Positions 1-36,693 of a stretch of 36,693 nt of DNA are shown piece after piece. The notes beneath the pieces are model-generated. The model saw only the letters and a list, made by a program, of their open reading frames with translations, ran no database searches and was not told the DNA's origin. The position numbers and the translations under genes are program-made. The stretch's first letter is position 1. Every line of letters begins with the position of its first letter. Origin of the DNA: Alphaproteobacteria bacterium (GTDB lineage: Bacteria; Pseudomonadota; Alphaproteobacteria; ATCC43930; CGMCC-115725); contig JAJPHB010000045.1 in the NCBI GenBank assembly GCA_021325525.1, positions 1-36,693 of the forward strand, given 5' to 3'.

Positions 1-62
1 ACCGCTTCTATTCCTATGGCGATGCCTGCCTCCTCCACCCGGCGGGGGCGGCGGCGGGATGA
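1..62 (+). CDS. queA: queA, 3' end (partial)
   Basis: Only the last 19 codons are present, in frame 3, reading [11 protein letters not shown] and ending in TGA at 60-62. An [RK]F[YF]SYGDA[MC]L ending is typical of S-adenosylmethionine:tRNA ribosyltransferase-isomerase, which makes epoxyqueuosine from preQ1-tRNA using the ribosyl group of SAM. The stop overlaps the ATG of tgt as ATGA, so the two queuosine genes are translationally coupled. The identification rests on this short tail plus the tgt neighbour. Confidence 0.8.
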
Positions 63-1186
63 CCGATATGTCCTTCACCGTGCTGTCCCGCGCCGGCGCG
101 GCGCGGACGGGCTCTCTGCGCCTTGCCCATGGCGCGGTCGAGACGCCGGCCTTCATGCCGGTCGGCACTGCCGGAACGGTGAAGGCGATGCTGCCGCAAT
201 CGGTCGAGGCGACCGGGGCGCGCATCGTCCTCGGCAACACCTACCATCTGATGTTGCGGCCGGGCGCCGAGCGGGTGGCTGCCTTGGGCGGGCTTCACCG
301 CTTCATGAACTGGCCGCATCCGATCCTGACCGATTCCGGCGGCTACCAGGTGATGTCGCTGGCGCGGCTGCGCGAGATCACCGAGGCGGGCGTCGCCTTC
401 CGCTCGCATCTCGACGGCAGCCGCCATCTCCTGACGCCGGAGCGCTCGGTCGAGATCCAGCATCTGCTCGATGCCGACATCACCATGGCGCTCGACGAAT
501 GCACGCCCTTTCCCGCGACTGAAGAGGTCGCGGCGCGCTCCATGGCGCTGTCGATGCGCTGGGCCGAGCGGTCGCGCGCCGCCTTCCGCCGGCGCCCCGG
601 CTATGCCGTCTTCGGCATCGTCCAGGGCGGCGTCTATCCCGAGCTGCGGCAGGCCTCGGCGGCGGCGCTGACCCGCATCGGCTTCGACGGCTATGCGATC
701 GGCGGCCTCGCTGTCGGGGAGGGGCAGGCGGTCATGTTCCGCGTCCTCGAGGAGACGGTGCCGGCGCTGCCGGAGGATCGCCCACGCTATCTCATGGGCG
801 TCGGCAAACCCGCTGACATCGTCGGCGCCGTGGCGCGCGGCGTCGATCTCTTCGACTGCGTGCTGCCGACCCGATCCGGCCGCACGGCGCAGGCCTTCAC
901 TCGCCGCGGCACGGTCAATCTGCGCAATGCCCGCCATGCCGAGGACCCGGCGCCCCTCGATCCCGAATGCGGCTGCCCCGCTTGCACCGGCCATAGCCGC
1001 GCCTATCTCCATCATCTTTGCAAAGCGGGCGAGATTCTGGCGAGCATGCTGCTGACCTGGCACAATCTGCAATATTATGCCGACCTCATGACAGCGCTGC
1101 GCCGGGCGATCGCTGCGGGCCGGCTCGCCGAGTTCATCGCCGCTTTCGCCGCGGCGCAGAACGGCGCCGAGCGGCGGGTGGCGTGA
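59..1186 (+). CDS. tgt: tRNA-guanine transglycosylase (queuosine synthesis)
   Basis: This 375-residue protein has the usual length and layout of bacterial TGT, which exchanges guanine-34 in GUN-anticodon tRNAs for preQ1. Visible motifs are [11 protein letters not shown] near residue 80, [10 protein letters not shown] near 113 (holding the catalytic-type aspartate), DECTPFPAT near 170, GGLAVGEG near 240 and DCVLPTR near 290. The C-terminal zinc site is CGCPAC followed by a histidine in the HLCKAGE-type segment. The ATG overlaps the queA stop by four bases (ATGA), so the start is fixed by coupling. The gene ends just before the convergent membrane-protein operon. Nothing looks damaged. Confidence 0.97.
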
Positions 1187-1207
1187 CCCTTCGAGCCGCC
1201 CAGCGGA

Positions 1208-1585
1208 TCAGACCAGGACGAACCAGGCGGCGAGCCCGGCGCCGCCCAGAATGACCGCGCCGACGATCTGGAGCGCAAGCTGGTTCGGGCTCGTCCGTGC
1301 GGCGATGCCGTTGCGCAGGAATACGGCGCCCAAGACCACAAACACCGCCAGATCGAGGAGGCCATGCGTGATCCAGTGATGGCCCGTCAGACGGGCCATC
1401 GCCGTGTTGAGCGGATCATAGGCGTCCTTGACCCAGGCGAGCAGCGTGTTGAACAGGATCGCAATCGCCGCCGCCAGGCCGAAGGCGGCGGAAGCGCTGC
1501 TCAGCGCGGCTTCATGCTTTGCCGGGCTCGCGGCAGGCTGCGCCAGCGGAGCGCTGACCGCGCTCATGACGGATTTGGTCGACAT
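1208..1585 (-). CDS. Small three-helix membrane protein, unknown function
   Basis: I do not recognise this 125-residue protein. It has a polar, alanine-rich N-terminus of about 30 residues, then three hydrophobic stretches at roughly 33-52, 70-90 and 103-125. Conserved-looking GHHW and TH pairs sit at the start of helix 2, which could bind metal or heme, but that is speculation. The ATG shares its A with the stop of the upstream gene (TGATG) and has an AAAGGAG ribosome site, so the upstream valine start (GTG) in the same frame is less likely. It forms a two-gene operon with the next entry and probably shares its FNR-type box at 2114-2127. It may be a subunit of a small two-component membrane complex. 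Confidence 0.7.
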   Translation of the reverse strand: MSTKSVMSAVSAPLAQPAASPAKHEAALSSASAAFGLAAAIAILFNTLLAWVKDAYDPLNTAMARLTGHHWITHGLLDLAVFVVLGAVFLRNGIAARTSPNQLALQIVGAVILGGAGLAAWFVLV

Positions 1586-2061
1586 CACTCGGCTCCTTTC
1601 ACCTGACCGGGATGGGTGTAGGCGACCTTGACGCCGTAATTGATGATGGCGCCCGCCCCCTCGATGGCGAGACCGTTGAGGACGATGAGCGCCGCCAGCG
1701 AGAGGACGAGATTTCGCGCGCCTCGGCTCGCGAAGAGCTTGTTGCCCGCTGCGATCGGCAGGTAGAGCGCGAGGAGGAGCGGAATGAAGAACAAATGCTC
1801 CTTCGTCTCCATGAAGAAATCATGCGCCCAGGGCCATGGGCCCTTCAGGATGATCGCCTTGTCGGCGTAGTAATAATTGACGTACCAGAATCCGCCGAGA
1901 ATCCACGCGAAGACGATGCAGGCGGTGACGGCAAACGCCGCCCAACGGATGCGCGCGGCGTTCTCGGGAGTGGCGTTCAGCGTCTCGGCAAATACCCAGA
2001 CGGCGGCCAGGATACCGAGCACGCCGAAGGTCGGATGAGCAAAGAGAATGATGTCGCTCAT
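1585..2061 (-). CDS. Membrane protein of unknown function, FNR-box controlled
   Basis: This is a 158-residue polytopic membrane protein with about four to five hydrophobic segments. Striking features are a histidine near the N-terminus (FAHPTFG), a central GGFWYVNYYYADK stretch, a WPWAHDFFMETKEH segment and a late TH. The histidines sit near the ends of helices, as in heme-b membrane proteins, but I cannot assign a family. The chosen ATG at 2061 has a strong AGGAGGAGG ribosome site; the longer frame to 2082 has none. A good FNR palindrome is centred about 60 bp upstream, and the downstream gene is coupled through TGATG. An anaerobic or microaerobic role is inferred from that context only. Confidence 0.75.
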   Translation of the reverse strand: MSDIILFAHPTFGVLGILAAVWVFAETLNATPENAARIRWAAFAVTACIVFAWILGGFWYVNYYYADKAIILKGPWPWAHDFFMETKEHLFFIPLLLALYLPIAAGNKLFASRGARNLVLSLAALIVLNGLAIEGAGAIINYGVKVAYTHPGQVKGAE

Positions 2062-2113
2062 GGTCTGCCTCCTCCTATCCACGGCTATTCTCGGCGCTGG
2101 CCGAATTGGTTCG

Positions 2114-2127
2114 TTGATTTAGGTCAA
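2114..2127. promoter_or_regulatory. FNR-type box upstream of the membrane-protein pair
   Basis: The sequence TTGAT-TTAG-GTCAA matches the FNR/FixK consensus TTGAT-N4-ATCAA at nine of ten arm positions. It lies about 60 bp upstream of the ATG at 2061 on the minus strand. It is enclosed by an 8-bp inverted repeat, GCCGAATT at 2100-2107 and AATTCGGC at 2137-2144. Confidence 0.8.
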
Positions 2128-2152
2128 CTCAGCGCGAATTCGGCGATTGCCG

Positions 2153-2632
2153 CTACTCGATCGCGGCCGCGGCCGGCTCCTCCGAGGCGGGAGCCCGCCG
2201 GCGCCGCCGATGCAGCGGCCAATATGTCTCCATGACGAGATAGGTGAAGGAGGCGGACCAGCCGATGAGGACGAGGCCGTTCAGCGCCTCGACTCCGGCG
2301 ATGAGCCGCAGATTCCGCGTCGGATAATAGTCGCCGAGGCCGAGCGAGGTGTAGGTCACGGCGGAAAAGTAGAGGCTGTCCTCGAAGCCGGCCACCGGCT
2401 GACCGCCGAACCCGCCGAGGCCGAAGGCCTCGATGGAGAGGAAATAGGCGAGGGCATAGAGCCACACCTCGACCGTATGCGCCGCAAAGACCGCCAGCAT
2501 GACGACGAGAATGCGCTGGCGCGGCGGGATGCGGAGATGCCTCAGCTTGTCCGAGGTGAAACGCAGCACCTCGTAGTGGATGAGGATCGTCGCGACGACG
2601 AGCGCCGTCGCCGCCATCATGGCCAAGATCAT
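2153..2632 (-). CDS. Two-TM potassium-channel-like protein (Ion_trans_2)
   Basis: A 159-residue membrane protein with an N-terminal helix, a second helix near residue 45-65, a pore loop and a final helix near 115-135. The pore loop AVTYTSLGLGDYYP fits the selectivity filter of two-TM potassium channels (T-x-G-Y-G-D), with leucine in place of the usual tyrosine. This family passes potassium or acts as a non-selective cation channel. The C-terminal tail is basic (HRRRRR) and ends in an alanine-rich stretch. The start at 2632 lies 22 bp after the stop of the upstream universal stress protein gene, so the two are probably cotranscribed from the FNR-box promoter at 3598-3611. The ribosome site is weak, and a later ATG at residue 5 is possible. 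Confidence 0.83.
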   Translation of the reverse strand: MILAMMAATALVVATILIHYEVLRFTSDKLRHLRIPPRQRILVVMLAVFAAHTVEVWLYALAYFLSIEAFGLGGFGGQPVAGFEDSLYFSAVTYTSLGLGDYYPTRNLRLIAGVEALNGLVLIGWSASFTYLVMETYWPLHRRRRRAPASEEPAAAAIE

Positions 2633-2654
2633 GAGTCGGCAGCCGCGCTGGCCG

Positions 2655-3536
2655 TCAATGCGCGAGCAGGAGCGGAAGGCGGCTGTTGCCGACGATCTGC
2701 CGTGTGGTGCCGCCGAAGATCATCTCCCGCCAAGGCGCATGGCCATAGCCGCCCATCACCAGAAGGTCGGCGCCATGGTCGCGAGCCGCTTCGAGAAGGA
2801 GTTCGCCGGCGCCGAGGCCGGGGACGAGGTCGATCACATGGGCGGCCGAGCGGATACCGTGCCAAGCCAGATACTCGGCGAGGTCCCCCGCGCTCGGCTG
2901 CTCGCCCTCGCGGCTGGCCAGGAGGAGGTGAACCTCTTTCGCCTCAGAGAGAAGGGGCATGGCGGCGGCGACGGCGCGAGCGGCCTCCAACGAGTGGTTC
3001 CATGCGATGGCGACGATCTCGCCGATCGGCAAGGCGGGTCGCATCGGCGCGACCAAAACGGGTCGGCCGCCGCGGAGCAGGGTTTCTTCCAGCGTGTTGC
3101 TGTGCGGCCGGTCGGAAACGCGTCCCGATTGGCCGAGCACGACGAGGTCAAAGATCCGGGCGCGCCGTGGAATGAAGGCGGCGGCGTAGCCGGTCTCTTC
3201 GCGCCAGGACGCGGAGCCGCCTTCGCGCGTGCGTTCCGTCGAGCCCAGCGGCACGGCGCGCAGCGGCAAGCCGTGGCGCTCGACCGCCGCATCGAAGGCC
3301 GCTCGCGCGCGGCGCGCGTTCTCCGTGCTCTCGAGCGTCGCGAGCTCGATCAGCTCGGACGCGACCGGCGAAGATATCGACTGGCCCAGCAACGGCAAGG
3401 CTTCGCGGGGATCGACGCGCATATGGAGGGCTTCGAGATGTGCGCCGAACCGCTTCGCCAGCCGGCAGGCGGTCTCGATCGCTCCCTCGCTGGCGGCGCC
3501 GCCGCTCAGCGGGGCGAGAATCGTGCGGATGGCCAT
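2655..3536 (-). CDS. Universal stress protein, tandem UspA domains
   Basis: At 293 residues this is about twice the size of a single Usp domain and contains two copies. The N-terminal copy begins MAIRTILAPLSGG. The C-terminal copy ends with MGGYGHAPWREMIFGG followed by T, the ATP-binding pattern G-x2-G-x9-G-[ST] of UspFG/MJ0577-type proteins. The N-terminal copy lacks a clear version of this motif, so probably only the second domain binds nucleotide. The ATG at 3536 was chosen for its AAGGAG ribosome site and because the domain begins there; the open frame extends 19 codons further but that part would overlap the promoter. An FNR-type box lies about 68 bp upstream, fitting the known anaerobic induction of tandem Usp proteins. 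Confidence 0.9.
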   Translation of the reverse strand: MAIRTILAPLSGGAASEGAIETACRLAKRFGAHLEALHMRVDPREALPLLGQSISSPVASELIELATLESTENARRARAAFDAAVERHGLPLRAVPLGSTERTREGGSASWREETGYAAAFIPRRARIFDLVVLGQSGRVSDRPHSNTLEETLLRGGRPVLVAPMRPALPIGEIVAIAWNHSLEAARAVAAAMPLLSEAKEVHLLLASREGEQPSAGDLAEYLAWHGIRSAAHVIDLVPGLGAGELLLEAARDHGADLLVMGGYGHAPWREMIFGGTTRQIVGNSRLPLLLAH

Positions 3537-3597
3537 GCGGCTCTTCTCCTTGGCAGGGGCAGGCGAAGCCATATGCATCGGCGCGAAGGCCATCGCG

Positions 3598-3611
3598 TTG
3601 AGCTAGATCAA
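3598..3611. promoter_or_regulatory. FNR-type box upstream of the usp gene
   Basis: The sequence TTGAG-CTAG-ATCAA matches the FNR/FixK palindrome with one arm deviation and a self-complementary spacer. It is centred about 68 bp upstream of the usp ATG at 3536. The nearest gene on the other side (chaB) points toward it, so it must serve the leftward genes. Confidence 0.78.
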
Positions 3612-3731
3612 ATCGCTCCGAACGAGAGCTGCCATTTTCGGCCGCGCGCATCGGATTGTTGAGGTCGGCAGGACGCGAAGGCGCGCCCCTTGATCCGGCG
3701 AGGGAGCGGCGATCCGGTCGGCACCGAGCGC

Positions 3732-3947
3732 TTAGCCGATCAGGACCCAATCCGCGCCGAGCTTGCGATAGCGCCTCTTGACGGCGGACCAGGCGATGCG
3801 ATGGGCGATTTCTTCTCTCACCGCCGGCTCGTCGCCGCCATGGGCGTGCCAGGCGCTGTTGAAGGCGGCGCGGAAGATGTCCTGGGCATGAGGTGGAAGA
3901 TGCGCGCGCAAGCGCGCCGGCAGCTCTTCATTGGCAGCGTAGGGCAT
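3732..3947 (-). CDS. chaB: ChaB family protein
   Basis: This 71-residue protein follows the ChaB pattern throughout: MPYAANEELPARLRAHLP at the start, then HAQDIFRAAFNSAW, an REEIAHRIAWSAVKRRY segment and a short hydrophobic end. ChaB proteins are small soluble helical proteins, historically named as regulators of the ChaA cation/proton antiporter; their biochemical role is not settled. No chaA is visible here. The ATG at 3947 has a GAGG ribosome site. A perfect FNR-type box at 4017-4030 lies about 76 bp upstream, between this gene and the divergent ATPase inhibitor gene. Confidence 0.9.
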   Translation of the reverse strand: MPYAANEELPARLRAHLPPHAQDIFRAAFNSAWHAHGGDEPAVREEIAHRIAWSAVKRRYRKLGADWVLIG

Positions 3948-4016
3948 TCTGAACCTCGGCCGTGCGGGTCCTTACGAAACTGGTCGGTAGGCTGATCTCG
4001 GAGCGATGGCTTCGTG

Positions 4017-4030
4017 TTGATCTGCATCAA
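4017..4030. promoter_or_regulatory. FNR-type box between chaB and the DUF1476 gene
   Basis: The sequence TTGAT-CTGC-ATCAA is a perfect match to the FNR/FixK consensus. It sits in a divergent intergenic region, 76 bp from the chaB start and 95 bp from the DUF1476 start, so it could control either gene or both. Confidence 0.85.
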
Positions 4031-4118
4031 CGCTCTCCGCCCGAACGAGTCGCGAAATGCCATCCGGGAGAGGGCGGGCGCCGTTGCGGTTCCACTCCGC
4101 CCGCCGGGAGTGACTGGG

Positions 4119-4454
4119 ATGGCGAATTTCGAAGACAGAGAGCGGGCGTTCGAGAAAGAGTTCGAACGAAACCGGGAGCTCGCATTCAAGGTATCTGCCC
4201 GACGCAACAATCTGTTCGGGCTCTGGGCGGCGCGCTGCATGGGGCTGATGCGGAATGCCGCGACCGATTATGCGATGGAGATCGTCGATCTCGGCGCGAC
4301 CGCGGGCGATGACGTGATCATCGACCGGGTGCTCGGCGATCTCGTCACCAGCGGCTACCAGGTCGACGCCGAGCAGCTCCGGGCAAAGCTCCTCGCCCTA
4401 GCGGCCGAGGCGAGAGCGCAGCTTGCCCACGCCGCGGGTGAGGCGCCTCCGTGA
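4119..4454 (+). CDS. DUF1476 protein, F1-ATPase zeta-type inhibitor
   Basis: This 111-residue protein matches the DUF1476 family, whose founding member is the zeta subunit of the Paracoccus F1FO-ATP synthase, an inhibitor of the alphaproteobacterial enzyme. The pattern MANFEDRERAFEKEFERN, then F-K-x2-ARRNNLFGLWAA, then a helical C-terminal half is characteristic. In zeta the extreme N-terminus is the inhibitory region, which supports the ATG at 4119 over the upstream in-frame ATG at 4014, as that would add 35 atypical residues and overlap the FNR box. A GGGAG ribosome site precedes the start. FNR-type control of an ATPase inhibitor would be physiologically sensible but is inferred from the box alone. 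Confidence 0.9.
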   Translation: MANFEDRERAFEKEFERNRELAFKVSARRNNLFGLWAARCMGLMRNAATDYAMEIVDLGATAGDDVIIDRVLGDLVTSGYQVDAEQLRAKLLALAAEARAQLAHAAGEAPP

Positions 4455-4489
4455 CCTCATGGAGGGCGCAGAGCGAAAGGTCCTCGGGA

Positions 4490-4526
4490 GTAAGTAGAAT
4501 CCCTTACGTATAAATCCGAATTTCGG
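4490..4526. promoter_or_regulatory. Two dyads upstream of fnrN
   Basis: The gap before fnrN contains GTAAG-N8-CTTAC (4490-4507) and CCGAA-T-TTCGG (4516-4526), both perfect inverted repeats. Neither resembles an FNR box, and no FNR box is seen in this gap. They may be operators for fnrN, but there is no further evidence. Confidence 0.3.
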
Positions 4527-4598
4527 CTCGATGGCGGTTGCGCGACTGTTCAGCGCCGGCAGGTGCCGGCGGACCCGATGGTCTGAGCGGAGCGCCAC

Positions 4599-5348
4599 AT
4601 GTCTCTTATCCCTGCGTCACTTCAGACGTCCCATGCTGCGGTCGCGATGGCCGCGCGGGAGAAGGCGTGCCAGAGTTGTGCGGCCCGCACTCTCAGCATT
4701 TGCGGCGCACTGCCCACGGACCATCTCGGCCGGCTGGCCATGATGCGCGCGCCGCAGCATCTGGAACCAGGCGAGACCTTCTTGAACGAAGGCGACCCCG
4801 CGACTCACTATCTCAACATCACGGCAGGGGCGGTGAAGGTTTACAAGCTTCTGCCGGATGGGCGGCGGCAGATCACAGGCTTCCTCTTTGCCGGCGACCT
4901 GCTCGGCCTTGCCTTCAACGACACCTACACCTACAGCGCGGAAGCGTTGACTCCGGTGACGGTGTGCCGCTTTCCCCGCCGGCAGCTGGAACGGCTCCTC
5001 GAGGAATTCCCTGCCGTCGAACGGCGTCTCCTCGCCATGGCATCCAACGAGCTCGCGGCGGCGCAGGAGCAGATGGTCCTTCTGGGCCGCAAGACGGCGC
5101 AGGAGCGGATCGCCTCGTTCCTGCTGACGCTCCTGCGTCGCGGCCAGCGCCTGGGCAGGAGCGCCGAGCGGGTGAAGCTCCCGATGACCCGCGCCGATAT
5201 CGGGGATTATCTGGGCTTGACGACCGAGACGGTGAGCAGGGCCTTCACCAATCTTCGCCGCTGCGGGTGCATCGCGCTCGAAGGCGCCTGCAACGTGCAT
5301 CTCTTGGATCGCGATCGCCTGGAAGAGCTCGCCGAGGGCGGCGAGTAG
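4599..5348 (+). CDS. fnrN: FnrN-type oxygen-sensing Crp/Fnr regulator
   Basis: This 249-residue Crp/Fnr protein carries the iron-sulfur signature of the FnrN/AadR branch: Cys24-x2-Cys27-x7-Cys35 at the N-terminus and a fourth cysteine, Cys123, in TVCRFPRR. Together these should hold an oxygen-labile [4Fe-4S] cluster, so the protein would dimerise and bind DNA when oxygen is low. A cyclic-nucleotide-type beta barrel spans about 50-140, followed by a long dimer helix and a helix-turn-helix near 198-225. Its recognition helix TTETVSRAFT supplies Glu211, Ser214 and Arg215, the residues that read TTGAT half-sites. That specificity matches the six boxes found within about 3.5 kb. It ends in TAG, showing that TAG is a normal stop here. 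Confidence 0.93.
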   Translation: MSLIPASLQTSHAAVAMAAREKACQSCAARTLSICGALPTDHLGRLAMMRAPQHLEPGETFLNEGDPATHYLNITAGAVKVYKLLPDGRRQITGFLFAGDLLGLAFNDTYTYSAEALTPVTVCRFPRRQLERLLEEFPAVERRLLAMASNELAAAQEQMVLLGRKTAQERIASFLLTLLRRGQRLGRSAERVKLPMTRADIGDYLGLTTETVSRAFTNLRRCGCIALEGACNVHLLDRDRLEELAEGGE

Positions 5349-5355
5349 CGGCAGG

Positions 5356-5817
5356 TCAGTTGGCGAGCGGCCGAGACACGCCCTTCGCATAGAGCTTGGC
5401 CGAGGGCCGATAGCCGCCGGCGTTGACGCAATGCGCCAAGGCATGCTGCTCGATGCCGAGGCGGATGGCAATGACGGCGCAGTGAAGTTCGAGCGCCTTC
5501 GCCTCCGCCGCCTCGAGCAGCGCCCGCGCCGCTGCCGTCTCCTTGACGAGATCGAGAGCGACAAAAAAATCCACCGCGAGCGTACGGCCGTGCTTCAGGT
5601 CGCGCTCGGTTCGATAGACCATCAACCCGCAAAGATAGCCGGCCTCATGCCGCAGGCCGATCGCTCCCGCGGAACCTGGCGGGTCGGCGGCGATCATCGG
5701 CTGCACGAAATTCTGCCAACCCGCGAGGTCGATCGTCGGCACGGCGGCGCTCACCAGCGGATAGGCGAGCGCGACGAGGTCGTATGGAAGCGCGAAGGTG
5801 GTAAAGCGTCGTGCCAT
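5356..5817 (-). CDS. GNAT-like acetyltransferase-fold protein
   Basis: A 153-residue soluble protein. The middle and C-terminal parts resemble a GNAT fold: LAVDFFVALDLV is like the beta-4 strand, an alanine-rich helix LLEAAEAKALELHC follows, then AVIAIRLG and a terminal HCVNAGGYRPSAKLYAK like the usual G-[FY] segment. A classic acetyl-CoA loop (Q/RxxGxG/A) is not evident, so catalytic activity is uncertain. The ATG at 5817 is chosen because the sequence before it runs into an FNR-type box at 5856-5869, whose centre lies only about 45 bp upstream. Transcription would then start almost at the ATG. The gene is convergent with fnrN, eight bases from its stop. Confidence 0.65.
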   Translation of the reverse strand: MARRFTTFALPYDLVALAYPLVSAAVPTIDLAGWQNFVQPMIAADPPGSAGAIGLRHEAGYLCGLMVYRTERDLKHGRTLAVDFFVALDLVKETAAARALLEAAEAKALELHCAVIAIRLGIEQHALAHCVNAGGYRPSAKLYAKGVSRPLAN

Positions 5818-5855
5818 GGATGGGCCGAGCTTGGCCGAGCTCGCCGATCCGGCCA

Positions 5856-5869
5856 TTGAGATGGATCAA
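5856..5869. promoter_or_regulatory. FNR-type box upstream of the GNAT-like gene
   Basis: The sequence TTGAG-ATGG-ATCAA matches the FNR/FixK palindrome with one arm deviation. Its centre is about 45 bp from the ATG at 5817; a class II promoter (-41.5) here would give a nearly leaderless message. Confidence 0.77.
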
Positions 5870-5912
5870 AGAGCCGCATCGGTGTCGGCCGCGGTTGCGG
5901 AGCGGTGCCGGC

Positions 5913-6548
5913 TCACGAAACCTTCGGCGCGATCCCCACGGCGAGAGCCATGCGGACGAGAGCCGACAGGCTCTGCGCCTGCATCTTTTCCATGACGCGC
6001 GCGCGGTGGATCTCGACCGTCCGCGGACTGATGCCGAGATGGTGAGCGATCAGCTTGTTCGGGTGGCCGGCGACCATGCCCTCCAGGACTTCGCGCTCGC
6101 GCTCGGTCAGCGTGGCGAGCCGGCGTGCGATGTCGCCGTTCATTTGATCTTTGCGCTGCGCCGCGGCGCCGAGGGCAAGCGCGCGGCGGATGCTCGCCAG
6201 GAGGATGTCCTCCGAAAACGGCTTCTCGATGAAATCGGCGGCTCCCGCCTTCATCGCTCGGACCGCGATCGGAACGTCGCCGTGCCCGGTGATCATGATC
6301 ACCGGAACTCCGATGCCGCGTCGCGCGAGTTCCTCTTGCAGTTCGAGGCCGTCCATGCCGGGCATGTGGATATCGAGGAGGAGGCAGTCGCCGGCTTGCG
6401 GCGCGGCCTCGGCGAGAAAGGCGTCGCTCGACCCGTAAGAGGCGGTCTTCTTGAAGCCGGCTGTCTCCAGAAGCAGCGACAGCGAATTGCGGACCGTGTC
6501 GTCGTCATCGACGATGAAGATCGTCGGATCCAGTCCCAGTGATTCCAT
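5913..6548 (-). CDS. FixJ-family two-component response regulator
   Basis: This 211-residue protein has a receiver domain (about 8-125) and a LuxR-type helix-turn-helix (about 145-205). The receiver shows the acidic pocket DDDD at 14-17, the phosphoacceptor Asp59 in LLLDIHMPGMDG, the threonine in MITGHGD and the lysine in EKPF. The output domain contains LTEREREVLEGMVAGHPNK and ISPRTVEIHRARVMEKM, typical of FixJ/TodT/StyR-type regulators. In rhizobia FixJ, phosphorylated by the heme kinase FixL, activates fixK. No FixL-like kinase lies nearby, so the partner is unknown. The start at 6548 fits the domain but its AAAGGA motif sits almost on the ATG; a start at 6614 remains possible though it lacks a ribosome site. 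Confidence 0.9.
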   Translation of the reverse strand: MESLGLDPTIFIVDDDDTVRNSLSLLLETAGFKKTASYGSSDAFLAEAAPQAGDCLLLDIHMPGMDGLELQEELARRGIGVPVIMITGHGDVPIAVRAMKAGAADFIEKPFSEDILLASIRRALALGAAAQRKDQMNGDIARRLATLTEREREVLEGMVAGHPNKLIAHHLGISPRTVEIHRARVMEKMQAQSLSALVRMALAVGIAPKVS

Positions 6549-6671
6549 TCCTTTGCGGCCTCGACGGCCCGAGCGACGGGCTTTGTGTGCGTCGATGATA
6601 GTGCCGCACAGCATGCGTTGCTAGGAGCGGGACTGGAGCGGGGCGGGTCTCGCGCAATCCGGCAGAGCGCG

Positions 6672-7091
6672 TCAGGGCCGAACACTACGCGGCTGAATGT
6701 GTCGGCATGGCGCCGCCGCTAAGCGCGATGCCGGCTCGACACGCATGATCCGAAAGGTATGCGCGTCGCCGTCCGCCTCCGGAATCGTCAGAAACTCGCC
6801 CTCGCGAAATCGGCAGTCGGCGAGGCGCGGGACGGGCTCGTCGTCATGCTTGCCCAAGCGGTACGAGAGCAGCCATCTCCCGCCCGGACCGCGACGGATC
6901 GTGCCGACGGCATGGCCGGCGCCGCCCCAGAAGCGGTGCACCATGCACAGCTCGGGCGCCCTTCGCAAAGGCCGATCATCGATGTGCCCGGCGTCATCGA
7001 GCGGCAGCAGGAACTCATAACCGTGGCGATGGCTTCCGGCGGGATAATCCGAGCTGCGCGCCAGTTCGAGACGAACGCACATCCACGCCAT
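6672..7091 (-). CDS. Unrecognised 139-residue protein in FNR-box operon
   Basis: I cannot assign this protein to a family. It starts MAWMCVRLELARSSDYPAGS and is rich in histidine, aromatic and charged residues, with HRHGYEF, MVHRFWGGAGHAVG and YRLGKHDDEPVPRL segments. There is no signal peptide or membrane segment. It looks like a compact beta-rich cytoplasmic domain. The open frame extends upstream to 7343, but that part overlaps the neighbouring gene in another frame and has arginine/alanine-rich shadow composition, so the ATG at 7091 is preferred (7082 is an alternative). It follows the gene ending at 7108 by only 16 bp, so the two form an operon below the FNR box at 7644-7657. Confidence 0.6.
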   Translation of the reverse strand: MAWMCVRLELARSSDYPAGSHRHGYEFLLPLDDAGHIDDRPLRRAPELCMVHRFWGGAGHAVGTIRRGPGGRWLLSYRLGKHDDEPVPRLADCRFREGEFLTIPEADGDAHTFRIMRVEPASRLAAAPCRHIQPRSVRP

Positions 7092-7107
7092 GGCGGCTTT
7101 CGCTCCC

Positions 7108-7518
7108 TCAGTGGGGCGCGCGCCGCGCCACGGCCGGGCAGGTCGCGATCTTGGGCGGAGTGGGGCAGAACGGCGGATAGGCTTCGCGCGGCCAATCGCG
7201 CCACGAGCAGCAGGCCGCCCGCCACTCGCAATCGGAGCAGATGCGCAACGCACCGAAGCTTGGCCGTCGCGCCGGACGCGAGCAGCTCGGCAAGCGCCGT
7301 TCGACGACATGCTCGCGGCTTTCCTCGATACCGCCGATCGCAACGATGTCGAGGATTCGGTATCGCGGCTTGGTCAAAGCAAGGCCGGGCTCCAGCGGCT
7401 CGCGATCCGATGCCGCCACGGCTTCGAACAACGCCGCGGCTTCGCCGCCGGATTCGGCGGCGACTTCAAGCTCGCCATAGACGGAGCGGAGGTAGGTAAT
7501 GCGAAAGCTCTGCGGCAT
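7108..7518 (-). CDS. Unrecognised 136-residue protein with cysteine-rich C-terminus
   Basis: I do not recognise this protein. The first 70 residues look like an ordinary alpha/beta domain (MPQSFRITYLRSVYGELEVA, then an alanine-rich helix and a RYRILDIVAIGG strand). The last 45 residues carry several cysteines, including C-x2-C and C-x4-C-C arrangements and two later single cysteines separated by prolines. A metal site is possible. The C-terminal part is less convincing as coding sequence because a second frame is open there, so a frameshift near 7300 cannot be excluded. It is the first gene left of the divergent FNR-box region and probably leads an operon with the next gene. Confidence 0.5.
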   Translation of the reverse strand: MPQSFRITYLRSVYGELEVAAESGGEAAALFEAVAASDREPLEPGLALTKPRYRILDIVAIGGIEESREHVVERRLPSCSRPARRPSFGALRICSDCEWRAACCSWRDWPREAYPPFCPTPPKIATCPAVARRAPH

Positions 7519-7643
7519 GAAGTCGCCTCCTCAGGCGCCGGATGCCCACAGCTCGGCACGCTGGCACGCCACCGCGCGCTGCGCCTTCGAGCCTGCTGCC
7601 CCGATAGCGCACACCAAGCCTGCACCGCGGCCGGGAAGAGCAC

Positions 7644-7657
7644 TTGATCCAGATCAA
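7644..7657. promoter_or_regulatory. FNR-type box, left of the tandem pair
   Basis: The sequence TTGAT-CCAG-ATCAA is a perfect consensus match. It lies 126 bp upstream of the leftward ATG at 7518 and 54 bp (centre to centre) from the second box. Confidence 0.85.
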
Positions 7658-7697
7658 CGGCGCGACGTTTCGTCGCTTCTGAGGCTCGCAGCCTTCA

Positions 7698-7711
7698 TTG
7701 ATTCAGATCAA
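7698..7711. promoter_or_regulatory. FNR-type box, right of the tandem pair (narK side)
   Basis: The sequence TTGAT-TCAG-ATCAA is a perfect consensus match and the closest box to the narK operon. Its distance to the narK start (about 238 bp from its centre) implies a long leader. Confidence 0.85.
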
Positions 7712-7942
7712 AGCCGCCCTCGGCGCCGATCGCCATGGTAGGCCATGACCTCCGGCACCAAGCGAGGCGAATGACCATGGCTGTTCCGGCCCGGCCAGCC
7801 ACGATGTCCTCCGCTCCCGTTGCGCTTGCGGGAACGCTTGCAGGGGACTCCAGAGAAAGGCGGCCAGCAGACTCCCATGGAAATCAGGACCGGTGCGGCT
7901 GACCGACGCGGCCTTCCAACATCTTCGGCTGGAGAGAGGACG

Positions 7943-9292
7943 GTGAATATCATTTCTGCGGTGGATCACCGTGCGGCGGGTGAAAGCATGTCGCATGCCA
8001 GAAGGCTGGCGGTCCTCCTGGTGACGACCTTCGCCTTCATGGCCTGCTTTGCCGTCTGGATGATGTTCGGCGTCATCGGCATCCCGCTTCGGCGGGAACT
8101 CGGGCTGAGCGCCACCGAGTTCGGCCTGCTGACCTCGACGCCTGTCCTGACGGGCGCGATCTTCCGCCTGCCTCTCGGGATCTGGACCGACCGCTACGGC
8201 GGCAGGATCGTCATGATCCTGCTGCTGGTCCTGTGCGCCGTGCCGGTTTGGCTGTGCAGCTACGCAAACGCGTTCTGGGAACTCCTTCTCCTCGGGCTGG
8301 CGCTCGGTCTCGTCGGCGCCTCCTTCGCCGTCGGCATGCCTTATGTGGCGCGCTTCTTTCCCAAAGAGCGGCGCGGCTTTGCCATGGGCGTGTTCGGCGC
8401 CGGCACGACGGGCGCCGCGATCAACATGTTCATCGCGCCGATCCTCATCGCCCGCTATGGCTGGCAGGGGGTGCCTCGGTTCTATGCGGTGGCGTTGCTT
8501 GCGACGGCAGCCCTGTTCTGGCTGCTCTCGGCTCCCGATCCGGGTGCGGGCAAGAGCGGCGCCTCGGTGCGGCGGCAGCTTGCCGTGCTCGGCGATCTCC
8601 GCGTCTGGAAGTACTGCCAATACTACTCGATCGTGTTCGGCGGCTTCACCGCCCTATCGGTGTGGATGCCGCAGTACTTTGTGCAGGAATATGGGCTCGG
8701 CATCGCGCAGGCGGCGCTGCTGGCTGCCTGCTTCTCGCTGCCCGCCGGCGTGCTGCGCGCTTTCGGCGGCTGGCTCGCCGATCGCTTCGGAGCCCATCAT
8801 GTCACCTGGTGGGTGCTATGGGCGGCGTGGATCGCGTTGTTCCTGCTCTCCTACCCGCAGACCGATTTCATCATCCATACGATCCGCGGCCCGGCGCAAT
8901 TCCACATCGGCCTGGCATCGCTGCCGTTCACGACATTGCTCTTCGCGCTCGGCGTCGCCTTCGCCTGCGGGATGGCCTCCACCTTCAAATATGTCGGCGA
9001 CGAGTTCCCATCCGAGATGGGCGCCGTCACCGGAATCGTCGGTCTTGCGGGCGGCCTCGGCGGGTTCCTGCTCCCCATCCTGTTCGGCGTCATTCTCGAC
9101 TGGCTGGGCATCAGCTCCAGCTGCTTCATGTTCCTTTACGGCATCGTCTGGGTGTCCTTGATCCTCAACTACCTGACCGAAGTTCGCCGCTTGCCGGTCA
9201 TGGGAGAGGCAATCGACGGACCAGCGCCGCCAATCGCTGCGGCCGGCGGCTCTCGCGAGCCCTTGGCGCGGCTGACCGCAGGAGAAGGGTGA
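7943..9292 (+). CDS. narK: NarK-type nitrate transporter
   Basis: This 449-residue major facilitator protein has about twelve helices. It carries the two arginines that bind nitrate in NarK-type carriers, one in TGAIFRLPLG (helix 2) and one in GVLRAFGGWLADRFG (helix 8). It also shows the nitrate signature, glycine-rich VTGIVGLAGGLGG in helix 11. Sequence features such as ACFAVWMMFGVIG resemble the NarK1 class, which works as a nitrate/proton symporter; a nitrate/nitrite antiporter role cannot be excluded. The GTG at 7943 has a GGAGAGAGGA ribosome site; ATG at 7988 would give a more compact N-terminus and is a real alternative. The stop at 9292 directly abuts the narG ATG, so narK leads the nar operon. 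Confidence 0.93.
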   Translation: MNIISAVDHRAAGESMSHARRLAVLLVTTFAFMACFAVWMMFGVIGIPLRRELGLSATEFGLLTSTPVLTGAIFRLPLGIWTDRYGGRIVMILLLVLCAVPVWLCSYANAFWELLLLGLALGLVGASFAVGMPYVARFFPKERRGFAMGVFGAGTTGAAINMFIAPILIARYGWQGVPRFYAVALLATAALFWLLSAPDPGAGKSGASVRRQLAVLGDLRVWKYCQYYSIVFGGFTALSVWMPQYFVQEYGLGIAQAALLAACFSLPAGVLRAFGGWLADRFGAHHVTWWVLWAAWIALFLLSYPQTDFIIHTIRGPAQFHIGLASLPFTTLLFALGVAFACGMASTFKYVGDEFPSEMGAVTGIVGLAGGLGGFLLPILFGVILDWLGISSSCFMFLYGIVWVSLILNYLTEVRRLPVMGEAIDGPAPPIAAAGGSREPLARLTAGEG

Positions 9293-12200
9293 ATGGGTCA
9301 TTTCCTGGATCGGCTGACTTACTTCACGCGGACGCGCGAGCCTTTCGCCGGCGGGCATGGCGAGGTGCGCCGGGAGAACCGCGCCTGGGAGGAAGGATAC
9401 AGGCAGCGCTGGCAGCACGACAAAATCGTGCGCTCGACGCATGGCGTGAACTGCACCGGCTCGTGCAGCTGGAAAATCTATGTCAAAGGCGGCGTCGTGA
9501 CCTGGTAGACGCAGCAGACGGATTACCCGCGCACGCGCCCCGACATGCCCAATCACGAGCCGCGAGGCTGTTCGCGCGGCGCCTCGTACAGCTGGTATCT
9601 CTACAGCGCAAACCGGCTGAAATATCCGATGGTGCGGGGCCGGCTGGTGCGCGCCTGGCGCGAGGCGCGCCGGACGATGGACCCGGTCGCGGCCTGGGCG
9701 TCCATCGCCGGCGACGCGGAGACGGCGCGCGCCTATAAGAGCCTGCGCGGACGCGGAGGCTTCGTGCGCTCGAGCTGGGACGAGGTCACCGAGATCATCG
9801 CCGCCGCCAATATCCACACGATCAAGACTTACGGTCCCGACCGCGTGGTCGGCTTCTCGCCCATTCCGGCGATGTCGATGGTGTCCTACGCCTCGGGGGC
9901 GCGCTATCTGAGCCTCATCGGCGGCACGCTTCTTTCCTTCTATGACTGGTACTGCGACTTGCCGCCTTCGAGCCCACAGACCTGGGGCGAGCAGACCGAC
10001 GTGCCGGAATCGGCCGATTGGTACAATTCCGGCTACATTATCGCCTGGGGCTCGAACGTGCCGCAGACGCGCACGCCCGATGCGCATTTTTTCGTCGAGG
10101 CGCGCTACAACGGCACGACGGTCGTGGCGATTACGCCCGACTATTCCGAGGTGGCGAAGCTCTCGGACCTCTGGCTCCATCCGAAGCAAGGCACCGATGC
10201 CGCGCTCGCCATGGCGCTCGGCCACGTCATCCTGCGCGAGTTCTTCCTCGACCGCGAGGTGCCGTATTTCCAGGATTATTGCCGCCGCTACACCGACATG
10301 CCGATGCTCGTGCGGCTCGTCCGCCAGGGCGAGCGCTGGGTTCCCGACCGTTATCTGCGCGCCGGCGATTTTCCGTCCGCGCTGGGCGAAGCGGCGCATG
10401 CGGAGTGGAAGACAGTCGCGCTCGACGAGCTCTCGGACAGCGTCGTCTCGCCGCAGGGTTCCATCGGCTATCGCTGGCCGCAACAAGAAGGCGACGGCGG
10501 CAAGTGGAATCTCGAAGAGAAGGAAGGCGCGTCGGGCCGCGGCGTGCGCCTCGCGCTCAGCGTCATCGATCGGCGCGACGATGTGCTGCCCGTCGCCTTT
10601 CCCTATTTCGGCAACCGGCCGCACGAGAGATTCCGCGGCAATGACCAAGGCAAGGAGGTGCTCGTCCGCAACGTACCGGTCCGGCGGGTCGAGCTTGCCG
10701 AGGGCGAGGCCTATGTCGCGACCGTCTTCGATCTCCTCTGCGCCAATTATGGGCTCGACCGCGGGCTCGGCGGCGAATGCGCGCGCTCGTTCGCTGACGA
10801 CCTGCCCTATACCCCGGCATGGCAGGAGCCGATCACCGGCGTCGCTGCCGAGAAGGCGATCTCACTGGCGCGCGGCTTTGCCGCCAACGCCGAGAAGACG
10901 CGCGGCCGGTCGATGGTGATCATCGGCGCCGGGATGAACCATTGGTATCACCAGGACATGAACTACCGCAGCATCATCAATTTCCTGATGATGTGCGGAA
11001 CCGTCGGCGTCTCGGGCGGCGGCTGGGCGCATTACGTGGGGCAGGAGAAGCTGCGTCCGCAGACGGGGTGGACCGCGCTCGCCTTCGCCTTGGACTGGGT
11101 CCGGCCGCCGCGGCAGATGAACGGCACCTCGTTCTTCTATGCCCACTCCGATCAATGGCGATACGAGAAGCTCGGAATCGATGAGCTGCTCTCGCCGCTG
11201 GCCGATCCGCGCCGCTACAGCGGCAGCCTCATCGATTTCAATGTCCGCGCTGAGCGGATGGGCTGGCTGCCCTCCGCGCCTCAGCTCGCCACCAATCCGC
11301 TCCGCCTCGGCGCGGCGGCCCGGCAGGCGGGGAAGGGGGTCAAGGATTACGTCGTCGAGGGGCTCAAATCCGGCCGGCTCAAGATGGCGTGCGAGGATCC
11401 CGACGATCCGGCGAACTTTCCGCGCAACCTCTTCATCTGGCGCTCGAACCTCTTCGGCTCGTCGGGCAAGGGCCACGAATACTTCCTGCGCCATTTCCTC
11501 GGCACGCGGCATGGGCTGCAGGGCAAGGATCTCGGCGAGATGGGCGCGCAGAAGCCGGAGGAGATCGTCTGGCGCGATCCGGCGCCGGAAGGAAAGCTCG
11601 ATCTCGTCGTGACGCTCGATTTTCGCATGTCGACGAGCTGTCTCTACTCCGACATCGTGCTGCCCACCGCCACTTGGTACGAGAAGAACGATCTCAATAC
11701 TTCGGACATGCACCCCTTCATCCATCCGCTGTCCGCCGCCGTCGATCCGGTGTGGGAGGCGCGCAGCGATTGGGCGATCTACAAGTCGATCGCGCAGCGC
11801 TTCTCCGAGCTCGCGGTCGGCCAGCTCGGCCGCGAGGAGGACGTGGTGCTGACGCCCATCCAGCACGACACGGCGGCCGAGCTTGCCCAACCTTTCGACG
11901 TGCGCGATTGGAAGAAAGGCGAGTGCGACCTCGTGCCCGGGCGAACCGCGCCTCAGATCAGCGTCGTCGAACGCGATTACCCGAACACCTATCGGCGCTA
12001 CACGGCGCTCGGGCCGCTCCTCGAGACCCTTGGGAATGGCGGCAAGGGGATCGCCTGGGACACGCGCGAGGAGGTCGAAGGCCTCGCCCGCCTCAACTAC
12101 ACCGTCGCCGAAGACGGCGCGAGCAAGGGGCGGCCGCGGATTGAGACCGACATCGACGCCGCTGAGGTGATCCTGTATCTGGCGCCCGAAACCAACGGCA

Positions 12201-13036
12201 ATGTCGCGGTCAAGGCCTGGGCCGCGCTGTCGCGGGCGACGGGGCGCGACCATCGCCATCTCGCCGAGAGCCGCGAGGACGAGAGGATTCGCTTCCGCGA
12301 CGTCCAGGCGCAGCCGCGCAAGATCATCAGCTCGCCGACCTGGTCCGGCATCGAAAGTGAAAAAGTCAGCTACACGGCCGGATACACCAACGTCCACGAG
12401 CTCATCCCGTGGCGGACCTTGAGCGGCCGCCAACAATTCTATCAGGACCATCGGTGGCTGCGGGATTTCGGCGAAGGCTTCGCCTCGTATCGCCCGCCGA
12501 TCGATACGCGCACGGTGGCGCCGCTCCTCGGCAAGCGCGGCAACGGCGAGAAGGAGATCGTGCTCAACTTCATCACGCCGCATCAGAAATGGGGCATCCA
12601 CTCCACCTATACCGACAACCTCCTGATGCTCACGCTCTCCCGCGGCGGACCCATCGTCTGGATCTCGGAGGCGGACGCCAAGCAGGCGGGCATCGAGGAC
12701 AACGACTGGATCGAGCTCTACAACCTCAACGGCGCCATCACGGCGCGGGCCGTGGTGAGCCAGCGTGTTCATGTCGGCATGTGCCTCATGTATCACGCGC
12801 AGGAGAAGATCGTGAACGTGCCGGGCTCGGAGGTCACGGGACTGCGCGGCGGCATCCACAACTCGGTGACGCGCACGGTGCTGAAGCCGACGCATATGGT
12901 CGGCGGCTATGCCCAGCTCTCCTACGGCTTCAATTATTACGGCACGGTCGGCTCCAACCGCGACGAATTCGTCATCGTGCGAAAGATGGCGCAAGTCGAT
13001 TGGCTGGACCGGTCCGAGCGCAGCGCCGCCGAATAA
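9293..13036 (+). CDS. narG: narG, respiratory nitrate reductase alpha subunit, with in-frame TAG
   Basis: The full frame is 1247 codons, the usual NarG length, and encodes the molybdenum catalytic subunit that reduces nitrate on the cytoplasmic face. Codon 72 (9506-9508) is TAG where the family has glutamate ([16 protein letters not shown]), one G-to-T change from GAG. The frame continues unbroken afterwards. FS0 cluster ligands are His50, Cys54 and Cys58 before the stop and Cys93 (NHEPRGC) after it. The likely molybdenum ligand is an aspartate in YDWYCDLPP or nearby. Restart at the ATG at 9545 would give 1163 residues without three FS0 ligands, so probably no active enzyme. Its ATG follows narK directly with GGAGAAGG as ribosome site. 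A sequencing error, recent mutation or suppression are all possible. Confidence 0.93.
9506..9508 (+). other. In-frame amber codon within narG
   Basis: TAG at codon 72 of narG, in frame with 1175 further open codons. fnrN, the PpiC gene and zur in this window all end with TAG at the normal family C-terminus, so TAG is not generally reassigned here. Confidence 0.9.
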
Positions 13037-13054
13037 GCGAAGGATCACGGAGCC

Positions 13055-14587
13055 ATGAAGATTCGCGCGCAAATCGCGATGGTGCTCAACCTCGACAAAT
13101 GCATCGGGTGCCATACCTGCTCGGTCACGTGCAAGAACGTCTGGACCTCGCGTCAGGGGATGGAATACGCGTGGTTCAACAATGTCGAAACGAAGCCGGG
13201 CATCGGCTATCCCAAGGATTGGGAGAACCAGGCGCGCTGGCGGGGAGGCTGGAAGCGCAAGCGCAACGGCAAGCTCGTGCCGAAGCAGGGAGGAAAATGG
13301 GCGATCCTCGCCAATATTTTCGCCAATCCGAACCTTCCCGAGATTGACGACTACTACGAGCCCTTCACCTTCGATTACGAGCATCTGCAGACCGCGCCCG
13401 AGCTGCCGGCGGCGCCGGTCGCCCGGCCGCTCTCGCTGGTCAGCGGTCGCACGATGGACAAGATCGAATGGGGCCCGAACTGGGAGGAGATTCTCGGCGG
13501 CGAGTTCGCCAAGCGTTCGCAAGATTACAACTTCGACGCCGTGCAGAAGGACATCTACGGGCAGTTCGAGAACACCTTCATGATGTACCTGCCGCGGCTG
13601 TGCGAGCACTGCCTCAACCCGACATGCGTCGCGTCCTGTCCGTCCGGCTCGATCTACAAGCGCGAGGAGGACGGCATCGTCCTCATCGATCAGGACAAGT
13701 GCCGCGGCTGGCGAATGTGCGTCTCGGGCTGCCCTTACAAGAAGATCTACTACAACTGGAACACGGGGAAGGCCGAGAAGTGCATCTTCTGCTATCCCCG
13801 CATCGAAGCCGGCCAGCCCACCGTTTGCTCGGAGACCTGCGTCGGACGCATCCGCTATCTCGGCGTGCTGCTCTATGACGCCGACGGCATCGAAAGCGCC
13901 GCCGCGACCGAGGACGTGAAGGATCTCTACGCAGCGCAGCTCGCGCTTTTCCTCGATCCCAACGATCCGCAGGTGCAGGCGCAGGCACGCGCCGACGGCG
14001 TTCCCGAGGCGTGGCTCGACGCCGCGAAGCGCTCGCCGGCCTACAAGATGGCCGTCGAGTGGAAGATCGCCTTTCCGCTTCATCCGGAGTACCGCACCTT
14101 GCCGATGGTCTGGTACGTGCCGCCGCTGTCGCCGATCCAGTCGCACGCCAATGCCGGCGCGATCGGGATGGCGGGCGAGCTTCCCGACATTCGCTCGCTG
14201 CGAATTCCGGTCAAATACCTTGCCAACCTGCTGACCGCCGGCGACGAGGCGCCCGTCATCGCCGCGCTCGAGCGCATGCTCGCCATGCGCGCCTTTTATC
14301 GCAGCCGCCAGCTCGGCATGGGCGAGAATTGCGAGGTCCTCGATCAAGTAGGGCTCAGCCTCTCCGAGGTCGAGGAGATGCACCGCTATCTCGCGATCGC
14401 CAATTACGAGGACCGCTTCGTCATTCCGACGGCGCATCGCGAGGAAGCCGAGAATGCCTATGCCTTGCGCGGCGATTGCGGCTTCTCCTTCGGGAACGGC
14501 TGCGATTCGGGCGAGCCGAAATCGAGCCTCTTCGGCGGCAAGATGGGGCGGCGCAAGCTGACCCCCGTGCGGATGCTCGAGGAGTGA
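13055..14587 (+). CDS. narH: Respiratory nitrate reductase beta subunit
   Basis: This 510-residue iron-sulfur protein transfers electrons from the NarI hemes to NarG. Four cysteine groups are visible: CIGCHTCSVTC at 16-26, CEHCLNPTCVASCP in the middle, CRGWRMCVSGCP and the CIFC/TVCSETC segment. The tryptophan in CRGWRMC replaces a cysteine, as in all NarH proteins, and marks the [3Fe-4S] cluster. Length and C-terminal sequence are normal. The gene starts 18 bp after narG with an AAGGATCACGGAG ribosome region. Nothing is degraded, which argues that the narG stop is recent or not real. Confidence 0.97.
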   Translation: MKIRAQIAMVLNLDKCIGCHTCSVTCKNVWTSRQGMEYAWFNNVETKPGIGYPKDWENQARWRGGWKRKRNGKLVPKQGGKWAILANIFANPNLPEIDDYYEPFTFDYEHLQTAPELPAAPVARPLSLVSGRTMDKIEWGPNWEEILGGEFAKRSQDYNFDAVQKDIYGQFENTFMMYLPRLCEHCLNPTCVASCPSGSIYKREEDGIVLIDQDKCRGWRMCVSGCPYKKIYYNWNTGKAEKCIFCYPRIEAGQPTVCSETCVGRIRYLGVLLYDADGIESAAATEDVKDLYAAQLALFLDPNDPQVQAQARADGVPEAWLDAAKRSPAYKMAVEWKIAFPLHPEYRTLPMVWYVPPLSPIQSHANAGAIGMAGELPDIRSLRIPVKYLANLLTAGDEAPVIAALERMLAMRAFYRSRQLGMGENCEVLDQVGLSLSEVEEMHRYLAIANYEDRFVIPTAHREEAENAYALRGDCGFSFGNGCDSGEPKSSLFGGKMGRRKLTPVRMLEE

Positions 14588-14601
14588 ACGGGGCCGAGGC
14601 G

Positions 14602-15288
14602 ATGGAAAATGCGGACATGATCGTGTTGCGCGCTCTGGGCGCGCTGCTGACCTATCCCAGCCAAGAGCTGCGCGAGGCGCTTCCCGAGATCGCGGCGGCA
14701 ATCGGCGCATCCGACCTGATCGCGCCGGGGGATCGCGGCGCCGTGCTGGGCCTCGTCGACCTTCTGGCGTCGGCGGATCCGCTCTGGGCCGAGGAGCGCT
14801 ATGTCGAGCTCTTCGACCGTGGGCGCGCCACCTCGCTGCATCTCTTCGAGCACGTCCATGGCGAGGCGCGCGACCGCGGCGCGGCGATGGTCGAGCTCAA
14901 AGCCGTCTACGAGGGCGCAGGCTTTCGCCTGGCGGCGAACGAGCTTCCGGACTACCTGCCGGTCGTTCTCGAATATCTGAGCTGCCGGGGAATTGCCGAG
15001 GCCCGCGACATGCTCGGCGATTGCGCGCATATCCTGCGCGCGGTCGGCGAGGCCTTGCTCGCGCGCGGCAGTCCCTACAGCGCCGTCTTCAGCGCTTTGC
15101 TCGGCATCATCGGCGCGGAGGGACCGGACGACAGCGCTTCGTCTCGGCGCGCCGCAGACGCCCAAGACCTCGATCGAGACTGGTTCGAGCAGCCGGCATT
15201 CGCGCCCGCGCCTCGAGTTGCGGCAATGGACTTCGGAATCGACGCGGCAATGGCAAATGGCTGTCCGCGCAAGGAGATCGCGCCATGA
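14602..15288 (+). CDS. narJ: Nitrate reductase assembly chaperone
   Basis: The 228-residue product is a NarJ/TorD-type chaperone needed for molybdenum cofactor and heme insertion into NarGHI; it is not part of the final enzyme. Visible family features are LRALGALLTYPSQELREALPE near the start, ERYVELFDRGRATSLHLFEH-type sequence around 75-95 and LPDYLPVVLEYLS near 120. ATG at 14602 is preferred, with GGGCCGAGG upstream; an in-frame GTG at 14584 overlapping the narH stop would add six residues. Its stop overlaps narI as ATGA. Confidence 0.94.
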   Translation: MENADMIVLRALGALLTYPSQELREALPEIAAAIGASDLIAPGDRGAVLGLVDLLASADPLWAEERYVELFDRGRATSLHLFEHVHGEARDRGAAMVELKAVYEGAGFRLAANELPDYLPVVLEYLSCRGIAEARDMLGDCAHILRAVGEALLARGSPYSAVFSALLGIIGAEGPDDSASSRRAADAQDLDRDWFEQPAFAPAPRVAAMDFGIDAAMANGCPRKEIAP

Positions 15289-15989
15289 TGTTCGGGGGCT
15301 ATCTCAACACCTTCCTCTTCGGCATCTACCCTTACCTTGCCCTCGCGACGCTGGTCGTGGGCAGCCTCATTCGGTTCGACCGCGAGCCCTACACCTGGAA
15401 AAGCGATTCCTCGCAAATGCTGCGCAAGCGCCGGCTCCGCTTGGGCTCCAACCTCTTCCATTACGGCGTGCTCGTCGTCGTGATCGGACATTTCGTCGGG
15501 TTTCTGGCGCCCGATTGGGCCGTGCGCTGGGCGCTCGATCCGGCCGTCCATCAGCTCGTCGCCATGCTCGCCGGCGGCGTCGCGGGCCTCATCGCCATCA
15601 TCGGCCTCTCGATCCTTCTGCATCGCCGGCTCGGCGATCCCCGCATTCGCCGCAACAGCCGCAAATGGGACATCGCCATCGTCCTCATGCTGTGGCTGCA
15701 GCTTGCCCTCGGCCTTCTCACGGTTCCGCTTTCGGCCCAGCATATGGATGGCGCGATGTTCGAGGTGATGACGAGCTATGTGAAGGGGATCGTCACCTTC
15801 CAGGGCGGTGCCGCCGATCTTCTGCTCGGCACGCCGATGATCTACCGCCTCCATATTCTCCTCGGCTTCACGCTCTTCCTCGTTTCGCCTTTCACGCGCA
15901 TGATCCACATCTGGAGCGGCATGGGCGCCCTCGCCTACATCGCCCGGCCCTATCAGCTCGTGCGCACGCGGCGGTCGCTCGCACGATGA
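15285..15989 (+). CDS. narI: Respiratory nitrate reductase gamma subunit (cytochrome b)
   Basis: This 234-residue integral membrane protein oxidises quinol and carries two b hemes. All four heme ligands are present: His59 and His69 in FHYGVLVVVIGH, and His190 and His208 in RLHILLG and MIHIWSG. These match E. coli His56, 66, 187 and 205 with a constant offset of three. Five transmembrane segments are apparent. The start overlaps the narJ stop (ATGA) and is preceded by AAGGAGAT, a strong ribosome site. The stop overlaps the next gene in the same way. Confidence 0.96.
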   Translation: MMFGGYLNTFLFGIYPYLALATLVVGSLIRFDREPYTWKSDSSQMLRKRRLRLGSNLFHYGVLVVVIGHFVGFLAPDWAVRWALDPAVHQLVAMLAGGVAGLIAIIGLSILLHRRLGDPRIRRNSRKWDIAIVLMLWLQLALGLLTVPLSAQHMDGAMFEVMTSYVKGIVTFQGGAADLLLGTPMIYRLHILLGFTLFLVSPFTRMIHIWSGMGALAYIARPYQLVRTRRSLAR

Positions 15990-16717
15990 GCGCCAGCACC
16001 GATACCGTCCGGGTCAACGGCGTCAGCGTCGATCCCGCGCGCGGACCCTCGTCCGAGCTCGTTGCCTTGCGCGAGCTGCTGCGCCAGCGCGCGGTGGCGC
16101 TCGGCCTCATCTCCGAGACGGCGGGGGAAGGCGAGGTCGATGCCGGGATCGAAGCCCTTCTTGACCGCGAGGTGGCGGTTCCCTCGCCGACGGAAGAGGA
16201 GTGCCGGCGCTATTACGACACACATCCGGCTCTGTTCCGGAGCGGCGATCTCGTCTTCGTTCGCCACATCCTGTTCCAGGTCACGCCGGGCAGCCCGCTG
16301 CACCTGATCCGCAGCGAGGCCGAGCAGACTCTCGCGCAAGTCATCGCGGCTCCCGACGAGTTCGAGGCCTGCGCGCTGACGCTGTCGAACTGCCCTTCGG
16401 GTCGGCAAGGCGGCAGCCTCGGCCAGATCGGCCGCGGCGATACGGTGCCGGAATTCGAGCAGGCGCTGTTTGCCGATCAATGGATCGGCATCCTGCCGCG
16501 CCTCGTCAAGACGCGCCACGGCTTCCATATCGTCTCGATCGATCGCCGAGTCGAGGGCAGGGTCCTCCCGTTTGAGCTCGTCCGCGAGCGCATCGCAGAA
16601 GAGTTGACACGGCGAGTCCAGGAGGTGGCGCTGAGGCAATATGTGCGCCTGCTCGCAGGACAGGCGGATCTCGAGGGCGTCGAGCTCGACGGAGCATCGA
16701 CGCCGCTCGTGCAATAG
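15986..16717 (+). CDS. PpiC-type peptidyl-prolyl cis-trans isomerase (NifM-like)
   Basis: A 243-residue protein with an N-terminal helical region (about 20-90) and a parvulin/rotamase domain (about 95-205). The parvulin core is recognisable by FVRHILFQV, CPSGRQGGSLGQIGRGDTVPEFE and the final KTRHGFHIVSID. The layout resembles NifM, the nitrogenase maturation isomerase, and there is no clear signal peptide, so it is probably cytoplasmic. It is fused to the nar operon by an ATGA overlap with narI. That suggests a role in folding NarGHI or its chaperone complex, which is known as an association in other nar operons but unproven here. It ends in TAG. Confidence 0.9.
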   Translation: MSASTDTVRVNGVSVDPARGPSSELVALRELLRQRAVALGLISETAGEGEVDAGIEALLDREVAVPSPTEEECRRYYDTHPALFRSGDLVFVRHILFQVTPGSPLHLIRSEAEQTLAQVIAAPDEFEACALTLSNCPSGRQGGSLGQIGRGDTVPEFEQALFADQWIGILPRLVKTRHGFHIVSIDRRVEGRVLPFELVRERIAEELTRRVQEVALRQYVRLLAGQADLEGVELDGASTPLVQ

Positions 16718-16729
16718 CGCTGCCGCGGC

Positions 16730-17842
16730 ATGCGGTCGGCGATGCGCATTGGGTCGCGCATCCTGGCCGCCGCGGAGATTCTCTATCCCGGATATTTCGC
16801 GCTCGTCATGGCGACCGGCGCGCTGTCGATCGCTCTCTATCTTTTGCGGCACGAGACGCTTGCCCGCGCGCTCTTTGCCGTCAATGTGCTCGCTTATTCG
16901 ACCCTCACGGCGCTTCTGTTGCTGCGCGTCGCCTATTTCCGCGCCCGGATCCTGACGGACCTTCTCGATTATGGACGCGCTCCCGGCTTTTTCACGCTGG
17001 TTGCCGGCACCTGCGTCTTCGGCACCAATATTGCCGTGACCATGCGGCTGACGGAGATTGCGACGGTGTTCTGGGGCGCCGGCATCCTTCTGTGGGTCCT
17101 CGTGATGTACAGCTTCTTCGCCATCGTCGTGACCCGCGCCGACAAGCCCGATCTCGAAAGCGGCATCAACGGCGCCTGGCTCATCGCCGCTGTAGCGACG
17201 CAATCGGTCGCCGTGCTCGGCGGAACCTTGGCCCCGTCCTTCGCCGCGCCCATGATCCCGCTGTTCTTCTGCGTCGTCATGTATCTGATCGGCGCAATGC
17301 TCTACCTGACGATCATAACGCTTATTTTTTATCGCCTGACCTTCATACGGCTGACGAGCGCCGCCTTCCTGCCGCCTTACTGGATCAACATGGGCGCGGT
17401 GGCGATCACGACGCTTGCGGGCGCAACGCTCATCTCGCGCGCAGCTCTGTCGCCGGTTCTTATGGAGCTGCTGCCGTTCCTGCGAGGCTTCACGCTCTTC
17501 TTCTGGGCCTCGGCAACATGGTGGATCCCTCTGCTGCTCATTCTCATGGCGTGGCGCCACCTCGTGATGCGGTACCCTTTCGAGTACGAGCCGCAATATT
17601 GGGGCATGGCCTTCCCGCTGGCGATGTACACGACCGGCACCTGGAGGCTGGCGGATGCCCTGAAGCTCGACTTCCTGATGACGGTTCCGCGCCTCTTCGT
17701 CTGGCTCGCTGGTTTCGTCTGGCTCGTCGTTTTCGGCGGCATGTTTCATGCGATCCTGGCGGCGTGGCGCGACAAGGACCGCGTTTCGCCCAAGCGGCTG
17801 TCGGGCATGAAAGTCAGGCCGGGCGCGCGCTCTCGCTTTTGA
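16730..17842 (+). CDS. TDT/SLAC1-type membrane protein (TehA-like)
   Basis: This 370-residue protein has about ten hydrophobic helices, beginning YPGYFALVMATGALSIAL, a pattern typical of the tellurite-resistance/dicarboxylate transporter family that includes TehA and the plant SLAC1 anion channel. Members pass anions, including nitrate in SLAC1 relatives. As the last gene of the nar operon, 12 bp after the PpiC gene, it could export nitrite or move nitrate, but that is inference. It starts with ATG at 16730; a second ATG at residue 5 is close to the hydrophobic part. Its last 29 bases overlap the convergent nnrS end. Confidence 0.85.
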   Translation: MRSAMRIGSRILAAAEILYPGYFALVMATGALSIALYLLRHETLARALFAVNVLAYSTLTALLLLRVAYFRARILTDLLDYGRAPGFFTLVAGTCVFGTNIAVTMRLTEIATVFWGAGILLWVLVMYSFFAIVVTRADKPDLESGINGAWLIAAVATQSVAVLGGTLAPSFAAPMIPLFFCVVMYLIGAMLYLTIITLIFYRLTFIRLTSAAFLPPYWINMGAVAITTLAGATLISRAALSPVLMELLPFLRGFTLFFWASATWWIPLLLILMAWRHLVMRYPFEYEPQYWGMAFPLAMYTTGTWRLADALKLDFLMTVPRLFVWLAGFVWLVVFGGMFHAILAAWRDKDRVSPKRLSGMKVRPGARSRF

Positions 17843-19019
17843 TGCGTGGCCGTACGAGCGGGCGGAAATAAAAGACCAGGAACAATCCGAACGCGCCGCA
17901 CCATGCCGCTCCGGCGAGCGACAAGAGGGCGAGATACTCGGTCCCTCCCAGCGGCGCGAGCAGACGGATGAAGGCGGCGAGCGTCACCAGACCGTAGATC
18001 GCCACTGTTCCGGAACCCGCCGTCAGCGGGCGGCCGGTATGGCCGAGCGAGACCCGCGTCATCATCGCGAGGGTCACCGTCCCGATCGCCCCGACCGTCA
18101 AGGCGTGAAGAGCGGTTGTCGGCGGGAGGAGGGAGGTGAAGCCGTTGACGGCGAGGAGGAGAAATCCGAGCGCAAGCCAGCCATAGCCGACATGCAGGAC
18201 CCAGAGGAGCGGCTCGCGCGCTGTCGCCTGCCCCCGCCAACGCAGGAGGCGGGCGGCGAGCGCCAGTGCGGCGGCCAGCTCGGCCGAGCTGGCCGCTGTT
18301 CCGTCGGGGAGGATGACCCAGAGGGCGAGGGCCAATCCGGTGAGCGAGAGGGCGATCCGGTCGACCATGCCGAACGTCGCCGGCGCGGCTGTCTCCGGCC
18401 GAAGCCTCGCGAGCCAGTTCCGGGTGAAACTCGGAACCACCCGGCCGCCGACGAAGCTGATCAGCATCAGAAGCGTCGCCACGCCCAGGCGGTTACCGGC
18501 TGCGGCTGTTTTCGCGAGGCCGAGCGCCTCGATATGGACGAGAAGATTGCCGAGCAAGAGCAGGGCGAGGGCGCCCAGCATCGGCAGATTGCGCCAGTTC
18601 CGACCCGCGATGATCTCCCGCGCCACGACGGCGAGAAAGATGAGGGGAAAGGCGAGATCGACGAGCGCCGCGGCGAGCGCGCCGATGTCGGTCGCGGAGA
18701 GCACCGCGGCGCGCCCGGCCATCCACAGCAGGACGAGAGCGGCGAGCGGCCGGCCCTGCAAAGGCAAGCGTCCCGTCCAGTTCGGAATGGCGGTCAGCAG
18801 AAACCCGGCGACGATCGCGGCGCCATAGCCGAAAACCATCTCGTGCACGTGCCAGGCCGCCGGGGCGAGCTGGGTCGGCAGATCGCTTTGTCCGGCGAAG
18901 GCGAGGAGCCAGAGCGGCACGGCGATGGCGGCCCAGGCGGCTCCCAGCAAGAAGAACGGCCGGAAGCCGGCCGAGAACACGGCGGGCCCCTCATATTGCC
19001 GATACCGTGGAATAGCCAT
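17814..19019 (-). CDS. nnrS: NnrS family heme/copper membrane protein
   Basis: This 401-residue protein has about twelve hydrophobic helices and the NnrS hallmarks: FSAGFRPFFLLGA near residue 15, AWHVHEMVFGYGAAIVAGFLLTA near 55-80, and FTRNWLAR and LHALTVGAIG further on. NnrS binds heme and copper and protects cells from nitric oxide and related nitrosative stress during denitrification. The start at 19019 has a GTAGAGAG-type ribosome site. A TTGCG-N4-CGCAA palindrome about 64 bp upstream resembles the NnrR sites known for nnrS control in Rhodobacter sphaeroides. It runs against the nar operon, with a 29-bp convergent overlap. Confidence 0.93.
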   Translation of the reverse strand: MAIPRYRQYEGPAVFSAGFRPFFLLGAAWAAIAVPLWLLAFAGQSDLPTQLAPAAWHVHEMVFGYGAAIVAGFLLTAIPNWTGRLPLQGRPLAALVLLWMAGRAAVLSATDIGALAAALVDLAFPLIFLAVVAREIIAGRNWRNLPMLGALALLLLGNLLVHIEALGLAKTAAAGNRLGVATLLMLISFVGGRVVPSFTRNWLARLRPETAAPATFGMVDRIALSLTGLALALWVILPDGTAASSAELAAALALAARLLRWRGQATAREPLLWVLHVGYGWLALGFLLLAVNGFTSLLPPTTALHALTVGAIGTVTLAMMTRVSLGHTGRPLTAGSGTVAIYGLVTLAAFIRLLAPLGGTEYLALLSLAGAAWCGAFGLFLVFYFRPLVRPRIKSESARPA

Positions 19020-19076
19020 CGCTCTCTACCCAACGCTCGGGATGGTCAAGACTCGCGGCTTGGCTTTCCACGGTCT

Positions 19077-19090
19077 TTGCGCAGGCGCAA
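19077..19090. promoter_or_regulatory. NnrR-like palindrome upstream of nnrS
   Basis: The sequence TTGCG-CAGG-CGCAA is a perfect dyad with the same 5-4-5 geometry as an FNR box but CG in place of AT. This form is reported for the NO-responsive regulator NnrR. It lies 64 bp upstream of the nnrS ATG. Confidence 0.65.
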
Positions 19091-19155
19091 GCTTCGACGA
19101 GAAAGGCTCCTGCCATAGCGCCGATGGCGCGCGTTGGTGCGACGGCGCGCCGGCG

Positions 19156-19635
19156 TCAGGGCACAAGGACCATGCCATAGCTGCCGGCGACGGCGGCAAA
19201 GGCCGTGACGAGGCCGAGAAGGAGCAGAATCCAGTGGAGCCGGTGCAGCAGGGCAAAGGTGGCGTCGGCGGATTTGAGCGCTCGCCGCTGCACCCATTCG
19301 TGGATGATGAGAGGCTCGGCGATGAAGAGGATGACGGTAAAAATGGCCCATACGCCGATCATCGCATGCATCCACCAAAACGCGGCCGAGCGAAAGCGGT
19401 CCCAGAGGTTCATTCTTTGGATCATGTAGAATCCGCTGGCGGCGACGAGCAGAGTGGCGATGCGTGCCTGCCAGATGAAGCGGCGCTCGACGCTCTCGAA
19501 GAGCCTCAGGCGCTCTTTGGCGGCGTGCGTCCGGCGAATGAGCGGGAAAATGACGGTGGTGACCATTGCGACGCCGCCGATCCAGACGATGACCGCCAGC
19601 ACATGGATCGCACGGGCGATCGCGACATCATCCAT
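19156..19635 (-). CDS. CopD-like four-helix membrane protein
   Basis: A 159-residue membrane protein with four hydrophobic helices. The first, AIHVLAVIVWIGGVAMVTTV, and later histidines (WWMHAMIGVW, a helix-end EPLIIHEW, LLHRLHWILLL) resemble the CopD/cytochrome-b-like family, in which such histidines bind heme or copper. The exact function is not known. The ATG at 19635 has GGGAGAT upstream. It lies 136 bp before nnrS on the same strand, with the NnrR-like site between them, so nnrS probably has its own promoter while this gene is expressed separately. No box was seen above it. Confidence 0.78.
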   Translation of the reverse strand: MDDVAIARAIHVLAVIVWIGGVAMVTTVIFPLIRRTHAAKERLRLFESVERRFIWQARIATLLVAASGFYMIQRMNLWDRFRSAAFWWMHAMIGVWAIFTVILFIAEPLIIHEWVQRRALKSADATFALLHRLHWILLLLGLVTAFAAVAGSYGMVLVP

Positions 19636-19790
19636 GCGACAAGATCTCCCTCGGCTTCATTCCGGTTCTCGCACCGGGCGGGCATCGAGATCAGGAGAAG
19701 GAAGCAGACAAAGCCACTGCGCGGCGGGCCCTTGGCTCCGGCGGGCGCGCCATGCAAGAGAGGGGATTCACCCGCTCTCAACGGGTGTCC

Positions 19791-20099
19791 TCACGGCGTG
19801 ATCTTTCCGGCACGCACGGCGAGGCGCATCGGCTTCACCTCGATCCTCTGCCAGACGCCTTCGGTCACGTAAGGCTCGCGCCGCAGCCAGGCGTCGAGAT
19901 CGGCGCGGCTCGCGAATTCCGTGAAGACGACCGATCCCACCATATTGCCAGCGTCGTCGAGAATGGCGCCGGCCGAGACGATCTCGCCCTTCGCGACCAT
20001 GGGCGGAATGCCGGCGAAATGGGCGGGGCGGGCAGCGGCGCGCCGGGCGCGCACCGCCGCGTCGGTGCCGTCATAGGCGAGGACGAGAAACTGCGGCAT
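19791..20099 (-). CDS. YCII domain protein
   Basis: This 102-residue protein begins MPQFLVLAYDGTDA and contains ARPAHFAGI, EIVSAGAILDD and a GSVVFTEF strand, all characteristic of the YCII family. The pattern fits a small alpha/beta-barrel dimer with a conserved His-Asp pair; related domains act on chlorinated or acyl intermediates in some catabolic routes. The ATG at 20099 has a GAAGGAGG ribosome site; the longer frame to 20153 has none. It is the last gene of the leftward catabolic operon, 65 bp after the cupin gene. Confidence 0.88.
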   Translation of the reverse strand: MPQFLVLAYDGTDAAVRARRAAARPAHFAGIPPMVAKGEIVSAGAILDDAGNMVGSVVFTEFASRADLDAWLRREPYVTEGVWQRIEVKPMRLAVRAGKITP

Positions 20100-20164
20100 C
20101 GGATTGCCCTCCTTCGGGGCGGCGCGGCTCGCCGTCTCCTCGATGAGAAGCACGCGTCCTTCGC

Positions 20165-20614
20165 TTACACGTCGAGGCGTTCCTGCGACAGCGCCTTGCG
20201 AGCCGCGACATTGAAGCGGCCGTCGTAGATGGGGCGTCCGCCGGTCGTCGGCCCCTGATACTGCACGAAGAGCATGACGCCGCCCGTCGCGGTGGCGAGC
20301 TCCTCCTCGTAATGCGGGTCGGGGTGGAAGATCATCGCGCCCGGCCCGTATTCCTTGCCGCCGATCGTGAAGCGGCCTTCGAGGATGTACCAGATCTGCG
20401 CGAAATCGTGGCGGTGCAGCGGATGGTGCGCGCCCGGCTCATAGCGGACGAAGCCGGCATTGGGCGCGGTCGGGCGCTCGGCGGTCGGATGGAACAGCAT
20501 TTTGCTCCATTCGCCCGGAAAGCGCAGCATCTCCCACGCGCGCTCGCTCTCCAGCACCGCCTCCATGGCGTGGTCGCCGCTCTTGCGTTGGATCGTTGCC
20601 ATCGCTTCGGGCAT
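20165..20614 (-). CDS. Cupin domain protein
   Basis: A 149-residue single-domain cupin. The first cupin motif is visible as PGAHHPLHRHDFAQIWYILEG (about residues 61-81), supplying three histidines as likely metal ligands, followed by GPGAMIFHPDPHYEEE as the second half. It is probably a metal-dependent enzyme or sensor acting on a small acid, but the substrate cannot be read from the sequence. Start ATG has GGGAGGAG upstream. It lies between the crotonase and YCII genes, which suggests a shared catabolic pathway. Confidence 0.87.
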   Translation of the reverse strand: MPEAMATIQRKSGDHAMEAVLESERAWEMLRFPGEWSKMLFHPTAERPTAPNAGFVRYEPGAHHPLHRHDFAQIWYILEGRFTIGGKEYGPGAMIFHPDPHYEEELATATGGVMLFVQYQGPTTGGRPIYDGRFNVAARKALSQERLDV

Positions 20615-20690
20615 CGTCTCCTCCCAGCATCGTGGTGCCGCTGAGAGTAGCCCATGCCGGCAAAAAGCGCGAGCGACGGGACGGGCGGCG

Positions 20691-21473
20691 CTATTCGCCC
20701 CGCCACTCCGGCTTGCGCTTGCCGAGGAACGCCTCCATGCCCTCGCGGAAATCCCGGCTCATATAGCACATGAGAATGAGATCCTTGTCCTCCTCCTCGA
20801 GGCGAAGGCGGGCGCCGATGCGACGGAGCGCCTCCTTGGTCGCGCGCAAGGTGAGGGGCGCGTTGGCGGCGATGGTGGCGGCAAGCGCGGCGGCGCGCTC
20901 GCGCAGGGCGGCGGCGTCGGGCAGGAGCTCGCTGACGAGGCCGATCGCCTTCGCCTCCTCGCCCTCGATGAGGCGGGCGGTGAAGATGATGTCCTTCACC
21001 TTGGCCGGGCCGAGGAGCGCGTAGAGCCGCGCGTAATTCGCCATGGAGAGGCAGTTGCCGAGCGAGCGGGCGATGGGAAAGCCGTAGCGCATGTCGCGCG
21101 TCGCGATGCGGAGGTCGCAGCAGGCGGCGATGCCGGCGCCGCCGCCGGTGCAGGCGCCGGCGATGGCGGCGATGGTCGGGATGGGGCAGCTCTCGATCGC
21201 CGCCATGACCCGGTTGCCGCGCGCTTCGTAATCGAGCGCGTCCTGCGGCGTCTTGAAGGCGCGGAAGAGCGAGATGTCGGTGCCGGCGGCGAAGGCCTTG
21301 TCGCCTGATCCGGTCAGCACCAGCACCTTGGCGCCGCGCCGCTCGCCAGGCTCGGCGCAGATCGCCGCCAGGCGCTCATACATCTCGAAGGTGAGCGCGT
21401 TGCGCGCCTGCGGCCGGTTGAAGGTGATCCAGCCGACCCCGTCCTTGAGCTCGTAGAGAAGCTCGTCGCTCAT
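20691..21473 (-). CDS. Enoyl-CoA hydratase/isomerase family (crotonase)
   Basis: This 260-residue protein has the crotonase fold: TFNRPQARNALTFEMYERL near residue 20, KAFAAGTDIS near 67 and the oxyanion-hole region ACTGGGAGIAACCDLRIAT near 107. The catalytic glutamates of classic enoyl-CoA hydratase are not at the expected places: FPIARSLGN lacks the first, and an aspartate (KVKDII) replaces the second. It therefore probably does not hydrate a simple enoyl-CoA and may be an isomerase, hydrolase or decarboxylase acting on an acyl-CoA. It sits 55 bp after the transporter ATPase gene in the same operon. Confidence 0.88.
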   Translation of the reverse strand: MSDELLYELKDGVGWITFNRPQARNALTFEMYERLAAICAEPGERRGAKVLVLTGSGDKAFAAGTDISLFRAFKTPQDALDYEARGNRVMAAIESCPIPTIAAIAGACTGGGAGIAACCDLRIATRDMRYGFPIARSLGNCLSMANYARLYALLGPAKVKDIIFTARLIEGEEAKAIGLVSELLPDAAALRERAAALAATIAANAPLTLRATKEALRRIGARLRLEEEDKDLILMCYMSRDFREGMEAFLGKRKPEWRGE

Positions 21474-21528
21474 TTTCGTCTGCCTTTTGCCGTTCCCAAG
21501 AAGCTCTCCCCTCGGGGCGAGGGCTGTC

Positions 21529-22665
21529 TCACGTTACCGCCACCATCTGCCGCGGGTCGAACTCGATCCGGACGTCGTCGCCGATGTCGAAGATCTGGGC
21601 GGGCGGCGCGGCGACGCGCAGGCGAAGCGGACCTCCGCCCGGCGCCACCACGTAATCCCAGGAGCTGCCGAGGAAGGCCCGCTCTACGAGCCGCCCCGGC
21701 ACGGCACAGCCGCGATCGGCGGCGGGCGCGCCGCGATGAAGCAGGATGCTCTCGGGCCGCACCGAGAAGAGCTTCGTTCCGCGGAGTCCGCGTCCCCCGT
21801 CCTCGAAGGCGGCGCGCGGCAGGGCGAAGCCGGAAAACGCGACCGGGCCGCTGCCGTCGCCGCAGGCGCCTTCGAGGAAGTTGGTGCGGCCGATGAAGCC
21901 GGCGACGAAGCGCGTGCGCGGGCGCGTATAGAGCGTGTAGGGCGCATCGATCTGCTCGATCCGGCCGCGATTCATGACGGCGATGCGGTCCGAGGTCACC
22001 ATTGCCTCGCCCTGGTCGTGAGTGACGTAGACGGTGGTGAAGTGAAAAGCGTCGTGGAGGCGGCGGATCTCGAAGCGCATCTCCTCGCGCAGATTGGCAT
22101 CGAGGTTGGAGAGCGGCTCGTCGAGCAGCAGCACGCGCGGCTGGATGACGATGGCTCGGGCGAGGGCGACGCGCTGCTGCTGTCCGCCGGACAGCTCGGC
22201 CGGATAGCGCTCGGCGAGATGGCGGAGCTGCACCGTCGTCAGCACCTCCTCCACCTTCTGTGCGATGACCGCGCGGTCGAGGCGGCGCAGGCGCAGGCCG
22301 AAGGCGACGTTCTCGGCCACGGTCATGTTGGGCCAGACGGCATAGCTCTGGAAGATCATCGACATCTGCCGCCGCTCGGGCGGCAGGCTCGACGAGGCCG
22401 AGGAAATCGGCGTCCCGTCCATGAGAATGCGGCCGCCGGTCGGCTTGACGAAGCCGGCGATCATGCGGAGCGTCGTCGTCTTGCCGCAGCCGGAGGGACC
22501 CAGCAGCGAGATGAACTCGCCGGGCATGATGCGGAGGTCGAGCCCGTCGACGGCGGTGACGGAACCGAAGGCGCAGGTGACGGCCTCGAGCGCGAGGCGC
22601 GGCTCGGTCGTCGCCGGCGCTTCGTGCCGAGGCTTCCTTTCGACCGTGCGCGTCGCCTCTCTCAT
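21529..22665 (-). CDS. ABC transporter ATP-binding protein (PotA/FbpC type)
   Basis: This 378-residue ATPase has a nucleotide-binding domain and a C-terminal TOBE-type regulatory domain. Walker A is GPSGCGKTT near 56, the Q-loop is in MIFQSYAVWPN, the signature is LSGGQQQRVALARA near 157 and Walker B is VLLLDEPLSNLD. It belongs to the importers for polyamines, ferric iron, phosphonates and similar solutes. The start overlaps the permease stop (ATGA). It energises the permease and binding protein encoded just upstream. Confidence 0.94.
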   Translation of the reverse strand: MREATRTVERKPRHEAPATTEPRLALEAVTCAFGSVTAVDGLDLRIMPGEFISLLGPSGCGKTTTLRMIAGFVKPTGGRILMDGTPISSASSSLPPERRQMSMIFQSYAVWPNMTVAENVAFGLRLRRLDRAVIAQKVEEVLTTVQLRHLAERYPAELSGGQQQRVALARAIVIQPRVLLLDEPLSNLDANLREEMRFEIRRLHDAFHFTTVYVTHDQGEAMVTSDRIAVMNRGRIEQIDAPYTLYTRPRTRFVAGFIGRTNFLEGACGDGSGPVAFSGFALPRAAFEDGGRGLRGTKLFSVRPESILLHRGAPAADRGCAVPGRLVERAFLGSSWDYVVAPGGGPLRLRVAAPPAQIFDIGDDVRIEFDPRQMVAVT

Positions 22666-24404
22666 GATCGCCTCAGCATGAAGTCGCGTCCGAGCAGCCG
22701 GTAGCCGGCGAGGACGATCAGAACCGTCACCCCCAGCAGGAAGAAGCCCAGCGCGGCCAGCAGCTCGAAGTTACCATTCTCGCTCAAATCGAGGATCATC
22801 GTCGAGACGACGCGCGTCTTCGCGGTCACCAGGAAGATCGCGGTGCTGAGCTCGCGCGTCGCCGGGATGAAGACGAGCAGCCAGGAGCCGACGAGGCCTT
22901 TCTTGAGGAGCGGCACGACGACGCTGCCGACGGCACGGAGCTGGCTGCCGCCGAGAATGCGCACCGCCTCCTCCATCTCGGGGTTGAGCGCGCGCAGCCC
23001 GGCGAGGCAGTTGACATAGGCGATCGGCAGGAAGCGCGTGCTGTAGCCGAGGATGAGGATGGCGGCGGTGCCGTAGAGCGCGAGCGGCGGCGGCGCGTAG
23101 ACGGCGTAGAAGCCGATCGCCAGCACGATGCCGGGAATGACGAGCGGCACCATGCAGAGCGCTGTGAGGATCGCGCCGCCGCGCACGAGACGGCGGCTCA
23201 CCACGTAAGCGACGATGAGCGCCAGGCCGACCGAGAGGCAAGCCGTGCCGGCGGCGTAGCTGAAGGTGTTGAGGATGGTCTGCCGGTTCGAGGCCTCGGC
23301 AAAGAGGTAGCGGAAATTGTCGAGCGTCAGATTGCCGAGCGAGAAGCCGAGCCCCCAGGCCTTGCTGAACGCCGCCTGCGCCAGCGCCGCAAAGGGCAGG
23401 AACACCGAGAAAGCGCAAATGAGGAGGCAGAAAGCGAGCGCGGCCCAGCGCAGCGCCCCGAGCTGCACGAGCTGCCGCCCGCCGCCTTTGCCGGTGAGGG
23501 CGACATAGCCCTTGCGGCCGAGAATGAGGCGCTGCAGCGCGAACATGGCGACGGTGACCGCGATGAGCGGGACGGCATAGGCCGCCGCCTCCTCGGCGCG
23601 GACCGGGAATTCGAAGAACTGCCACAGCTGCAGGGTCGCGATGTTGATGCGCGCCGGCAGCGCGATGATGGCTGGCGTGCCGAAGAGCGCGACGGTGTCG
23701 AGGAAGACGACGATGGCGCCTCCCAGAATCGCCGGCAGCACCAGCGGCAGGGTGATGCGGAAGATCGTGCGCAGCGGGCGCGCGCCGAGGATGTTCGCCG
23801 CCTCCTCCATCTCGGTCGAGACGCGGTCGAGGGCGTCCGTGGTGAAGACGAAGACATAGGGAAAGGCGTAGAGCGCGGTGACGAAGACGAGGCCGCCGAA
23901 GGTGTAGACGTTGACGATGCCGGCTTGGGCGCCGGTGAGGCGCATCCAGGCGAGGTTGATCCAGCCGGCATTCGGCCCGGCGAGCAGAATCCAGCCGATG
24001 GCGCCGAGATAGGGCGGCGTGATGAAGGCGCCGAGGATGGTCGCGCGAATGACGCCTTTGAGCGGCATGTCGGTGCGCGCGATCGCCCAGGCGATCGGCA
24101 CCGCGAAGCCGATCGCGACGGCGGTCACGGCGACGGCGTAGAGAAGCGAGGTGCCGAGCGCGACAAGCCGCCGCTCGCTCGCATAGGCGGCAAGATAGTT
24201 GGCGACGGTGAAGCCGCCGGTATCGGCGCTTTGGAAACTCGCGGCAGTGAGGCGCAGCACCGGCGCCAGCACGAGGAAGGCGAGGATCGCCGCGGCGCCG
24301 ATCCAGACGAGCGATGCGGGGTCGAGCCTTGCGCGGCCGATGCCGCGCCGGCGCGCCGCCGGCGCGGGAAGGCCGGGCATCTGCGGCGCGGGCGCGAGGC
24401 TCAC
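22662..24404 (-). CDS. ABC transporter permease, fused double domain (FbpB/ThiP type)
   Basis: At 580 residues this carries two binding-protein-dependent permease domains in one chain, with about twelve helices. An EAA-type loop is seen in each half: EEAANILGARPLRTIFRITLP in the first and EEAVRILGGSQLRAVGS in the second. Such fused permeases serve FbpA-type binding proteins for ferric iron, thiamine or phosphonate-like solutes. The annotated start is GTG at 24404; an ATG eight codons in is an alternative. It lies 73 bp after the binding-protein gene, across two strong hairpins, and overlaps the ATPase gene. Confidence 0.92.
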   Translation of the reverse strand: MSLAPAPQMPGLPAPAARRRGIGRARLDPASLVWIGAAAILAFLVLAPVLRLTAASFQSADTGGFTVANYLAAYASERRLVALGTSLLYAVAVTAVAIGFAVPIAWAIARTDMPLKGVIRATILGAFITPPYLGAIGWILLAGPNAGWINLAWMRLTGAQAGIVNVYTFGGLVFVTALYAFPYVFVFTTDALDRVSTEMEEAANILGARPLRTIFRITLPLVLPAILGGAIVVFLDTVALFGTPAIIALPARINIATLQLWQFFEFPVRAEEAAAYAVPLIAVTVAMFALQRLILGRKGYVALTGKGGGRQLVQLGALRWAALAFCLLICAFSVFLPFAALAQAAFSKAWGLGFSLGNLTLDNFRYLFAEASNRQTILNTFSYAAGTACLSVGLALIVAYVVSRRLVRGGAILTALCMVPLVIPGIVLAIGFYAVYAPPPLALYGTAAILILGYSTRFLPIAYVNCLAGLRALNPEMEEAVRILGGSQLRAVGSVVVPLLKKGLVGSWLLVFIPATRELSTAIFLVTAKTRVVSTMILDLSENGNFELLAALGFFLLGVTVLIVLAGYRLLGRDFMLRRS

Positions 24405-24452
24405 GGCGCTCGCCCGCGAGCGCCGCGCCGCACGCGGCCGGCGCGCCCGGCC
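24405..24452 (-). repeat. Two GC-rich stem-loops between binding-protein and permease genes
   Basis: A 9-bp stem (GGCGCTCGC at 24405-24413 and GCGAGCGCC at 24416-24424) and a 6-bp stem (GGCCGG at 24436-24441 and CCGGCC at 24447-24452) lie in the 73-bp gap. There is no T-run, so termination is doubtful. Such hairpins often stabilise the upstream message so that the binding protein is made in excess. Confidence 0.5.
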
Positions 24453-24477
24453 GGAAGCCTGTGCACCTGCCGCCGCC

Positions 24478-25521
24478 TCACATGCCGAAGGTGTCGCGCC
24501 ACTTTTCCTTGTTCGGCGGCAATTGCTTGACGATCTGCTGCGGCGTCGGCGCGAAGAGCTTGATGTCGGCGAGCGACTTGGCGCCGGCCGGGGGCGGCAC
24601 GTCGGCGCGCAGCGGCTGCTCGAGGTTCTTCGCCAGGATCTGGGAATATTCCTTGTCGGCCAGGAACTCCATGAACAGCTTGGCGGCGTTGGGGTGCTTC
24701 GATCCCTTGATGACGGCCGAGGGCGAGATGACCATCAGCGTGCCCGAGGTCGGGTAGTTGACGGCGATCGGATTGCCCTTGGCGGCGCTGCGCAGCGCCG
24801 AGGCGGGGTTGCCCATGGCGACCTCGCGCTCGCCCGAATTGAGGACCGTGACCGCGTCGTCGATCGAGCGGCCGATCAGCGGATCGAGCTGGTTCAGCTT
24901 CTTGAAGTAGTCCCAGCCGTAGCGGTCCTCCATCGCCACGGTCCACACGCCGACCATGCCGCTGTAATTGGGGCTGCCGAAGGCGATTTGGTCCTTCCAT
25001 TTCGGGTCTGTGAGGTCGGGCCAGTCCTTGGGCGCCTCGGCCGCGCTCACCTTCTTGGTGTTGTAGAGGAGGGCGGCGAGGCCGACCCAGCTCGTATGAA
25101 AATCGCCGTCGGGGTCGACGTTCTGCAGCGCCTTCACCATGCCCTTCTCGGCCGGCGGGACGAAGTGGACGAGCTCGCCCTTCGATTTGAGGTAGATGAG
25201 GTGGCCGATGTCGGTGCTGGTGAAGACGTCGGACTGGACGGCCCCCGCCTTCAGATCCTGGAGGAGGCGCTGGAAGGCGACCTGCGAGGTGGTCTTGATG
25301 GCGCTCACCTGGATGCCGGGATATTTGGCGGTGAAGGCTTGGCCGACCTCGTCGCAGATCTGCTGGGTCAGGATGCCCGAATACCAGGAGACCTGGCCTT
25401 CCTTCTTCGCCGCCTCGTAGAGCTGCTTGTCCTGATCCGCCTGCGCCAGGGCGCCCGAGGCGCCGATGGCGGCGAGCAGGAGCGCGGCGATGAGCGAGCC
25501 CGTGACTTTCTCAACGTTCAT
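24478..25521 (-). CDS. Periplasmic solute-binding protein (FbpA-like, type 2)
   Basis: This 347-residue protein starts with a Sec signal peptide (MNVEKVTGSLIAALLLAAIG, cleavage probably after GALA). The mature part begins KQLYEAAKKEGQVSWYSG, the typical opening of FbpA-type binding proteins, with QSDVFTSTDIGH and PSAVIKGSKHPNAAKLFMEF later. The family binds ferric iron, phosphonates, sugar phosphates or organic acids; here the catabolic neighbours and the FadR-type regulator favour an organic solute. The ATG at 25521 has GGGAGGAGG upstream and overlaps the regulator stop (ATGA). Confidence 0.92.
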   Translation of the reverse strand: MNVEKVTGSLIAALLLAAIGASGALAQADQDKQLYEAAKKEGQVSWYSGILTQQICDEVGQAFTAKYPGIQVSAIKTTSQVAFQRLLQDLKAGAVQSDVFTSTDIGHLIYLKSKGELVHFVPPAEKGMVKALQNVDPDGDFHTSWVGLAALLYNTKKVSAAEAPKDWPDLTDPKWKDQIAFGSPNYSGMVGVWTVAMEDRYGWDYFKKLNQLDPLIGRSIDDAVTVLNSGEREVAMGNPASALRSAAKGNPIAVNYPTSGTLMVISPSAVIKGSKHPNAAKLFMEFLADKEYSQILAKNLEQPLRADVPPPAGAKSLADIKLFAPTPQQIVKQLPPNKEKWRDTFGM

Positions 25522-26345
25522 GATGTCCTCCTCCCGTGATTGTTGCCATCCGGCTTGGCGCCGATCGTTCTCCCGTGCGGCAGGCTGCGCGAGCGCGCCC
25601 GCCGCAGCCGCGGCGCGATGGCGCGCGCGGGCGCGGCATCGCCCGGCATGCCGGCATCGGCCGCCGCCGCGTCCGACGGCGCGCTCGCCGTGAAGCGCCG
25701 CATGCCGCGCAGGATGTGGCTCTCGCCGGCCGCCCGGGCGCGGGCCGGGTCGCGCGCCGCGATGGCCCGGACGATCTCGGCATGCTCGGCGTTCGAGGCC
25801 TGCATTCCTTCCGCCGAGACGAGCGAGCGGCGGCGGAAAAGGTTCAACTCGTGCCCGACCTCCTCGCAAATGCGCTGGGCGCGCCGATTGCCGGCGCAGC
25901 GCATCAGCGTCTGGTGGAAGCGCAGGTTGAGCGCGTAATAGCCTGCGGCATCGGCCGCCGCCTGTGCCGCATCCATCTCGGCGACAAGCGCCTCGAGTTC
26001 GGCGATCTGCTCCGCGGTCGCGGCTTGGGCGAGGCGGTCGCAGGCATGGCCGACGAGCGCCACGCGGATGTCGTAGAGCTCGACCGCCTCCTCGGCGCTG
26101 ACCTGACGAACATAGGAGCCCTGATTGACGACGGTCACGACGAGGCCGCTGCGCTCGAGGCTGCGCACCGCCTCGCGCACCGGGCCGCGGCTGATTCCGA
26201 GGCGGGCGGCGAGGGCGAGCTCGTTCAGCCTTTCGCCCGATTTGACTTCGCCGCCGAGGATCATCCGCTCGATCTCTTGCGCGGCAACGGAGGCGAGCGA
26301 GCGGGTGCGCAAAATGTCGAGCGCGCTGAGCGTGGCGTCGGCCAT
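25518..26345 (-). CDS. GntR-family regulator, FadR subfamily
   Basis: This 275-residue protein has an N-terminal winged helix (about 10-80), with ELALAARLGISRGPVREAVRSLERSGLV as its recognition region, and an all-helical FCD ligand domain (about 95-225). The FCD part shows the metal-binding pattern with an aspartate in YDIRVAL and histidines in LRFHQTLM, EEVGHEL and AEHAEIV. FadR-type regulators usually sense an organic acid substrate of the adjacent operon. It is the first gene of the transporter-crotonase operon and probably controls it. The ATG at 26345 fits the domain; the frame extends 13 codons into what looks like promoter. The tail after 225 is arginine- and alanine-rich. Confidence 0.91.
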   Translation of the reverse strand: MADATLSALDILRTRSLASVAAQEIERMILGGEVKSGERLNELALAARLGISRGPVREAVRSLERSGLVVTVVNQGSYVRQVSAEEAVELYDIRVALVGHACDRLAQAATAEQIAELEALVAEMDAAQAAADAAGYYALNLRFHQTLMRCAGNRRAQRICEEVGHELNLFRRRSLVSAEGMQASNAEHAEIVRAIAARDPARARAAGESHILRGMRRFTASAPSDAAAADAGMPGDAAPARAIAPRLRRARSRSLPHGRTIGAKPDGNNHGRRTS

Positions 26346-26374
26346 TGCCGGATAGTGCGGGGCCGCGATGTTTT

Positions 26375-26384
26375 GTGTCAACAC
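26375..26384. promoter_or_regulatory. Small dyad upstream of the GntR-type gene
   Basis: The sequence GTGT-CA-ACAC is a perfect inverted repeat 30 bp upstream of the regulator ATG, and TTGACA on the minus strand overlaps it as a possible -35 element. It may be the regulator's own operator. The match to the general FadR-family consensus is imperfect. Confidence 0.35.
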
Positions 26385-26503
26385 TCGACAATTCCGGCGG
26401 GCCTCTAACGCCGCCTCGACGCATGGGGCGAGCGTGGCGCATGCTTGCGGTGTCGAGGCATGCCGCCGAGACCCTCGTGAGGGGCGGGCCAGGGAGCTGT
26501 GGA

Positions 26504-27394
26504 ATGAACATCTTCATAACGGGCGCCGCCGGCTATATCGGCGGCGAGGTGGCGACGCGGCTCCGCGCCGCCGGCCATGCCATTCGCGGCCTGACGCGGT
26601 CGGAGAGCAAGGCGGAGACGCTGCGGCGGCAGGGGATCGTGCCGGTGCTGGGAACGCTGGACGACCGCGAGCTGCTGATTGCGGAGGCACGCGCCGCCGA
26701 CGCCGTCGTCAACGCGGCCGATTCCGATCATCGCGGTGCCGCCGAGGCCCTGATCGCAGGCCTCGCCGGCTCCGGCAAGCCGCTGCTCCATACCAGCGGC
26801 AGCAGCATTCTCGCCGACCGCGCCATGGGCGAGGCGGGAGCGCGCATCTTCGACGAGGAGACGCCCTTCGAGCCCGATCCCGGCAAGGCGGCGCGGGTCG
26901 CCATCGATCGCCTTGTCCTGGCCGCCGCCGGCATCCGCTCGGCCGTCATCTGCAACAGCCTCGTCTATGGCCGCAGCCGCGGGCTGCATGCCGAGAGCAT
27001 TCAGATACCGATTCTCGTCGAGGAGGCGCGCCGCGCTGGGGTTCCGCGCTACATCGGCCGCGGCGCCAATATCTGGTCGAACGTCCATATCGAGGATGTG
27101 GGCGCGCTCTATCTGTTGGCGCTGGGCCGCGCCCCCGCCGGCTCATTCTTCTTCGCCGAGAACGGTGAGGCTTCCTTCAAGGCGCTGGTCGAAGCGCTGA
27201 GCCGCCGCCTCGGCTTCGGCGGGCGCACGGCGAGCTGGCCCGTCGAGGAGGCGATCGCCGCTTTGGGATTTTCCCGTGCCGTCTTCTCGCTCGCCTCGAA
27301 TTGCCGGGTTCGCGCGCGCCGCGCCCGCGCGCTCCTCGACTGGCAGCCGCACCACGGCTCCGTTCTCGCCGCGATCGAAGCGGGCGATTTCTGA
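26504..27394 (+). CDS. NAD-dependent epimerase/dehydratase family protein
   Basis: This 296-residue protein begins MNIFITGAAGYIGGEVATRL, a Rossmann dinucleotide motif GxxGxxG of the extended SDR superfamily. It continues with VVNAADSDHRG, a LLHTSGSSI segment and NSLVYGRSRG near residue 155; the last resembles the YxxxK region, though a clear lysine is missing, so the catalytic details are uncertain. HIEDVGALYLLAL is another family segment. It resembles atypical SDRs that act as sugar or ketone reductases. ATG at 26504 was chosen because the fold begins there; the upstream frame overlaps the GntR promoter. It is a lone plus-strand gene between two leftward operons. Confidence 0.87.
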   Translation: MNIFITGAAGYIGGEVATRLRAAGHAIRGLTRSESKAETLRRQGIVPVLGTLDDRELLIAEARAADAVVNAADSDHRGAAEALIAGLAGSGKPLLHTSGSSILADRAMGEAGARIFDEETPFEPDPGKAARVAIDRLVLAAAGIRSAVICNSLVYGRSRGLHAESIQIPILVEEARRAGVPRYIGRGANIWSNVHIEDVGALYLLALGRAPAGSFFFAENGEASFKALVEALSRRLGFGGRTASWPVEEAIAALGFSRAVFSLASNCRVRARRARALLDWQPHHGSVLAAIEAGDF

Positions 27395-27403
27395 CGCGCG
27401 CCC

Positions 27404-28660
27404 TCATCCCTCGCCGCTGAGGAAATCGAAGGCGGTCATGGCGTGGACGTAGAAGACGGCGAAGAGGTCGTCGATTGCGACATACTCGTCGGCGCCGCCC
27501 ATATTGTGCGGCGCCGGGCCGTAGACGACGGAAGGACAGCCGGCGAGGCGATAGAAGCGCGCATCGGAGAAGCCGACTCGCATATTGACGACGGCTTCGC
27601 CCCTGGTGACCGCGCGGGCATTGGCGGCGGCGAGGCGGACGATCTCCGAGGCGGGATCGGTGACCGTCGGCTCGCAGGCGCTCAGGATGCGGTGGCTCAG
27701 TCCGGGAAGGCCGCCGAGCAGCGCCTCGAGCCGCTGCTTCACGTCATCGACCCGGAGCCCCGGCGGGATGCGGATATCGGCGAGGGCGCGCGCGTGGTCG
27801 GGAATGATGTTGACGGCGGTGCCGCCCTCGATCCGCCCGATATTGACAGTGACGCTCTGCAGCGTCTCGGCCTCGCCGGCACCGGAGACGCGCTCGGAGA
27901 CGGTGCGCGCCTCGCCCATGAGGGTGCGGATCGCATCGGGAATGGGGCAGGGAAGCGAGCGGAGCAGGAGAAGCTTGTCGAGCGCCGCCAGCAGCCGCTC
28001 GATGGCATTGACGCCGAGATGGATATGGGCGCCATGATTGGCGACGCCCTCGGCGAGGAGCTCCACCCAGATCTGCCCCTTCTCGCCGATGCGCAGGACC
28101 TCGGGCGCTCCGGCATCGCCGCTCAGCATCGCATCGCCCCGCGCCTCGGGGACATTGGCGAGGAGGTATTGGGTGCCCCAGCGGCCGCCCGTCTCCTCAT
28201 CGCCGACAAGGGCGAGAACGAGCTCGCCGCGCCAGCTCCGGGCCGCGTCGGCGAGGAGAAGGGCCGCCAGGATGGCGGCCGCCAGCCCGCCCTTCATGTC
28301 GCCGGCGCCGCGCCCATAGATGCGGCCCTCGGCGATCGTGCCGCCGAGCGGCGGCCGGCTCCAGCGCGCCGCGTCGCCGACGGGGAAGGTGTCGAGATGG
28401 CCGTTGAAGACGAGGCGGCGCCCCGGCGCGCCGCCGGCGAGGCGGATCAGGAGGTTCGCGATCGGCGGCCGGGGAGCGATCCGCCGCGTCTCGGCCCCCG
28501 GCGCCTCCGCGAAAAGGCCTGCGATGTAGCGGGCGAGCGCATCCGTGTCGCCGGGCGGATTCTGGCTGTCGATCCGCACGAGGGCGGCGCACAGCTCGGC
28601 GAGGCGGTCGCGGCTGGCGCGGACGCGCTTCTCGAAAGCTTGCCGCTCCGGCTGCGTCAA
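27404..28660 (-). CDS. M20 family metallo-amidohydrolase (ArgE/DapE-like)
   Basis: This 418-residue protein has the two-zinc M20 site: His88 and Asp90 in NGHLDTFP, Asp121 in GRGAGDMKGG, Glu155/Glu156 in GDEETGG and a late histidine in PAPHNMGGADE. The dimerisation region (ANHGAHIHLGVNAI) is present. M20 enzymes cleave amide bonds of N-acyl amino acids and related compounds. Translation starts with TTG at 28660, overlapping the upstream stop (TTGA), with a weak ribosome site, so coupling is likely. It is the last gene of the HpaB-MarR-deacylase operon. Confidence 0.91.
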   Translation of the reverse strand: MTQPERQAFEKRVRASRDRLAELCAALVRIDSQNPPGDTDALARYIAGLFAEAPGAETRRIAPRPPIANLLIRLAGGAPGRRLVFNGHLDTFPVGDAARWSRPPLGGTIAEGRIYGRGAGDMKGGLAAAILAALLLADAARSWRGELVLALVGDEETGGRWGTQYLLANVPEARGDAMLSGDAGAPEVLRIGEKGQIWVELLAEGVANHGAHIHLGVNAIERLLAALDKLLLLRSLPCPIPDAIRTLMGEARTVSERVSGAGEAETLQSVTVNIGRIEGGTAVNIIPDHARALADIRIPPGLRVDDVKQRLEALLGGLPGLSHRILSACEPTVTDPASEIVRLAAANARAVTRGEAVVNMRVGFSDARFYRLAGCPSVVYGPAPHNMGGADEYVAIDDLFAVFYVHAMTAFDFLSGEG

Positions 28661-29682
28661 CGGAGAACGCCGATCTGCACGATCCGCTCGCCGGCGGAGA
28701 CGATCGGGAAGGTGGCGATGCGCACGATCGGCCCGCCGATGGGAGCGCGGATCTGCTCCGTCTCCTCGCCGAAGAGGTTGGTGATCGTGGCGACGACATC
28801 GCCTGCGCCGACGGTATCGCCGAGCCCGACCCGGCGATGTACGAGCCCGCCGCGATGCGAGCGGACGACATGCATCGTGCGGATCACCTGGCGGGCGCCG
28901 AACCGCTCGACCTCGCCCGGCAGCATGCCGGCCCAGCGCAGCACGTTGCGCAGCCCGCGCAGCCCTTGCTGGGTGATCTCCGCCTCGAGCCGCCCGCCTT
29001 CGCCGAGCTCGACGCCCATCGCCGTCGCGCCGCGGCGCGCCATCACGACATGCGGACTCTGCTCGGAGACGTAGAGGCCCTGCTCCGTCGACAGGATGAA
29101 ATCGGCGCCGAAGACTTCGGCCATGGCTTCGGCCCGGCGCGCCGCCTCGCCGGCGCCGGGCGGCGGCAGGAAGGCGAAGGGCGCGTAGCGCCCGCCCGTC
29201 GTCGGCGTGTGAATGTCGATGAGATAATCGGCATGGCGGATGAGCTGGGTGAAGAGCTTGTGCGCGATCTGCGCCGCCATGTTGCCGTCGGCCTCGCCGG
29301 GGAAGGAGACCCAGGGATCGGCGGGGCTCTGGTCGAGCGGCGATTTCAGGAAATGGCCGACGAAATAGCGGTGCTGCGCCTGGAGGGCGAGCGGGTTCTG
29401 CGCCGGCGCGACGATGAGCGTTCCCGAAAGCTGCACCGGGTCGATCTCGCCGGCAAGGCGCGTCGCGATCTCGACGCCGTTCACCTCGTCGCCATGGAAG
29501 GCGGCGCCGAGATAGAAGACGGGTCCCGGCGCCTTGCCGCGCAGGAGGATGACCGGCAGCTCGACCCAGCTCCCATCGGCGAGTTCGAGCGTCCTGAGGC
29601 GCGTCTCGACCCGCGTTCCCCGCGCGAGGGCGACGCCCTCGACGGTCAGCCCTTCATCGCTTCGCGCGGCGTCTTTCGTCAT
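28657..29682 (-). CDS. Succinylglutamate desuccinylase/aspartoacylase family protein
   Basis: This 341-residue zinc hydrolase has the M14-like aspartoacylase signature: His63 and Glu66 in AAFHGDEVNG, a third ligand in DYLIDIHTPTTGG, and an RYAPFAFLPPPG segment following. The C-terminal 60 residues (GLVHRRVGLGDTVGAGDVVA) resemble a lipoyl/barrel-sandwich end seen in this group. Members remove an acyl group from an N-acyl amino acid or similar amide or ester; the substrate is unknown. A GGGAGAGG ribosome site precedes the ATG. It overlaps the MarR gene by 29 bp and the M20 gene by four. Confidence 0.9.
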   Translation of the reverse strand: MTKDAARSDEGLTVEGVALARGTRVETRLRTLELADGSWVELPVILLRGKAPGPVFYLGAAFHGDEVNGVEIATRLAGEIDPVQLSGTLIVAPAQNPLALQAQHRYFVGHFLKSPLDQSPADPWVSFPGEADGNMAAQIAHKLFTQLIRHADYLIDIHTPTTGGRYAPFAFLPPPGAGEAARRAEAMAEVFGADFILSTEQGLYVSEQSPHVVMARRGATAMGVELGEGGRLEAEITQQGLRGLRNVLRWAGMLPGEVERFGARQVIRTMHVVRSHRGGLVHRRVGLGDTVGAGDVVATITNLFGEETEQIRAPIGGPIVRIATFPIVSAGERIVQIGVLR

Positions 29683-30313
29683 GCTCCTCTCCCTCGGGGT
29701 GCGGCTCGGTTCGGCGCCTGCGGCGCGAGGCGGGCCGGTCCAGCGCCCGCAGCCGGCTGACCATCAGCGCCCGCTCGCCGCCGGCGACGATGCGCCGCGC
29801 CAAATCGAGAAGAAGCTGGAACTCGCCGCGGTCGATGTCGCGGAACAGCTCGTCATTGACCGCCTGCGGCTCGGCGGCGAAGGCAGCGATGAGGCGCCGC
29901 CCTTTCGCCGTGAGGCGCAGCAGGACGCCGCGGCGATCGGCCGGGCTCGTCTTTTTCTCGATATGGCCGCTCTTGACGAGACGCTGCGCGATCATGGTGA
30001 CGAAGGCGCCCGTCACCATGAGATGGCGCGCCACGGCGCCGACGCCGATCCCGCCCTCGCCCTGGAGCTGCGCCACGGCCAGGAAGACCCGGTATTCGGG
30101 CTCGCTCACGCCGAGGCTCTGCGCGAGGCCGGCGCGCAAGGCCTGAAGCTGCTGCGCCATCGTCATGAGATGGCCGATGAGCTCGCGGAAGAGCCGGTCC
30201 GAACCGTCGACGAGAAGGGCCGGGCGAGTCGTGGTGACGGGAGGCACGAAGGCCTCCGCTTCGCTCATCGCTTGGGTTTGCGCGCGCCGGGCGGCGGTGT
30301 TCGGCCTTGCCAT
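29654..30313 (-). CDS. MarR-family transcriptional regulator
   Basis: This 219-residue protein has the MarR winged helix: YRVFLAVAQLQ, GVGAVARHLMVTGAFVTMIAQRLVKSGHIEKK (residues about 90-125) and the wing SPADRRGVLLRLTAKGR. It has a longer N-terminus than usual (about 40 residues) and a basic, glutamate-rich tail. It probably senses an aromatic or phenolic compound and represses its own operon; the GCTAA-N5-TTAGC dyad upstream of the HpaB gene is a good operator candidate. ATG at 30313 is six bases after the HpaB stop; ATG at 30268 is an alternative. Confidence 0.9.
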   Translation of the reverse strand: MARPNTAARRAQTQAMSEAEAFVPPVTTTRPALLVDGSDRLFRELIGHLMTMAQQLQALRAGLAQSLGVSEPEYRVFLAVAQLQGEGGIGVGAVARHLMVTGAFVTMIAQRLVKSGHIEKKTSPADRRGVLLRLTAKGRRLIAAFAAEPQAVNDELFRDIDRGEFQLLLDLARRIVAGGERALMVSRLRALDRPASRRRRRTEPHPEGEEHDERRRAKR

Positions 30314-30319
30314 CGCGGG

Positions 30320-31804
30320 TCACGCCGATGTCGAGGGCGGCTCTGCCGGCTCGCCGTAGCTGCGCATCAAGCCGTCGACAATGCCGTGGAAGCGCTCCCA
30401 CGGGCATTCGCGATAGCTGTGATCGCGGACGACGAAGGACGGGCCGGCGTAGAATTTCTCGTATTGCGCGTGCCGGGCGCCGAATTCGGAGCCGAGGAGG
30501 TCCCAGGCAAGGCGGAAGAGCTTCAGCCGCTCGACCGCCGAGGCGCTCGTCGTCGCCCAATAGGCATCGAAGGTCTCGCGCAGCCCCGGATCGCGCAGGA
30601 AGGAGGCGTCGGCCGGCATCAGGAACACGCCCGCCCCCATCAGTTCGCGGATCGACTCGCAGATGGCGGCGTAGTTCTCGGTGCACCAGCTCAGCGCGCC
30701 GTACATGTAGCGGCGGTTGAAGGCGACGTAGCCGTTGCCGAGATCCTCGTGGTCCATGCACTGGCCGTAGATCATGCCGGCCAGCATCGCCTCCATCGCG
30801 GCGAGGCGGCCCAGCGTCTCGCGCACGGCCGGCACGCGGTCGAGATTGCCGGCGCGCACGATCTTGCTGGCCAGGCCGAGGAGGAGCTCGAGCTTCGCCC
30901 AGAAGCGCACATTCGCCTGGTGATTGCCGAAGGAGTGCGACGGGGTTCGGATATAGATCTCGCGCGACAGCGGCGCGTCGTCATGGCAGAAGACGCGCTC
31001 CCACGGCACCTTGACCTTGTCGAAGATGACGACGCAGTCGCTCTCGTCGAAGCGGAAGGAGAGGGGGTTGTCGAACTCGTGCTGCACGGAGGGCGCGAAG
31101 GGCTTGCGCGACCACAGCGACAGGCCGGGCGCATTGATCGGCACGGCGCAGGTGATCGCCTCCTTCTTGCGATCCGGCGCCACCGGCTGCACGTTGCCGA
31201 TCCACACCTCGTCGGCGAAGACGGAGGCCGTCGCCAGCAGCTTCATGCCGCAGATGGTGACGCCGGCATTGTCCTCCTCGGTGACGCGCAGCGTCGGCGA
31301 CCTCTCGTAAAGCCGCCCCGAGAAATTCGGATCGCGCGCCCCGGGCGGCGGGATGACGGCATAGGCGATATAGAGATCGTTGCGGCGGGCATGCTCGTAA
31401 TAGGCGCGGAGGTTGTCGGCGAAGCGGCGCCCGCACGCGCCGCCGGCGCCAAGCTGCTCGGGCTGCAGCGCCATGCCCGCGACGAAGCTCGCCACGTGAT
31501 CGGGCGAGCGGCCGAGCAAGCCGTAGCTCGCGGCGGCGATCAGCTTGTGCGCGCGCATGCGGCGCAAGAGATCGTCGCGGCTGCGCGGCAGCAGAAAATG
31601 CATGGCGTAGCGCTCGCCCTCCTCCTCGTAGGAGAGCGCCTCGCGATATGCCGGATCGCGCTTCAGATCGTAGAGCCGGGCGACTGAGCGCGCAGCCTCG
31701 CGAAAAGCAGGATGCGCCGTCACATCGGCGACGCGCTCGCTCCCGATATAGACGGCGCGGCCGTCGCGCAAGCCTCGGAGGTGCTCGTCACCCGTCCGCA
31801 GCAT
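30320..31804 (-). CDS. HpaB-type FAD-dependent monooxygenase, large component
   Basis: This 494-residue protein belongs to the 4-hydroxyphenylacetate 3-monooxygenase (HpaB) family, which uses reduced FAD to hydroxylate phenols and related heteroaromatic rings. Family features include EEEGERYAMHFLLPRSRDDLLRR-type sequence near residue 60, PNFSGRLYERSPTLRV, ADEVWIGNVQPVAP, LSFRFDESDCVVIFDKVKVPWERVF and MYGALSWCTENYA. A flavin reductase partner (HpaC type) is not in the window. It is the first gene of a leftward operon with MarR and two hydrolases. ATG at 31804 has GAGAGG upstream. The real substrate cannot be told from the sequence. Confidence 0.92.
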   Translation of the reverse strand: MLRTGDEHLRGLRDGRAVYIGSERVADVTAHPAFREAARSVARLYDLKRDPAYREALSYEEEGERYAMHFLLPRSRDDLLRRMRAHKLIAAASYGLLGRSPDHVASFVAGMALQPEQLGAGGACGRRFADNLRAYYEHARRNDLYIAYAVIPPPGARDPNFSGRLYERSPTLRVTEEDNAGVTICGMKLLATASVFADEVWIGNVQPVAPDRKKEAITCAVPINAPGLSLWSRKPFAPSVQHEFDNPLSFRFDESDCVVIFDKVKVPWERVFCHDDAPLSREIYIRTPSHSFGNHQANVRFWAKLELLLGLASKIVRAGNLDRVPAVRETLGRLAAMEAMLAGMIYGQCMDHEDLGNGYVAFNRRYMYGALSWCTENYAAICESIRELMGAGVFLMPADASFLRDPGLRETFDAYWATTSASAVERLKLFRLAWDLLGSEFGARHAQYEKFYAGPSFVVRDHSYRECPWERFHGIVDGLMRSYGEPAEPPSTSA

Positions 31805-31832
31805 GATGGCCTCTCGAATCCGTCATGCAGAA

Positions 31833-31852
31833 GATTAGCTAAATCGATTAGC
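31833..31852. promoter_or_regulatory. Probable MarR operator upstream of the HpaB-type gene
   Basis: The sequence contains the perfect inverted repeat GCTAA-ATCGA-TTAGC (31838-31852), an overlapping palindrome TTAGCTAA (31835-31842) and two copies of GATTAGC 13 bp apart. It is strikingly AT-rich for this genome and lies about 30 bp upstream of the ATG, as expected for a MarR repressor site. Confidence 0.65.
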
Positions 31853-31906
31853 AAAGCGCAACAGGTCCGGCGCGACCGGGGTCCTGCCCGCGGCGCGGCG
31901 ACCTGG

Positions 31907-34129
31907 TCAGGCCTTCAAGATCGCGGCGATGCGGTCGGCGAGCGCCGCCTGCTGGTACGGCTTCTCGACCAGGGGAAACTCGCCGGCGATGCCCTGCTGC
32001 ACCAGCGCCTGATGGCCGTAGCCGGAGGTGAGGAGCACCTTGATGCTGCGCCGGTGCCGGCGCGCCGCCCGCCCCAGCTCGAGGCCGCTGACGCCGTTCG
32101 GCATCACGATATCGGTGAAGAGCAGGTCGATTTGCGGCTCGTCGCGCTGGAGCAGCGCCGTCGCCTCGCGCCCGTCATGGGCAGTCAGCACCCGATAGCC
32201 TCTTTCCGTCAGCATGGCGACGACCATGTCGCGCACATCCTCCTCGTCCTCGACGACAAGGATCGTCGCCGCGCCGGCTTCGGCGGGGGCGGGAGCCGGG
32301 ACGAGGGCCCCCTCGTCGGCGACGAGGCGCGGACGGGACGGCGGCGGGCCGCCGCCGGGCGCCGCCGCCGGCACCGGTGCGGCCGCGGCGCGCGGCAGCA
32401 GCATGGTGACCGCGGTGCCCTGTCCCGGCGCGCTTTCGATCCGCAGCGAGCCGCCGGATTGCCGGACGAAACCGTCGACTTGGCTGAGGCCGAGCCCCGA
32501 TCCGCGCCCGACCTCCTTGGTCGTGTAGAAGGGCTCGCGCACCCGGGCCAGCACTTCGGGCGTCATGCCCTGGCCGGTGTCGCGCACGGTGATGGCGACG
32601 TAGTCGCCGGGCTTCGCCTCGGGAAAATCGCCGGCGCCCTCCTCGCGGTCGATCGTCAGGTTGCGCATCTCGATGGTCAGCGTCCCGCTTTCGCCGGGCA
32701 TGGCGTCGCGGGCGTTGATGGCGAGGTTGAGGAGCGCGGCTTCGAGCTGCCCGGGATCGGCGTTGCAGCGCCAGAGATCCGGTGCGCCGTCGAGCGCCAG
32801 CGTCACGCCGTTGCCGACCGCGCGCTCGAGGAGCGGGCGGAACTCGGCGCAGAGCTGCACCGGATCGAGCGGCTCCGGCCGCAGGATCTGGCGGCGGGCG
32901 AAGGCGAGCATCTGCTGCGTCAAACGGGCGCCGCGTGCCGCCGCGCGCTGCGCCGCGCCGACGAGCTTGGCCGCATGCGCGTCCTTGGCGACGGCACGCG
33001 CCAGAAGCTCGAGATTGCCGGAGACGACCGTCAGCAGATTGTTGAAATCGTGCGCGATGCCGCCGCTCAGCTGCCCGACCGCTTCGAGGCGCTGTGCGCG
33101 CTGGAAGCGCTCTTCGGCGTTGCGGCGGCCGGTGATGTCGAGGACCGTCGCGATGAAGCCGCCGCCTGGGATCGGGTTCGAGCGGACTTCGAGCCAGCGC
33201 GCGCCGAGCTGGCCCTCGGCTTCGACGGGTCCGGAAGAGGCGGCGAGCGCCCAGCGGTGCAGCCAGTCGACCGGCGCGCCCTGACGGTGATCGATCTGGA
33301 GGACAAGGTCGCCGATCGAGGTGGCGTTTCGCTTCGGCGGGGCGATCGCGACGAGGGAGACGAAGCGGTTGTTCCACTCGATGGCGCGGCCGTCATGGTC
33401 GAAGACGACGATCCCTTGCGCCGAATTGTCCATCGTCGTTTGCAGGACGGCGGCCTTGGCCTCGAGCTTCGCCTCGGCGGAATGGCGGCGCCGTTCCGCC
33501 TCGCGCAGCATGTAGAGCGCGACGATGATCGCGGCGAGGGCGGAAAGCGCCCCGGCGCTGACGAGGAGGCGGCTGCGCCGGCTCTTCTGGTCGGCTTCCG
33601 CCGTGCGCTGGGCCAGGAGATGCTGCTCTTCGGCTTCCGCCGCGACGATCGCCTGCCGCAAGGCGTCCATCAGGGCCTTGCCGCGTTTGGTCTCGACCTC
33701 GGCGAGCGCCGCGGCGGGCTTGCCGTCCCGGCGGAGCTGGATAGTGCCGCGCAGCTCGGCGAGCTCCGTGGTCACGAGCTGCTCGATGCGCGCGAAATTC
33801 GCCTGCTGCGAAGGCTCGTCCGCGGTCAGCTTCCGCAGGTCGCCGAGCTGCGCGGCGATGTCGCGCGCGGCGACTGCGAAGGGTTCGAGATGGGATTGGT
33901 CGCCTGTCAGCAGAAAGCTGCGCTGGGCGGCTTCGGCGTCGTCGAGCTGCGTGCGGAGCTGCTCGGTATTGTCGATCACCTGATGCGTCCGCCCGACCAT
34001 CAGGCGAGCCGTCGCCACCTCCTCGCCCTCATGCCAGTCGAGAAGTCCGACGATGAGGAGCAGCGCGAGAATTCCGCCGAGACCGACGATGCGAGCCGGC
34101 CAGGCGAGCCGGCCGTTGGAGAGCGGCAT
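31907..34129 (-). CDS. Hybrid sensor histidine kinase (CHASE3-PAS-HisKA-HATPase-REC)
   Basis: This 740-residue protein has an N-terminal helix (about 12-32), a periplasmic CHASE3-type helical domain (QRSFLLTGDQSHLEPF near 70), a second helix near 190-207, a PAS domain (QGIVVFDHDGRAIEWNNRF), a histidine kinase core and a receiver. The H-box is LSGGIAHDFNNLL, the N-box LLNLAINARDAM and the G-boxes are DTGQGM and GRGSGLGLS. The receiver has EDEEDVRD and the phosphoacceptor in LLFTDIVMP, near residue 670. The signal is unknown, and no separate response regulator is adjacent. A proline- and alanine-rich linker joins kinase and receiver. Confidence 0.93.
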   Translation of the reverse strand: MPLSNGRLAWPARIVGLGGILALLLIVGLLDWHEGEEVATARLMVGRTHQVIDNTEQLRTQLDDAEAAQRSFLLTGDQSHLEPFAVAARDIAAQLGDLRKLTADEPSQQANFARIEQLVTTELAELRGTIQLRRDGKPAAALAEVETKRGKALMDALRQAIVAAEAEEQHLLAQRTAEADQKSRRSRLLVSAGALSALAAIIVALYMLREAERRRHSAEAKLEAKAAVLQTTMDNSAQGIVVFDHDGRAIEWNNRFVSLVAIAPPKRNATSIGDLVLQIDHRQGAPVDWLHRWALAASSGPVEAEGQLGARWLEVRSNPIPGGGFIATVLDITGRRNAEERFQRAQRLEAVGQLSGGIAHDFNNLLTVVSGNLELLARAVAKDAHAAKLVGAAQRAAARGARLTQQMLAFARRQILRPEPLDPVQLCAEFRPLLERAVGNGVTLALDGAPDLWRCNADPGQLEAALLNLAINARDAMPGESGTLTIEMRNLTIDREEGAGDFPEAKPGDYVAITVRDTGQGMTPEVLARVREPFYTTKEVGRGSGLGLSQVDGFVRQSGGSLRIESAPGQGTAVTMLLPRAAAAPVPAAAPGGGPPPSRPRLVADEGALVPAPAPAEAGAATILVVEDEEDVRDMVVAMLTERGYRVLTAHDGREATALLQRDEPQIDLLFTDIVMPNGVSGLELGRAARRHRRSIKVLLTSGYGHQALVQQGIAGEFPLVEKPYQQAALADRIAAILKA

Positions 34130-34327
34130 CGCATGAGCCCTGAGATGATGTGCGGTTTCTTTACCCTACCATGCGCCGGCCTGCCTCACATCGGCTCGGG
34201 TCGGTGATCGTCGGCAGGTGCGACAATTCGGCACGGGGGCTTCGGGCTTGCCACATCGATGCCACGAGCGGATCGGAGCGACCGGTGATAGAAGCGCCGC
34301 CGCTCGAGGAACCTTCAGGTTGATCGC

Positions 34328-34513
34328 ATGCCGATTGATGCGTTGCACAAGGCGGTGCGGGACGCGTTTCGCGGGGCGATGAAACGGATCGGCAATCAGC
34401 GCCTCGCTTTCGAGGAAAGCGTCATTCTCCTCAAGCAGCATCGGCCGGAATGGCTCGAAGTCGATATTCGCAAAGCCGTCGCACGCATGCTCGCCGAGGA
34501 GCCCGGCCCTTAA
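34328..34513 (+). CDS. Small hypothetical protein (61 residues)
   Basis: A 61-residue helical protein beginning MPIDALHKAVRDAFRGAMKR with a later HRPEWLEVDIRKAVARML segment. The composition (balanced charges, amphipathic helices) looks like a real small protein, but I do not recognise the family. A weak AGGTTGATC ribosome region precedes the ATG. It stands alone between the divergent histidine kinase gene and the hairpin region. The gap from 34130 to 34327 shows no other gene. Confidence 0.5.
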   Translation: MPIDALHKAVRDAFRGAMKRIGNQRLAFEESVILLKQHRPEWLEVDIRKAVARMLAEEPGP

Positions 34514-34556
34514 GCGCCGGCTCAGCATCGCATTCGCGGCTCTTGGCGGACGTTCT

Positions 34557-34585
34557 AAAAAATCGATGCCGAGCGACAAACATCG
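34557..34585 (-). terminator. Rho-independent terminator on the minus strand
   Basis: Read on the minus strand, CGATG and CATCG form a 5-bp stem with a 12-base loop, extended by G-T pairs, followed after one A by six Ts. It closes the hairpin run described as a candidate small RNA. Confidence 0.5.
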
Positions 34586-34770
34586 CAAGACCCCCGCTTC
34601 CACGCCACCAAAGTGACTCGCGGGGGTCGCTTGCGGAGACCTAATACTCCGCCCTCGGTATAGCCGAGTGATGTCTTGGACTTCTCTATCCGTTGCCGAT
34701 GCCAAGCGGTCGGCAACTCACTGACAGCCAGGTGGAGTCATGTTTCTTAGGCACCCTCCACTGTGATTGG
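34557..34770 (-). ncRNA. Candidate structured small RNA, six consecutive hairpins
   Basis: The 34514-34921 gap has no convincing gene but holds six perfect stems in a row: 34732-34737/34756-34761, 34692-34699/34710-34717, 34654-34658/34664-34668, 34633-34638/34647-34652, 34589-34597/34620-34628 and 34564-34568/34581-34585. The last stem is followed on the minus strand by T6 (34562-34557), so the RNA should read leftward. A TTGACA on the minus strand at 34809-34804 could be its -35 element, with a poor -10. I could not match it to 6S RNA, tmRNA, RNase P RNA or a known riboswitch. The 5' end is a guess. Confidence 0.45.
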
Positions 34771-34921
34771 CGACGAGAAATAGCTTGAACCGTGGTGCCG
34801 AAATGTCAAGAGAGAAGGCGGGCGAAGGCGGCGTCCTGCGGCAGAAGCTCGCGCCGGCCCCACCCGCGTCACCGACAGCCGCGCGCCGTGGCTCGTGCCA
34901 TCACGGCGGAAATCGCATAGA

Positions 34922-35401
34922 ATGGAATTTGACCTCAGGATCGGGAGCGAAGCCGTGGACGCTCGGCAATTGGCCCGCGCGCTGACCAAGGCGGAACACT
35001 CGTGCAAGGGCCGTGGCGTCCGCCTGACGCGGCTGCGCCGGCGGGTGCTCGAGCTGATCCTGCAGGCGGGACAGCCGGTCGGCGCCTATGCGTTGCTGGC
35101 GCAGCTCGACGACAAGCGCACGCCGACCACCGTCTATCGGGCGATCGATTTCCTGCTCGAGCAGAAGTTCATCCATCGCATCGAGAGCCTCAACGCTTTC
35201 ACCGGCTGCCCCGATGTCGATCATCCGCATGACAGCCAGTTCGTCATCTGCACGGATTGCGGATCGACGGAGGAGCTGCACGACGACGCGATCGCGGAGA
35301 CGCTGCGGCGGCATGGCCGCACGCTCGGCTTCCAGATCGATAGGCAGGTCGTCGAGCTGCGCGGGCTCTGCCGCGCCTGCCGCGCCGCGGCGGCGGAGTA
35401 G
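34922..35401 (+). CDS. zur: Zur, zinc-responsive Fur-family repressor
   Basis: This 159-residue Fur-family protein matches Zur best: VRLTRLRRRVLELILQAG, TPTTVYRAIDFLLEQKFIHR and IESLNAFTGC are close to the Zur pattern. The structural zinc site is given by two CxxC pairs, CTDCG in the middle and CRAC at the C-terminus, and HDSQFVICTDCG supplies the regulatory region. It should repress zinc uptake when zinc is sufficient. The palindrome at 35442-35453 and the zinc ABC genes just downstream fit this. ATG at 34922 is chosen for family length; no strong ribosome site is seen. It ends in TAG. Confidence 0.92.
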   Translation: MEFDLRIGSEAVDARQLARALTKAEHSCKGRGVRLTRLRRRVLELILQAGQPVGAYALLAQLDDKRTPTTVYRAIDFLLEQKFIHRIESLNAFTGCPDVDHPHDSQFVICTDCGSTEELHDDAIAETLRRHGRTLGFQIDRQVVELRGLCRACRAAAAE

Positions 35402-35441
35402 GCACGATCGCGAGGCGGATTGCGGGCCGCTTGAAAATGAC

Positions 35442-35453
35442 ATGTTATAACAT
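35442..35453. promoter_or_regulatory. Zur-type box before the znu operon
   Basis: The sequence ATGTTATAACAT is a perfect 12-bp palindrome in an AT-rich patch between zur and the transporter genes, 42 bp upstream of the TTG at 35496. It has the ATGTTAT/ATAACAT halves typical of Zur sites. Confidence 0.8.
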
Positions 35454-35495
35454 CAATCTTTCGCGCAGCGGGCGCGGCCTGGAAGGAGATTGCGG

Positions 35496-35672
35496 TTGGA
35501 AGCGGTGAAAGCATGCGAGATGCCGGAGCGGCGCGCCGCGGTGGCGGCGCCCGCCCCGGCGCGCGGGCTGAGAGCCGCGGGGCCGCTCGCCTGGGGTGCC
35601 GGCCGGCGGCTCGCCTGGGCGGGCCTCATCGCGGCCGGCCTCTGGGTCGGGGTGCTCTGGGCCTTGGCATGA
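35496..35672 (+). CDS. Small membrane protein coupled to znuC
   Basis: A 58-codon frame starts with TTG at 35496, seven bases after a strong GGAAGGAG ribosome site, and its stop overlaps the znuC ATG (ATGA). The product has a polar alanine/arginine-rich half and a C-terminal hydrophobic helix, LAWAGLIAAGLWVGVLWALA. No family is recognised. The ribosome site, the Zur box upstream and the coupling argue that it is translated, either as a real small subunit or as a leader that couples translation to znuC. An alternative TTG at 35490 is too close to the ribosome site. Confidence 0.55.
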   Translation: MEAVKACEMPERRAAVAAPAPARGLRAAGPLAWGAGRRLAWAGLIAAGLWVGVLWALA

Positions 35673-36430
35673 CGGCCGCGGACGCCGAGGTCGCGGCCGG
35701 CCACGCGATCCTTGTGCGCGACCTCACTGTCGCTTTCGACCGCCAGCCGGCGGTCCACCATCTCACCGGGACTTTTCCTGCAGGCTCGCTGACGGCGATC
35801 ATCGGTCCGAACGGCGCCGGCAAGAGCACTCTCCTCAAGACCATCGTCGGGCTGCTGCGCCCGGTCGAAGGCGAGGTCGTTCTGTCGCCTCCGGGCGACA
35901 TCGCCTATTTGCCGCAGCAAATCGAGGTGGACCGCAATTTCCCCATCTCCGTCCTCGATGCCGTGCTGTTCGGCTTCTGGCGACGCATCGGCTGGAGCCG
36001 CGGCGTCACGGCGGCGATGCGCCGCGAAGCGGAGGCTGCGCTGGCGGCGGTCGGGCTCGGCGGCTTCGAGCGGCGCAGCGTCGGCAGCCTTTCGGTCGGC
36101 CAGTTCCAGCGTGCGCTCTTCGCCCGCATCATCGTGCAGGACGCGCCCGTCATTCTGCTCGACGAGCCCTTCGCCGCCGTCGACTCGGCGACCATCAGCG
36201 ATCTCCTGGCGATCATCGCCGGCTGGCACGCCCAGGGTCGCACGGTCTTGGCCGTGCTGCACGACCTGCATCAGGTCGAGGGCCACTTCCCGGAGGCGCT
36301 GCTGCTGGCGCGCGAATGCATCGCCTGGGGCCCGGTCGAGACCGTGCTCACGCGCGACAATCTGCGCCGGGTGCGGCAGGTGCTGGATCCCTGGGCCACC
36401 GACGCCATGCTTGCGCGGAGCCACTCGTGA
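35669..36430 (+). CDS. znuC: Zinc ABC transporter ATP-binding protein
   Basis: This 253-residue ATPase has Walker A GPNGAGKSTL near 50, a Q-loop in AYLPQQIEVDRNFPISVLDA, signature SLSVGQFQRALFARI and Walker B VILLDEPFAAVD. The DRNFPISVxD segment after the Q-loop is typical of zinc/manganese importers. The signature has S-V in place of S-G-G, a common variation here. The context of zur and a Zur-type box favours zinc. Its stop overlaps the next start (GTGA). Confidence 0.93.
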   Translation: MTAADAEVAAGHAILVRDLTVAFDRQPAVHHLTGTFPAGSLTAIIGPNGAGKSTLLKTIVGLLRPVEGEVVLSPPGDIAYLPQQIEVDRNFPISVLDAVLFGFWRRIGWSRGVTAAMRREAEAALAAVGLGGFERRSVGSLSVGQFQRALFARIIVQDAPVILLDEPFAAVDSATISDLLAIIAGWHAQGRTVLAVLHDLHQVEGHFPEALLLARECIAWGPVETVLTRDNLRRVRQVLDPWATDAMLARSHS

Positions 36431-36693
36431 CCCATCTTGCCGGGGCGCTCTTCGGCCCCTTCCTCGAATTCGCCTTCATGCGCCGCGCGCTCGTCGCCAG
36501 CCTCGCCCTCGCCATCGGCTGCGGCCCGGTCGGCACGCTGCTCATCTTGCGGCGGATGAGCCTCATGGGCGATGCGCTCTCGCACGCCGTGCTGCCCGGC
36601 GCCGCCATCGGCTATCTCGTCGCCGGCCTCTCGCTCTATGCGATGAGCATCGGCGGCGCCATCGCCGGCCTCGCCGTGGCTCTCCTCTCGGGC
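36427..36693 (+). CDS. znuB: Zinc ABC transporter permease, 5' part
   Basis: The first 89 codons of a metal permease of the ABC-3 family (ZnuB/TroC type) are present and run off the window end. It starts with GTG overlapping the znuC stop. PFLEFAFMRRALVASLALAI is the characteristic opening, followed by RRMSLMGDALSHAVLPGAAI, the conserved segment of these permeases. It would form the zinc channel with ZnuC. A ZnuA binding protein is not seen in the window. Confidence 0.92.
   Translation, partial: MTHLAGALFGPFLEFAFMRRALVASLALAIGCGPVGTLLILRRMSLMGDALSHAVLPGAAIGYLVAGLSLYAMSIGGAIAGLAVALLSG

Follow-up and report, generated by a model that had tools for sequence, protein, structure and literature searches.

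A lone in-frame TAG in an otherwise normal alphaproteobacterial narG is probably a recent nonsense change or a consensus error

Introduction

The closest described counterparts of the gene reported here are the interrupted coding sequences of M. smegmatis, in which a single in-frame stop, flanked by intact homology, reflects either an error or a mutation; in the part of that study used here, 28 of 73 resequenced interrupted genes were errors (PMC1852416). In-frame stops in bacterial genes have also been described as widespread, most of them being short-lived polymorphisms of selected genes, as far as the sections of that survey drawn on here go (PMC7918605). The narG stop resembles the former in its form, and the latter in having a low dN/dS and no other decay. 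It differs from the M. smegmatis set in being one case known from the assembly alone (PMC1852416), and from the short-lived stops, which were required in two or more species, in occurring in a single genome (PMC7918605).

A further comparison is with variant genetic codes, which the narG TAG and a TAA in the bL9 gene of the same genome resemble in that both stand at glutamate sites. Codes in which UAR means glutamate occur in ciliates. The same assignment is described for Blastocrithidia in the portion of a report consulted here (PMC12153298). Unlike in such codes, TAG and TAA still end genes in the present genome, RF1 is intact, and no matching tRNA was found among 44 tRNA genes.

Broken narG genes are known, since a table in a Brucella abortus genome comparison, used here apart from its column headings, includes narG among the genes with pseudogene marks (PMC2364660). 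Among the titles and abstract openings found in the open literature on premature narG stops, on natural suppressors and readthrough, on interrupted genes and on reassignment in Alphaproteobacteria, none describes the present case. As for bL9, its loss in E. coli lowers translational fidelity at a small growth cost, according to the passages taken from that work (PMC4399890), and in P. fluorescens with a poor RF2 supply an rplI frameshift was acquired as a compensatory change, as stated in the part of the report used (PMC13245932).

Here we analyse a window of 36,693 bases, which is one complete contig (C52) of an alphaproteobacterial draft genome of 4,786,985 bases in 172 contigs. We conclude that the narG TAG is a lone recent nonsense change, either real or a consensus error, and not a case of recoding, with a probability of about 0.9.

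Results

An in-frame TAG divides the FS0 ligands of NarG

The narG frame lies on the forward strand at 9293-13036, beginning with ATG at 9293 and ending with TAA at 13034-13036, and comprises 1247 codons counting the stop. Its codon 72 (9506-9508) is TAG, which is preceded by 71 codons and followed by 1175 open codons. When the stop is translated as X, the protein scores 2195 bits against TIGR01580 (cut-off 1084) and covers nearly the whole profile. The 25 residues on either side of the stop are identical to those of Shinella at 23 and 24 positions, respectively, indicating homology on both sides.

A sequence-only reading of the window had placed the TAG where the family has glutamate and had described the frame beyond it as open, and the relatives agree. 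In 88 narG loci, consisting of the best 80 of 593 and 8 from a survey of the order, and thus the closest found and not all that exist, glutamate occupies residue 72 in all 86 loci that cover the site. The codon in these relatives is GAA or GAG, as read by a regex pass. Of 43 genomes surveyed in the order, 8 have narG above the cut-off, with 9 rows in total, and the 8 rows other than our own copy have no stop. In the class, 385 genomes were surveyed and 62 of them have a strong narG match, giving 64 rows of which some are partial; again the stop is present only in our own copy and in none of the other 63 rows from 61 genomes. Two of the 88 loci appear damaged late in the gene, one by a frameshift at about 3481-3487 (L097) and one by an out-of-frame stretch with three stops (L058), implying that narG damage in draft genomes is uncommon but known.

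The stop also divides a group of residues that we take to be the ligands of the FS0 cluster, as in the sequence-only reading. His50 (9440-9442), Cys54 (9452-9454) and Cys58 (9464-9466) lie upstream of the TAG and Cys93 (9569-9571) lies downstream, so the four ligands are not in one uninterrupted frame. Of 45 aligned rows, 41 have a letter at these positions, and the four residues are invariant in all 41. The first in-frame ATG past the stop (9545-9547) would open a frame of 1163 amino acids without His50, Cys54 and Cys58, consistent with the earlier claim that a restart at this position would lose the cluster.

narG is well preserved apart from the stop

In a 45-row alignment, 532 columns are strongly conserved, and NarG differs from the consensus at two of them, through the stop itself and one Lys-to-Arg change. 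It ranks 34th of 45 for such departures, and the worst sequence has 19 in 541. This decay test rests on 45 rows in that 42 of the 86 other loci were left out by a strict motif match. Compared with its nearest relative (L010), narG has a dN of 0.081 and a dS of 0.755, giving a dN/dS of about 0.11. In addition, its dN to an outgroup (L039) is 0.125, while those of the sister genes L010 and L011 are 0.134 and 0.135, respectively, showing that the narG branch is not accelerated. Neither the conserved columns nor dN/dS revealed relaxed selection past the stop of the kind seen in older pseudogenes. Given the absence of other decay, the stop is either very young or not real, which supports the two options that the sequence-only reading had offered alongside suppression, namely an error or a very recent loss.

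tRNA genes, RF1 and stop usage give no support to decoding of the stop

The genome contains 44 tRNA genes over the Rfam cut-off. In ARAGORN all of their anticodons correspond to sense codons, and CUA, UUA and UCA are found in none of the 44. Extending the search to every tRNA-like place with E up to 10 revealed no stop-reading anticodon either, and one weak place (15.7 bits) proved to contain no tRNA. The two tRNA-Glu genes have ttc and ctc anticodons, and both of them, as well as tRNA-Trp, fold into ordinary cloverleaves. Ile-GAT and Ala-TGC are absent from the 44 genes. These two tRNAs are often located within rRNA operons, and the rRNA operons are probably absent from the draft. Because the list lacks Ile-GAT and Ala-TGC and is therefore incomplete, a suppressor tRNA could have been missed.

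Pyrrolysine decoding was rejected, as no PylS hit passes the cut-off of 178 bits; the two hits found have 33 and 20 bits, and similar sub-cut-off hits occur in 12 control genomes. RF1 is intact and retains its functional motifs PAT and GGQ. The RNA 3' of the narG stop has nothing unusual in its structure (z 0.56).

Of the 1299 genes predicted in the 1.94 Mb sampled (see below), TAG terminates 240 and TAA 109. The argument in the sequence-only reading that regular TAG gene ends speak against a general reassignment thus holds across the sample, and general stop reassignment is excluded for practical purposes. Amber suppression, which the same reading had kept as an option to be checked by a search for a CUA tRNA, fares poorly: there is no such anticodon among the 44 genes of the incomplete list, no PylS over the cut-off and an intact RF1, and other genes are interrupted by TAA and TGA, for which an amber suppressor could not account. 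Occasional suppression of the narG TAG is simply unsupported.

The same draft contains other interrupted genes

We sampled 121 stretches with 1,941,216 bases, about 40% of the genome, from which two short all-N contigs were later left out, and scanned them for stops flanked by coding signal in both directions. Most of the 88 candidates, whose contexts were judged by eye, look like neighbouring genes that share one frame. Nine candidates besides narG were tested with Pfam, and in three of them (bL9, an MFS transporter and an exosortase) a family extends across the stop. At least four genes, narG included, are thus interrupted in the roughly 40% of the genome that was sampled, and further ones may exist because only nine candidates besides narG were tested with Pfam.

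The bL9 gene (rplI) has a TAA at L211:7417-7419 (contig C24 of the draft, minus strand; also covered by L297), and its C-terminal domain is intact beyond the stop. The site is glutamate in all 29 other loci read. This is the sole copy of the gene found in the genome, and no stop was found in the other bL9 genes of the order (0 of 37 rows from 36 other genomes). The bL9 nonsense codon is a more unusual item in this assembly than the narG stop, given that E. coli without bL9 translates less accurately although it grows almost as well (PMC4399890). The MFS transporter has a TGA at L178:9892-9894 (contig C11, minus strand) where close homologues have tryptophan (TGG), and this stop is at most 279 bases from the end of its contig. 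The exosortase (EpsH) has a TGA at a variable site (L207:12275-12277; contig C4, plus strand) in a stretch of odd composition, with a GC of 0.612 that is low for the genome. All three stop codons are seen in these interrupted genes, which argues against anything specific to amber and fits scattered point changes.

Lone stops are about as frequent in a complete Shinella replicon

We used Shinella ORFs from 1.45 Mb of a complete replicon as probes, which covered 394,747 bases of the sample and revealed 7 stops inside alignments. Only the narG stop among these 7 has strong homology over 25 residues on each side. A short match (L169:11177) was taken as a spurious frame with no Pfam family. The reverse search (tblastn) covered 357,060 Shinella bases with 22 stops inside alignments. 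One of the best of them, a TAA within the receiver domain of a response-regulator gene (L370:7470-7472), looks like a real interruption, and no family was found for another (L358:32285). In the Shinella scan by codon signal, 81 candidates were obtained, of which 28 have no early start; none of the 10 tested with Pfam has a domain across the stop.

Well-flanked internal stops therefore occur once per 394,747 bases here and once per 357,060 bases in Shinella. Since the complete replicon has them about as often, the frequency of lone stops in the draft is ordinary. Frameshift-like places are rare in both, with 2 here and 3 in the Shinella control. The Shinella replicon (NZ_CP069303.1; L348-L376) is itself a chromosome-sized molecule of 4.6 Mb that is labelled as plasmid 'unnamed1', carries 2 annotated features and has a narG.

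The nature of the change is equally ordinary. With the codon usage of this genome, 2.54% of single substitutions yield a stop, and GAG to TAG makes up 19.4% of the single-step routes to a stop, the largest share. Because this is the commonest route, the kind of change in narG needs no special cause. On the 2.54% figure, explaining all four lone stops in the 472,766 predicted codons by consensus errors would take about 1 error in every 10,000 coding bases.

Discussion

Taken together, the findings point to an isolated and very recent G to T change (GAG to TAG) that would affect one codon of an otherwise normal narG. Three observations pull the other way. Glutamate codons are the site of two of the four stops, and a tryptophan codon that of a third; a leaky code would produce this pattern, although single-step mutation does so too. 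The interruption of bL9, a gene that is rarely lost, would be surprising among real mutations and suggests an error or some other cause. Finally, a suppressor could be missed with an incomplete tRNA list.

Within the preferred reading, the TAG may be a consensus or assembly error, the organism's own narG being intact; we put this at slightly less than an even chance. The absence of decay in narG, a similar stop in the sole bL9 gene and an MFS stop next to the end of a contig favour this reading. The draft may also be a metagenome bin, since no contig among 102 with listed lengths is shorter than 2,823 bases, as with a binning cut-off. The M. smegmatis interrupted genes that turned out to be errors, as given in the part of that paper cited above, provide a precedent (PMC1852416). 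On the other hand, the error rate that would be needed if all four stops were wrong is high at good coverage, internal stops are no commoner and frameshift-like places as rare here as in the Shinella control, and the narG and bL9 stops lie away from contig ends.

Alternatively, the TAG may be a real and very recent nonsense mutation, so that narG is a null allele in a line that no longer respires nitrate. This reading, too, we consider to fall just short of even odds. The gene is dispensable where there is no nitrate, and the complete Shinella replicon has lone stops at a similar frequency. A mutation of this age would also match the short-lived stops in selected genes, as far as the sections used here describe them (PMC7918605). 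Against it stand the comparable bL9 stop in the same assembly and the absence of a stop from the 63 further narG rows that were found across the class.

If the cell does carry the TAG, it would read the codon as an ordinary stop, and translation would end after 71 residues. As judged from the sequence, such a product could not work. A product restarted further downstream would lack the N-terminal part and retain only Cys93 of the four FS0 ligands. NarGHI would then be inactive, and the line would just have lost the sole Nar- or Nap-type nitrate reductase that was found in its genome.

It is quite unlikely that full-length NarG is produced by readthrough of the TAG, whether through a suppressor tRNA or through ribosomes made leaky by a truncated bL9. 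In favour of this, the gene past the stop is under normal selection and bL9 is interrupted; in the passages used, decoding becomes less accurate when bL9 is lost, with effects that include stop hopping (PMC4399890). Nevertheless, none of the 44 tRNA genes has a stop-reading anticodon, the tRNA-Trp and tRNA-Glu cloverleaves are ordinary, the PylS hits stay below the cut-off, RF1 is intact, the RNA fold is unremarkable, and internal stops are not in excess. Furthermore, an rplI deletion in P. fluorescens gave slower growth and no rise in prfB frameshifting, according to the portion of the report available here (PMC13245932).

A broader form of this idea, in which the lineage is naturally leaky, its bL9 being cut by TAA and stops at glutamate and tryptophan sites being read by near-cognate tRNAs so that narG works weakly, seems very improbable to us. 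We give it little weight because internal stops are not in excess and each stop is the plainest point change.

That a restart at the ATG 12 codons past the stop yields a working shorter NarG has next to no chance, even though this ATG opens a frame of 1163 amino acids: the product would lack His50, Cys54 and Cys58, no ribosome-binding site was seen by eye upstream of 9545, and, in the part of the NarG literature used here, Moco can enter NarG only once FS0 has been inserted, and NarJ binds to a remnant Tat signal peptide on NarG (PMC5123574).

Our preferred reading thus stays a lone recent nonsense change, real or apparent, and its two forms differ in their consequences. If the base is an error, the case is a caution against inferring recoding or gene loss from a single draft. 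If it is real, this line would have lost respiratory nitrate reduction by Nar- and Nap-type enzymes, a loss caught before any decay, and the genome would be annotated as that of a nitrate respirer yet be unable to respire nitrate. Neither a second narG nor a NapA over the cut-off was found in the genome, and the scanned parts of four other molybdopterin-domain proteins resemble NuoG, formate dehydrogenases and one further relative.

The neighbouring nar genes on the forward strand had been called intact in the sequence-only reading, and each of them is indeed a single open frame: a narK-like nitrate/nitrite transporter gene (7820-9292; TIGR00886, 189 bits, below the cut-off of 312), narH (13055-14587; TIGR01660, 950 bits), narJ (14602-15288; TIGR00684, 118 bits) and narI (15285-15989; TIGR00351, 246 bits). 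They are followed by a gene for a peptidyl-prolyl isomerase of the NifM/PpiC kind (15986-16717, plus strand; below curated cut-offs), which ends in an ordinary terminal TAG. The contig itself is typical of the genome; a contaminant was considered and rejected, as the tetranucleotide distance of the window ranks 88th of 95, where 1 is the most odd. A search of the window for RNA families found none.

Upstream of narK, profile matches identify a gene for an FnrL/FixK-like regulator (4599-5348, plus strand), which has a terminal TAG, and one for a FixJ response regulator (5913-6614, minus strand), an arrangement that fits an oxygen-regulated nitrate respiration cluster. At the other end, a gene for a transporter of the TDT family (tellurite-resistance/dicarboxylate; 16730-17842; 65 bits, below the cut-off) adjoins the nar genes.
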